From contig JAOAHS010000019.1 in NCBI GenBank assembly GCA_026415135.1, forward strand, positions 1-50,440: a DNA stretch of 50,440 nucleotides, in the 5' to 3' direction. The notes under the pieces were generated by a model that saw only the letters and a program-made list of their open reading frames with translations, was not told the DNA's origin and made no database searches. This DNA is from Calditerrivibrio sp. Its GTDB lineage: Bacteria; Chrysiogenota; Deferribacteres; Deferribacterales; Calditerrivibrionaceae. The translations under genes were made by a program, and so were the position numbers. Below are positions 1 through 50,440 of this stretch, piece after piece. Position 1 is the stretch's first letter. Each line of letters starts with the position of its first letter.

Positions 1-20
1 GGGCGTTTTTCAGCTGCCAT
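1..20 (-). CDS. motB: MotB N-terminus (partial, runs off the window)
   Basis: On the minus strand an ATG lies one base after the motA stop codon and opens a frame reading MAAEKR to the window edge. A purine-rich stretch at the end of motA could serve as its ribosome binding site. MotB is the peptidoglycan-anchoring partner of MotA in the flagellar stator and almost always follows motA directly. Only six codons are visible, so the call rests on position and spacing rather than on the protein itself. Confidence 0.5.
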
Positions 21-21
21 A

Positions 22-876
22 TTACTTGATCTCTTTTAACTTTTCTTCCAGTTCTTCGAATGATGGTCTTGTAGATGGGGGTATAGCCCTTCTGGCGAGT
101 TCTATTGCTGCTTTTGGATCAGGAGTATTTACGAAGAATACGAGGGCTTCTTTTACCACTCTGTAGGTGAAACTGTTAAAAATTACTATATTCTCAAGAC
201 CTGATGCGATAGGACCAACTATACCGTAAGATAATAAAACCCCCAAGAATGTACCAACAAGGGCGGCACCAATATGGTGACCTAAGACCTCAGGGGGTTC
301 ACTGATAAGACCCATCGTAATAACGACACCCATAACTGCAGCAACAATACCGAATGCTGGAAGACCATCAGCCATTTTCTGAATTGCATGGGCAGGAAGA
401 TGTTCTTCTTTGTGGGCGGTGTCTATATCTACATCCATGAGGTTTTCCAACTCATGGGGTTGCATTACACCTGTAAGAATGACTTTTAAATTATCGCTTA
501 TAAAGTGTAGTAGATGGTGATTTTTTAATACTGATGGATAGTTATTGAAAATGGGGCTTTCCTTGGGGTTTTCTACATCGTTTTCTAAGGATAGAAGCCC
601 ATTTTTTCGTGCTTTTATAAATAGTTCGTACAAGAGTTTCAAGAGCTCTTCATAATCTTGTTTGGTTGGCGTTTTCCCACTAAAAAGGCTTTTGACACCT
701 CCAACTATAAGCTTGATTAAAGCAATAGGTGAACCGACTATGAGTGCTCCAAGTGCAGCACCACCTATTATTATAAACTCAGAAGGTTGAATAAGTAGAT
801 GAATATTACCGCCAGCTAAAAGAAATCCTCCCAAAACTGAGCCAAAAACAACTATATATCCAATAATAGCCGTCAT
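22..876 (-). CDS. motA: Flagellar motor stator protein MotA
   Basis: A 284-residue inner-membrane protein that with MotB forms the ion channel driving flagellar rotation. Four hydrophobic segments are visible (about residues 3-21, 34-58, 172-192 and 203-225) with a large cytoplasmic loop between the second and third. Residues known to matter in E. coli MotA fall at the same numbers here: R90 and E98 in the charged loop that contacts the rotor, P173 and P222 at the channel. The start is supported by AGGAGAAG upstream of the ATG. It is the first gene of a leftward motAB operon, divergent from lemA. Ion specificity (proton or sodium) cannot be told from this subunit alone. Confidence 0.93.
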   Translation of the reverse strand: MTAIIGYIVVFGSVLGGFLLAGGNIHLLIQPSEFIIIGGAALGALIVGSPIALIKLIVGGVKSLFSGKTPTKQDYEELLKLLYELFIKARKNGLLSLENDVENPKESPIFNNYPSVLKNHHLLHFISDNLKVILTGVMQPHELENLMDVDIDTAHKEEHLPAHAIQKMADGLPAFGIVAAVMGVVITMGLISEPPEVLGHHIGAALVGTFLGVLLSYGIVGPIASGLENIVIFNSFTYRVVKEALVFFVNTPDPKAAIELARRAIPPSTRPSFEELEEKLKEIK

Positions 877-951
877 AAGCTACACTTCTCCTAAATTATT
901 TATCATAAAATATTCATCGGTAAAAGATACAAAAACATAAGCTAAATTTTG

Positions 952-980
952 TATTGATTAAACCGTTTAATAGATATAAT
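952..980 (+). promoter_or_regulatory. Candidate sigma70 promoter for lemA operon
   Basis: A perfect TATAAT lies at 975-980, 37 bases upstream of the lemA start, with TATTGA at 952-957 (17-base spacer) as a possible -35 element. The -35 is weak, so exact assignment is uncertain. It sits in the 141-base divergent gap between motA and lemA; no clear promoter for the leftward motA was found there. Confidence 0.45.
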
Positions 981-1017
981 AATACAAAAAAGTTAACAAG
1001 TCAACGGAGAGTGGCTT

Positions 1018-1572
1018 ATGGGTGTATTGGGGATAGTTGTTCTTATTTTTATTGTTGTGATTGTGGGGCTGGGAGTTTTTTATTACAATAGGTTTGTTTC
1101 CCTTAGGAATATGATAGATGAGGCTTATAGTAGTATAGATGTCCAGCTTAAGAGAAGATACGATCTGATTCCAAATCTTGTAGAGACTGTAAAAGGTTAT
1201 GCAAAACATGAACAGATGACGTTAGAAAATGTAGTAAGATTGAGGAATATTGCACAAACATCAAAGGGTATCCATGATAAGATCAAAAGTGAAAATATGC
1301 TCACTTCAGCATTGAGAAGTGTTTTTGCACTGGCGGAAAGTTATCCTGATTTAAAAGCTAATGAAAATTTTTTATCGCTACAAAGTGCCCTTGTTGAGAT
1401 AGAAAACAATATTCAGGCTGCGAGAAGATATTACAATGCAGTTGTAAAGGAGAACAATACCTTGTGCGAGACTTTCCCATCTCTTATAATAGCTAAGATA
1501 TTCCATTTTGGTAAAAGAGAATATTTCACTTTGGAAGATCGTGAAAGGGGCAACGTTGAGGTATCCTTTTAG
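1018..1572 (+). CDS. LemA family membrane protein
   Basis: A 184-residue protein with one N-terminal membrane helix (residues 3-22, nearly all Val/Ile/Leu/Phe) followed by a helical domain. The family signature is clear: YNRFVSLRNMIDEAYSSIDV, then LKRRYDLIPNLVETVKGYAKHE, and later ENNIQAARRYYNAVV. Length matches the family. LemA proteins are of poorly known biochemical role; in many bacteria they are encoded beside a DUF2207 protein or a TPM-domain protein, as here. The start is set by GGAGAG six bases before the ATG. The next gene begins on the base after its stop, so the two are surely co-translated. Confidence 0.9.
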   Translation: MGVLGIVVLIFIVVIVGLGVFYYNRFVSLRNMIDEAYSSIDVQLKRRYDLIPNLVETVKGYAKHEQMTLENVVRLRNIAQTSKGIHDKIKSENMLTSALRSVFALAESYPDLKANENFLSLQSALVEIENNIQAARRYYNAVVKENNTLCETFPSLIIAKIFHFGKREYFTLEDRERGNVEVSF

Positions 1573-3258
1573 ATGAAAGTCGTTATTTTTCTGTTATTCT
1601 TCCCTTTTTTGGCTTTTGCTGAATTTTTTGATATAGAAAATTATAAGGTAAAGATAAAAATTAATGAAGATTCCACAATAGATGTTATTGAAGAATTAAC
1701 GGTAAATTTTATTTCACCAAGACATGGTATTTTCAGGAAAATACCCTATTCTTATCAGACTGACAGCTTTATTATGGATTCAGGAAGGTTTAGTTTTGGT
1801 AATAAACGTTATAAGATCGAGATATTTGATATAGATACAGATCCTAAGCCTTTTTCAGTGTCTAAGAAAGATGGGTATGTGGTTATTAAGATAGGGGATA
1901 AAGAAAGGCTTGTTAGTGGTAGAGTTTATTATTCAATAAGGTACAAGGTTTTTGGGGCTATCAATAGGTTTGATGATCATTCGGAATTGTATTGGAATGT
2001 CATAGGGCATGATTGGGGAGTATATATTAATGAGTTGTCTTTTTCAGTCAAGCTGAAAGAGGGGTTTAGTTTAAAACAAGAGGATTTTATTATTTTTTAT
2101 GGTCCCTCTGGAAGTAGAGAAAGGATAATGTCTGGATATTTGCTTTCTGATGGATTGATGGTTGAGAATATTCCCAAACTACCACCTAAGCATGGGGTGA
2201 CTTTTGCGATAAGATTACCCAATAGCTATTTTAGTAAGAGTTCGATTCTGTTAAAAGTTAAGTTGTTCTTGATAAACAATATGTTTGTGTTGGTCCCTTT
2301 ATTTGTTTTGTTTATAGCCCATTCAGTATGGGTAAGACATGGTAGGGATTTAAAATTTGTGAAAGTTGTGGAGTATTTTCCTCCAAGAAATCTTACACCT
2401 GCTGAAGTGGGAGTCTTAAATGATGACATGCTTGATAACAGGGATATTGTATCACTTATATTTTATTGGGCAAGTTTAGGTGTTGTGAGTATAGAAGAGA
2501 TCAAAGGGGAAGGATTGTTCGACAAAGACGATTATATGATTCATAAATTGAAAGATCTGCCTAAAGAGGCTAAAAACCATGAAAAGGTTTTTTTTGATGC
2601 TCTGTTTGGGCTAAGGGATAGTGTTTTGATCTCTTCTTTGAAAGATTCATTTTATGATAAACTCCAAAAAGTAAGAAATGCCCTAAATAGGGATATAGAA
2701 AATGAAGAGTTATATTTTAAAGATAGTAAGTTGCTTTCTTTACTTTTTTTGCTTGCTGGTTTTGGTTTTTTATTTGTAGGTTTTTTTGTTGTTGGTTTTT
2801 GGGGGTTAAATGGGGCTGTTTATCTATGGCTTTCTGGCATTATTATGATATTTTATGGGATTATAATGCCAAAGAAAACGATAAAGGGGCTTGATAAGTA
2901 CAAAAAGATAGTTGGTTTTCGTGAGTTTATTAAAAGGACTGAGGTGGAAAAATTGAAGTACCTATTGTCTCAAGATGAAGGATATTTTGACAAGACCTTG
3001 CCCTATGCAATATCTTTAAATCTATTTAAAGATTGGGTTACCAAGTTTGAAGGATTAATGGTGAGGCCTCCAGAGTGGTTTATGACAAGTGGTACAGTGA
3101 GCTATATGGGTGATTTTATAGGTTCGGTTTCAAAGTCTTTTGATTCTATTAAGAACTCTTTATCATCAAAACCTAAATCTGCTGCTTCTGGTGGTAGTGG
3201 TTTTTCAGGGGGTGGAAGTGGAGGAGGTTTTGGTGGAGGGGGCGGTGGAAGCTGGTGA
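1573..3258 (+). CDS. DUF2207 domain membrane protein
   Basis: A 561-residue protein with a signal peptide (residues 1-16, cleavage after AFA), a beta-rich extracytoplasmic domain containing RHGIFRKIP typical of DUF2207, a membrane helix at about 233-252, a cytoplasmic part with the phrase YFPPRNLTPAEVG, and a two-helix hairpin at about 386-430. It ends in a low-complexity Gly/Ser tail (GGSGFSGGGSGGG and on), which is the usual ending of this family. It pairs with LemA directly upstream with no spacer. The function is unknown; the association suggests an envelope role. The tail is encoded by a GGT/GGA-rich tract that overlaps the ribosome binding region of the next gene. Confidence 0.88.
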   Translation: MKVVIFLLFFPFLAFAEFFDIENYKVKIKINEDSTIDVIEELTVNFISPRHGIFRKIPYSYQTDSFIMDSGRFSFGNKRYKIEIFDIDTDPKPFSVSKKDGYVVIKIGDKERLVSGRVYYSIRYKVFGAINRFDDHSELYWNVIGHDWGVYINELSFSVKLKEGFSLKQEDFIIFYGPSGSRERIMSGYLLSDGLMVENIPKLPPKHGVTFAIRLPNSYFSKSSILLKVKLFLINNMFVLVPLFVLFIAHSVWVRHGRDLKFVKVVEYFPPRNLTPAEVGVLNDDMLDNRDIVSLIFYWASLGVVSIEEIKGEGLFDKDDYMIHKLKDLPKEAKNHEKVFFDALFGLRDSVLISSLKDSFYDKLQKVRNALNRDIENEELYFKDSKLLSLLFLLAGFGFLFVGFFVVGFWGLNGAVYLWLSGIIMIFYGIIMPKKTIKGLDKYKKIVGFREFIKRTEVEKLKYLLSQDEGYFDKTLPYAISLNLFKDWVTKFEGLMVRPPEWFMTSGTVSYMGDFIGSVSKSFDSIKNSLSSKPKSAASGGSGFSGGGSGGGFGGGGGGSW

Positions 3259-4136
3259 ATAATTATATCTTATTTTCGTCACAGCTTTTTTTAGATTATC
3301 TTTTGCCGTTGTTTATGGATCATGGTATCTCGTTGCCGATATTTACCTATAAAAATGAGGTGCATAGAAAAAGCTTGAGAAAGATAGAAGATTTATACGG
3401 TAGTTACTTTGAGATCCATTTTTTAGAACTATCGAAATATTTGGATTTTATTGAGAAGTATAAAATAAGTAATGAAAAGAATCTTATATTGCTGGATTGG
3501 AATAAAGATTTTTTTGATATAACACCCCATCACAATGCTTTTTTTTGTCAACCTGCTTTGTTACCCATGTATAGAGGTTATGGTGCTATAACAGAGCAGT
3601 TTTTGCGGGGTGTTTCTGTGGGTGGGGTTACTTTTTATAGACCTTCAGAAATAACGGATGCTGGTGATATTGTATACCAAAAGGAGATCAGGATAGCTTT
3701 TGAGGATTATCCGGAAGATTACATAATGAAAGTTTGTAATGAGATAGTTAGTGTCATATCTAACATCGATTTAAAAAAGCTACCCTCTAAACCTCAAAAT
3801 GAGTTGCTATCTTTTTCTTTAAGTAGAATCAGAAGAAAAAACGCTATTATAGATTTTAGAGCTGATGCTTTATCAATATACAATCATATAAGGGCATACA
3901 GTAGACCTTTTTTTGGTGCTTTTTGCTATTTAGAAAATGAAAAGATCACTGTATTTAAGGCTAAACCTGAAAAGTGGCAGGGTGATTATGGATATCCTGG
4001 TGAGGTACTCACTATAAATGATTATGGTGCAGAGGTGGCTTGTGGGAGTGGTACGGTTTTGTTAATGGATATTGATGTTGAAAAAGTTGTTTTGAAAAAG
4101 TCATGTGTATTAAATAAATATCTTAAAATCGATTGA
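3255..4136 (+). CDS. Formyltransferase-like protein lacking catalytic Asn/His
   Basis: A 293-residue protein resembling methionyl-tRNA formyltransferase and related 10-formyl-THF-dependent formyltransferases. The middle carries ALLPMYRGYGAI (residues 101-112) and TDAGDIVYQKEI (134-145), matching the family segments SLLPxxRGxxPI and DTGDxxxxxxI; residues 195-245 (IIDFRADALSIYNHIRAYSR) resemble the Fmt C-terminal domain. The catalytic Asp is kept (D135), but the NxHxSLLP motif reads FCQPALLP, so Asn becomes F97 and His becomes Q99. It is therefore probably not a normal formyltransferase. It starts at a GTG overlapping the upstream stop (GTGA). A sugar-nucleotide formyltransferase relative is the main alternative; function unknown. 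Confidence 0.7.
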   Translation: MNNYILFSSQLFLDYLLPLFMDHGISLPIFTYKNEVHRKSLRKIEDLYGSYFEIHFLELSKYLDFIEKYKISNEKNLILLDWNKDFFDITPHHNAFFCQPALLPMYRGYGAITEQFLRGVSVGGVTFYRPSEITDAGDIVYQKEIRIAFEDYPEDYIMKVCNEIVSVISNIDLKKLPSKPQNELLSFSLSRIRRKNAIIDFRADALSIYNHIRAYSRPFFGAFCYLENEKITVFKAKPEKWQGDYGYPGEVLTINDYGAEVACGSGTVLLMDIDVEKVVLKKSCVLNKYLKID

Positions 4137-4161
4137 TTTTTGCCTGAAAATGAGTTAAGTT
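4133..4161 (+). promoter_or_regulatory. Weak candidate promoter for argDFG
   Basis: TTGATT at 4133-4138 and TAAGTT at 4156-4161 are 17 bases apart, in the only gap (46 bases) before argD. The -10 is poor and no Arg-box palindrome is visible, so this is a suggestion only. Confidence 0.25.
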
Positions 4162-4182
4162 TTACTTTTCTGGAGGTAAAAG

Positions 4183-5340
4183 ATGAACGCTGTTATGAAC
4201 ACGTATAATAGATATGATATTGCATTCATAAGAGGGGAAGGGTCATATCTCTATGATAAAGATGGGAAAAGATATGTGGATTTTGCCTCTGGTATAGCTG
4301 TGACTAATCTTGGCCACTCCAACGAAAAGATAGCTTCTGCTTTGTATAGTCAGGCAAAAACTTTGATTCATACTTCAAATCTTTATAAAAACCCTTTACA
4401 GGAAGAGGTTGCAGAGGTTATCTCCAAGCTCAGTTTTGGTGGTAAAGTGTTTTTCTGTAATTCGGGTGCAGAAGCGAATGAGGCTGCATTGAAGTTAGCA
4501 AGGATCTATGGGAATAAAAAATTTGGTGGAAAACGTTATAAGGTAATCACAATGTTAAACTCTTTTCATGGCAGAACTTTTGCTACACTTTCTGCGACTG
4601 GCCAAGATAAGGTAAAGAAAGGTTTTGAACCTACTCTTAGTCATATTTTCCATATCCCTTTTAATGATATTGGCGCTTTAAAACATGCCATTGATGATGA
4701 AACGGTTGCTGTGATGCTTGAGGTGATTCAGGGCGAGGGTGGGGTTATCCCAGCTGATAGATCTTATCTTAAAGCTGTTCGCGATATATGTTCTGAAAAG
4801 GATATTTTACTTATATTTGATGAGGTACAAACAGGTATCGGAAGAACTGGCGAGGTTTTTGGTTATCAGGTTTATGGGGTTGAGCCTGATATCTTTACCC
4901 TTGCCAAAGCTCTGGGTAACGGTTTCCCTGTTGGAGCTATGGTGGCAAAACCTCAAGTGGCTGAATACTTAAGTCCCGGAACGCATGCTTCCACGTTTGG
5001 TGGAAATTACTTAGGTTGTGCGATTGCAAAAACCGTCTTGGAGATAGTTTCTGACGAAGTTTTTTTGTCAACTGTTAGAAAAAAAGGTGAATACTTGATG
5101 GAGCAGCTAAAAAAGATTGTATCAGATAAAGCAATGGTCAGAGGTATGGGGATGATGGTGGGTTTGCGATTGGATGATGGAATTTCAATGGCTGATTTCG
5201 TTATAAAAGCCAATGAACGTGGCTTACTGACCGTCCCAGCTGGGGATAATACTGTCAGAGTATACCCAGCTTTGAACATAGATTATAATGTTATAGATGA
5301 AGGTATAGAAATATTAGAAAAAATTTTTCGGGAGATCTGA
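4183..5340 (+). CDS. argD: Acetylornithine aminotransferase
   Basis: A 385-residue PLP-dependent class III aminotransferase that converts N-acetylglutamate semialdehyde to N-acetylornithine in arginine synthesis; it may also act in lysine synthesis as a succinyl-diaminopimelate aminotransferase. Visible family features are FCNSGAEANEAALKLAR (PLP phosphate site), FHGRTFATLSATGQ, the Asp in FDEVQTGIGRTG and the PLP lysine in TLAKALGNGFPVGAM. Full length. The start has TGGAGG upstream with good spacing. It leads an argD-argF-argG run; its stop overlaps the argF start. Confidence 0.95.
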   Translation: MNAVMNTYNRYDIAFIRGEGSYLYDKDGKRYVDFASGIAVTNLGHSNEKIASALYSQAKTLIHTSNLYKNPLQEEVAEVISKLSFGGKVFFCNSGAEANEAALKLARIYGNKKFGGKRYKVITMLNSFHGRTFATLSATGQDKVKKGFEPTLSHIFHIPFNDIGALKHAIDDETVAVMLEVIQGEGGVIPADRSYLKAVRDICSEKDILLIFDEVQTGIGRTGEVFGYQVYGVEPDIFTLAKALGNGFPVGAMVAKPQVAEYLSPGTHASTFGGNYLGCAIAKTVLEIVSDEVFLSTVRKKGEYLMEQLKKIVSDKAMVRGMGMMVGLRLDDGISMADFVIKANERGLLTVPAGDNTVRVYPALNIDYNVIDEGIEILEKIFREI

Positions 5341-6278
5341 TGAAAAAAGATTTTCTTACACTTAGAGATTATGATTCTGATACGCTAAAAAAACTTGTCG
5401 ATCTTGCTTTACGATTTAAAAGAGAAAGATACAGTTTTGGCAGGGATCTGTTAAAGGGGAAGACAGTTGCTCTAATTTTTGAAAAGTCTTCCACGAGAAC
5501 AAGGGTTTCTTTTGAGGTAGGGGTTATGGATATGGGTGGATACCCTCTTTTTCTGAGCAAAAATGACTTACAGCTTGGAAGGGGTGAGACAATAGAGGAT
5601 ACTGCCAGGACTCTATCCAGATATGTGGATATGATTATGCTTAGAACTTTTGAACATAGTAAGCTTGAGAGACTCGCTAAATACAGTACTGTCCCTGTGA
5701 TAAATGGTTTGAGTGACGATTTTCACCCATGCCAAGTAATGGCAGATATTATGACTATTTATGAGAAATTCGGTTGTTACGATGTTAAGTTGGCCTATGT
5801 GGGGGATGGAAATAATATGGCCCATTCTTTGATGCTGGGTTCATCAAAATTTGGGATAGATTTTGCTATCGCTACACCTAAAGGTTATGAACCAAAAAAA
5901 GATATTTTAATGGCTGCAGATTACATAGCCCAGAAAAATGGTAAAAGAATAGTACATACCTATGACCCTTACGAGGCAGTAAAGGGTGCGGATATTATAT
6001 ACACAGATGTTTGGACCAGTATGGGTATGGAAGAGGAAAACGATATTAGACTTGTTGCTTTTAAAGATTATCAAGTGGATATGAAACTTTTAAAATCTAC
6101 TGGTAAAAACACCTTTTTTATGCACTGTTTGCCTGCCCATAGGGGTGAAGAGGTTACCGATGAAGTGATTGAGTCTGATATGTCGATAGTTTTTGATCAA
6201 GCGGAAAATAGGCTTCATGCCCAAAAAGCTATAATGGCTTATCTAATAAATAATGGAAATTTTGGAGGATTGTTATGA
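5340..6278 (+). CDS. argF: Ornithine carbamoyltransferase
   Basis: A 312-residue cytosolic enzyme joining carbamoyl phosphate and ornithine to give citrulline. The carbamoyl phosphate motif is STRTR in FEKSSTRTRVSFEVG (about residues 49-63); DDFHPCQVMAD and the ornithine/catalytic FMHCLPAHRGEEV near residue 260 are present. Length is normal. Both ends overlap neighbours by four bases (ATGA), so argD, argF and argG are translationally coupled. The family resemblance is to anabolic OTCases. Confidence 0.95.
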   Translation: MKKDFLTLRDYDSDTLKKLVDLALRFKRERYSFGRDLLKGKTVALIFEKSSTRTRVSFEVGVMDMGGYPLFLSKNDLQLGRGETIEDTARTLSRYVDMIMLRTFEHSKLERLAKYSTVPVINGLSDDFHPCQVMADIMTIYEKFGCYDVKLAYVGDGNNMAHSLMLGSSKFGIDFAIATPKGYEPKKDILMAADYIAQKNGKRIVHTYDPYEAVKGADIIYTDVWTSMGMEEENDIRLVAFKDYQVDMKLLKSTGKNTFFMHCLPAHRGEEVTDEVIESDMSIVFDQAENRLHAQKAIMAYLINNGNFGGLL

Positions 6279-7495
6279 GCAGAGAAAAAGTAGTGCTTGC
6301 TTATTCTGGTGGACTTGATACCTCAGTAATTTTAAAGTGGTTAGATTTAAAGGGTTATGATGTTGTGGCTTATGTTGCTGATTTGGGACAGAGGGATGAT
6401 TTTAAAGCTATAGAGGAAAAGGCTTTTAAGTCTGGGGCTAAGGAGTTTTATGTTGTCGATTTGAAGGACTATTTTGTTAAAGATTTTGTTTATACCTCTA
6501 TAAAGTTTAATGCGGTATATGAAGGTAGGTATCTCATGGGAACATCCCTTGCAAGACCTGTGATTGCAAAGGGTATGGTGGATATTGCAAGGAAAACAGG
6601 AGCCAAATATATAGCCCATGGCGCTACAGGTAAGGGTAACGATCAGGTAAGGTTTGAGCTTTCAGTGGCTGCCCTTGCGCCAGATCTAAAGGCAATAGTG
6701 CCGTGGAGAGATCCAGCCTTTTTTAATGTCATAAAGGGTAGAAAGGAGGCTATGGATTTTGCAAAAGAGCATGGTATTCCTGTAAAGGCTACAGCGGACA
6801 AGCCATGGAGTTCGGATGAAAACCTTATGCATATCAGTTTTGAGGCTGGTATACTTGAGGATCCTGCAATGAGACCTCCAAAGGATATGTTTGAGCTTAC
6901 TACTGACCCTATGGATGCCCCCAACGAACCTGAACAGGTGGAGATAGAGTTTGAAAAGGGTGAGCCGGCTAAGGTAAATGGTAAAACTTATGCTCCTGCA
7001 GAACTACTTAAGGTAGTTAATGCACTTGGTTCGAAGCATGGTATAGGAAGAGTGGATATGGTGGAAAGTAGATATGTGGGGATGAAGTCAAGGGGTGTTT
7101 ATGAGACACCTGGAGCCACTATATTGATGGCCGCACATAGAGATTTGGAAGGTATTACGTTGGATGGTTCCCTTATAAATTTGAAAGATACACTTATGCC
7201 GAGATTTTCCCATTTGGTTTATTCGGGGTATTGGTTTACCCATGAGATGGAGTGTTTAAGGACATTTTTGGATAAGACTCAGGAGTTTGTAACTGGTAAA
7301 GTTAGGTTGGAGCTTTATAAAGGTAACATCATCAATATAGGTAGAGAATCTGAATATACACTGTATGACAAACTTGTAGTTTCTATGGATGACGATCTTG
7401 GGGCTTACAACCAGACAGATGCTACTGGGTTTATTAAATTGCATTCTTTACCTATAAGGGCTCATGCAAAGAGACTTGCGAAGATCAAAAAATAG
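6275..7495 (+). CDS. argG: Argininosuccinate synthase
   Basis: A 406-residue ATP-dependent ligase making argininosuccinate from citrulline and aspartate. The N-terminal P-loop of the N-type ATP pyrophosphatase fold is [17 protein letters not shown] (residues 7-23); [20 protein letters not shown] is the second nucleotide-binding stretch. Length is as expected for the family. It overlaps argF by four bases. argH, the last step, is not adjacent within the window. Confidence 0.96.
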
Positions 7496-7512
7496 TTAGA
7501 AGGGGTATATGG

Positions 7513-8385
7513 ATGTATTTTCAGGATGTGATATTAAAGCTTCAAGAGTTTTGGGCAAAAAAAGGTTGCATAATTTATCAACCCTACGACATAGAAGTGG
7601 GTGCCGGAACCTTCAATCCGGCAACATTCCTAAGATGTTTGGGACCAGAGCCATGGAATGTGGCATACGTTGAGCCAAGTAGAAGACCTACTGATGGTAG
7701 ATACGGTGAAAACCCCAACAGACTACAGCATTATTATCAGTTTCAGGTCATTTTAAAGCCATCACCGGATGATATACAGGATCTATACCTTGATAGTCTT
7801 AGATACTTGGGAATAGATCCATTGGAGCATGATATAAGGTTTGTGGAGGATGATTGGGAGTCTCCTACACTTGGAGCTTGGGGATTAGGATGGGAGGTTT
7901 GGCTTGATGGTATGGAGATAACCCAATTTACATATTTTCAGCAGGCAGGTGGAATAGATCTTAAGCCTGTGTCTGGTGAGATTACCTATGGTTTGGAAAG
8001 GATCACAATGTACCTTCAAGGGGTTGAGTCTGTATTTGATTTAAAATGGAACGAAAATGTGACTTATGGTGATGTATATCATAGAAATGAAGTGGAGTTT
8101 TCAAGGTTTAATTTCGAAGAGGCGGACGTTGAGATGAATTTTAAGCTTTTTGAAATGTATGAAAAGGAGTGCATAAGGCTTATTCAAAAGGAGTTGGTAT
8201 TGCCAGCATACGATTTTTGTTTAAAATGTAGTCATACTTTCAATCTTCTGGATGCAAGAAATGCCATTTCTGTTACCGAAAGAACAGGTTATATTGCCAG
8301 GGTCAGGAATCTGGCCAAGCTCTGTGCTGAGGGTTACCTAAAGTCAAGGGAAGCGATGGGTTTTCCGTTATTGAAGAATGGTTAA
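7513..8385 (+). CDS. glyQ: Glycyl-tRNA synthetase alpha subunit
   Basis: A 290-residue class II aminoacyl-tRNA synthetase subunit of the alpha2beta2 bacterial type. The sequence is strongly typical: [63 protein letters not shown] lies upstream of the ATG. In most genomes glyS (beta) follows directly; here a terminator and then the leftward ogt gene follow, so glyS must be elsewhere. It may be read with argG through the 17-base gap. Confidence 0.96.
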
Positions 8386-8391
8386 AGAGGG

Positions 8392-8417
8392 GGTGGCTAA
8401 ATGCCACCTTTTTTTTT
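8392..8417 (+). terminator. Rho-independent terminator after glyQ
   Basis: A perfect 6-bp stem GGTGGC/GCCACC with loop TAAAT (8392-8408) is followed by nine T. It lies seven bases past the glyQ stop and also contains the last codons and TAG stop of the convergent ogt gene. The reverse strand has no T tract, so it acts on rightward transcripts only. Confidence 0.9.
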
Positions 8418-8873
8418 ATATCGTTTTTCCATTTCCAAAAGTTTTACTTTTAGCTCTATACCTGCTGAAAAACCTCCTAAACCATGTTTGGAAACGACTC
8501 TATGGCATGGGATAATGAGAGGAAATCTATTTCTTTTCATCGAGTTACCTACAGCCCTTGTAGCTTTGGGTTGACCTGACAGTTTGGCTAATTCGGAGTA
8601 GGTGATAGTATGACCCATGGGGATCTTGGAAAGAGTTTTATATATAGTTTTGTCAAAATTATTAAATATTACCCCAGATAAAATGTGAAAAATATCATAA
8701 TCTTCAACATCGAAGTAGTTTTCTAATACATCTACTATCTTTGCAATGTTTTGTGGTAGATTATGTTTAGAGATATTTTTTTGAGTAAATTCAATCTTTA
8801 AAGGTATGTTTGAGTTATCCCAGTATATTTCTAAATTTGATACATTAAAGAAGGGTATTACTATACTATTCAT
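8397..8873 (-). CDS. ogt: Methylated-DNA--protein-cysteine methyltransferase
   Basis: A 158-residue suicide repair protein that removes methyl groups from O6-methylguanine. The active-site Cys is in LIIPCHRVV (C at about residue 120), followed by LGGFSAG; AVGNSMKRNRFP carries the conserved Asn of the hinge, and GHTITYSELAKLSGQPKATRA is the DNA-binding helix-turn-helix. The N-terminal part is degenerate, as in Ogt-type short forms with no Ada regulatory domain. No good ribosome binding site precedes the chosen ATG. It converges with glyQ. Confidence 0.92.
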   Translation of the reverse strand: MNSIVIPFFNVSNLEIYWDNSNIPLKIEFTQKNISKHNLPQNIAKIVDVLENYFDVEDYDIFHILSGVIFNNFDKTIYKTLSKIPMGHTITYSELAKLSGQPKATRAVGNSMKRNRFPLIIPCHRVVSKHGLGGFSAGIELKVKLLEMEKRYKKKGGI

Positions 8874-8916
8874 GGTATTACATATAATAGATTCGATTAA
8901 TCCACAAGAAAAAAGA

Positions 8917-8944
8917 TTGACTAAGATATTAAAAATTGTAAAAT
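8917..8944 (+). promoter_or_regulatory. Candidate promoter for the DUF1858 operon
   Basis: TTGACT (8917-8922) and TAAAAT (8939-8944) are separated by 16 bases and lie just ahead of the strong ribosome binding site AAAGGAGGTG in the 96-base divergent gap. Match to sigma70 consensus is good. Confidence 0.5.
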
Positions 8945-8969
8945 AAAATTAAAATAAAGGAGGTGCCTT

Positions 8970-9164
8970 ATGATATCCAAAACTATGATTATAGCAGAGG
9001 TCATAAAAAAGTTTCCCCAATCTAAAAAAGTGTTTGATGAGTTTAATATGGGATGCTTAAGCTGTATGGGGATTCAAAACGAAACAATTGAAAAGGGTTG
9101 TTTGATGCATGGTATCGATCCTGAAAAACTTATTGCAGAAATAGAAAAAGAGATTAAAAAGTAA
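8970..9164 (+). CDS. DUF1858 domain small protein
   Basis: A 64-residue protein covering one DUF1858 domain. Typical pattern: an N-terminal TMIIAEVIKKFPQSKKVFDEF, then MGCLSCMGIQNETIEKGC with a CxxC pair (C27 and C30), then a short helix HGIDPEKLIAEIEKEI. These proteins are thought to be redox or metal-linked accessory proteins; the family also occurs fused to hybrid-cluster and other redox proteins. A strong AGGAGGTG precedes the ATG. Its stop overlaps the next start (TAATG), tying it to the hydrolase downstream. Confidence 0.85.
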   Translation: MISKTMIIAEVIKKFPQSKKVFDEFNMGCLSCMGIQNETIEKGCLMHGIDPEKLIAEIEKEIKK

Positions 9165-10033
9165 TGTACAGTTATCTTACAGATAGAATTTTTACAATAG
9201 ATTTAGGCCCGAACATGATTATGGGCTGTGATACTGATGATGAGTCAGTTATTTTGTTTGATACATGTATTGATGAGTCTGTTGCTAAAAAAATAGATAA
9301 AATTGCTGCTAAGCCAGTTAAATATATTTTAAACAGCCATTCCCATGCAGATCACACTGGTGGTAACTATTATTTTCAGAAAAAATATAATACTAAGATA
9401 TATATTGATAGCAGGGAGATATCTTTTTGTGAACTTCCTGAATTAGAAACTGCACTATTAAATGGTGGCTATGGTTTATTCTTAACAAAAGATAAATTTT
9501 TATGTGCTAAAAAAAGTTTTGCTGATAGACTTGATAAATTTGATCTGAGGAGTTACGGTATAGAGACATTTGATCTGGCTGGGCATTCACCGGGTATGAC
9601 AGGTTTTAAGGTGGAGGATATTTGCTATTTTGGGGATGCGGTATTTAGTAGAGAAATCATAGACAAATATAAGATTTTATATCTTTATGATGTGAGCAGA
9701 TTTAGAAGATCCCTTGATAAGCTTCTTGGTGTTCCTTATGAAAAATGCGTTATTTGTCATAAGGGTGTGTTTGATAAAAGTCAGATGGAGCATGTAGTAA
9801 ATCTTAATAAAAAACATGTGGAGCAAGTTAAAAATATTGTTTACGATAATATTGATGACAACATTGGCGAAAGGGAGATCTTTTTAAAGGTGGTTGAAAA
9901 ACTTGATATAGAATTGAGCAAAAGTATCTATCTACTTATCTTTTCTACCATAAAAGGGTATCTGTTTGATTTACTTGAGGAAGGTCTGGTGGAGGTCAAT
10001 ATTGATAAAGGTTTTTTATGGAAAAAGATATAG
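9164..10033 (+). CDS. Metallo-beta-lactamase-fold hydrolase
   Basis: A 289-residue protein of the MBL fold. The metal-binding signature SHSHADHTGGN (HxHxDH) lies at about residues 59-69; further ligands are likely the His in LAGHSPGMTGF, the Asp in CYFGDAVFS and the His in VICHKG. The last 85 residues form a winged-helix-like tail common to a subgroup of MBL hydrolases. The substrate is unknown; glyoxalase II-like, persulfide-related or RNA-related activities are all possible. Translationally coupled to the DUF1858 gene before it and overlapping trmB by 16 bases after it. Confidence 0.85.
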   Translation: MYSYLTDRIFTIDLGPNMIMGCDTDDESVILFDTCIDESVAKKIDKIAAKPVKYILNSHSHADHTGGNYYFQKKYNTKIYIDSREISFCELPELETALLNGGYGLFLTKDKFLCAKKSFADRLDKFDLRSYGIETFDLAGHSPGMTGFKVEDICYFGDAVFSREIIDKYKILYLYDVSRFRRSLDKLLGVPYEKCVICHKGVFDKSQMEHVVNLNKKHVEQVKNIVYDNIDDNIGEREIFLKVVEKLDIELSKSIYLLIFSTIKGYLFDLLEEGLVEVNIDKGFLWKKI

Positions 10034-10659
10034 TAAATCTGGAGTTACCTTTTGAAGAGGGTTTATACATCTTTTCCGATGTTATTAAAAGTCAGATAAA
10101 GCCCCTTGCTCAGTATAAATGGGATAACGTTTTTTCTGATAGATATCTGAATGTTGAAATTGGTATTGGTAATGGGGAGTTTATTTGCCATATGGCTGAA
10201 GTGAATAGGGATGAGGTTTATATCGGTTTTGAAGTGATTCGAAAGATTTTTAGAAAGGCTATAGCGAGGGTAAAAAGAAAATGTTTGGATAATGTCAGGT
10301 TGATACAATTTGATGCTGGTTTTTTTATACCCCTTTTAAGGGATTGTTCAGTTAAGAACTTTTATATAAATTTTCCAGATCCATGGCCTAAAAAAAAGCA
10401 CAATAAGCGTAGATTACTCAAGCCAGAGTTTCTCAAAATATTAAAAGAAAAACTTGTACCTGGTGGTAAGCTCTTTATAGTAACTGACCATGATGACTAT
10501 GCCAATGAGATCCTATTGAATCTAAAAACAGTGGAGGGTCTGAGACCTGAGTTTGAAGGATATTATGTCAACGATCTTTTGGATTACTATCCAACAAAAT
10601 ATTATAGAAAATTTGCTGTTCATAATAGAGTATATTTTTATAGGATGGTTAAGGTATGA
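10018..10659 (+). CDS. trmB: tRNA (guanine-N7)-methyltransferase
   Basis: A 213-residue SAM-dependent enzyme that makes m7G46 in the tRNA variable loop. The SAM-binding motif is VEIGIGNGEF (residues 43-52) and the TrmB hallmark FPDPWPKKKHNKRRL lies at about 119-133, with LFIVTDHDDYA after it. The length is usual. It begins inside the hydrolase gene, and its stop overlaps the next ATG. Confidence 0.95.
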   Translation: MEKDIVNLELPFEEGLYIFSDVIKSQIKPLAQYKWDNVFSDRYLNVEIGIGNGEFICHMAEVNRDEVYIGFEVIRKIFRKAIARVKRKCLDNVRLIQFDAGFFIPLLRDCSVKNFYINFPDPWPKKKHNKRRLLKPEFLKILKEKLVPGGKLFIVTDHDDYANEILLNLKTVEGLRPEFEGYYVNDLLDYYPTKYYRKFAVHNRVYFYRMVKV

Positions 10660-11906
10660 AAAGGGTAATACTTGGTGTACTATGTCTGCTTTTTGCAAGT
10701 TCAGTTTTTGCAAAAGATGTCTTTATTCTTGAAGTTAAAGGTATTATTACTGGTTATACTTACAAATACCTTAAGTCCAATTTTGAAAAGATTACTGATA
10801 AGGATGCTCTGATAGTAATAAAGTTAGATACACCTGGAGGAGTTTTAGAATCTACAAGACAGATAGTTCAACTTTTTTTAGAATCTAAATTGCCTGTTGT
10901 TGTATATGTTTCTCCCCAGGGAGCCAGAGCTACCTCTGCTGGGGCATTCATTGCCCTTGCATCTAATTATCTTGTAATGGCTGATGGCACCCATATAGGT
11001 GCTGCCCATCCGGTAAATATTACAGGTGATGATATTAAAGGTGATATGAGAAAAAAGGTGGAGAACGACACTACTGCTTTTATCCGTTCTATATCACAGA
11101 AAAGGGGAAAGGATGAAAAGGTGGCAATGGAGATGGTGCTTAATTCCCTCAGCCTAACAGCAAAGGAAGCTTTTGAAAAGAGAATTGCTGATGATATAGC
11201 TAATACGGATCAAGAGTTTAAAGAAAAGCTTAAAAAACGATTTGGTATCTCTGAGATAACGAGTTTTAAAATAAATGAGCCAACTATTATTGAGAGGATC
11301 GCTTTTTTTCTGAGTGATCCCAATGTCATTGTTATGCTCTTGCTTATTGCAATAGCAGCGATTTTCCTTGAATTTAAGATGCCTGGTTCTTTTATATTTG
11401 CTTCAATAGGTATTGCTGCAATAATACTTTTTCTATTGGCTATAAATATTATACCTATAAATTATTTGGGCTTACTTTTGATTTTTGCTGGTATAGCCTT
11501 TTTGATTGCTGAGATATTTATTACAAGTTTTGGTTTACTTTCTTTGGCTGGAATAGTGTCTCTGGCTTTTGGTATGTACATCCTGTTTAGTAAAGGGGGT
11601 AATATGGGGATTGAAGTCTCTTTGTCCATGATAGTAGGGCTTATTTTTGCTCTTTTGGTAGTGGTGTTGTTCATAGGTAGGTTACTGATAAGGGACATGA
11701 AGAAGAAGGTTGTAACTGGTGTTGAGGGGATGTTGGGTCAAGTGGGGGAAGTTATTGATTGGGATATGGAGAGATCAAAGGGTAAGGTTTTAGTTCATGG
11801 TGAGATATGGAGTGCAGTATCTGATCAGATGCTGACTAAGGGGGATAATGTGCAGGTTACCGCAGTGAATGATTTTGTGTTGAGGGTGAGAAAGATTGAA
11901 GTGTGA
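10656..11906 (+). CDS. NfeD-type membrane serine protease (long form)
   Basis: A 416-residue protein with a signal peptide (1-19, cut after VFA), a ClpP/SppA-like protease domain (about 20-195), four hydrophobic helices (about 220-335) and a C-terminal NfeD OB-fold domain (about 350-416, with GEVIDWDMERSKGKVLVHGEIWSA). The putative catalytic Ser is in ATSAGAFIALA, and the Lys in LSLTAKEAFEKRIAD, matching the Ser-Lys dyad of the archaeal 1510-N protease. Such proteins are thought to cooperate with stomatin-like proteins in membrane quality control; no stomatin gene is adjacent. Overlaps both neighbours. Confidence 0.88.
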   Translation: MKRVILGVLCLLFASSVFAKDVFILEVKGIITGYTYKYLKSNFEKITDKDALIVIKLDTPGGVLESTRQIVQLFLESKLPVVVYVSPQGARATSAGAFIALASNYLVMADGTHIGAAHPVNITGDDIKGDMRKKVENDTTAFIRSISQKRGKDEKVAMEMVLNSLSLTAKEAFEKRIADDIANTDQEFKEKLKKRFGISEITSFKINEPTIIERIAFFLSDPNVIVMLLLIAIAAIFLEFKMPGSFIFASIGIAAIILFLLAINIIPINYLGLLLIFAGIAFLIAEIFITSFGLLSLAGIVSLAFGMYILFSKGGNMGIEVSLSMIVGLIFALLVVVLFIGRLLIRDMKKKVVTGVEGMLGQVGEVIDWDMERSKGKVLVHGEIWSAVSDQMLTKGDNVQVTAVNDFVLRVRKIEV

Positions 11907-13071
11907 ACATTTTTTTGTACTTGATAAATATAATAAATTTTCAATAAGGGCTTTATTGGTAGCTTTTGAAAAATGGTTCCCAGATCTGAACTATAGGGTA
12001 ATAAAAGTTGATGAAATAAAAGATCATCTCACTGATGGCTTTTACTTTTTTTCATTTAACAGTATTAATGCTAGGTTTTATTTAGAACTGGTAAATAGTA
12101 TCAAAAAGAGTTCTCGTAATCTTAAGACCGTTTGTGGAGGTCCCCATCCTTCGGCAAGACCAGATGAGGTTTCAGCTTATTTTGACAAAGTAGGTGTTGG
12201 TGAAGGGGAATTGATATTAAAGGAGATAGTTGAGGATCTATTATCAGGGAATGAGGGAAAAAAGGTTTACAAGAGTTCGAGCAGGATTTCTTTAGATGAT
12301 TACCCTGCCTATCCCAGAAAGAAAAGTCTCTTTGGTGCCATCGAACTTATGAGGGGGTGTACCTTTTCTTGTAGTTACTGTCAGACACCTCAGCTATACA
12401 AAGGTGCTTTAAGGTTTAGGTCTGTGGAGAAGGTTTTAGAGGATGTGGCTTATGGTTTGGAACATAATAAAACAGATATAAGATTCATTTCGCCTGATTC
12501 TGCTTCATATTTTTACAATGGAGCTGTGAATTATGTTAAAATAGAAGATCTTTTAAATAGACTTAGTAAACTTTTGAAGGGTAGGGGAAGGATATTTTAT
12601 GGTTCTTTTCCATCAGAGATCAATCCATATTTTGTTAATGATGACTTTGTAAGACTTATCAAGGAGTATTGTCATAATAGAAGGGTTGTTTTGGGGCTTC
12701 AGTCTGCTTCAAAGAAGATGTTAAAAAAGATGAATAGACCAGATGATATTGAACGGGTTGAGTATGCTATTGAGCTTTTTTTGAAGTACAGATTTATTGT
12801 TGATGTGGATTTTATTTTTGGGCTGCCGTTTGAGACAGATGAGACGATAATGGAAACGATGCAATGGATTGAGAAGTGGTCATCCAGAGTCAGAATTCAT
12901 TCCCATTATTTTATGCCTTTGCCTGGTAGTAAGTGGGAGCATTTATCTCCCACAGAGATGCCAGAATATTTTGAACGTTTTGTAAAGAGTCTCGAAGGCA
13001 AGAGCCGTCTTTTTGGACAATGGAACACCCAGCAAAACTTAGCCTACTGCCTTGAGAGCCTTCAGGTGTAA
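11896..13071 (+). CDS. B12-binding/radical SAM protein, MJ_1487-like
   Basis: A 391-residue protein with an N-terminal cobalamin-binding-like half (GGPHPSARPDEVSAYFDKVGVGEGE, residues 81-105) and a radical SAM core whose [4Fe-4S] cysteines are C155, C159 and C162 in RGCTFSCSYCQTP. Later segments FIFGLPFETDETI and PLPGSKWEHL are usual for radical SAM enzymes with TIM-barrel folds. It resembles the uncharacterised family I know as MJ_1487-type; the substrate is unknown. It starts at TTG 11 bases inside the NfeD gene; no better start is seen downstream. Confidence 0.82.
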   Translation: MKCEHFFVLDKYNKFSIRALLVAFEKWFPDLNYRVIKVDEIKDHLTDGFYFFSFNSINARFYLELVNSIKKSSRNLKTVCGGPHPSARPDEVSAYFDKVGVGEGELILKEIVEDLLSGNEGKKVYKSSSRISLDDYPAYPRKKSLFGAIELMRGCTFSCSYCQTPQLYKGALRFRSVEKVLEDVAYGLEHNKTDIRFISPDSASYFYNGAVNYVKIEDLLNRLSKLLKGRGRIFYGSFPSEINPYFVNDDFVRLIKEYCHNRRVVLGLQSASKKMLKKMNRPDDIERVEYAIELFLKYRFIVDVDFIFGLPFETDETIMETMQWIEKWSSRVRIHSHYFMPLPGSKWEHLSPTEMPEYFERFVKSLEGKSRLFGQWNTQQNLAYCLESLQV

Positions 13072-13138
13072 ATTATAGCTTGATAATATTTTTCAAGATG
13101 TTATTTTAAGTACAAAATACTATTAAAAAGGTGTGTAT

Positions 13139-13399
13139 ATGAAAGAAACAATCCTTGAAATGAAGAAAAAGCTTATTCTCATCGAAGATTTTGGGGTTAC
13201 TGAGGAGGATGTTGTAAAAGAGCTGGGAGTCAGTCTAAAAGAATATGAACAAAAAACTGATGTATTATTCAATGAGTTATCCAGTGATGAGAAGGAATGG
13301 GTTTTAAAAGAATTATCCAACTGGTTTTTGGAATATAATACATTTTTTGGTGGCTGTGGTAAAAATTGTAGTAGCTGTTTGAAACATTCAGAGATTTAA
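13139..13399 (+). CDS. Small Cys-tailed protein, function unknown
   Basis: An 86-residue protein I do not recognise. The body is charged and helical (Lys/Glu-rich) with a possible helix-turn-helix phrase DFGVTEEDVVKELGVSLKEY (residues 17-36). It ends in GGCGKNCSSCLKH, with three Cys in a CxxxCxxC arrangement that could bind metal or an iron-sulfur cluster. AAAGGTG sits five bases before the ATG at 13139, so that start is preferred over an in-frame GTG at 13133. Stand-alone between the radical SAM gene and rpiB. Confidence 0.6.
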   Translation: MKETILEMKKKLILIEDFGVTEEDVVKELGVSLKEYEQKTDVLFNELSSDEKEWVLKELSNWFLEYNTFFGGCGKNCSSCLKHSEI

Positions 13400-13410
13400 T
13401 AGTTTGTATT

Positions 13411-13435
13411 AGTTTTATAATTTTAAAACTGTTTT
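13411..13435 (+). terminator. Weak AT-rich hairpin, possible terminator
   Basis: AGTTTTA (13411-13417) pairs perfectly with TAAAACT (13424-13430), loop of six bases, followed by GTTTT. The stem is nearly all A-T, so stability is low. It lies 12 bases past the small Cys-tailed gene. Confidence 0.35.
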
Positions 13436-13448
13436 CGAAAATAATTTC

Positions 13449-13477
13449 TTGACCTTTTCATTACAATTATCTAAAAG
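13449..13477 (+). promoter_or_regulatory. Candidate promoter for rpiB-glyA
   Basis: TTGACC (13449-13454) with TAAAAG (13472-13477) at a 17-base spacer, 44 bases before rpiB. The -35 is good and the -10 moderate. The 120-base gap holds no recognisable riboswitch. Confidence 0.4.
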
Positions 13478-13520
13478 GTTAGTCTGTTAGTCCGGTAAAG
13501 TTCTTACTTTAGGGTGATAG

Positions 13521-13991
13521 ATGAGAGTTAGTTTGGCTTCTGATCATGGTGGTTTTGAGTTAAAAAATACAATACTTACCTATGTTCATTCTAAAGGGCA
13601 TAATGTATTAGATCTCGGGACGTACTCGAGTGATTCAGTAGATTATCCAGACTTTGCGTTAAAAGCAATTGAATCTATACTAAACCACGATGTTGAAAGG
13701 TCTATTATTCTTTGTGGTACAGGTATTGGTATATCGATAAGCGCCAACAGGTTTCCGGGGATTAGGGCCGCTTTATGCTGGGACCCCTTTACTGCTAAAT
13801 TGAGTAGATTGCATAACGATGCAAATATTCTTGTTTTAGGTGGGAGACTGATAGGGGTTGAGCTTGCTAAAGAGATTGTAGATGTATGGTTAAACACCGG
13901 GTTTGAAGGTGGAAGACATGAAAGAAGAATATCAAAAATAGATGAATATGCCTATAAATATTGGAAAAAATATATGGAAGGTGAGAAATGA
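13521..13991 (+). CDS. rpiB: Ribose-5-phosphate isomerase B
   Basis: A 156-residue enzyme interconverting ribose 5-phosphate and ribulose 5-phosphate. Typical N-terminus [13 protein letters not shown] (residues 4-16), [20 protein letters not shown], and the catalytic Cys region [19 protein letters not shown] followed by [26 protein letters not shown] precedes the ATG. It overlaps glyA by four bases, a pairing seen in many bacteria. Confidence 0.95.
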
Positions 13992-15244
13992 GTTTATATG
14001 ATTTTGTAAAAAAGACCGATCCAGAAGTTTATGATGCTTTGATCAAAGAGATTGAACGTCAGGAGACCCATATTGAGTTGATAGCCAGTGAAAATTTTGT
14101 AAGTCCAGCTGTGCTCGAAGCCCAGGGTTCGATAATGACAAATAAATACGCAGAAGGTTACCCCGCTAAAAGGTATTATGGAGGGTGTGAATATGTTGAT
14201 ATAGCAGAGGAATTGGCCATTAAGCGGGCAAAGGAGCTTTTTGGGGCGGAGCATGCAAACGTTCAGGCTCATTCTGGTAGTCAAGCAAACATGGCTGTTT
14301 ATTTTGCAGTATTAAAACCTGGAGATACAATAATGGGGATGAATCTTTCCCATGGGGGGCATCTCACACACGGAAGTCCTGTAAACTTTTCAGGTAGATT
14401 TTATAATGTAATACCGTATGGTGTAAGTAAAGACACAGAAACGATAGATTATAATGAGGCTGAGAGGTTAGCTAAAGAGCATAAGCCTAAGATGATAATG
14501 GTTGGTGCCAGTGCGTACCCAAGGGTGATAGATTTTAAGGCTTTTAGAGAGATTGCGGATACAGTGGGGGCTGTGCTTGTTGTGGATATGGCCCATATTG
14601 CAGGGCTTGTGGCTGCTGGTGTCCACCCGTCCCCTGTTCCGTACGCAGATTTTGTAACCACCACTACCCATAAGACTTTAAGGGGACCGAGGGGCGGCTT
14701 GATTCTTTGTAAAGAGGCCTTTGCAAAAACTCTTAACTCACAGATCTTCCCCGGCATTCAAGGGGGTCCTCTTATGCATGTGATAGCTGCCAAGGCTGTT
14801 GCCCTTAAGGAGGCTATGACAGAGGAGTTTAAAGAATACCAAAAACAGATTGTGAAAAATGCTAAGAGATTATCTGAGAGATTGCTAAAGAATGGTTTTA
14901 AATTGGTATCAGGAGGAACAGATAATCACCTAATGCTTATAAATCTATCAAATGTTGATATTACTGGTAAAGATGCCGAAGAGGCTCTGGGTAAAGCTAA
15001 CATAACTGTGAACAAAAATACTGTTCCTTTTGAGACTAGATCACCATTCATTACCAGTGGAGTGCGTATAGGTACACCAGCTGTTACTACAAGGGGGATG
15101 AAAGAAGCTGAGATGGATATTATAGGTGATCTTATTTCCCAGGTGCTGTCTGAGCCTAATAATGAGGCAAATATTAAATCAGTAAAAGAACAAGTGTTAA
15201 AGTTGTGTGAAGCATTTCCACTTTATAAGGGGAAGTTGTATTAA
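13988..15244 (+). CDS. glyA: Serine hydroxymethyltransferase
   Basis: A 418-residue PLP enzyme that converts serine and tetrahydrofolate to glycine and methylene-THF, feeding purine, dTMP and methionine synthesis. [38 protein letters not shown] and the PLP lysine in [13 protein letters not shown] (about residue 225) are diagnostic. Full length. It is the main source of one-carbon units used by metF, purH and (formally) formyltransferases elsewhere in this window. Confidence 0.97.
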
Positions 15245-15265
15245 AATTTTCTGTGTGGGAATGAA

Positions 15266-15715
15266 TTGAGACCAGATTGGGATGAGTACTTTTTTAAAAT
15301 TATAAATGTAGTTAAAGAGCGCTCTACTTGTATTAGACGCCAGGTTGGTGCTGTAATAGTTAAAGAAAATCATATACTTGCCACAGGGTATAATGGAGTT
15401 CCAACAGGTATCAGTCACTGCTCTGATGTGGGATGTATAAGAGCAAAACTTAATGTACCATCCGGTCAAAGACATGAGCTTTGTAGAGGGTTGCATGCCG
15501 AGCAGAATGCAATCATACAATCTGCGAAATATGGTGTTTGTATTGATGGCTCGACAATATATACTAATACTAAACCGTGTTCAATATGTTCTAAAATGAT
15601 TATAAATGCAGGAATAAGAGAGATTGTTTACCAGGAGTATTACGATGATCAATTGGCCGACGATTTACTTAAAGAAACATCGATTATTGTGAGACAATAC
15701 GAAAAAATGAGGTAA
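15266..15715 (+). CDS. dCMP deaminase family protein
   Basis: A 149-residue zinc deaminase. The zinc/catalytic motif is GLHAEQNAI (His and Glu) with PCSICSKMI (two Cys) downstream, and the N-terminus [20 protein letters not shown] is typical of dCMP deaminases, as is [12 protein letters not shown]. It likely makes dUMP for thymidylate synthesis. Start is TTG, since the in-frame upstream codons give no ATG/GTG and the family begins with this sequence; the ribosome binding site is weak. It is 21 bases after glyA, whose product feeds thymidylate synthase. Confidence 0.9.
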
Positions 15716-15718
15716 AAG

Positions 15719-17020
15719 ATGCAGAGATTTTCATTTCCTGGTGGAGTTCATCCTGAATACAACAAAGAAAAAACAGCATCTAAAAAGATTGAACCATTGA
15801 CCTATGAGATTGGAGAGGTATTACAAATACCTATAACTCAACACTTGGGTGCTCCTTCAAAAGAACTTGTAAAAAAGAAGGATATTGTTAAAGTTGGTCA
15901 AAAAATTGCCAACATGTCAGGTTTTATAAGCAGCAATCTGCATTCCCCTTTTAACGGTGAAGTGGAAGGGTTGGTGCTCGCATCTCATCCTATACTTGGC
16001 TATGTCCCAGCAGTAAGATTGAAGATAATGGATCTAAACGATGACTATATGAGAATTCAAAACAAAGAGAAGATCCAAGATTTGGTTGCTGAGGCTGGTA
16101 TTGTGGGGCTTGGTGGAGCTACATTTCCCACTCATGTAAAACTTAGTCCTCCTAAAAGAATTGATACTTTGATTGTTAATGGTGCAGAATGTGAGCCTTT
16201 TTTGACATGTGATCATAGATTAATGGTGGAAAATGCCGAGGAGATCCTTTTAGGAGCGTTGATCGTTAAAGATAAACTTAATATAGAAAATCTCATTGTA
16301 GCTGTAGAGGATAACAAACTCGATGCTTATCAGGTATTTGAAAAATATAAAATAAAATACACCTTTGATCTTCAACTTTTACATACTAAATACCCCCAGG
16401 GGGGTGAAAAGCAGTTGATCTATGCTACTACTGGTAGAGTTGTGCCTGAAGGTAGATTACCTTTGGATGTAGGTGTAATAGTTCACAACGTTGGAACTTT
16501 TAAGGCTATTTATGAAGCGTGGACATTTGGAAAACCATTGTACGAAAGGGTTGTAACCGTTACTGGCGCAGTAAAAGATCCAAAAAACCTTTTGGTGAAA
16601 ATAGGAACACCTATTTCAAAACTTATAGATGCCTGTGGAGGTTTTTTAGGTAAACCTAAGAAGATCATCATGGGGGGGCCGATGATGGGTTTTGCTGCTA
16701 CATCGATGGATACACCTACTATGAAGGGGACAAGTGGTTTGGTTGTGTTGCGGGAAGAAGACTTACCAGATATGAAAAAGACAAATTGTATAAGATGTGG
16801 CAGATGTGTTCAGGCTTGTCCCATGGGTCTTGTTCCTGCCATTATGGAGCAATATAGTCTAAATGAGATGTATGAAAAGCTTATAGATTGGCATGTAGTA
16901 AATTGTATAGAATGTGGATGCTGTAGTTATGTTTGTCCAGCAAGAAGACCCCTTGTCGGGTATTTCAAAACCGCTAAGAGACAGGTAATGAATATTTTAA
17001 AACAGAGGTCTCAAAAATGA
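15719..17020 (+). CDS. rnfC: Rnf complex subunit RnfC
   Basis: A 433-residue peripheral subunit of the Rnf ferredoxin:NAD+ oxidoreductase, carrying the NADH/FMN site and two [4Fe-4S] clusters. The N-terminus FPGGVHPEYNKEKTA is diagnostic; GLGGATFPTHVKLSPP is the NADH/FMN-binding region; TNCIRCGRCVQACPMGL and VNCIECGCCSYVCPARRPL (about residues 364-415) are the cluster motifs. First gene of the C-D-G-E-A-B operon; the stop overlaps rnfD. Confidence 0.95.
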   Translation: MQRFSFPGGVHPEYNKEKTASKKIEPLTYEIGEVLQIPITQHLGAPSKELVKKKDIVKVGQKIANMSGFISSNLHSPFNGEVEGLVLASHPILGYVPAVRLKIMDLNDDYMRIQNKEKIQDLVAEAGIVGLGGATFPTHVKLSPPKRIDTLIVNGAECEPFLTCDHRLMVENAEEILLGALIVKDKLNIENLIVAVEDNKLDAYQVFEKYKIKYTFDLQLLHTKYPQGGEKQLIYATTGRVVPEGRLPLDVGVIVHNVGTFKAIYEAWTFGKPLYERVVTVTGAVKDPKNLLVKIGTPISKLIDACGGFLGKPKKIIMGGPMMGFAATSMDTPTMKGTSGLVVLREEDLPDMKKTNCIRCGRCVQACPMGLVPAIMEQYSLNEMYEKLIDWHVVNCIECGCCSYVCPARRPLVGYFKTAKRQVMNILKQRSQK

Positions 17021-18009
17021 GTGATAAACTTTTAGTGACTTTTTCACCGCACATTAGGGATGAGATGACCACTTCAAAAGTGATGTTGCATGTTGTCTAT
17101 GCCCTTTTACCTGCTATCGCTGTTTCCATCTATTTTTTTGGTTATTTTGCCGTTAAGACTTATTTACTTACAATTTTTTTTACGTTGATATTTGAATATA
17201 TTTTCTTGAAATTACGAAAAAGAGCCATCACTTTACATGATAATAGTGCACTTGTTACAGGTATTTTACTTGCTATGAACTTACCTCCAGATTCTCCATG
17301 GTGGTTAATTGCGGTGGGGTCTTTTATAGCTATTGTTATTGGTAAACAGATCTATGGAGGACTGGGGCAAAATCCCTTTAATCCTGCACTTGTGGCAAGG
17401 GTTTTTCTTCTCATATCTTGGCCTGCTCAGATGACAAACTGGATAAAACCAGTACCCCTACACCAATCTTTTTTCTTTGATGCTGTATCCACAGCGACAC
17501 CATTGGGGCAAGCAAAAGCTGAGATAATCGCTAATGGTAAAATAATTGGTAACTATAATGATGTATTCAACTATGCTGGTGGTTATATGGCTGGGTCTCT
17601 GGGGGAAGTAGCTGCATTTGCTATAGTATTAGGTGGTCTGTACCTTTTATATAAGAGAATAATCTCCTATCATATACCTGTTTTCTATCTTGTGGGTTTT
17701 TTAGTTATCGTTGTTCCATATTGGCTTATACACCCAGAGAAAAGTCTGAATCCTTTAGTACATCTTACAACAGGTGGTTTAATGTTGGGTGTTTTTTTTA
17801 TGGCTACGGATATGGTAACAAGCCCGGTGACTAAAAAGGGGCAGGTAATCTTTGGTATAGGTTGTGGTATTTTGACTGCTGTCATAAGGATTTTTGGTAG
17901 TTACCCTGAGGGTGTTTCTTTTGCGATTTTGATAATGAATGCCTTTGTTCCTTTGATTGATTACTACCTTAGACCAAAAAGTTTTGGGGAGGTGGTAGAT
18001 GAAAAGTAG
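17017..18009 (+). CDS. rnfD: Rnf complex subunit RnfD
   Basis: A 330-residue integral membrane subunit with about ten hydrophobic helices and covalently bound FMN. The N-terminus LLVTFSPHIRDEMTTSKVM and LGQNPFNPALVARVFLL are family signatures. The FMN-phosphoester attachment threonine is expected in VSTATPLGQAK (about residue 163). Overlaps rnfC by four bases and rnfG by eleven. Confidence 0.94.
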   Translation: MSDKLLVTFSPHIRDEMTTSKVMLHVVYALLPAIAVSIYFFGYFAVKTYLLTIFFTLIFEYIFLKLRKRAITLHDNSALVTGILLAMNLPPDSPWWLIAVGSFIAIVIGKQIYGGLGQNPFNPALVARVFLLISWPAQMTNWIKPVPLHQSFFFDAVSTATPLGQAKAEIIANGKIIGNYNDVFNYAGGYMAGSLGEVAAFAIVLGGLYLLYKRIISYHIPVFYLVGFLVIVVPYWLIHPEKSLNPLVHLTTGGLMLGVFFMATDMVTSPVTKKGQVIFGIGCGILTAVIRIFGSYPEGVSFAILIMNAFVPLIDYYLRPKSFGEVVDEK

Positions 18010-18562
18010 TTTGAACATGATTTATATACTTACGATAGTGACAGGTATAGCTGCCTTTTTATTGGCTATTACCTATAAGGGAACAAAGGATAAGATTGAA
18101 GAGGCTTATAGGTTGGAATTGATAAAGGCATTGAATATAGTGCTGCCTAAATACGATAACAAGCCAGATACAGATAAAATAGATGTGGACGGAAAAACGG
18201 TCTATCTTGCAAAATTGGCAGGTACCACTGTTGGGTATGCTTTAAAAAGTAAGTCGTCAAAGGGTTATAGTGGTGATATTGACATCCTTGTTGGTTTTGA
18301 TAAAAATGGTAAAGTGTACGGTGTGGAGATTTTAAAACATGCTGAAACTCCTGGTCTTGGTAATAAGATAGAAAATGAGAGTTTTAAAAAACAGTTTGTG
18401 GGTTTAGGAAAAGATGACAAGATTATGGTGAAAAAGGATGGTGGTAACATAGATCAATTTAGTGGAGCTACAATAAGTCCAAGAGCTGTCTGTGAAGCCG
18501 TTACGATAGCAGTGAAATTTTTAAATGAAAAAGTTCTCCCCCTACAAGGAGGCAAGGAATGA
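17999..18562 (+). CDS. rnfG: Rnf complex subunit RnfG
   Basis: A 187-residue protein with one N-terminal membrane helix (about residues 6-24) and an extracytoplasmic FMN-binding domain. The flavin attachment motif is FSGATISPRAV (SGATxS, about residues 153-163), where FMN is bound to the threonine; KHAETPGLGNKIENESF is also typical. It starts inside rnfD and overlaps rnfE by four bases. Confidence 0.94.
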   Translation: MKSSLNMIYILTIVTGIAAFLLAITYKGTKDKIEEAYRLELIKALNIVLPKYDNKPDTDKIDVDGKTVYLAKLAGTTVGYALKSKSSKGYSGDIDILVGFDKNGKVYGVEILKHAETPGLGNKIENESFKKQFVGLGKDDKIMVKKDGGNIDQFSGATISPRAVCEAVTIAVKFLNEKVLPLQGGKE

Positions 18563-19158
18563 ATCTAACTATACTAAAAGAAGGGATATGGAAAAATAAT
18601 GGTGTTTTCAAACAAGTTTTGGGCATGTGTCCAACTCTTGCCGTAACTACATCTGTTAAAAACGGTTTGGGTATGGGACTTGCAACGACTTTTGTTTTAA
18701 TATGTTCAAATGTTGTTATATCTCTTATTAAGGATCTCATACCATCAAAGATCAGAATACCGGTTTTTATAGTTGTAATAGCAAGTTTTGTTACAATTGT
18801 AGATTTGGCGATGAATGCTTATTTACATGATCTTCATAAAGTTTTAGGTCTGTTTATTCCCCTTATAGTAGTAAATTGTATCATATTGGGTAGAGCAGAG
18901 AGTTTCGCATCGAAAAACTCTGTTTTATCCTCTATGCTTGATGGAGTGGGCATAGGCATAGGATTTACTTTGGCGCTTGCGATTTTAGGGGCATTAAGGG
19001 AGATACTTGGCAATGGATCGATTTTTGGAGTGGATCTCTTTGGGGAAAGCTTTGCACCTGCGATAGCTATGATCATGCCTCCAGGTGCTTTTATCGGGCT
19101 TGGATTTATTATGTTTTTTATCACTTTTTTTGAAAAAAGAAAGAATAGCAAGAGGTAG
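18559..19158 (+). CDS. rnfE: Rnf complex subunit RnfE
   Basis: A 199-residue, six-helix membrane subunit homologous to NqrD. Features: LKEGIWKNNGVFKQVLGMCPTLAVTTS at the N-terminus (with the conserved Cys in MCP), IVVNCIILGRAESFASKN in the middle (second conserved Cys), and LREILGNGSIFG. RnfA and RnfE together coordinate a membrane-embedded iron centre through these Cys residues. It is coupled to rnfG. Confidence 0.95.
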   Translation: MNLTILKEGIWKNNGVFKQVLGMCPTLAVTTSVKNGLGMGLATTFVLICSNVVISLIKDLIPSKIRIPVFIVVIASFVTIVDLAMNAYLHDLHKVLGLFIPLIVVNCIILGRAESFASKNSVLSSMLDGVGIGIGFTLALAILGALREILGNGSIFGVDLFGESFAPAIAMIMPPGAFIGLGFIMFFITFFEKRKNSKR

Positions 19159-19161
19159 TAG

Positions 19162-19737
19162 ATGGAATATATACTCCTTTTTATATCTGCAAGTATAGTA
19201 AATAATTTTGTATTAGCGAGGTTTTTGGGGATATGCCCATTCATCGGGGTGTCAAAAAAGCTGGATACATCCATAGGGATGTCCTTTGCTGTTATATTTG
19301 TGATGGGTGTATCTGGTATTGTTACTTGGATTATACAGTATGCAGTGTTAAATCCCCTGGATCTGGGTTATTTGCAGACGATAATATTTATATTGGTGAT
19401 AGCTTCATTGGTACAATTTGTAGAGATGGTAATAGAAAAAACTTCTCCAGCTCTTTATAGTAGCTTGGGTATATTTCTACCTTTGATTACTACAAATTGT
19501 GCAGTCTTAGGCGCAGCAATCTTGAATATCCAAAACAATTATAGTTTCCTTCAGATGTTGATCTTCACTATTGGGTCTGCTGTTGGGTTTTCTATAGCTC
19601 TTGTGATCTTTTCAGGTATCAGGGAAAGGATTGAATTGTCTGATATACCATTTTATTTTAGAGGATTACCGATTACGCTTATCACTGCTGGTATTTTATC
19701 ATTAGCTTTTATGGGATTTAGTGGACTAGTAAAATAG
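19162..19737 (+). CDS. rnfA: Rnf complex subunit RnfA
   Basis: A 191-residue, six-helix membrane subunit homologous to Nqr[21 protein letters not shown] (conserved Cys in ICP) and [16 protein letters not shown] (second conserved Cys) mark the family and mirror RnfE in inverted topology. Three bases separate it from rnfE. Confidence 0.95.
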
Positions 19738-19745
19738 GAGTGGTT

Positions 19746-20531
19746 ATGATAGAGCCTGTAATTGTTTTGGGTTTGGCTGGAACTATTGCTGGGACGGGGC
19801 TTTGGATAGCTTCGAAAAAGTTTTCTGTTCAAAAGGATGAAAGGGTCGTAAAACTAATAGATATATTACCTGCTGCTAATTGTGGTGGATGTGGTTATCC
19901 CGGTTGTGCTGCTTTCGCAGAGGCATTGATAAGTGGTGAAGCAGGTATTTCTGGATGTCCAGTTGGTGGCAATGATGTGGCTATGAAGATAGCGGAGATA
20001 CTTGGTGTAGAGTTTACAAGTACCTATAAGAAGGTAGCCAGAGTCAGGTGTAATGGGGGCCATTCCAATTGCGAGGAAAGATACGATTATGAAGGTCCAG
20101 GAGATTGCCATAGTATTGTAATGTTGGCTGGGGGGATTAAATTTTGTATATATGGCTGTGTTGGTGGTGGAAGTTGCGTTACTGCCTGTAAATTTGATGC
20201 CATGTATATGAATGAAGAAGGCTTACCCTCCATCGATGAAGAAAAATGCACTGCATGTGCAGCTTGTGTAAAGGCATGCCCTAGAAAGCTTATTGAGATT
20301 GTTCCTTATGATAAGAAATTTTTGGTAAGCTGTAGATCTTTTGATAAGGGTGTGGATGCCAAGGCATTTTGCAAAGTAGCTTGTATAGCCTGTAAACTGT
20401 GTCAAAAAAATTGTCCATCTGATGCAATAGTAGTGGAGAATAACTTAGCATACATCATTCCAGATAAATGTACAAACTGTGGAAAGTGCGAGGAGATTTG
20501 TCCTACTAAGGCCATTAAGAGATATGATTAA
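19746..20531 (+). CDS. rnfB: Rnf complex subunit RnfB, long multi-cluster form
   Basis: A 261-residue membrane-anchored iron-sulfur protein that takes electrons from ferredoxin. Residues 5-24 form the membrane anchor; [17 protein letters not shown] with a later CPVGG is the N-terminal [4Fe-4S] motif. It then carries several ferredoxin-like clusters: [47 protein letters not shown] and [15 protein letters not shown]. This is the long form seen in many anaerobes, not the shorter enterobacterial one. AGGAG lies five bases before the ATG, favouring this start over an in-frame GTG at 19740. Confidence 0.94.
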
Positions 20532-20540
20532 GGTATTTCT

Positions 20541-21029
20541 ATGAAAAGATATATTGTTTTTATTCCTGTTTTAATCATCGTTGTTTTTTTAGTGTATTAT
20601 TTTTACCCTAAGAAAGTTAAAAAAGTTGTTATTGATAGTGAAACACTTAAAAACAAGGTGGAAGATGTCATTGTCTTTAAAAGAATAGATAACAATGAAG
20701 AGCTATCTTTAAAAGCTTTAAATGAGTTATCAAAAGATGGTAAAAAGGGCTTTACAGAGGTTCCTGATAATATAAGATTTCTAAAAGTGGTTTTCGATAA
20801 TAGTTCAAAGGTTGTTACTGTTTATGCAGAGTTTAGGGGGCCAAAGGAACATTTGGGTGATTTTCAGGAATATAAGATCTTACTTCAAATATTTCAGACT
20901 GTTAAATTAAATATTCCAGAATCTGAAAAGTTTAGATTGGTATTTTCTGGGGAGACACCTTTTTCTAATATAAGAAGTGATGGGTTATACATGATTGAGG
21001 GTGAAAATATTGTTATGGTGGGTGAATAG
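20541..21029 (+). CDS. GerMN-like membrane-anchored protein
   Basis: A 162-residue protein with an N-terminal membrane anchor (residues 4-22) and an exported domain resembling GerMN (sporulation and spore germination domain, also common in non-spore-formers). The pattern ALNELSKDGKKGFTEVPDNIRFLKVVFDNSSKVVTVYAEF fits the GerMN core; the match is by eye and weak. The gene order GerMN-like, rph, rdgB recurs in other anaerobes such as Geobacter-type genomes, as far as I recall. Possible role in the envelope, perhaps with the PBP downstream. Confidence 0.6.
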   Translation: MKRYIVFIPVLIIVVFLVYYFYPKKVKKVVIDSETLKNKVEDVIVFKRIDNNEELSLKALNELSKDGKKGFTEVPDNIRFLKVVFDNSSKVVTVYAEFRGPKEHLGDFQEYKILLQIFQTVKLNIPESEKFRLVFSGETPFSNIRSDGLYMIEGENIVMVGE

Positions 21030-21746
21030 ATGAGAATAGATGGAAGGGATAATAAACAGTTAAGAGAGATAAGAGTAGTAAAAAATTATATAAGGTATCC
21101 AGAAGGGTCGGTGTTGATAGAGTATGGTTTAACCAAAGTGATATGTAATGTCTCTGTTACAGACGGTGTACCGCCTTTTTTAAAAGGTACGAATACTGGT
21201 TGGTTAACAGCTGAATATTCTATGTTGCCAAGGGCAACGCATATCAGGAATCAAAGGGAATCTCAAAAGGGTAAATTAAGTGGCAGAACTCAGGAGATTT
21301 CAAGACTTATTGGAAGATCCTTAAGAACATCTATCGATCTTACTAAGATTGGTGAAAGAACTATAGTAGTGGACTGTGACGTTATACAGGCGGATGGAGG
21401 GACAAGGACTGCTTCTATTACTGGCGGTTGTATTGCTCTTTATTTGGCTTCAGAGAAGATGATGAGAGATTTTGGTATAGAAAATCCTATGAAAGAGCTT
21501 GTAGCTGCAGTTAGTTTGGGGATTGTCAATGGGGAGATCATGCTTGATCTCTGTTATGAAGAGGATTCTGTTGCAGAAGTTGACATGAATCTTGTGGCAA
21601 ATAGTAACTTGGAGATTATTGAAATTCAGGGGACATCAGAAAAATCCCCTTTTAATAAAACTGTTTTAGATGAAATGCTTCAAGTGGGCTTATATGGCAT
21701 AAATCAGCTTGTGTATATACAGAGAAAAGTTCTTGAAATGGTATGA
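21030..21746 (+). CDS. rph: Ribonuclease PH
   Basis: A 238-residue phosphorolytic 3'-5' exoribonuclease that trims tRNA 3' ends. RIDGRDNKQLREIRVV, the Arg-rich SMLPRATHIRNQRES, GRTQEISRLIGRSLR and CDVIQADGGTRTASITGG are all standard. Full length. Starts on the base after the preceding stop and overlaps rdgB by four bases; rph-rdgB pairing is widespread. Confidence 0.97.
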   Translation: MRIDGRDNKQLREIRVVKNYIRYPEGSVLIEYGLTKVICNVSVTDGVPPFLKGTNTGWLTAEYSMLPRATHIRNQRESQKGKLSGRTQEISRLIGRSLRTSIDLTKIGERTIVVDCDVIQADGGTRTASITGGCIALYLASEKMMRDFGIENPMKELVAAVSLGIVNGEIMLDLCYEEDSVAEVDMNLVANSNLEIIEIQGTSEKSPFNKTVLDEMLQVGLYGINQLVYIQRKVLEMV

Positions 21747-22333
21747 AGTTACTTTTATCTACAAAGAATAGACATAAATTACGAGAGATAAAGGAGATTT
21801 TAGAACCGGTGGGTATTGTTGTAGAATCTGTTTATGACTATGTGAATATAGGTGATATAGAAGAGACAGGTAGCACTTTTGAAGAAAATGCAGCTTTAAA
21901 GGCTATCGAAATATCTAAGTATGTTGATGAATATGTTATTGCGGATGATTCTGGTATTTCTGTGGATTATCTTGGTGGTGCTCCAGGGGTTTATTCGGCA
22001 AGGTTTGCAGGTAAAAATGCCACAGATGATGAAAATAATAACCTTTTACTGAATAAGTTACAAGATATCCCCTTTGAAAAAAGGGATGCTAAATATGAGT
22101 GTGTGATAGCTCTTGCCAAATCAGGAAGACTTGTAAAGACCTTTTATGGTGATTGTAAGGGTTATATAGGTTTTGAGTATAGAGGTGAGAATGGTTTTGG
22201 CTATGATCCGATTTTTGTTCTGGAAGATGGCAGGCATATGGCTGAGTTATCCCCTGAAGAGAAAAACAGAATCAGTCACAGATATAAGGCATTGGTTAAA
22301 CTGAGGGATTTTTTAACAAGCAATTTTAGATGA
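21743..22333 (+). CDS. rdgB: XTP/dITP diphosphatase (RdgB/HAM1)
   Basis: A 196-residue house-cleaning pyrophosphatase that hydrolyses dITP and XTP. LLLSTKNRHKLREIKEIL at the N-terminus, VIADDSGISVDYLGGAPGVYSARFAG in the middle, and FGYDPIFVL and NRISHRYKAL near the end are the family motifs. Overlaps both neighbours by ATGA. Confidence 0.96.
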   Translation: MKLLLSTKNRHKLREIKEILEPVGIVVESVYDYVNIGDIEETGSTFEENAALKAIEISKYVDEYVIADDSGISVDYLGGAPGVYSARFAGKNATDDENNNLLLNKLQDIPFEKRDAKYECVIALAKSGRLVKTFYGDCKGYIGFEYRGENGFGYDPIFVLEDGRHMAELSPEEKNRISHRYKALVKLRDFLTSNFR

Positions 22334-23973
22334 GAAAGTCTTTTCTTTTTTTATCTTTGTTTATTGTAATTTTGCTAACAATTTTTTCTCTAACTCTGAG
22401 AGGAATCAGTATCAAAATAGGTGGTAATGTTTATCGTGAGTATATATCCTATACAAACCCTGAAGAAAAAAGAATGATATTTTTAGATATGTATGGAAAA
22501 AAGTTCTTTGAAAAGACAGTTATTTACAGCGGTGACTTGTCCTTAGCGGATATTGATGACATTTCTATGAAGTTTTTAATGCACAGATGCCAACAGACAA
22601 AAAAAACTAATCCATTTTATAGTTATCTTTTCGGGTTAAATGGAGACAGTTTGAATAAGATATTTTGGGGTTGTTTGCCAAAGAGCTTCGACAACAGTTT
22701 TGTGGAGTATGCTTTTTATAACTATATTTTTAAAAATGCAGACCTTAAAATGCTTGGAAAAACGATTTTAAATAGGCTCCAATATGACAATATGACTTAT
22801 GGGTTGCAGGGGTTGTCCCGTAAAATTTTTGGGCGTGATTACTCAAACTTAAATCATAGCGAAAAACTTTACCTTTTTTATCTCTTTGATAGAGCTGAAC
22901 AATCTATGAAATTTGAAGAATATAAACAAGCGGTGTATAAGATCTATGATAAGAGTAGGTTAAACTTTAGTAGTGAAAAAAGAATTGATGATTTTCCCCA
23001 TGTTTCTCAGATTGTTTTAAAGGAATTAACAGAAATGGGGTTTGCAGTTTTACCACATGAAACCATTGTGGAGACAAGTTTTGACAGTAGATTATATGTG
23101 AAAGTTATTGATACATTAATATCATATTTTGATAAGAAGGATTCGGCTTTACAGTCTGCTGGAATAATTGTTAATGCCAAAACCGGTGAGATACTTACGA
23201 TCTTCGGTTCGAAAAATGGTAATGGACGATTGAATAGATCCCTCCATTTGAGAAGACAGATAGGATCTGTCTATAAGCCTGTGGTATATATAGCGGCTTT
23301 TGAAAAGGGGATTAGTCCTTTGGATATTATAGAGGATAAACCAACAGTATATGGAAAAGGTAAAAATGCTTATGCACCAAAAAATTTCGAAGATTTCTAT
23401 ATGGGTAAGACAAAGGTAGAGAATGCACTTATTTATTCCCTTAATAATGGGACGTTACAGGTGGCGTTAAAAACTGGTCTTGACAATGTAGCAAAGATGT
23501 CTGAAAAGCTTGGATTACCTGCTAAACCTCTTCTTGGTTTCTGTCTTGGTTCTGGTGAATACAATGTTATTGAGGTGGCTAACTATATAAGCGTTATTGC
23601 TAATGATGGAGTTAAGAAACGTATAGGATTTGTGAAATCTCTAAAAAATAAAGATGATAATTCCTCAATATTTGTTTCAGAAAGTGAAGAAAGAGTTTTT
23701 TCCAATTCTACTGCGGAAATTATAAGAAAGATACTTGAAAAAGTTGTGAGAATAGGTACTGCAAAAGGTGCTGGTTTAATGAAAGGAACCTTTGGAAAAA
23801 CTGGGACAACAAACGATTCCAGAGATGTGTGGTTTGCTTCTGGCTTTGGTGATTATGTCATTGTTGTTTGGATAGGAAGGGACGATTACAAACCGATGGG
23901 GGAAAAAGCCACAGGCGGTGGATTAGCTGCACCGTTGGTAGCTAAATTACAGAGGGTTGTTCTTGAAAGATAG
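22330..23973 (+). CDS. Penicillin-binding protein with decayed GT51 domain
   Basis: A 547-residue membrane protein (helix at about 5-23). The transpeptidase half is intact-looking: SxxK as S313-V-Y-K316, SxN as S370-L-N372, KTG at K490 within FGKTGTTNDSRDVWFASGF. The N-terminal half keeps late traces of a class A glycosyltransferase (YGLQGLSRKIFGRDYSNLNHSEKLYLF, like the YGxxxAAxxYFGKxxxxLTxxExAxLA segment), but the catalytic EDxxFxxHxG motif is missing; the equivalent region near residues 92-102 reads KTNPFYSYLFG. It is thus probably only a DD-transpeptidase. ATGA-coupled to rdgB. Confidence 0.82.
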   Translation: MRKSFLFLSLFIVILLTIFSLTLRGISIKIGGNVYREYISYTNPEEKRMIFLDMYGKKFFEKTVIYSGDLSLADIDDISMKFLMHRCQQTKKTNPFYSYLFGLNGDSLNKIFWGCLPKSFDNSFVEYAFYNYIFKNADLKMLGKTILNRLQYDNMTYGLQGLSRKIFGRDYSNLNHSEKLYLFYLFDRAEQSMKFEEYKQAVYKIYDKSRLNFSSEKRIDDFPHVSQIVLKELTEMGFAVLPHETIVETSFDSRLYVKVIDTLISYFDKKDSALQSAGIIVNAKTGEILTIFGSKNGNGRLNRSLHLRRQIGSVYKPVVYIAAFEKGISPLDIIEDKPTVYGKGKNAYAPKNFEDFYMGKTKVENALIYSLNNGTLQVALKTGLDNVAKMSEKLGLPAKPLLGFCLGSGEYNVIEVANYISVIANDGVKKRIGFVKSLKNKDDNSSIFVSESEERVFSNSTAEIIRKILEKVVRIGTAKGAGLMKGTFGKTGTTNDSRDVWFASGFGDYVIVVWIGRDDYKPMGEKATGGGLAAPLVAKLQRVVLER

Positions 23974-24002
23974 ATACCCCTCGATATTGACAGAGGGGTA
24001 TC
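23973..24002. repeat. 10-bp perfect inverted repeat between convergent genes
   Basis: GATACCCCTC (23973-23982) and GAGGGGTATC (23993-24002) are exact reverse complements with a 10-base loop. It starts at the PBP stop codon and ends just before the stop of the leftward stress-protein gene. There is no T tract on either side, so it may be an mRNA-end hairpin or a Rho-linked bidirectional barrier rather than a classic terminator. Confidence 0.6.
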
Positions 24003-24009
24003 CAGTATG

Positions 24010-24450
24010 CTAATCCCTCACTACTAATACAGATTTTTTAGATCTTCTGACCACTTTTTCAGTAGTACTACCGAAAAAGACGTCCTCAAAAAATGTTTTT
24101 GTATGGGATGCAATTACAACTAAATCTATATCCATCTCTATTTCTGCTTTTAAGATTTCATTGTATGCTACACCTTCTTTTATACATGTGGTGATTTTGA
24201 TATTGGGTTTTGAACATTTTTGTATCTGTTCTGCAAATTTTTCTTCTATATCTTTCATGGTGGCTTCTTGTAACTCTTTGATCACCTCTTCTGAAAGATA
24301 TTGCTCGATTATAGCCACATCGATCACCTTAACGTGTAACAGAATAATTTCTGAGCCAAAAGCTTCAGCTATTTCAGTGGCTTTCTTTAATGCTTTACAA
24401 GAAGCTTCAGAAAAATCTGTTGGAACCAAAATCTTTTTTACATTTATCAT
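24010..24450 (-). CDS. Universal stress protein (UspA family)
   Basis: A 146-residue single-domain Usp protein. N-terminal VKKILVPTDFSEASCKALKKA and the C-terminal nucleotide-binding motif VIASHTKTFFEDVFFGSTTEKVVRRSKKSVLVV (G-2x-G-9x-G(S/T) type, partly altered: the first Gly is replaced) are clear. It is probably an ATP-binding stress protein. AGGAGG six bases before the ATG at 24450 fixes the start over an upstream TTG. Transcribed divergently from the rhodanese lipoprotein. Confidence 0.9.
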   Translation of the reverse strand: MINVKKILVPTDFSEASCKALKKATEIAEAFGSEIILLHVKVIDVAIIEQYLSEEVIKELQEATMKDIEEKFAEQIQKCSKPNIKITTCIKEGVAYNEILKAEIEMDIDLVVIASHTKTFFEDVFFGSTTEKVVRRSKKSVLVVRD

Positions 24451-24481
24451 AATCAACCTCCTGGTATTATCTTATAATAAC

Positions 24482-24490
24482 ATTATACCA
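24482..24490 (-). promoter_or_regulatory. Extended -10 promoter of the universal stress gene
   Basis: On the minus strand TGGTATAAT (extended -10, TGnTATAAT) occurs 32 bases before the start codon, with only a weak -35. It is overlapped by two inverted repeats: TATAAT-AAC-ATTATA (24473-24487) and ATCTTAT/ATAAGAT (24469-24475 and 24490-24496), possible regulator sites or transcript hairpins. Confidence 0.5.
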
Positions 24491-24565
24491 TAAGATTTTA
24501 TTTTTACTACAAAAAAACTATATGGTTAATTCGAATATTTGAATATATAGATATGTCTTGTGTAA

Positions 24566-24582
24566 CGTTATGATAAATAACG
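24566..24582. promoter_or_regulatory. Perfect palindrome, candidate operator
   Basis: CGTTAT-GATAA-ATAACG is an exact 6-bp inverted repeat with a 5-base spacer. It is centred about 32 bases upstream of the TTGACA box of the rhodanese lipoprotein promoter, a position suited to an activator, and also lies upstream of the divergent stress gene. Confidence 0.4.
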
Positions 24583-24602
24583 AGTTTTTGTTGTAAAAAG
24601 TC

Positions 24603-24637
24603 TTGACAAATGCGTTTTCAGAACGTATACTGTATAC
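24603..24637 (+). promoter_or_regulatory. Strong sigma70 promoter with overlapping GTATAC palindrome
   Basis: TTGACA (24603-24608), 17-base spacer, TATACT (24626-24631): near-consensus. GTATAC-T-GTATAC (24625-24637) covers the -10 box and likely start point and is a 13-base palindrome, a plausible repressor site. A full AAAGGAGG follows ahead of the start codon. Confidence 0.8.
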
Positions 24638-24658
24638 AACTACAAAAGGAGGTTTGTT

Positions 24659-25933
24659 ATGATGTTTAAAAAGTTGCTAACTTTATTGATGGTGCTGGCA
24701 GTTGCAATGATGTTTGGATGTGCTGGTGCTCAAAAACAAGAGGTGGCCAAACCTGAAGCAAAACCTGAGACAAAATCTGAGACAAAGCAGGAAGTAAAAC
24801 AGGAACAAAAAGGTGGCGAGGTCCCTGCTGGTAAAACAGTGGAACAGATTATTAAAGAAGCAAAATTTGAAATTGTAAACTATGATTATGTAAAAGCAAA
24901 GCTAGGTGATCAACTTAGAAAATTCAATCAACTGGTGATTATAGACGCAAGACCAGAGAGGATGTATCAGACTGCTCATATTCCAAGTGCGATAAATATA
25001 CCAGATACTCATATCGATAAGTTTTTTCCACAGTTGGAGCAGTTTAAAGTTGCAAAAGATACCGAAATAATTACTTATTGTGGTGGTGTTAATTGTATAA
25101 AAAGCTATAATGTTGCAAAGTTTTTAAGGGATAAGGGGTATACTAATGTAAAGATCTATCTTGCTGGTGATCCTGAATACTCCACAAAATCGTTCATGGA
25201 GATCAGTACTCCATATGCAGAAAAACTCCATAAAGAAGGGGTGTTGTTCATCGATGCAAGACCAGAATTGGTTTATAAAAAGGGTACAATTCCAGGTGCT
25301 ATAAACATACCAGATACAAAATTCTCTGTGAATCAGGAGCCTTACATGAAACTATTACCACAGGATAAAAACACCAAAATGGTTGTCTTCTGTGGTGGAT
25401 ATGCATGTGTGAAATCTCACATTGTAGCAGAAATCCTTTATAACAAAGGATATAAAAATGTTGTGGTATATGCAGCTGGTGAACCAGAATGGAAGGAGAA
25501 AGGATTACCAATAGTTATTCCTGGTCAGGAAGCTCAGCCAGCTAAAAAAGATGAAGCCAAACCAGCTGATGGTGCAGGAGCTATAAAAGCTGGAAAAGAT
25601 GAGGGTACCGTAGATAAAGAGTTTTTTAAAACGCTTATAGATTCAAGACCTGATAATATAGTGATAATAGACGTTAGGAATCCAAATGAATTTCAGAATG
25701 GACATGTTAAAGGTGCTATAAATATCCCTGTGGATGATCTGTATAAGAAAGGGTGCGATTCAGTTATTTCAAGGCTTCCAAAGGATAAGAATATTATCTT
25801 TATGTGTGCTTCTGGAGCAAGGGCTGGTGAAATGTGGTTTGGTCTTAAAGATGATTGTAAATACAATATGAAAGGCATCTACTTCCTTGATGCAAAAGTG
25901 GATTATTCCTCAGGTCAGTGTGTAATTAAGTAA
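24659..25933 (+). CDS. Lipoprotein with three rhodanese domains
   Basis: A 424-residue exported protein. The signal peptide ends in a lipobox-like AMMFGC, so Cys21 is the likely lipidated residue; a Lys/Glu/Pro-rich linker follows (about 25-60). Three rhodanese domains occupy about 65-180, 180-285 and 315-424, each with an IDARP or IDVRNPNEF start and a GAINIP or SAINIP segment. Active-site loops are CGGVNC, CGGYAC and CASGAR: the first two end in Cys where Arg is usual, the third is classical. It likely handles sulfane sulfur or thiols in the periplasm. It has its own strong promoter and terminator. Confidence 0.88.
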   Translation: MMFKKLLTLLMVLAVAMMFGCAGAQKQEVAKPEAKPETKSETKQEVKQEQKGGEVPAGKTVEQIIKEAKFEIVNYDYVKAKLGDQLRKFNQLVIIDARPERMYQTAHIPSAINIPDTHIDKFFPQLEQFKVAKDTEIITYCGGVNCIKSYNVAKFLRDKGYTNVKIYLAGDPEYSTKSFMEISTPYAEKLHKEGVLFIDARPELVYKKGTIPGAINIPDTKFSVNQEPYMKLLPQDKNTKMVVFCGGYACVKSHIVAEILYNKGYKNVVVYAAGEPEWKEKGLPIVIPGQEAQPAKKDEAKPADGAGAIKAGKDEGTVDKEFFKTLIDSRPDNIVIIDVRNPNEFQNGHVKGAINIPVDDLYKKGCDSVISRLPKDKNIIFMCASGARAGEMWFGLKDDCKYNMKGIYFLDAKVDYSSGQCVIK

Positions 25934-25965
25934 GATTATTCTCAGATTTGACTAAATAAAGTAGG

Positions 25966-25992
25966 GCCACCTTTATGGTGGCTTTTTTTTTT
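25966..25992 (+). terminator. Rho-independent terminator after the rhodanese gene
   Basis: Perfect stem GCCACC (25966-25971) and GGTGGC (25977-25982) with loop TTTAT, followed by ten T. The stem is essentially the same sequence as the glyQ terminator with arms swapped. Confidence 0.92.
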
Positions 25993-26000
25993 AAAATGAG

Positions 26001-26029
26001 TTGTAATTCTTCGTTATTTTATATAAAAT
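26001..26029 (+). promoter_or_regulatory. Candidate promoter of the PhnD-like/EAL pair
   Basis: TTGTAA (26001-26006) and TAAAAT (26024-26029) with a 17-base spacer, directly after the terminator and 33 bases before the chosen GTG start. Confidence 0.45.
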
Positions 26030-26061
26030 TAAAAAAAATTCCCTGTTTTGGAGAGATTGTT

Positions 26062-26892
26062 GTGTTTAAAAAATGGGTTTTTTTGATCATCCTAGTGTTC
26101 GCTTTTTCAAGTTATACTGACTCTGATACTATAGTTTTTTCTCCACTTCAATTTGAGTCTTCAGGTATGGAATATGAAAAATGGGTCCTTTTTGTTGAGG
26201 AACTTGGCAAAAGATTGAATATTAACATCGAATTTAAGCAATTTAAGGATAATAAAGAGCTTTTAAATGATGTGGTAAATGACAAGATTGGTATAAGCTA
26301 TCTTTGTCCTTTTACCTATGTTCTGGTCAAAGAGAAGAACCCCCAAATAGTGCCTTTATATGTTATTAATATATCAGAAAAAAAATATAAATACAGATGT
26401 GTTTTGTTTACTGTACAAAATAGCATAAAAACGGATAGGCTTGACAAAAGGATGACCTTTGCCCTTGTCAGCCCCTATGCAACGTGTGGTTATTTATCGG
26501 CCGATTATTTATATAAAAAGATGTTCAAAAAAGAGTTTTCTAATGCAAAGTTTGACTATTTAGGTAGTCACAATAAGGTCATAAACTCTGTAATAGCTGG
26601 AAAGTACGATTATGGGTGCACAAATAGTATTCTTTTTGAAAAATATTCTAAGATATTCAATCTAAAAAAAGTCATTGAAACTCCAGAACTTCCTGGTTTT
26701 GTACTGGTAGCTAATAGGAAGCTTATCAATGATGAACTATATAATAAGTTGAAAATATCCATGAAAGAGGTATTTGAGCAACCAGCTGTTAAAAATGTAA
26801 ATCCATACGGAGTTAATGAAATAAGTGATAAAGATTATGATATAATAAGAAAAATGAAACCCAAGTATATCCCTTTTGGAGGTTTGTGGTAA
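26062..26892 (+). CDS. PhnD-like periplasmic binding protein
   Basis: A 276-residue exported protein with a signal peptide (about 1-20), then a phosphonate/phosphate-type substrate-binding fold: IVFSPLQFES, a GISYLCPFTYVLVKEK segment (like the xAPxxYV motif of PhnD), FALVSPYATCGYLSADYLY and NSVIAGKYDYGCTNS. It starts at GTG with GGAGAG seven bases before; a longer frame from 25975 would run through the terminator and lacks a ribosome site. No transporter permease or ATPase is adjacent; instead the next gene is a membrane c-di-GMP-type receptor, so the protein probably presents a ligand to a sensor. The ligand is unknown. Confidence 0.8.
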   Translation: MFKKWVFLIILVFAFSSYTDSDTIVFSPLQFESSGMEYEKWVLFVEELGKRLNINIEFKQFKDNKELLNDVVNDKIGISYLCPFTYVLVKEKNPQIVPLYVINISEKKYKYRCVLFTVQNSIKTDRLDKRMTFALVSPYATCGYLSADYLYKKMFKKEFSNAKFDYLGSHNKVINSVIAGKYDYGCTNSILFEKYSKIFNLKKVIETPELPGFVLVANRKLINDELYNKLKISMKEVFEQPAVKNVNPYGVNEISDKDYDIIRKMKPKYIPFGGLW

Positions 26893-26894
26893 AA

Positions 26895-29800
26895 ATGAAA
26901 AGGCAATCAAACGACAAAAGTTATTTAATTGTGTTTTTGATTGTATATCTTGGAGTGACTTTTCTGATCGTACAGTATATGTTTAGAGCATTTAAAAGGG
27001 AGATGGATTCTCTTATAGGAGCTTCTTTTGAACATGTGTCTTTAAATTATGAAATTGTACGAGATAAATATGATATTCTGATTAGGGCTGAAATGTCTAA
27101 ACTACTTATAGATGAGGTGTTTGTAAAGATTTTAGAAAAACTGAATATTAAAGATGAAAATATTGTCAAAGAGAATCGGAGAGAGCTACTTAAAAAGTTT
27201 TATTCTGTGTACAATGTTTATCTTTCTAAGGGTATTGTGGTCTTTGATGTTTATAATTTGCAGGAAAGATTGTTAAGCTTGAAGAATCCAGAGTTAAGTA
27301 AAATGCCAATTACAGAACAGAATTTTATTTATCAGGCAATTACAAAAAACGATATCGTCACCGGTTATGAGATAATAGATGGAAGGATTGTTTATAGCTA
27401 TAATTATCCTCTAATGGTTAAGGGGCAAGTTGTTGGAGGAATTAAGATAGGTTTTTCTTTGTATTCCATCCAATATTATTTAAATAAGTCTGGTACTTTT
27501 AATTACTTAGTTGTTTTGAACGATAAAAAGCTATTTAAAGAAACTTTAATGACTAAAATTTCTGATAATATAGATTGTTATCATGAAGATGAATCGATAT
27601 TGTTTAATGAAGATATGTCAAAAAATATTGTAAAAAAGATATTGAGCAGACAAGTAAAAGCAGATGAGATAAACAAAAAATTGAGGGAAGAGGGTGATTT
27701 TAATCTAAGTTATAACTATGACGGGGATTCGTATCTTTTGATTTTTAAAAGAATAGCTAAGATCAATCATGCCAATCTTTTTATAATTGGTGGAAAACAA
27801 GAAAGTCTTATAGCTTCTGTAAAACAAAGGTATCTGATGCATACTGCGGTTGCACTTGTTTTAAATACACTGCTTTTTGGGTTGCTATGGTTGTTTATTT
27901 GGAGTAAAATCAAATTACTAAAGTCTGAGAAATTCTTGTCCCTTTTAGTAAAGTTTGTAAAAGGTGGTCTTGTTGCTATCGATAGCAAGGGTAATATCAA
28001 ATTTCATAACGATGCGGTATTCACCATTTTCAAAGATGAAAAGGATCTGTTGGATTTCTTTAGAATTCATGGTGATGTGGACACAAAAGAGGTTTTTTAC
28101 AATGGTAAAAATCTGATATTTTATAAAGATTATTTAAATCTGGATGAGATTTTTCAAGGTTATTTGATCTTTTTTGTTGATATTACTGAAAATGTTAAAC
28201 TACAGGAGAGTGTAAAACTGGCTTATGAGATATTTAAAAACAGTTTAAGCGGTATTATGGTCACAGATACAAATGGAGTAATTTTGGATGTAAATGAAGC
28301 TTTTAGTAAAATTACTGGTTATGAAAAAGAGGATGTACTTGGAAGAAAACCTTCGGTACTAAAGTCTGGATTTCACGATGATGATTTTTATAAAAATATG
28401 TGGGATTCGATACAAAAATATGGGAAATGGGAGGGTGAAATATGGAACAAGAGAAAGAATAATGATATCTATCCGGAGTATTTGACAATATTTACGATAA
28501 AGGACGATTTTGGTGTAACTAAATATTATGTAAGTAGTTTTATAGATATTTCAGACATTAAAAAGTATGAGGAGAAGTTGGAGTATCTGGCATACTACAA
28601 TGAAGTAACAAAACTACCGAATAAGAAATTTTTCTTAATTAAATTAAAGGATTTTATTAGGGATAACAGTTCAAGCAATATAGCTGTATGTTATCTGGAT
28701 ATAGATGGGTTTAAAAAATTTCTTGATAAGTATGGCTTAGAGGTTTCAAATAATATTATTAATCAGATTTCTAATAGGATACTGCCCATACTCAAACCGA
28801 AAGATATTATATCCCACTTTGATGAAGATATGTTTGTTTTTGCAACTATTTTAGAAAAGAATGAGAATTTAGATGAATATCTTGAAAGGATCCAGTGGGC
28901 AATATTTAGGCCTTTTACAGTGGATGGGGAAACTTGGAACTTTACCAGTTCCATAGGTGTAACAATTTACCCTGAGGATAAAGAAACCCCAGACGAGCTT
29001 ATAAGACATGCTCAGCAGGCAATGTTCAACGCAAAGTTGAAAGGTAGAAACAAGATCGCCTACTATGATATTGTTCAAAGTAAGCAGATTGCTATTAGAA
29101 AAGAAAAGGTTGCTGCTATCGACAGAGGTTTAAAAAATAGAGAGTTTATATTATACCTTCAGCCCAAGATCAATGTTGATCTTGGATCTGTTGTGGGTGC
29201 TGAAGTGCTTGTTAGATGGTTGCATCCTGAATACGGCATGATTCCACCATCGGAATTTATTCCTTACATTTACAATTCAGATATTGAGATCGAGTTTGAC
29301 AAATACATATTTGAGGAATCGATTAATGCATTAGAAAAGCTTAGAACAAAGGGAGTCGATATCAAGGTAAGTATAAATATATCTCCAAAGGCCCTCTTAA
29401 ATGAAGAACTACTTAAGTTTGTTCGTGATATTGTTTCAAAAAGGGATCAAACTGTTTGTAGAAGTATAGAGATAGAGATTATTGAGTCCACATCTATAAA
29501 TAATCTGGAAAAAGCAGCATCGATTCTTAGTGAATTTAAAAAGATGGGTTTTAGTACTTCAGTGGACGATTTCGGAACTGGTTATGCTTCTTTGGACTAT
29601 ATCAAGTCTCTGCCAATAGACACGGTGAAGATAGATAGAATTTTTGTTATCGATTTATTAAAGGATCCAACAGATTTAAATATTTCTGAAGTAGTGATAC
29701 TTCTTGCTAGAGCATTTAATAAGGAGATAGTGGCTGAAGGGGTGGAGGATATGATGACAGCTGCAGCTTTGTATAAATTGGGTTGTAATACATTTCAGGG

Positions 29801-30230
29801 GTATTTTATTTCAAAGCCTTTACCTTTAGATGAATTTATCAAAAAATATGATGAGCTTAATACAATAAATATAAAGAAATCTCTGGAATCTTACTTCAAA
29901 AATAAAGAAGATATTGAGATCTTTGCTCTCATAAATGCCATCTCTGAAATTTTAGAGTTAGTAGAGAAGATAGAAGTAAAAGATTTTGATAAGAATAAAT
30001 ACGATAAAATATTTTTTAATCTGATGGCCTGGCTTAATAACAAAGGGAATTCATATTTTATGCGGAAAACAGATTATGCTCCAATAATAGAAAAGATTAA
30101 TAAGGTTAAAAATATCCTTGAAAAGATCAATAGAAAGGATTACCCCAAAGATATGCTTAGCGCTTATATCGAAGAATTAAAGAATATATACATGTTGATA
30201 AAAGTCGATTATGAAAATCTTTGTGTATGA
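26895..30230 (+). CDS. Membrane PAS/degenerate GGDEF/EAL protein
   Basis: A 1111-residue sensor, probably a c-di-GMP phosphodiesterase. Order: membrane helix (about 10-30), extracytoplasmic sensor region (to about 312), second helix (about 314-335), a poorly conserved PAS-like segment (350-440), a clear PAS domain (450-560; GIMVTDTNGVILDVNEAFSKITGY), GGDEF-like domain (575-740), EAL domain (750-990), C-terminal helices. The GGDEF motif reads HFDEDMF, so cyclase activity is unlikely. EAL motifs are kept: EVLVRWLHPE, SINISPKAL, DDFGTGYASLDYIKSLPID, VAEGVED, CNTFQGYFISKPL. The ATG lies two bases after the PhnD-like stop; a GTG at 26886 is an alternative start. Confidence 0.88.
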   Translation: MKRQSNDKSYLIVFLIVYLGVTFLIVQYMFRAFKREMDSLIGASFEHVSLNYEIVRDKYDILIRAEMSKLLIDEVFVKILEKLNIKDENIVKENRRELLKKFYSVYNVYLSKGIVVFDVYNLQERLLSLKNPELSKMPITEQNFIYQAITKNDIVTGYEIIDGRIVYSYNYPLMVKGQVVGGIKIGFSLYSIQYYLNKSGTFNYLVVLNDKKLFKETLMTKISDNIDCYHEDESILFNEDMSKNIVKKILSRQVKADEINKKLREEGDFNLSYNYDGDSYLLIFKRIAKINHANLFIIGGKQESLIASVKQRYLMHTAVALVLNTLLFGLLWLFIWSKIKLLKSEKFLSLLVKFVKGGLVAIDSKGNIKFHNDAVFTIFKDEKDLLDFFRIHGDVDTKEVFYNGKNLIFYKDYLNLDEIFQGYLIFFVDITENVKLQESVKLAYEIFKNSLSGIMVTDTNGVILDVNEAFSKITGYEKEDVLGRKPSVLKSGFHDDDFYKNMWDSIQKYGKWEGEIWNKRKNNDIYPEYLTIFTIKDDFGVTKYYVSSFIDISDIKKYEEKLEYLAYYNEVTKLPNKKFFLIKLKDFIRDNSSSNIAVCYLDIDGFKKFLDKYGLEVSNNIINQISNRILPILKPKDIISHFDEDMFVFATILEKNENLDEYLERIQWAIFRPFTVDGETWNFTSSIGVTIYPEDKETPDELIRHAQQAMFNAKLKGRNKIAYYDIVQSKQIAIRKEKVAAIDRGLKNREFILYLQPKINVDLGSVVGAEVLVRWLHPEYGMIPPSEFIPYIYNSDIEIEFDKYIFEESINALEKLRTKGVDIKVSINISPKALLNEELLKFVRDIVSKRDQTVCRSIEIEIIESTSINNLEKAASILSEFKKMGFSTSVDDFGTGYASLDYIKSLPIDTVKIDRIFVIDLLKDPTDLNISEVVILLARAFNKEIVAEGVEDMMTAAALYKLGCNTFQGYFISKPLPLDEFIKKYDELNTINIKKSLESYFKNKEDIEIFALINAISEILELVEKIEVKDFDKNKYDKIFFNLMAWLNNKGNSYFMRKTDYAPIIEKINKVKNILEKINRKDYPKDMLSAYIEELKNIYMLIKVDYENLCV

Positions 30231-30280
30231 ATTATAAACTAATTAAAGTAAAGTTAAGTTTTTTGTGGTTATGTTCAGTT

Positions 30281-30952
30281 TTACCTATTTTGTTTAATGT
30301 CTTCTAAGAGACTGAAAAAGGTATCCTCTATGTAGTTAGACATTTTAAATATAGGTATATTCTTGTAAAAACTAGATATTGTAACAGTGAAGTTGCTTGA
30401 TATCTTTTGGTCATGGTCAAAAAAAGTATTATAGATCATGGCAATTACGCTGATATTTCTAATCAATAATGCCTCAAGGGTAAGCAATGTATGATTTATA
30501 CTTCCTAATTTAGCATGGGTTACAAGAACAACTTCGGTGTCTAACTCCTTTATGAGATCTATTGTAAGATAACTGTACGTTAAAGGAACCATAGCTCCAC
30601 CAGCACCTTCTATTATTACGAAATCATAGTGTGGTGTTAAGCTATTCAAGCTATTTTTTATCCTTTCTTTATCTATTGTTTTGTTTTCCATTTGTGCCGA
30701 TAGATGTGGGGAGGCAGGATAGTTAAATAGATACGGGCAGGTGATACCATTTAAATCCTCTAATGTAAGCTCTGTCCCCATTATTTCCCTGTGTTTTATA
30801 ATGTCTTCAATTACGTTACTACCTGTCTGTACAGGTTTTGCTGTTATTACCTTGTGGTATCTTTCTTTTAGGCCTTTTGCAATGAGTCCTGTGGCATAGG
30901 TTTTCCCTACACCTGTGTCTATTCCTGTTATAAAAATTAGCTTAGCTTTCAT
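30281..30952 (-). CDS. bioD: Dethiobiotin synthase
   Basis: A 223-residue ATP-dependent carboxylase closing the ureido ring of dethiobiotin. The P-loop is ITGIDTGVGKTYATG (residues 8-22), AKPVQTGSN carries the second conserved Lys, and IIEGAGGAMVPL is the standard central motif. The start at 30952 overlaps the upstream stop by ATGA, preferred over an in-frame ATG at 30967. No other biotin genes are nearby; its partner here is an ABC ATPase. Confidence 0.92.
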   Translation of the reverse strand: MKAKLIFITGIDTGVGKTYATGLIAKGLKERYHKVITAKPVQTGSNVIEDIIKHREIMGTELTLEDLNGITCPYLFNYPASPHLSAQMENKTIDKERIKNSLNSLTPHYDFVIIEGAGGAMVPLTYSYLTIDLIKELDTEVVLVTHAKLGSINHTLLTLEALLIRNISVIAMIYNTFFDHDQKISSNFTVTISSFYKNIPIFKMSNYIEDTFFSLLEDIKQNR

Positions 30953-31866
30953 AAAGGGTAATGACATTTTATATTGTTTTTAAAAGATGGCTTTTCATTT
31001 AAGCATTTTTCTTTTACAAAAGGGCATCTGGTGCTAAAGATACATTTATGTCTAAATATATGGCTATTTTTGGGGATATTGCCGGGTATTGTTTCCAGGT
31101 ATTCCACATCATTTTTTATGCTTGGTACAGATTTTTTTAGTAAATAGGTATAAGGGTGTTTTATGTTATCTTTAAGTAGATCTTCTCCATTTAAAATCTC
31201 CATCATCTCCCCTGCATACAGGATTAAAACCCTGTCGGATATAGATTGTAACAATTTTAGGTCATGGGATATGAAAAGTATCGTTAATTGTTTTTCTTTG
31301 TTTATTTTAAACAATAGGTTTAGTATCTCCTGCTGGATGGTGACATCTAAAGCGGTTGTGGGTTCATCTGCGATGAGTATTTCCGGATTAGAAGCCAGAG
31401 CCATACCAATCATGACCCTCTGATTCATACCACCACTTAAGTTGTGGGGATAACTGTTTAATCTCAGATCTGGCTTATCAATCTCTACAGATTTTAGAAT
31501 TTCTATGGCCTTCTTTTTAAAGTCTATGTTTTTGTGATACAATTTTATGGTTTCGATGAGTTGATCACCAATAGTTAGAACAGGATTTATAGAGGATGAT
31601 GGGTTTTGAAATATCATGGAGATATGCTTTCCGCGAAGTTCTTTAAGATCACTTTTTTTATAGCTAATACCGCAGAATTTTATGTCGCTAAAATGGATAT
31701 CAAAATAACTTGGCAGTAGATCAAGCAGAAATTTAGCAAGAACTGTCTTCCCTGAACCAGATTCCCCAGCTATACCCAAGATCTCACCCTTTTTGACTTC
31801 GAAGGCCACATCTTGTAGTATAATATGATCATTTATACTGATGTTCAAATTATCAATTAGTAGCAT
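30949..31866 (-). CDS. Oligopeptide-type ABC transporter ATPase (DppD/OppD)
   Basis: A 305-residue ATP-binding protein: Walker A GESGSGKTVLAK (about 35-46), Q-loop MIFQNPSSSINP, signature LSGGMNQRVMIG, Walker B ILIADEPTTALDVT, H-loop ILFISHD, and a C-terminal oligopeptide/nickel-type extension ending CIFSTRCPFVKEKCLNEKP, whose Cys residues often bind an iron-sulfur cluster. Permeases and binding protein of the transporter are not in the window. It is divergent from dnaG with a gap of only 49 bases and ATGA-coupled to bioD. Confidence 0.9.
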   Translation of the reverse strand: MLLIDNLNISINDHIILQDVAFEVKKGEILGIAGESGSGKTVLAKFLLDLLPSYFDIHFSDIKFCGISYKKSDLKELRGKHISMIFQNPSSSINPVLTIGDQLIETIKLYHKNIDFKKKAIEILKSVEIDKPDLRLNSYPHNLSGGMNQRVMIGMALASNPEILIADEPTTALDVTIQQEILNLLFKINKEKQLTILFISHDLKLLQSISDRVLILYAGEMMEILNGEDLLKDNIKHPYTYLLKKSVPSIKNDVEYLETIPGNIPKNSHIFRHKCIFSTRCPFVKEKCLNEKPSFKNNIKCHYPL

Positions 31867-31915
31867 GCAAAAATAATATTTGAAAATTTTTTGTTTGTCT
31901 ATATTATATTTTTAT

Positions 31916-33598
31916 ATGGGTGAACTAAAGGATATTATTTTAGAACGAATTGATATTGCTGATTATATATCTCAATACGTGGACTTGAAAAAGAATGGAA
32001 GCTCTTATAGAGGGTTATGCCCTTTTCATTATGAAAAAACACCATCCTTTTATGTGACTCCATCAAAAAGGCTTTTTCATTGTTTTGGGTGTGGGAGTGC
32101 AGGCAATGTTATTACTTTTGCCATGAAATACCACAATCTGAGTTTCACAGATGCTCTTAAGATGCTTGCTGCAAAAGCAGGTATAGAGTTTGAAAAAAAG
32201 ATGCAGATCGACAAGGGTTTAATAGAATTAAAGAGATTGCATTATGATATAAGTGTTGTTTCTCAGGAGATGTTATTGGATAATATTGGGACGGTGTATC
32301 TTGATTATTTGAAAAAGAGGGGATTTGACGAAAAGGATATTGTAGATTTTTCTTTGGGGTTTATACCTGATGGATACAATTTTAGTGGTTTATTAAAGAA
32401 ATACTCCTATGATATCATAAAAAAATCTGGGTTGTTTTATTACAGGGATGGACAGGATATTTTTAAATTTTCTGGGAGATTACTCATCCCTATTAGAGAT
32501 ATTTTTGGAGAGATTGTTGCTTTTTCAGGTAGAGATATTATGGGGGCTATGCCAAAATATATTAATTCTCCAGAGACACCTATATTTAAAAAAGGTAGTC
32601 TGCTTTATAATCTCAATAAGGCAAGAGAACATAGTTTGAAGTTAAAAACGATGTATATTGTGGAAGGTTACTTTGATGTCATTAGGATGTGGAAGCATGG
32701 ATATATGAATGTTGTTTCATCTATGGGTACAGCATTTACCTACGAACATGCCCAACTTGTAAAGCGATATGCTGAAAATCCGATTGTTATATTTGATGGA
32801 GATCAAGCGGGTGTAAATGCTGCTCTAAAGATTCTCGAGCCTTTTATTTCTGTTAATACTATTCCAGAGGTGGTTTTTTTACCAGAAGGAGAGGATCCTG
32901 ATACATTTTTAAGGGATAGAGGGGAGCAGTTTGAGGAGGTACTTTTAAATAAAAAGGACCTGTTGATCATGTTATCTGAAAGGTATGCTAAGATGGATGG
33001 TTCTCTTTCCAGAAAGGTCAAGATTTATGAGTCTTTGGTAAAAAAGATCGAAAAATTTCCCGAGTCCTCCTTAAAAAGTGCTTATACAGAAAAGCTCAAA
33101 ACTATTTTTAATATTAATGCAGAACTTTTGGTTTCAAAAAGGATCTTTAAAAAAGATTCAAAGATAAAGCCTAAGGATTTGAGATATATATATGAAGATG
33201 ATTTTTTAGCATCGCTGTTTATAATAAAAGATGAGGAGTTGATTTCCAATTTAATTGATGGCTTGAGCAAGGAGTTTTTTTATCAGGATAAAAGAGGGTT
33301 AATATTTGAGAAAATAGTTGACATTATGAGAAGTTCTGGTAATATAGATACCCTTTTTAATGATGAGGAAGTTGGTGAACTTGTATCGTATATGGTTTCC
33401 CAAAGGAATTATGTTGAGCCTTACAAAATAGCTATTTTAAATAGAAACAAACTTATATACAATCATATAAACAAAGAGAAATTACAACTTCAAGAACAGT
33501 TAAAGATTGTGTCAGATGTAAAAATGTCTATGGAGATTTTAAAGAAAATAGATGATTTGACCAAAGAAATGATTAAATATAATAAAGTGGAGGCATAA
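31916..33598 (+). CDS. dnaG: DNA primase
   Basis: A 560-residue primase that makes RNA primers for replication. The N-terminal zinc finger is LCPFHYEKTPSF to HCFGCGSAGNV (about residues 36-65, CHCC ligands); the TOPRIM core has MYIVEGYFDVIRM, VVSSMGTAFTYEHA and VIFDGDQAG. The C-terminal helicase-interaction region is short and divergent. The ATG at 31916 is chosen because the family begins here (ELKDIILERIDIADYISQYVDL); no clear Shine-Dalgarno is seen. It forms the dnaG-rpoD part of the macromolecular synthesis operon; rpsU is not upstream. Confidence 0.94.
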   Translation: MGELKDIILERIDIADYISQYVDLKKNGSSYRGLCPFHYEKTPSFYVTPSKRLFHCFGCGSAGNVITFAMKYHNLSFTDALKMLAAKAGIEFEKKMQIDKGLIELKRLHYDISVVSQEMLLDNIGTVYLDYLKKRGFDEKDIVDFSLGFIPDGYNFSGLLKKYSYDIIKKSGLFYYRDGQDIFKFSGRLLIPIRDIFGEIVAFSGRDIMGAMPKYINSPETPIFKKGSLLYNLNKAREHSLKLKTMYIVEGYFDVIRMWKHGYMNVVSSMGTAFTYEHAQLVKRYAENPIVIFDGDQAGVNAALKILEPFISVNTIPEVVFLPEGEDPDTFLRDRGEQFEEVLLNKKDLLIMLSERYAKMDGSLSRKVKIYESLVKKIEKFPESSLKSAYTEKLKTIFNINAELLVSKRIFKKDSKIKPKDLRYIYEDDFLASLFIIKDEELISNLIDGLSKEFFYQDKRGLIFEKIVDIMRSSGNIDTLFNDEEVGELVSYMVSQRNYVEPYKIAILNRNKLIYNHINKEKLQLQEQLKIVSDVKMSMEILKKIDDLTKEMIKYNKVEA

Positions 33599-33601
33599 TT
33601 G

Positions 33602-35407
33602 ATGTCAAAGAAAGTGAAGTTGCCTGATTTAAAACCGCTTATCGCATTAGGAAAGGAGAAAGGTTTTCTTACTTTTGATGAAATAAATGAGATAATACCG
33701 GAAGATGTCTTGTCGCCAGAGATTTTGGAGGAGATTCTGGTGAGATTAAAGCAACTGAAGATAGATGTAATAGACAATAGGAATAGTTCTGCACCTGTGA
33801 TCACATCCCCTATTATCGAGGATGAAGAGATAGAGCTGGACGAACTGGAGACCGATGATTTGTCTATTGATGAGAGTCTGGAAGATGGTTTGTCTTTTGA
33901 TGATCCCGTCAAACTCTATTTAAGGGAGATGGGGAATATCCCTTTACTCAGTAGGGATGAAGAAACTGAAGTGGCTAAAGAGATAGAAAATGGTCAAAAA
34001 AGGGTGATTGTTAATACTTTTTCGTTTATTTATGCTGCTGAGAAGTTTTTATCCATAGTGGAAGATATCAAAAACGGTAATTTCAAGCTTAAGGATTTGG
34101 TGGACTTTGAAGATATGAGTATAGAAGATGAGGTTGATATAGATGAGATGGATGAAGATGAGTTAAAAAGGTTGAAAGATGAGAGGGACTTAAAACTTAG
34201 GGATGAGTATCTGACGATCCTGGATGATATCTGTGTAAAGATATCTGAGGCTGTAAAGATCTGTAGAAAGTTGAAAACCATAAAGAAGCACGATAGAGTG
34301 GAGTCTATAAGATGTACAGTTAATGATCTTTTAGAAGATGTAGCCAATCAGCTTTTGAAGATAAAAGTTAACTATAACCTTATCTGTAACATAGCAAAAG
34401 AAATATCAGCTTTTTATGATGAGCTATACCAGCAGGAGAAAGATCTAAAAAAGATTATAGATATTTTCAGGTATAAAGACGAGAATATTGATTACATCCA
34501 TTTCGATGTTAAAAATTTAGAGATGAATGAAAATAAGGCTCTTACTCAAAAAGAGGTACAAAACCTTATTGCAAAATTCAAAATGATTCAACAAAAGGCA
34601 CAAAAAAATTTAAAGCTTTTGGGATATAACAGGTTTGAACTTGATAGTCTTCATAACGCCCTGATTCATAATCTCACCAAGACGGAGGAATATAAAACAA
34701 AACTTATTCAGTCAAATCTAAGGCTCGTTGTAAGTATAGCAAAAAAATATACAAACCGTGGTCTTCAGTTTTTGGATCTGATACAAGAAGGGAATATAGG
34801 GTTAATGAAGGCAGTAGAAAAGTTTGAATATCAGAGGGGGTATAAATTCTCCACGTATGCTACGTGGTGGATAAGACAAGCTATAACGAGAGCCATTGCA
34901 GATCAGGCAAGGACAATTAGGATTCCAGTCCATATGATAGAAACAATAAATAAGATGATGAAGGTGTCAAGGAATCTCCAGGTGGAGTTGGGAAGGGAGC
35001 CTACACCAGAAGAGATAGCAATGAAGATGGATGTTCCGGTGGAAAAGGTGAAAAAAGTGTTAAGGATTGCAAAAGAGCCTGTATCTTTAGAAACACCTAT
35101 TGGAGAGGATGAGGATAGCTCTTTAGGCGATTTTATAGAGGATAAAAAATCGAAAAACCCCCTTGATGAGGTTATTTACCTTAAATTAAGTGAACATACA
35201 AAACAGATCTTGGATACCCTTTCTCCGAGAGAGGCTTCTGTCTTGAGATTAAGATTTGGGATAGATTGCGCATCAGACCATACATTGGAAGAGGTTGGTA
35301 AGAAATTTAATGTTACTCGGGAGAGGATTAGACAGATAGAGGCTAAGGCTTTGAGAAAATTGAGACACCCCACTAGAAGCAGGATCCTTAAAACCTTTGG
35401 AGAGTAA
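33602..35407 (+). CDS. rpoD: Primary sigma factor RpoD (sigma70)
   Basis: A 601-residue sigma factor. Region 1.1-like N-terminus with an acidic stretch (about 60-100), region 1.2 [21 protein letters not shown], an acidic non-conserved insertion (about 150-300), region 2 [37 protein letters not shown] through [18 protein letters not shown], region 3, and region 4 helix-turn-helix [37 protein letters not shown] precedes the ATG at 33602. The near-consensus -35/-10 elements elsewhere in the window fit its intact regions 2.4 and 4.2. Confidence 0.96.
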
Positions 35408-35410
35408 GCA

Positions 35411-36514
35411 ATGTTTGGATTTGAAGAGAAATTGGCGAGATTGGTTTGTGATTATAGTTTGAAGATAAAAGAGGGTGAGGTGGTAGAGATAAGAGGTGAA
35501 AGTTGTGCTGAGCCTTTTATTAAAGTTTTGTATAAATATATTCTTACTCAGAATGCTTATCCCCTTGTTAGGATAAGTTTTAATGAGCAGTTATATACAT
35601 TTTATAAATATGCCAGTGAAAAGGTTATCGAAACTTTGCCTGAGGTATTGTTGACCACTGCCAAAACGGTTAATGCAGTTATAAATATAGATTCTGAGTC
35701 AAACACTAAGCAGCTTACCGGTGTGGATCCTGCAAAGATAGCTTTACATAGGAAGACTACAAAGGTTTTAAAAGATATTATGTTTGAAAGGGAGGCAAAG
35801 GGGGAATTCAGGTGGGTAATCGTACCTTATCCTACTTCTGCAATGGCTCAGGATGCTGAGATGAGTTTGGATGATTATGCCGATTTTTTGAAAATGGCTC
35901 TTAAGCTTGATGAGGTGGATCCTGTCTTGGCTTGGAATAGTGTGAATCTTTTTCAACAAAAAGTAGTAGAGATCTTAACGGATGCAAAGCAGATAAGGAT
36001 TCAGGGTACAAAAACCGACCTTACACTGAGTGTAGAAGGTAGAAAATGGATAAATTGTAGTGGAAGGCATAATCTACCAGATGGAGAGGTGTTTACCAGT
36101 CCTGTTGAGGATAGTGCCGAAGGGGAAATATTTTTTGATATCCCTACCTCTTTTATGGGTGTGGAGGTGCAGAACGTTCTTTTGAGATTTGAAAAGGGTA
36201 AAGTGGTGTATGCAAAGGCGGAAAAAGGCGATGGCTTTTTACAGAAAATGTTGGAAACGGATGATGGTGCACGATATGTAGGGGAAATTGCCTTTGGATT
36301 GAACGATTCTATTACTATTCCCAGTAAGAATATACTTTTTGATGAAAAAATAGGTAAAAGCCTTCATCTTGCTATAGGTTCATCCTATCCAGAAACTGGT
36401 GGTAAAAACCAGTCGGGACTTCATTGGGATCTGATTAAAGACATGAAGCGTTCGAGTGAGGTATATAGGGATGGAGTTTTGATATACAAAGATGGGGTAT
36501 TTTTAAATGTTTAA
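35411..36514 (+). CDS. M29 family aminopeptidase
   Basis: A 367-residue metallopeptidase of the thermophilic aminopeptidase family (AmpS/PepS/aminopeptidase T). Likely metal ligands are in NLPDGEVFTSPVEDS (Glu), VGEIAFGLND (Glu), LHLAIGSSYPETGGKNQSGLHWDLIKDM (His, Tyr, His, Asp). A GGAGAG overlapping the end of rpoD precedes the ATG. It probably releases N-terminal residues from peptides in the cytosol. It overlaps the next gene by eight bases. Confidence 0.9.
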   Translation: MFGFEEKLARLVCDYSLKIKEGEVVEIRGESCAEPFIKVLYKYILTQNAYPLVRISFNEQLYTFYKYASEKVIETLPEVLLTTAKTVNAVINIDSESNTKQLTGVDPAKIALHRKTTKVLKDIMFEREAKGEFRWVIVPYPTSAMAQDAEMSLDDYADFLKMALKLDEVDPVLAWNSVNLFQQKVVEILTDAKQIRIQGTKTDLTLSVEGRKWINCSGRHNLPDGEVFTSPVEDSAEGEIFFDIPTSFMGVEVQNVLLRFEKGKVVYAKAEKGDGFLQKMLETDDGARYVGEIAFGLNDSITIPSKNILFDEKIGKSLHLAIGSSYPETGGKNQSGLHWDLIKDMKRSSEVYRDGVLIYKDGVFLNV

Positions 36515-37589
36515 TGCCTTTTTCTTCCATTGCCCAGTTAAAGTACATGTGGAAAGGGATCCTTATGAAGTATTAACAAATTTTTTAAAGGATTGTAAAA
36601 GGGTTGGTGTTGTATCTGGTAAAAGGGCTATCTTTGTTACCGGTTTTAGTGACTTTTTGGTGGATAGATTCAGGGAACATGATATTTATTTTTTTAATGA
36701 AGTGAATGAAAACCCCACGATAAATGAGGTTTTAAAGGCTGGTAGGTTCTTAAAGGACAATAAAGTGGAAAAAGTTATCGCTTTTGGTGGTGGTAGTGCC
36801 CTTGATGCTGGTAAAGCGGCTGCGATTTTTGCCACAAATAATGTCCCCTTTTATGAGCTTCTAAATGCTGAAAAATATAATATGCCTTTACCTTTAATTG
36901 CAATTCCTACTACGTGTGGTACTGGTTCTGAGGTTAATCATTACAGTATTATAACTGATCTTGAAAAGTTAGATAAGGTAAATTTTAATAAACCATTCAC
37001 GTTTCCAAAAGAAGCAATTCTTTGGTCAGAATTTATAAAAACCCTTGATAAACAGATTATGTTGTACACTGTATACGATGCTTTTACCCATGCCTTTGAG
37101 GGGTTTGTATCCAAGAGATCTAATAAGTTTTCAGATATAGTGGCAAAAGAAGCTATGTATATAATCTTGAAAAATTTAAAGTCTGTTTGCGAGGGAAGGG
37201 ACTGTGATATAAAGGAGCTTCTTTTTGCATCATCACTTGCCGGTGTTGTAATTTTACATACAGGTACCACTGTGCTTCATGCATTGGGTTATTATTTGAC
37301 AAATGTTCACAGGGTTCAGCATGGCCTTGCCAATCTATCATTGCTTACAAAGTATATTAAGATGTGTGAAGATTCTAATATAGAAAAGTTAAAACTTTTA
37401 CGACTATTGGAAAAAGAGGTGGGAATTACTGTTGAAGAGTCTGTGCAGGAGATATTTGGGGGTATTGTTGCTAATGTTTTTGAACGTGTTGATGTGGAAA
37501 AGATGGTGGAATATGCTATTAAAAAACCTAATGCTTTATCTACTCCTTTTGAAGTAGATAAAAATTATATTCTAGAGCATCTTGTCTAA
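36507..37589 (+). CDS. Iron-containing alcohol dehydrogenase
   Basis: A 360-residue type III (iron-type) alcohol dehydrogenase. The NAD-binding motif is AFGGGSALDAGKAAA (about residues 92-106); PTTCGTGSEV and metal ligands in YDAFTHAFEGF (Asp, His), TTVLHALGYYL and RVQHGLAN (His residues) are present. The substrate is unknown; the family covers butanol, lactaldehyde, 1,3-propanediol and other dehydrogenases. It is shorter at the C-terminus than usual and runs 50 bases into the convergent transglycosylase gene. Confidence 0.88.
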   Translation: MFNAFFFHCPVKVHVERDPYEVLTNFLKDCKRVGVVSGKRAIFVTGFSDFLVDRFREHDIYFFNEVNENPTINEVLKAGRFLKDNKVEKVIAFGGGSALDAGKAAAIFATNNVPFYELLNAEKYNMPLPLIAIPTTCGTGSEVNHYSIITDLEKLDKVNFNKPFTFPKEAILWSEFIKTLDKQIMLYTVYDAFTHAFEGFVSKRSNKFSDIVAKEAMYIILKNLKSVCEGRDCDIKELLFASSLAGVVILHTGTTVLHALGYYLTNVHRVQHGLANLSLLTKYIKMCEDSNIEKLKLLRLLEKEVGITVEESVQEIFGGIVANVFERVDVEKMVEYAIKKPNALSTPFEVDKNYILEHLV

Positions 37590-38160
37590 TTTTTGAATAC
37601 TTTTCCATAATTTTTTTTACGTATATTTCAGTTTCACCTATTTTAGGTATTGACATGTTTTTTAATACTTTGGTTGGTCCGGCATTGTAAGCAGATAGTG
37701 CAAGATCAAGTCTCCTGAATCTCTTTATCTGCATAGATAAATATTTTATCCCTGCTTCTATATTTTGCTCTATATCAAAAGGTTTTTGAAAACCGATATC
37801 ATAAAAAGTAGATGGCATCACTTGCATAAGACCAACTGCTCCTGTCCTTGAGATAGCATATTTTTTGTATTTTGATTCGACTTCTATAACAATTTTTACT
37901 AATTCTGGATCTATTTTGTATTTTTGACAATGTTTTTCTATTATTTTATAGAGTTCTTCCTTTGAAGGTAGAGGAATTAATACCCCGGTATCTGTTATAA
38001 TGTAGTGTAGGAGTATATAAACACTAATAGTTCTTGATTTTATAAAAAAAGGGTTTATAATGGATTTTGGGTTAAAAGTAGTGAAAAAAGTTACAAAATT
38101 TATAAAAAGTAGATGGGCCAGAAATAACGATAATGTGTATTTGTATATTTTTTCAACCAT
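37540..38160 (-). CDS. Lytic transglycosylase (SLT domain)
   Basis: A 206-residue membrane-anchored (helix about 8-26) peptidoglycan lytic transglycosylase. The SLT domain spans about 70-195: the catalytic Glu is in IVIEVESKYKKYAIS, followed by GAVGLMQVMPSTF, EQNIEAGIKYLS and ALSAYNAGPTKV, all hallmark segments. It cleaves glycan strands to 1,6-anhydro-MurNAc. Its last 17 codons overlap the end of the alcohol dehydrogenase gene on the other strand. Divergent from metF. Confidence 0.92.
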   Translation of the reverse strand: MVEKIYKYTLSLFLAHLLFINFVTFFTTFNPKSIINPFFIKSRTISVYILLHYIITDTGVLIPLPSKEELYKIIEKHCQKYKIDPELVKIVIEVESKYKKYAISRTGAVGLMQVMPSTFYDIGFQKPFDIEQNIEAGIKYLSMQIKRFRRLDLALSAYNAGPTKVLKNMSIPKIGETEIYVKKIMEKYSKIRQDALEYNFYLLQKE

Positions 38161-38216
38161 CTACGTAATATTTCATAAATTATTTTAGTAGTCAATAATA
38201 TTGTGGGAGTAGTTTA

Positions 38217-39071
38217 ATGAAGATTTCGAATATGCTGGAGAATAAACATTCTCTGATATCATTTGAGTTTTTTCCACCTAAAAAAATAGAAAACGAACAT
38301 ATACTTTTTGAAACGATAGATAGTTTGAAAAAATTTAAGCCAGATTTTGTTTCTATTACCTATGGAGCAGGTGGTAGCACTAAGGATAAAACCCTTGATT
38401 GGACGCTGAGAATCAAAAGGGATTACTCCATAGAGACGATGATGCATCTTACATGTATTACTTCAAATAGGAATGAGATAGATGATCTTTTGGATATTTT
38501 AAAAAAAAATGGGATCGAAAACATCCTCGCTTTAAGAGGTGATATACCAAAAGATGGCTTAGCCTATACAATTAGTTCAGATTTTAAGTACGCTGCCGAT
38601 CTTGTAAGAGAGATCAAACCCTATGGCTTTTGTATCGGGGTGGCAGGTTATCCTGAGGGGCATTTAGAAGCTGAGAGCCTTGAAAAAGATATTGAGCATT
38701 TGAAAGAAAAGATAGAGGCTGGAGGAGAATTTATTATAACCCAGCTCTTTTTTGATAATACTTTCTTTTATAGATATCTTGAAATACTTCAAATATATGG
38801 TATTGATCAACCGGTAATAGCTGGTATAATGCCGATTACTTCGTATGGGCAGATAGAGAAGTTTAAACAGATGTGTGGTGTGAGTATCCCACGTAGTTTG
38901 GTGGAAAAGATAGAGGGTAAGAATGATGATTATGTGTTTTCTGTGGGGGTAGAGTATTCCACCAGGCAGTGTGAGGAGCTTCTTAAAAACAAAGTAAGAG
39001 GACTTCATTTCTATACCCTTAATAGATCTGAAGCTACAGGTGAAATATTGAAGAATTTGGGATATGTATAA
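38217..39071 (+). CDS. metF: Methylenetetrahydrofolate reductase
   Basis: A 284-residue flavoprotein reducing 5,10-methylene-THF to 5-methyl-THF for methionine synthesis or the methyl branch of acetyl-CoA pathways. The N-terminus LISFEFFPPKKIEN, the region PDFVSITYGAGGSTKDKTL, NILALRGDIPKD and GVAGYPEGH, and FIITQLFFD are standard. GGGAG precedes the ATG. It overlaps mqnB by eight bases; no C-terminal extension is present. Confidence 0.96.
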   Translation: MKISNMLENKHSLISFEFFPPKKIENEHILFETIDSLKKFKPDFVSITYGAGGSTKDKTLDWTLRIKRDYSIETMMHLTCITSNRNEIDDLLDILKKNGIENILALRGDIPKDGLAYTISSDFKYAADLVREIKPYGFCIGVAGYPEGHLEAESLEKDIEHLKEKIEAGGEFIITQLFFDNTFFYRYLEILQIYGIDQPVIAGIMPITSYGQIEKFKQMCGVSIPRSLVEKIEGKNDDYVFSVGVEYSTRQCEELLKNKVRGLHFYTLNRSEATGEILKNLGYV

Positions 39072-39696
39072 AAGGATATTGATGTTTCCTACATTAAAAG
39101 AGGCTTCTTATGTCTTTAAAAAACGTTTTGACCAGAATAATGGTCTATTGTGTCTGAAACAAGGCGATGTCTTAGCTTGTGTGATAGGGGTGAGCAAATC
39201 AGCTTCTTTGATCAACACTTACAAGGTATTTGAAAGTTATGGGGCTGATGAATACTTCTTATTGGGTATAGGGGGAGCTTACAGAAAAAGTGGATTAAAA
39301 GTGGGGGACGTGGTAACGATCATGGAGGATTATTTCGTTGATGAGGGAGTTTTTTTAGGGGATAAGTTGATGGGATTGGATGAAATGGGGTTTGCTATTT
39401 GTGAAAAGAACAGGGTGTTTTTTAAGGTATGGGAGGACCTAAAGATAGTAACAGGTAATACAGTCTCGGTGTGTAGTGGGACAGATTTTTGGTCTGATAT
39501 GTTACAGTCAAAAACGAATGCAGATGTGGAAACAATGGAAGGGGCATCGGTGGGGCTTGTTGCAATGGGTTTTGGTAGGGATGTTTATCATATTAGGGCT
39601 ATTTCAAATTTTACAGGGGAAAGAAGGAATCAGGAATGGAATTTTATGCTTGCTATGGATAATCTTAGTGATTTTATAAGGAGAAACCTCTTATGA
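39064..39696 (+). CDS. mqnB: Futalosine hydrolase
   Basis: A 210-residue nucleoside phosphorylase-fold protein likely releasing hypoxanthine from futalosine in menaquinone synthesis. GIGGAYRKSGLKVGDVV is the phosphorylase-fold turn; VETMEGASVGLVAMGFGRDVYHIRAISNFTGERRNQEW at the end is close to the MqnB pattern, with the catalytic Asp of 5'-methylthioadenosine nucleosidases replaced by the RAISNFTGER segment. Another nucleosidase role cannot be excluded. Coupled to metF and to the transglycosylase after it. Confidence 0.82.
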   Translation: MYKRILMFPTLKEASYVFKKRFDQNNGLLCLKQGDVLACVIGVSKSASLINTYKVFESYGADEYFLLGIGGAYRKSGLKVGDVVTIMEDYFVDEGVFLGDKLMGLDEMGFAICEKNRVFFKVWEDLKIVTGNTVSVCSGTDFWSDMLQSKTNADVETMEGASVGLVAMGFGRDVYHIRAISNFTGERRNQEWNFMLAMDNLSDFIRRNLL

Positions 39697-40154
39697 GAGT
39701 CTTATTTTTTACTCTACTCTTGATGATGCACAATTTAGTTTATCCATACTGTTTCGATGAAGCAGAAAAACTGTATGGAGTAAGCAAGGATCTATTGATT
39801 GCTATAGCGATGGTCGAAAGTAACATGAAGCCAAATGCAATTAATAAAAACAAAAACGGAACCTTTGACTATGGTGTTATGCAGATAAATAGTGCTTGGT
39901 ATTATGAGTTAGGTGAGGAAAAATGGCATCGTTTGGCGGATCCTTGTGAAAATGTCAAAACTGGAGCCATGATACTATCTAAGTGCATAAATAGGTTTGG
40001 TTTTAACTGGAGAGCTGTTGATTGTTATAACAAGGGTTCTAAAGCTACTAATTATAGCACTTATATTTTAAAGGTATATAATCAGTTAAAAAAACAGAAA
40101 GGTGTAGAGGTGGTTAATAATCAAAAAGATAGACTTGATACAAAAAGCAACTGA
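39693..40154 (+). CDS. Small lytic transglycosylase (VirB1/IagB-like)
   Basis: A 153-residue exported protein with a signal peptide (about 1-19) and an SLT fold: catalytic Glu in AIAMVESNMKPNAIN, then GTFDYGVMQINSAWYYELG, DPCENVKTGAMILSKCI and AVDCYNKGS. The DYGVMQINS wording is that of the VirB1/IagB/PilT-associated group, which open local gaps in peptidoglycan for secretion or pilus machines. No such machine is encoded nearby. It overlaps mqnB by ATGA. Confidence 0.88.
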   Translation: MRVLFFTLLLMMHNLVYPYCFDEAEKLYGVSKDLLIAIAMVESNMKPNAINKNKNGTFDYGVMQINSAWYYELGEEKWHRLADPCENVKTGAMILSKCINRFGFNWRAVDCYNKGSKATNYSTYILKVYNQLKKQKGVEVVNNQKDRLDTKSN

Positions 40155-40197
40155 TAAGGTTCTATTCAAAGAGGATAAATCTTAAGAGGAGATTTTA

Positions 40198-41166
40198 ATG
40201 GGTTTTTTTGATGTTTTTAAGAAAAATGAGGAAAAGAAAGCTCAGAAGGATGAGTTGGGGTTGTTGGAAAGGCTGAAATCTGGTTTGGCGAAAACATCTA
40301 CAAAACTGGTGGGAGGGCTAGAAAACATTATTTTTGGTAAAAAGAAGATAGATGCCGAATTGTTTGATGAACTGGAGGAGCTTTTTATCACTGCCGATGT
40401 TGGTGTTAATACAACTTTGAAAATTATTGAAAAAGTAAAAAGCGATGTATCCCGGAATGTTTTAAAAGACCCCTCAGAGCTAAAAAATGCTATTAAAAAT
40501 GAGTTGATAAATATTTTAAGTATCAAAAATGAATTAAATACAACAGAAGATAAGCCTTTTGTCATGTTGATTGTAGGGGTAAATGGTACTGGTAAGACGA
40601 CAACTATTGCTAAATTAGCCAATATGTTTAAAAATAACGGATATTCGGTAATTTTAGCTGCTGGTGATACTTTTAGGGCAGCAGCTATAGAGCAGTTGCA
40701 GGTCTGGGGAGATCGTGTGGGTGTTCCTGTGATTAGGCAGTCTGAGGGGAGTGACTCGGCTGCAGTCATTTTTGATGCTGTTGAGTCTGCCAAAGCTAAA
40801 GGGGTAGAAATTGTTATTGCAGATACTGCCGGTAGGCTTCATAATAAATTCAATCTTATGAATGAGTTAAAGAAAGTTGTAAAGGTAATAAAAAAAACTA
40901 TTCCAAGTGCTCCCCATGAGGTATTGTTGGTAATAGATGCTACCAGTGGTCAAAATGCCATAGAGCAAGCGAGAAGATTTAAAGAAGAGATAGGGGTGAC
41001 AGGCATTGTTCTTACCAAGCTTGATGGAACTGCAAAAGGTGGTGTCATTGTGGGTATAGTGGATGAAACTGGGATACCTGTAAAATTCATAGGTTTTGGT
41101 GAAAAGATGGATGATTTGAAGCCTTTTGATGCCAAGCTTTTTGTGGATGCTCTTTTTGATAAGTAG
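40198..41166 (+). CDS. ftsY: Signal recognition particle receptor FtsY
   Basis: A 322-residue GTPase docking SRP-ribosome complexes at the membrane. The acidic A domain is nearly absent (about 20 residues); the N domain (about 25-115) and G domain are complete: [15 protein letters not shown] (G1), [47 protein letters not shown] precedes the ATG. First of four closely spaced genes ending with the ROK kinase. Confidence 0.96.
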
Positions 41167-41173
41167 GTTGTAA

Positions 41174-41941
41174 ATGTTTGATAGGGAACTTTTTCGTTGG
41201 TTATATTTGGAGAATGATCGATCGGATATATACTCTCCGGTTGTCTGGAATGGCTACCAGCTTAATTACTTTGACTATGCTGGTGAGAGTTTTATCATAA
41301 AAGATGATTATAAGCCCATTGACGCCCTGTACTTTTCTATAAACTTTTATAAAAAAGGTGAATTAAACCTTATACACCTATCAAATCTGGCGTGTATTGT
41401 TCAAAAGTTAGGTGTGTTGTTTTCCGATATAGATCTTTTCAAGAAGTATGGAATAAAAAGCAGTTTTGATTTTGAACTACTGCTTTATTTTAATAAATTG
41501 CCTGATAAATTAAAAAAATACCTGTCCGAGAAGGAAGTATCCCTAAAATATATAAAACAGATTAGGTCTTTAAGCCACGATACTTTGATCCATCTGGTGA
41601 ATTTTGTTGAACGCTTCCCATCTTTGGGAGAATTTAGGGGTTTTTTAAATGATCTTTTTGATTTTGGAGGTGTGATTGGAGGGGATTTGGGACAGCTTAA
41701 ACTGATTAAAAGGAAGAGGGATGAGGAATATTATACTTTTCTGGAATCTTTTAATAAAATACTTATGGGATTTAAACATGTTCAAGTCAGAAATAGTAAC
41801 AACTTTGAAAAAAGTGAGCTTATAATCTCCTTTTCCATAAGCAATATCGATGACCTGTATAAGGCATTGGATGAGCTAACATATAACACTGATAACTTCA
41901 AAAAGCTCTTTTCTCTGATGGAGGATTATGGTATTTCTTAA
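41174..41941 (+). CDS. Unknown protein with ParB-HTH-like middle
   Basis: A 255-residue protein I cannot name. Residues about 58-135 ([20 protein letters not shown], then the helix before [33 protein letters not shown]) follow the layout of the ParB/Spo0J helix-turn-helix: a helix, recognition-like helix, LPxxLKxxLxxxxxSLxxxxxxxSL. There is no ParB N-terminal CTPase motif (GERR). The C-terminal third is charged. It overlaps the SPL-family radical SAM gene by 14 bases, so the two are probably functionally linked. Confidence 0.6.
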
Positions 41942-42950
41942 TAAAAAATGTCTTGGAGGCTACTTCCATAGGTTATTTGAAAAGAAGGGGATAGCTTATT
42001 ATCCCGTTTCATCTGAAGATGAGATCGAGGATTGTAAAAAAAACATATACATCACTTCCCAGAAAAACAGGTTTGTTCACAAATGCCCCGGCACAAAAGA
42101 ATATAGATGTTGTAACTATATGGTAGTGGATGTAGTTGAAGGTTGTCCTTTTGACTGCTCTTATTGTATCTTGCAGGTTTACCTGAATAATGATTTTATA
42201 AAAGTCTATGACGATCTTGAAGAAATAATATATAATGTCAAACAACTGGATAAAAAAGGGCGTTTTAGGTTAGGTACAGGGGAGTTATCAGATAGCCTTG
42301 CTCTTGATCATATTTTGTATTTGACAGACTTTTTTATCCCACTCATTAACGAATGTGAAAATATCCGGTTTGAATTTAAAACCAAATCTGATAATATTAA
42401 AAATTTATTCAATCATGATCCGAAAAATATTTTAGTTTCATTTAGCTTAAATCCCCAGGAGATAGTATCCAGTGAAGAACATTTTACAGTATCGGTAAGT
42501 AGAAGAATATTTGCAGCTAAAGCTTTAACTGAATATGGTTACAAAGTGGGCTTTCATTTCGATCCCTTGATAGATTGGGATAACTTTGAAGGATTATACG
42601 CTGATCTTATTGAGGATCTGTTTGATAATATAGCTGAAAAAGATGTGGAATTTATTAGTATTTCAAGTTTTAGGTTTATTCCTGAGCTTGCAGATATTAT
42701 CAGGATAAAGTTTCCCCACACCAAGATCTTAGCTAATACTTTTGTGAAATCCCTTGATGGTAAGATGAGGTATTTTAAAGGTAAAAGGTTTAAAATGTTA
42801 AGTTTTATATATTCCAAAATCAGATCGAGCTGGAAAGATGTATTTATTTATTTCTGCATGGAGGATGAAACTATTTGGAGAAGAGTTATAGGCTATGATC
42901 CCGGTGATAGAGAAAAGTTTGAAGCATATTTTAATTGGAAAAGAGTATGA
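41928..42950 (+). CDS. SPL-family radical SAM protein
   Basis: A 340-residue radical SAM enzyme related to spore photoproduct lyase (SplB). The segment VHKCPGTKEYRCCNYMVVDV, then EGCPFDCSYCILQVYLN (cluster Cys 73, 77 and 80) closely follows the SPL pattern. The region equivalent to the SPL catalytic Cys (CTSDxVGIEH in Bacillus, from memory) reads ELSDSLALDH, so that Cys is absent. The organism has no visible sporulation genes; a non-spore DNA repair or other radical reaction is possible. ATG follows GGAGG at only three bases. ATGA-coupled to the ROK gene. Confidence 0.85.
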   Translation: MVFLNKKCLGGYFHRLFEKKGIAYYPVSSEDEIEDCKKNIYITSQKNRFVHKCPGTKEYRCCNYMVVDVVEGCPFDCSYCILQVYLNNDFIKVYDDLEEIIYNVKQLDKKGRFRLGTGELSDSLALDHILYLTDFFIPLINECENIRFEFKTKSDNIKNLFNHDPKNILVSFSLNPQEIVSSEEHFTVSVSRRIFAAKALTEYGYKVGFHFDPLIDWDNFEGLYADLIEDLFDNIAEKDVEFISISSFRFIPELADIIRIKFPHTKILANTFVKSLDGKMRYFKGKRFKMLSFIYSKIRSSWKDVFIYFCMEDETIWRRVIGYDPGDREKFEAYFNWKRV

Positions 42951-43852
42951 ATGTATTATCCATCGATATAGGCGGGACTAACGTTAAGTATGGTTTCTTC
43001 AAGGTCTTGGATAAAGACAATGTGGAGTTACAAAACTTTAGTTTTTTTAAAACACCAAAAGATTTTAATGAGTTTGTGCTTAGGATAGAGGAATGTACAA
43101 AGCATACTGCTTTTGATGTTGTAAGTGTTGCAATACCTGGGGTTTATGATTTTATAAAGGATGAGATTATTTATGCTCCTAATATTCAGTTTTTAGATGG
43201 TATAAAAATAAAAACCTCTTTTAATGAAATGTTAAGGTGTGATGTTTTAGTAGAAAATGATGGTAATCTAGCTGCTTTGGGTGAATATTTTTTTGTAGAA
43301 AAGTCAAGTATAAGGGATTTTGTGTTGGTTACATTGGGTACTGGTGTAGGAGGTGGAGTTATTTTCGATGGGAAAATCCTATCTGGTAAGACTACAATAT
43401 CGGAGATAGGACATATCACCATAAATTTTAATGGAAGAAAGTGTGGTTGTGGCAAGATGGGCTGTTTTGAGGCGTATTGTGGTATGGGTGGTTTGATTGA
43501 AACATATAAAGAAGTTTCAGGTCTTTATGTTTCTAAGGCGGATGAGATTTTTAAAAAGTGTTCCAATAAGGATGTTTTAGCAAAGATAAGTGTGGACATA
43601 TTTGCTTATCATTTAGCGTCTGGTTTAGTGTCTATAGCCAATATCTTTGCTCCCGAAATTATTAAGATAGGTGGAGGTCTTTCTTTTAGTAGTAATCTTT
43701 ATTACAGAAAAACTATAAGGTATTTTTCTAAAATGATCTTTCCTGCGTTTAAAACAAAGACGAAGCTATCCATTGCAGAGCTAAGAAATAATGCGGGGAT
43801 ATATGGGGGTGTAGCTTTAGCTTTGATGTCTTGTAGCTTAAAAAAAACTTGA
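42947..43852 (+). CDS. ROK family sugar kinase (glucokinase-like)
   Basis: A 301-residue ROK protein without a DNA-binding domain. SIDIGGTNVKYG (phosphate-1), VENDGNLAALGEY (catalytic Asp), VTLGTGVGGGVIFDGKILSG, and the zinc-binding GHITINFNGRKCGCGKMGCFEAYCG are all clear. It is likely an ATP-dependent glucokinase or N-acetylsugar kinase. The ATG at 42947 overlaps the upstream stop; an earlier in-frame ATG at 42935 lies within the SPL gene and is less likely. Confidence 0.9.
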   Translation: MNVLSIDIGGTNVKYGFFKVLDKDNVELQNFSFFKTPKDFNEFVLRIEECTKHTAFDVVSVAIPGVYDFIKDEIIYAPNIQFLDGIKIKTSFNEMLRCDVLVENDGNLAALGEYFFVEKSSIRDFVLVTLGTGVGGGVIFDGKILSGKTTISEIGHITINFNGRKCGCGKMGCFEAYCGMGGLIETYKEVSGLYVSKADEIFKKCSNKDVLAKISVDIFAYHLASGLVSIANIFAPEIIKIGGGLSFSSNLYYRKTIRYFSKMIFPAFKTKTKLSIAELRNNAGIYGGVALALMSCSLKKT

Positions 43853-43883
43853 TAAAAAGGTTGTTTGGTGTTAAAAAAATCTT

Positions 43884-43911
43884 TTGTAACTCTTATATGT
43901 ACAAATAATAA
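43884..43911 (+). promoter_or_regulatory. Candidate promoter for ileS
   Basis: TTGTAA (43884-43889) and TAATAA (43906-43911), 16-base spacer, in the 73-base gap before ileS. The gap is too short for a T-box leader and none is seen. Confidence 0.35.
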
Positions 43912-43925
43912 ATACGGGAGTTAGT

Positions 43926-46721
43926 ATGGATTATAAGAATAGTTTAAATTTACCTAAGACAGATTACCCCATGAAAGCTAATCTTAGTGAACAGGAGCCC
44001 AAAAGAATTCAAAAATGGCAAGAGAATAAACTCTATAATAAAATATTAGCATCAAGAAATCCAGAGAAAAAATATGTACTTCATGATGGCCCACCTTATG
44101 CTAATGGTAATATCCACATCGGACATGCTTTAAATAAGATATTGAAGGATTTTATAGTAAAGATTAAAAGTGCAGAAGGGTACTATGCTCCTTATGTGCC
44201 TGGTTGGGACTGTCATGGGTTGCCAATTGAACACCAGGTGGATAAAGAGTTGGGGGATAAAAAACATGAGATCCCAAAGTCAGAAAAGAGGAAGATGTGT
44301 AGGAAATATGCGGAAAAGTTTATTGATGTTCAGCGGGAAGAGTTTAAAAGACTCGGTGTTTTGGGTGATTGGAACAATCCATATATAACAATGGATTATG
44401 AGTACGAAGCCATTACATTGAAAGAATTATACAAATTTTTCAATAATGGTGGGGTTTATAAAGGTTCCAAGCCTGTTTATTGGTGCATAGATTGTATAAC
44501 AGCTCTTGCAGAGGCTGAAGTGGAATATGGTGACCATATATCCCATTCAATATATGTAAAATTCCCTGTTTTAGAAGAAACGAAGAGAGCTTTTGGTGTT
44601 AACGGTGATCTTTATGTTGTTATTTGGACCACTACTCCATGGACTTTGCCTGCCAATATGGGTGTGGCTTTTCATCCTGAGTTTAGTTACAGTATAATCA
44701 GAGTTGAGAATACTGATAATAAGAATATAAAAAAAGGTGATATGCTTTTGTTGGCTACTGAGTTGATTGAAAGGCTTGTTAAACCTTTTGGGATCCTTGA
44801 ATATATAGAGGTGAAATCTTTTAAAGGTGTTGAGGTTGATAAAGGTAAGTGCAGGCATCCGTTTTACGATAGGGTTTCATTAATGGTTTTAGGTGAACAT
44901 GTCACGCTTGAACAAGGTACAGGTATTGTTCACACAGCACCTGGCCATGGGCAGGAAGACTACGAGGTGGGCTTGAAGTACGGGCTTGAAATCTACAACC
45001 CTGTTGATGATTTTGGAAATTTTAAAAAGGATGTTGAGTTTTTTGCTGGTTTAAATATTAATAAAGCAAACAAGTTAATTGTAGAGCACATGGATAAAAA
45101 TGGTGCACTAATTTTGGCTGGTGATGTTCAACATTCTTATCCACATTGCTGGAGATGTAAAAAACCTGTGATTTACAGAGCTACACCCCAATGGTTTATA
45201 TCTATGGAGTCAAATGAGCTAAGGAAAAAGGCACTTGAAGAGATAAAAAAGGTTAGGTGGACCCCCACATGGGGTGAAAATAGGATCACGGCTATGATAG
45301 AAAACAGACCCGATTGGTGCATTTCAAGACAGAGGAGTTGGGGTGTACCTATAGCTGTTTTTATCTGTGGTGAATGCGAAGAGATTATTATCGATAAAGA
45401 TATTCAAGAGAAAGTTTTAGATGCGTTTATGAAACAGGGTGCAGATGCCTGGTTTGATAACGATGTTGAGTTCTTTTTGGGAAAGGGGTTTCAATGTCCT
45501 AAATGTAAGGGTAGCAATATAAGAAAAGAAACAGATATTTTAGATGTTTGGTTTGATTCAGGGGTAAGCCATGCTGCTGTATGTGAAGTAAGGGATGACC
45601 TAAAACCTGGTGCCAATATGTATCTTGAGGGTAGCGATCAGCATAGAGGTTGGTTCCATAGTTCCCTTTTGGAATCTGTGGGGACCAGAGGAGTGGCACC
45701 TTACAAAGAAGTCTTGACTCATGGCTTTGTTGTGGATGGTAAAGGCAGAAAAATGTCCAAATCCCTCGGAAACGTGGTAAAACCACAGGAGATAATTGAA
45801 AAGTACGGTGCAGAGGTTTTAAGGCTTTGGGTGGCTGCTGAGGATTATACTGAGGATGTGAGGATTTCTGAAGATATCATAAAAAGATTGGTAGAATCTT
45901 ATAGAAAGATTAGAAATACAGCAAGGTATCTCTTAGGTAATCTTTATGACTTCGAATTTGATAAAGATGCCATTGCTTATGAAAGGCTTATGGAGCTTGA
46001 TAGGTACATTCTTTCCAGGTGGCAACAGGTCAAAGAAAGGATTTATAAGGCCAACGAGAATTATCAATTTCATATCTTTTATCACTCTTTTATAAATTTT
46101 TGTATTAATGATCTATCTTCTTTTTATCTTGATATTATAAAAGACAGGACCTATTCCTTTAAGTATAACTCCTACCAGAGGAGATCTGCTCAGACTGCGA
46201 TGTTTCACCTGATCAAAGAGATGGCGATTGTTATGTCACCTATACTTTCTTTTACTGCTGACGAGATATGGGAATATCTACCGGTATTTAAAGATAAAAA
46301 AGAGTTCGTTTTTTTAGAAACTTATCCTCCAGTGGATAATATCGATATGGATCTGTTAGCAAAATTTGATAGGATCATTGAGATAAAAAAAGAGGTTAAC
46401 AAAGCACTGGAGTTAGCAAGAGCTGAAAAAGTGGTAGGTCATCCGTTGGATGCGAGGATAGATCTTTATTTGACATCTAGTGATATGGAAATATGCAGAG
46501 TTGATGAGGGTTTGGAGAAGATGTTTATTGTTTCCGAACTTTATTTATATGATCTGAAAGAATCACCAGAGGAGATATACACTTCAGAAGATGGTAAGAT
46601 TAAAGTAAAGGCTTCTGCTTCTATTTTACCAAAATGTGAAAGATGTTGGGTACATTCAACCACCGTTGGTAAGCATGCAGAACACCCAGCGCTTTGTTCA
46701 AGATGTGTAGAAAACATATAG
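43926..46721 (+). CDS. ileS: Isoleucyl-tRNA synthetase
   Basis: A 931-residue class I synthetase. HIGH motif in PYANGNIHIGHALNK (about residues 58-72); editing domain with WTTTPWTLPANMGVA and GTGIVHTAPGHGQEDYEVG; KMSKS in GRKMSKSLGNVV (about 603-614); anticodon-binding domain; C-terminal zinc site CERCWVH to CSRC. It is the bacterial type with the C-terminal zinc finger. GGGAG precedes the ATG. It leads ileS-lspA, a common pairing. Confidence 0.97.
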   Translation: MDYKNSLNLPKTDYPMKANLSEQEPKRIQKWQENKLYNKILASRNPEKKYVLHDGPPYANGNIHIGHALNKILKDFIVKIKSAEGYYAPYVPGWDCHGLPIEHQVDKELGDKKHEIPKSEKRKMCRKYAEKFIDVQREEFKRLGVLGDWNNPYITMDYEYEAITLKELYKFFNNGGVYKGSKPVYWCIDCITALAEAEVEYGDHISHSIYVKFPVLEETKRAFGVNGDLYVVIWTTTPWTLPANMGVAFHPEFSYSIIRVENTDNKNIKKGDMLLLATELIERLVKPFGILEYIEVKSFKGVEVDKGKCRHPFYDRVSLMVLGEHVTLEQGTGIVHTAPGHGQEDYEVGLKYGLEIYNPVDDFGNFKKDVEFFAGLNINKANKLIVEHMDKNGALILAGDVQHSYPHCWRCKKPVIYRATPQWFISMESNELRKKALEEIKKVRWTPTWGENRITAMIENRPDWCISRQRSWGVPIAVFICGECEEIIIDKDIQEKVLDAFMKQGADAWFDNDVEFFLGKGFQCPKCKGSNIRKETDILDVWFDSGVSHAAVCEVRDDLKPGANMYLEGSDQHRGWFHSSLLESVGTRGVAPYKEVLTHGFVVDGKGRKMSKSLGNVVKPQEIIEKYGAEVLRLWVAAEDYTEDVRISEDIIKRLVESYRKIRNTARYLLGNLYDFEFDKDAIAYERLMELDRYILSRWQQVKERIYKANENYQFHIFYHSFINFCINDLSSFYLDIIKDRTYSFKYNSYQRRSAQTAMFHLIKEMAIVMSPILSFTADEIWEYLPVFKDKKEFVFLETYPPVDNIDMDLLAKFDRIIEIKKEVNKALELARAEKVVGHPLDARIDLYLTSSDMEICRVDEGLEKMFIVSELYLYDLKESPEEIYTSEDGKIKVKASASILPKCERCWVHSTTVGKHAEHPALCSRCVENI

Positions 46722-46733
46722 TATAGGTGCTAG

Positions 46734-47216
46734 ATGAAGTTCAATTATATTCTCATAATAATGTTGGTGGTTCTGGATCAATGGACTAAAAAGATCATAA
46801 TAGAGAAGTTTCAGCTTTATGAGAGTATCACAGTAATAGATGGCTTTTTTAACCTTACCTATGTTTTAAATCCAGGGGCTGCTTTTGGTTTTTTGGCTAA
46901 GATGGATGAAAGATTTAGAGTGCTCTTTTTTGTGTTTGTTACATTTATTGCTATATGTTTGGTGGTGTACCTGATTATAAGAGAAAGGGGGTTTATTCTT
47001 CGTAGGTATGCTTATTCTTTCATATTAGCTGGTGCAATAGGCAATCTCATCGATAGAGTAATGATAGGTAAGGTTGTAGACTTCTTAGATTTTTATATAA
47101 AATCTTATCATTGGCCAGCTTTTAATGTGGCAGATGTATCAATAAGCTGTGGTGTTGGCTTATTGCTTTTGGATTTGATAAGAGATAAAAAGAGAAAACA
47201 AGCTACTGGAGGATAA
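46734..47216 (+). CDS. lspA: Lipoprotein signal peptidase (SPase II)
   Basis: A 160-residue inner-membrane aspartyl protease with four helices that cleaves prolipoproteins before the lipidated Cys. VLDQWTKKIIIEKF, NPGAAFGFLAK, the catalytic Asp in GAIGNLIDRVMIGKVVDFLDF and in FNVADVSISCG are all standard. The triple-rhodanese lipoprotein in this window is a plausible client. 12 bases after ileS. Confidence 0.96.
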   Translation: MKFNYILIIMLVVLDQWTKKIIIEKFQLYESITVIDGFFNLTYVLNPGAAFGFLAKMDERFRVLFFVFVTFIAICLVVYLIIRERGFILRRYAYSFILAGAIGNLIDRVMIGKVVDFLDFYIKSYHWPAFNVADVSISCGVGLLLLDLIRDKKRKQATGG

Positions 47217-47217
47217 G

Positions 47218-48768
47218 ATGAACATAATGCCTAAGAGAGCGTTGATAAGCGTTTCAAAAAAGGATGGTATAGTTGAGTTTGTCAAGTTTTTGTCTTCAAA
47301 AGGGGTTGAAATTTTATCTACAGGTGGAACATATAAAGCGCTAAAAGAAAATGGTGTGTCTGTTGTAGAGATATCAGAATTTACAGGTTTCCCAGAGATG
47401 TTGGATGGTAGGGTTAAAACTCTTCATCCGAAAGTCCATGCTGGTATACTAAACATCAGGGATAATGATGAGCATAGAGCTATTATGAATGCACATGGAT
47501 TGAAAGACATTGATATGGTAGTTGTAAATCTTTACCCCTTTGAGGAGACTATTTCAAAGGAGGGTGTATCAATAGATGAGGCCATAGAAAATATCGACAT
47601 CGGTGGTCCATCTATGATAAGATCGGCAGCCAAGAATTTTAAGTTTGTTGCTGTGGTGACTGATCCAGGTGATTACAGAATAATAATGGATGAGATAGAA
47701 AAATCAGGCGGGATATCTTATCAAACGAGAATGAATCTCTCAAGAAAGGCTTATTCCCTTACGGCTTTTTATGATAGTATGATTGCTAATTATTTTAATG
47801 GACTGATGAAGGTGAAGTTCCCAGAATATGCTGTTGTGACTGGAAGATTAAAAGAGATTATGAGGTATGGTGAGAATCCTCATCAGGCATCTGCCTTCTA
47901 TACTCAACCTTTAATTAAAGAGGTATCCGTATCCACTTCAAAACAGTTACAGGGTAAAGAGCTTTCTTTTAACAATATTGTTGATATAAATGCTGCTTTT
48001 GAGCTTTTAAAGGAGTTTAAAGAGCCTGCCTGTGTTATTGTAAAACATAACAACCCTTGTGGTGTTGCTATTGGAGAAAACCTTTTGGAGGCTTATCTGC
48101 TGGCTTATGAATGCGATCCTGTGAGTGCTTTTGGAGGTATTGTGGCCCTCAATAGGGAAGTGGATGGTAAAGTTGCAGAGGAGATGAAAAAGCTGTTTTT
48201 AGAGGTTATTATTGCGCCATTTTTCTCAAAAGAAGCTAAAGAGGTATTTGCTGAAAAGAAGAATCTAAGACTGATAGAGACTGGCGAGATTACAGATTAT
48301 AGGGATTCGGAGCTTGATCTTAAAAAAGTCGTTGGAGGGTTCTTATTACAGGATAGGGATCTACATCAAATAGATGATATTAAAAAGCTTCATGTCCCCA
48401 CTATGAGAAAGCCAACAGACTTCGAATACAAAGCCCTTGAATTTGCGTGGAAGGTTGCAAAGCATGTCAAGTCAAATGCCATAGTTTATGCAAATGAGAG
48501 ACAGACTGTGGGTATAGGTGCAGGTCAGATGAGTAGAGTTGATTCAAGTAAGATTGCAGCTCTAAAGGCAAGGAAATCTATAGAGGGCTTAGCTATGGCT
48601 TCAGATGCCTTCTTTCCATTTAGAGATAGTATAGATGAAGCTGCCGAAAGGGGTATAAAGGCTATCATTCAGCCAGGTGGATCCATTAGAGATGAGGAAG
48701 TGATAAAGGCTTGTGATGAACATGGTATTGCTATGGTTTTTACAGGCATAAGGCATTTTAAACATTAG
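47218..48768 (+). CDS. purH: Bifunctional AICAR transformylase/IMP cyclohydrolase
   Basis: A 516-residue enzyme for the last two steps of IMP synthesis. The N-terminal cyclohydrolase part has LSTGGTYKALKENG, TGFPEMLDGRVKTLHPKVHAGIL; the C-terminal transformylase part has MRYGENPHQASAFY, VIVKHNNPCGVAIG (catalytic Lys-His) and SDAFFPFRDSIDEAAERGIKAI. Complete. GGAGG precedes the ATG, which lies just after the lspA stop. It uses 10-formyl-THF. Confidence 0.97.
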   Translation: MNIMPKRALISVSKKDGIVEFVKFLSSKGVEILSTGGTYKALKENGVSVVEISEFTGFPEMLDGRVKTLHPKVHAGILNIRDNDEHRAIMNAHGLKDIDMVVVNLYPFEETISKEGVSIDEAIENIDIGGPSMIRSAAKNFKFVAVVTDPGDYRIIMDEIEKSGGISYQTRMNLSRKAYSLTAFYDSMIANYFNGLMKVKFPEYAVVTGRLKEIMRYGENPHQASAFYTQPLIKEVSVSTSKQLQGKELSFNNIVDINAAFELLKEFKEPACVIVKHNNPCGVAIGENLLEAYLLAYECDPVSAFGGIVALNREVDGKVAEEMKKLFLEVIIAPFFSKEAKEVFAEKKNLRLIETGEITDYRDSELDLKKVVGGFLLQDRDLHQIDDIKKLHVPTMRKPTDFEYKALEFAWKVAKHVKSNAIVYANERQTVGIGAGQMSRVDSSKIAALKARKSIEGLAMASDAFFPFRDSIDEAAERGIKAIIQPGGSIRDEEVIKACDEHGIAMVFTGIRHFKH

Positions 48769-48779
48769 GAGAAAAAGTT

Positions 48780-50057
48780 ATGAAAGTTTTGGTTGTTGGT
48801 TCTGGTGGTAGGGAGCATGCAATAGCTTGGAAATTAGCTGAAAGTCCGAAAGTAACAAAGGTTTTTTGCGCACCTGGCAATGGTGGTACTGCTAATGAAA
48901 ATAAATGTGAAAATGTAGATATCAAAGTTACTGATTTTGAAAAGTTAGCCGCTTTTGTAATGGATAATGATATATATTTTACTGTAGTTGGGCCTGAGGA
49001 ACCATTGGCAAAAGGGTTATCAGATTTTTTTGAAGATAAAGGTCTAAAAGTATTTGGGCCAAAAAAGGATGGTGCTTTGCTTGAGGCTAGTAAAGCTTTT
49101 GCAAAGGAAGTGATGGTTTCTGCGGGTATTCCAACAGCTTTTTATAAGGAATGTAATAATTATGGTAGCGCTGTGGAGTATTTGAAAGAAAAAGGTGTAC
49201 CAATAGTAATAAAAGCTGATGGTCTTGCAGCAGGTAAGGGTGTAACTGTGGCTTTTGATATGAAGGACGCTGAAAATGCTCTAAAAGAGATCTTTTTGGA
49301 TAAAATTTTTGGTGAGGCAGGTAATAAAGTTGTCATAGAGGAGTATCTAAAAGGTGAAGAAGCTTCTTTTATAGCTATTACCGATGGTGAGACGATTTTG
49401 CCTTTTGCTTCAAGTCAAGATCATAAAACAGTGTATGATGATGATAAAGGACCAAATACCGGTGGTATGGGAGCATATTCCCCTGCTCCTATAGTGGATG
49501 CTGACGTGCATAGAAAGGTGATGAATGAGGTTATGTATCCCCTTTTAGAGGAGATAAAAAAAAGGGGGATTTTGTATAAAGGGTTTATTTATGCAGGTTT
49601 GATGATTGATAACGGTAAGCCTAAGGTGTTGGAGTTTAACTGTAGATTGGGTGATCCTGAGACTCAGCCGTTGTTATATAGGATGAAGAGTGACTTTTTT
49701 GAGTTGATAGATGTAGCTATAGCAGGAGATTTGAAAGGGTATGATTTGCAATGGTATGATGAATTTTCAGTTGGTGTTGTAATGGTTTCTGGAGGATACC
49801 CGAAGGAATATAAAAAAGGGTATGAGATAAAAGGTCTTGAGGATGTTGTAAATGATGTAAAAGTATTCCACGCTGGAACAAAGTTTTGTGATGGGAAGTA
49901 TTTTACTGATGGTGGGAGGGTATTGTGCATCACTGCTAAGTCTGATTCTCTTAAAGGTGCCATCGAAAAGGTATATAAAGAGGTAGATAAGATAAGTTTC
50001 AAGGACTGTCATTATCGAAAGGATATTGGTATGAAAGGATTGAAGAGGATTCAGTGA
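48780..50057 (+). CDS. purD: Phosphoribosylamine--glycine ligase
   Basis: A 425-residue ATP-grasp enzyme joining glycine to phosphoribosylamine. VVGSGGREHAIAWKLAES, VVGPEEPLAKGL, IKADGLAAGKGVTVA, DHKTVYDDDKGPNTGGMGAYSPAP and LEFNCRLGDPETQPLL are the family segments. Complete length. AGGAGA precedes the ATG. purH-purD adjacency is common. Its stop overlaps the GTG of the next gene. Confidence 0.97.
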   Translation: MKVLVVGSGGREHAIAWKLAESPKVTKVFCAPGNGGTANENKCENVDIKVTDFEKLAAFVMDNDIYFTVVGPEEPLAKGLSDFFEDKGLKVFGPKKDGALLEASKAFAKEVMVSAGIPTAFYKECNNYGSAVEYLKEKGVPIVIKADGLAAGKGVTVAFDMKDAENALKEIFLDKIFGEAGNKVVIEEYLKGEEASFIAITDGETILPFASSQDHKTVYDDDKGPNTGGMGAYSPAPIVDADVHRKVMNEVMYPLLEEIKKRGILYKGFIYAGLMIDNGKPKVLEFNCRLGDPETQPLLYRMKSDFFELIDVAIAGDLKGYDLQWYDEFSVGVVMVSGGYPKEYKKGYEIKGLEDVVNDVKVFHAGTKFCDGKYFTDGGRVLCITAKSDSLKGAIEKVYKEVDKISFKDCHYRKDIGMKGLKRIQ

Positions 50058-50440
50058 CTGATATAAAAAAAATTGCTGTTTTGCTAAGGGTGTATAGTAG
50101 AATTGATGATCTTTTAGCAAATTTGACTATAATACGAAAAAGATGGTCAATTGGTGATAGGGCATACGTTCTGGTATCATCAAATGGTTCAAGGGATGGT
50201 TTTCATTTGCCAGAGGAAGTTTATAGACTTTCTGATGTTGTTGTTGAGCTGGATGAGAATCTCGGACATATACGGGGTAATGCACAATTGATTTTAAAAG
50301 GGTTAGAAAAAATACCTGATGAGACAGATTTCTTGATTATCTTAGAGGCTGATACGTGGTTGTTGAATGATGAAATTATCAAAAAATATATCAACATTAT
50401 GAGTGAGGAAAAAATTGTTTGGTGTAGTAGTGAGTGGAGT
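50054..50440 (+). CDS. Probable glycosyltransferase (partial, runs off the window)
   Basis: An open frame of 129 codons from a GTG overlapping the purD stop (GTGA), with GAGGA four bases upstream, continuing without a stop to the window edge. The translation begins VTDIKKIAVLLRVYSRIDDL, contains YVLVSSNGSRDGFHLPEEVY and FLIILEADTWLLNDEIIKKY; the layout (hydrophobic strand, SNG, then an acidic EADTW motif that could act like DxD) resembles GT-A family glycosyltransferases. Assignment is tentative because the rest of the protein is missing. It is probably co-transcribed with purHD. Confidence 0.6.
   Translation, partial: MTDIKKIAVLLRVYSRIDDLLANLTIIRKRWSIGDRAYVLVSSNGSRDGFHLPEEVYRLSDVVVELDENLGHIRGNAQLILKGLEKIPDETDFLIILEADTWLLNDEIIKKYINIMSEEKIVWCSSEWS

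Follow-up and report, generated by a model that had tools for sequence, protein, structure and literature searches.

What does a radical SAM enzyme of the spore photoproduct lyase (SPL) family do in the Deferribacterales, and does it act together with the protein encoded immediately upstream of it, here called UP? We analyzed a stretch of 50,440 nucleotides from Calditerrivibrio sp., referred to in whole as the window, together with its host genome (1.98 Mb in 63 contigs, 99.96% completeness) and homologous loci from many phyla. The UP and enzyme frames overlap by 14 nt, with UP upstream. The features considered are:

40198..41166, + strand: ftsY, upstream neighbour, common to most of the Deferribacterales (profile matches)
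41174..41941, + strand: UP, ParB-derived predicted partner of 255 aa, CTPase domain lost (ORF, profiles, AlphaFold2 model)
41357..41671, + strand: UP residues 62-166, predicted ParB/Noc/KorB-type helix-turn-helix domain (AlphaFold2 model, VIA-align)
41771..41938, + strand: UP residues 200-255, predicted C-terminal beta-beta-alpha region, which aligns with the dimerisation domain at the ParB C terminus (model, hhalign)
41928..42950, + strand: SPL-family radical SAM protein of 340 aa (ORF, Pfam, PDB, AlphaFold2)
42084..42086, + strand: Cys53 codon, candidate relocated H-atom donor, aligned with S76C of PDB 4rh0 (alignment)
42108..42113, + strand: Cys61-Cys62 codons, additional conserved cysteine pair (alignment)
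42144..42167, + strand: radical SAM CxxxCxxC motif (Cys73, Cys77, Cys80), including the invariant Tyr79 (alignment)
42282..42284, + strand: Glu119 codon at the canonical SPL H-donor site, Cys140(Gt)/141(Bs) (alignment)
42855..42857, + strand: Cys310 codon within an invariant Cys-Met-Glu motif (alignment, 67/67)
42935..43852, + strand: ROK-family kinase, found downstream in some of the Deferribacterales (profile matches)

In the Deferribacterales, UP and the enzyme are vertical, single-copy genes beside ftsY. This placement is common, with rearrangements: the two genes are separated in a few Mucispirillum-type genomes, and in family f5 (L069, L070, L071, L073 and L100) the block stands before ftsY, in the order UP-enzyme-ftsY, which means that the two genes move together. 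No parA was found among the labelled neighbours of the window pair, and the canonical ParB of the window genome is encoded elsewhere (G000:C1). Searches of defence-system, phage and NCBIfam libraries yielded no defence family for the window pair; an anti-phage role, which we also considered, was rejected in view of the single copy and the conserved place.

The two protein folds

A sequence-only reading of this DNA had claimed that the radical SAM enzyme keeps the SPL framework, and this is borne out at the levels of family, sequence and fold. The window enzyme passes the Pfam SPL model (PF20903; E 1.3e-22, 80.6 bits, cut-off 27), has Geobacillus SPL as its sole significant PDB relative by sequence (E 5.7e-16) and yields an AlphaFold2 model (pLDDT 95.5) whose best fold match is SPL 4fhf at TM 0.78, the six top matches all being SPL entries at TM ~0.78. 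It fails TIGR04070, the model for spore photoproduct lyase proper, with 95.8 bits against an equivalog cut-off of 400, and three homologues reach 124.9-127.9 bits against the same cut-off. In a tree with nine paralogues, the UP-linked enzymes group together; support is weak (87/86) and the branches leading to the paralogues are long.

Residue conservation was assessed across 67 aligned homologues drawn from many phyla. Cys53, Cys62, Cys73, Cys77, Tyr79, Cys80, Glu119 and Cys310 are fixed in all 67, and Cys61 is found in 62. It should be considered that the loci were gathered by two peptide patterns, one including G[TS]GEL and the other DC[STA]YC, and because these contained the residues concerned, the invariance of Glu119, Tyr79 and the cluster cysteines is in part a product of the selection; Cys53, Cys62 and Cys310 are invariant independently of the patterns. 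Tyr79 is the equivalent of Tyr96(Gt) and is thus kept. At the site of Tyr99(Bs)/98(Gt), the homologues carry Ile (51), Val (11) or Phe (5); in Gt SPL, Y98 serves SAM regeneration (PMC3742179).

Two side observations concern related enzymes. Loci L290-L300 hold several further SPL-like radical SAM subfamilies that are without UP, and in some of these Glu occupies the canonical donor-Cys site. In genome G215, a diverged enzyme of the group (L300, L301) has Leu at the Glu119 site and is without the CPG/CC motif; this genome also has a half-length UP match and perhaps carries a second version of the pair.

The sequence-only reading had also stated that the hydrogen-donating cysteine of Bacillus SPL is absent. 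As an observation this stands, since the alignments place Glu119 at the canonical donor site (C140 Gt = C141 Bs), but it does not imply that the enzyme lacks any H donor. In a profile alignment, Cys53 lies opposite the Cys at position 76 of 4rh0 (KCPGTKEY vs SCKPSAEY), an entry described in the PDB as the SPL C140A/S76C mutant. The SPL of Clostridium acetobutylicum is reported to repair the photoproduct by means of a conserved cysteine, C74, that projects to the opposite side of the pocket (PMC5368176). We infer that C74(Ca) is equivalent to S76(Gt), 4rh0 being the sequence aligned. The alignments suggest that the donor in the window enzyme has probably moved to Cys53 rather than been lost, and because other SPLs use the site of Cys53 for the donor or have had a cysteine engineered there, the absence of C141 does not disqualify the enzyme as a lyase.

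For UP, the earlier proposal was a ParB-like layout minus the CTPase domain. The window UP alone has no match at all in Pfam, NCBIfam or the PDB, and a profile of 34 Deferribacterales UPs did not find ParB in the PDB or Pfam. In other phyla, the enzyme is preceded by UP homologues of 300-360 aa, and four of the ten proteins scanned (L167, L165, L133 and L151) score above the Pfam ParB_N cut-off; L165 also matches phage families that resemble ParB and the ParB portion of a model for a methyltransferase. When a cross-phylum profile of 47 UPs, built with SPL frames set apart, was compared with the PDB, ParB 7o0n (E 2e-21) and Noc 7ng0 (E 2.2e-21) were recovered. Alignment by hhalign of the order-level UP profile with eight ParB-motif ORFs of the loci covered the helix-turn-helix and C-terminal regions with a score of 44.6 (probability 77%), and the controls (reversed, shuffled and unrelated profiles) reached a maximum of 20.1, where at most 18 of the 20 column shuffles were valid.

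The structural comparison points the same way. In the AlphaFold2 model of the 255-residue protein (pLDDT 90.3, pTM 0.70), residues 62-166 match the ParB/Noc/KorB DNA-binding domain (7bnr and 7bnk, VIA-align Z 9.4), and the top 14 VIA-align rows contain ParB-family chains only. Plain Foldseek ranked the same family first, at an E of just 0.05. In the C-terminal region, the hhalign alignment with ParB runs through the dimerisation domain, and no ParB structural match is listed there. As judged from the profiles and the model, UP is a ParB-family protein with a ParB/Noc/KorB-type helix-turn-helix and, in the window, without the CTPase domain, as had been proposed; the window UP retains the C-terminal dimerisation domain less surely.

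Co-occurrence of UP and the enzyme

Both genes are present in 42 of 45 Deferribacterales genomes and neither in the remaining three, which are only 57-86% complete. Outside this order, the enzyme was scored as an SPL match of at least 250 bits and UP as a match to profile position 300 or higher; the latter limit was set after canonical ParBs were seen to end earlier and was then held fixed for the third-phylum sample. In the second phylum, where 80 of 98 genomes entered the UP search, 47 genomes had both, none the enzyme only, one UP only and 32 neither (Fisher p 1.5e-21), with weaker SPL matches in G095, G116 and G119 scored as negative; if these are counted, the numbers become 47, 3, 1 and 29. 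For the third phylum, with criteria preset, the corresponding numbers among 60 genomes were 8, 0, 1 and 51 (p 3.5e-9). Here, too, weaker SPL matches (G215, G233 and G211) were scored as negative, and the sole UP-only genome has an enzyme score just below the limit. The pair recurs in other phyla, which places it far beyond chance.

Gene order is also conserved. Of 80 loci spread over many phyla, 51 have UP directly upstream of the enzyme; a script counted 50 of these, and L111 was added after extension of its frame. In the 50 script-counted loci the median gap is 7 nt, with 19 overlaps. It is the only widely shared neighbour, being found in 40 of the 62 clustered loci outside the order (including L171, where UP is 3 kb away), while the next family reaches 12. 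Within the second phylum, UP immediately precedes the enzyme in 31 of 47 genomes and 16 are arranged otherwise; in 14 of the 47, the two genes are more than 40 kb apart or on separate contigs. Of the 27 genomes in which UP does not stand right next to the enzyme, the strict criterion locates a UP at another site in 18 (that of L171 lies 3 kb upstream), a further three yield strong UP matches that end before the limit, and six have no UP anywhere. The co-occurrence of UP and the enzyme is thus near-obligate, even where they are unlinked, with exceptions in Omnitrophota and a few further cases. Neither of the two outcomes that would have overturned the sequence-only reading, an unconserved neighbourhood or an upstream protein with no DNA-binding fold, was observed. 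No UP accompanies the SPL-like paralogues, which belong to other subfamilies. The two proteins probably work together on a common task.

In one clade of Neomarinimicrobiota (L136, L140 and L176, SPL start near 4878), a same-strand frame of ~1150 aa takes the place of UP and ends 6 nt before the enzyme; two of these three genomes have a UP-like match elsewhere.

Proposed function and alternatives

Starting from the two folds, which homology and modelling show, and from the observed near-obligate co-occurrence and residue changes, we propose, with about even confidence, a two-protein system in which a radical SAM enzyme for nucleic-acid repair or modification is served by a ParB-derived partner. 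The SPL-fold enzyme would generate a 5'-deoxyadenosyl radical at a [4Fe-4S] cluster held by Cys73, Cys77 and Cys80, and the radical would abstract hydrogen from a base or base adduct in nucleic acid, most likely DNA. Hydrogen would be returned from Cys53, at the Gt S76 position, rather than from the C141 position, which holds Glu119. UP descends from ParB and comprises the helix-turn-helix and the C-terminal domain, the CTPase domain being present in some UPs and absent in others. It would bind the enzyme, probably by way of the C-terminal domain, and position the enzyme on its substrate. The motifs that UP keeps in most other phyla could allow NTP-gated clamp action, and in the Deferribacterales UP may have been reduced to an adaptor. 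The lesion or base repaired or modified would not be one caused by UV in spores. In this scheme, we infer the physical complex, the nucleic-acid substrate, the role of Cys53 and the repair or modification itself. Replacement of the SAM-regeneration Tyr98(Gt) in all 67 enzyme homologues counts against the proposal.

How far UP still acts on DNA should be considered in view of its variation between lineages. The CTPase motifs (GxRR, EN) are found in none of 16 Deferribacterales UPs and none of 8 Neomarinimicrobiota rows, whereas in other phyla 18 of 23 rows keep G-x-[RK]-R and the same number keep [ED]N; loss of the ParB CTPase domain is, by these alignments, lineage-specific. The domain has also been lost in short UP ORFs of only 174-205 aa from Binatota, Desulfofervidaceae and relatives (L137, L138, L155, L161 and L164), which are missing the first half of the helix-turn-helix region as well. 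As these match only the second part of the profile, the CTPase domain is dispensable and the C-terminal region common to all UPs. In Desulfococcus, a 453-aa open frame (L147:1-1359) fuses the UP C-terminal domain to an SPL-like enzyme; the frame starts at the edge of a single draft contig, and the genome additionally encodes a full UP. Across 47 homologues, Glu212 is the sole invariant UP residue (47/47). The Deferribacterales UPs are acidic, with a median pI of 5.2 (16 rows) and a net charge of +1.5 in the helix-turn-helix region, while the median is 7.9 in other phyla and seven of eight canonical ParBs have a pI >9. Because of this acidity, DNA binding by the Deferribacterales UPs is doubtful. 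The DNA-targeted pair put forward by the sequence-only reading is therefore upheld as regards coupling, given the co-occurrence and adjacency; DNA targeting is suggested only by ancestry, and the acidic UPs speak against it.

The same acidity makes it a serious, if tentative, possibility that UP no longer binds DNA and is an adaptor or chaperone for enzyme stability, or a carrier or target of the chemistry, as in a maturase and its protein partner, with the ParB fold reflecting ancestry only. The loss of the CTPase motifs in both lineages, the invariance of Glu212 and the C-terminal region being the part retained in the short homologues and the fusion all agree with such a role. It is harder to reconcile with the retention of both motifs and the higher pI in other phyla, and with the fact that the Deferribacterales UPs have retained the helix-turn-helix region at all.

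A more doubtful elaboration of our proposal is that a ParB-type NTP-gated DNA clamp loads the radical SAM enzyme on the chromosome, a sliding clamp thus bringing radical chemistry to bases in a widespread, UV-independent pathway of base repair or modification, with the switch later lost in the Deferribacterales and others.

The pair could also be a true lyase of spore photoproduct or UV lesions in non-sporing bacteria, with UP as a DNA-binding helper. The SPL fold and best match, together with a cysteine at the alternative donor position, would suit such an enzyme, and the active Clostridium SPL likewise has its cysteine away from the C141 site. However, SASP genes were found in 0 of 59 genomes, while the Bacillus subtilis positive control was detected; spore photoproduct should not form. 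DNA photolyase (PF00875) is absent from the nearly complete window genome (G000) and present in all three congeners searched. In the Mucispirillum-type family f6, 0 of 15 genomes have photolyase and 13 of 15 have the pair; in family f3, the numbers are 0 of 4 and 4 of 4. We take both families to be animal-gut dwellers. Photolyase was also tried as a sign of light exposure and set aside, as its presence does not track the pair. The failure to find SASP and the persistence of the pair in gut lineages that have no photolyase make repair of UV or spore damage unlikely. The low TIGR04070 score and the missing SAM-regeneration Tyr argue in the same direction, and photoproduct repair by this pair is disfavoured.

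It is still less probable that UP regulates transcription, either of the enzyme gene or of a regulon, and does not cooperate physically with the enzyme. A ParB-type helix-turn-helix and an adjacent gene order with UP first would be expected of a regulator, and KorB is a ParB-family repressor. A regulator would, however, hardly account for a pair that is kept even when unlinked (the 16 of 47 genomes noted above), for a C-terminal region that is the most widely conserved part of UP or for short homologues without the first half of the helix-turn-helix region. That the two are ordinary house-keeping neighbours with no functional link, as their vertical, single-copy inheritance beside ftsY in the Deferribacterales might suggest, is very improbable, being contradicted by the co-occurrence in three samples, unlinked cases included, and by the SPL-like paralogues of other subfamilies that are without UP.

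Relation to known systems

Both folds are known, and their pairing is new to us as far as our literature search goes; the UP-enzyme pair was unreported in open-licence PMC, which does not prove absence. Bacteria that never sporulate commonly carry SPL relatives, and a near-obligate partner offers a handle on their use. ParB, now viewed as a general nucleotide-switch fold, would thereby join the proteins that may steer radical enzymes, in a lineage that dropped the CTPase domain yet kept its partner.

SplB-like photolyases are reported to share operons with SOS-response proteins of the ImuB-C type (PMC3765255). As in the window, an SPL-like enzyme is there paired with another protein, in that case one linked to DNA damage, so a DNA-linked partner of such an enzyme would have a precedent; the partner there is, however, an ImuB-C domain and not a ParB relative, and Pfam finds no such domain in UP. 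The orphan ParB-CTPase-fold proteins of a 2025 ParB-fold survey (PMC12704722) resemble UP in being ParB relatives outside parAB with other tasks. The words 'radical SAM', 'photoproduct' and 'lyase' are absent from its main text, and its searches, run with PF02195/TIGR00180 at cut-off, would not pick up the Deferribacterales UPs.

With ParB, Noc and KorB, UP shares the predicted helix-turn-helix domain and, by profile alignment, the C-terminal dimerisation domain, and UPs of other phyla also share ParB_N. The window UP differs from them in its acidity, in the lack of the CTPase domain and motifs and in its place beside a radical SAM enzyme. The enzyme, in turn, is like SPL (SplB; PF20903, TIGR04070) in its radical SAM fold, its CxxxCxxC motif, Tyr79 at Tyr96(Gt) and a cysteine at S76(Gt), and unlike it in having Glu at C140(Gt), no Tyr98(Gt), the extra Cys62 and Cys310 and a near-invariant Cys61. 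Its hosts differ as well, since SASP was not found in them and the enzyme is accompanied by a near-obligate ParB-derived partner.
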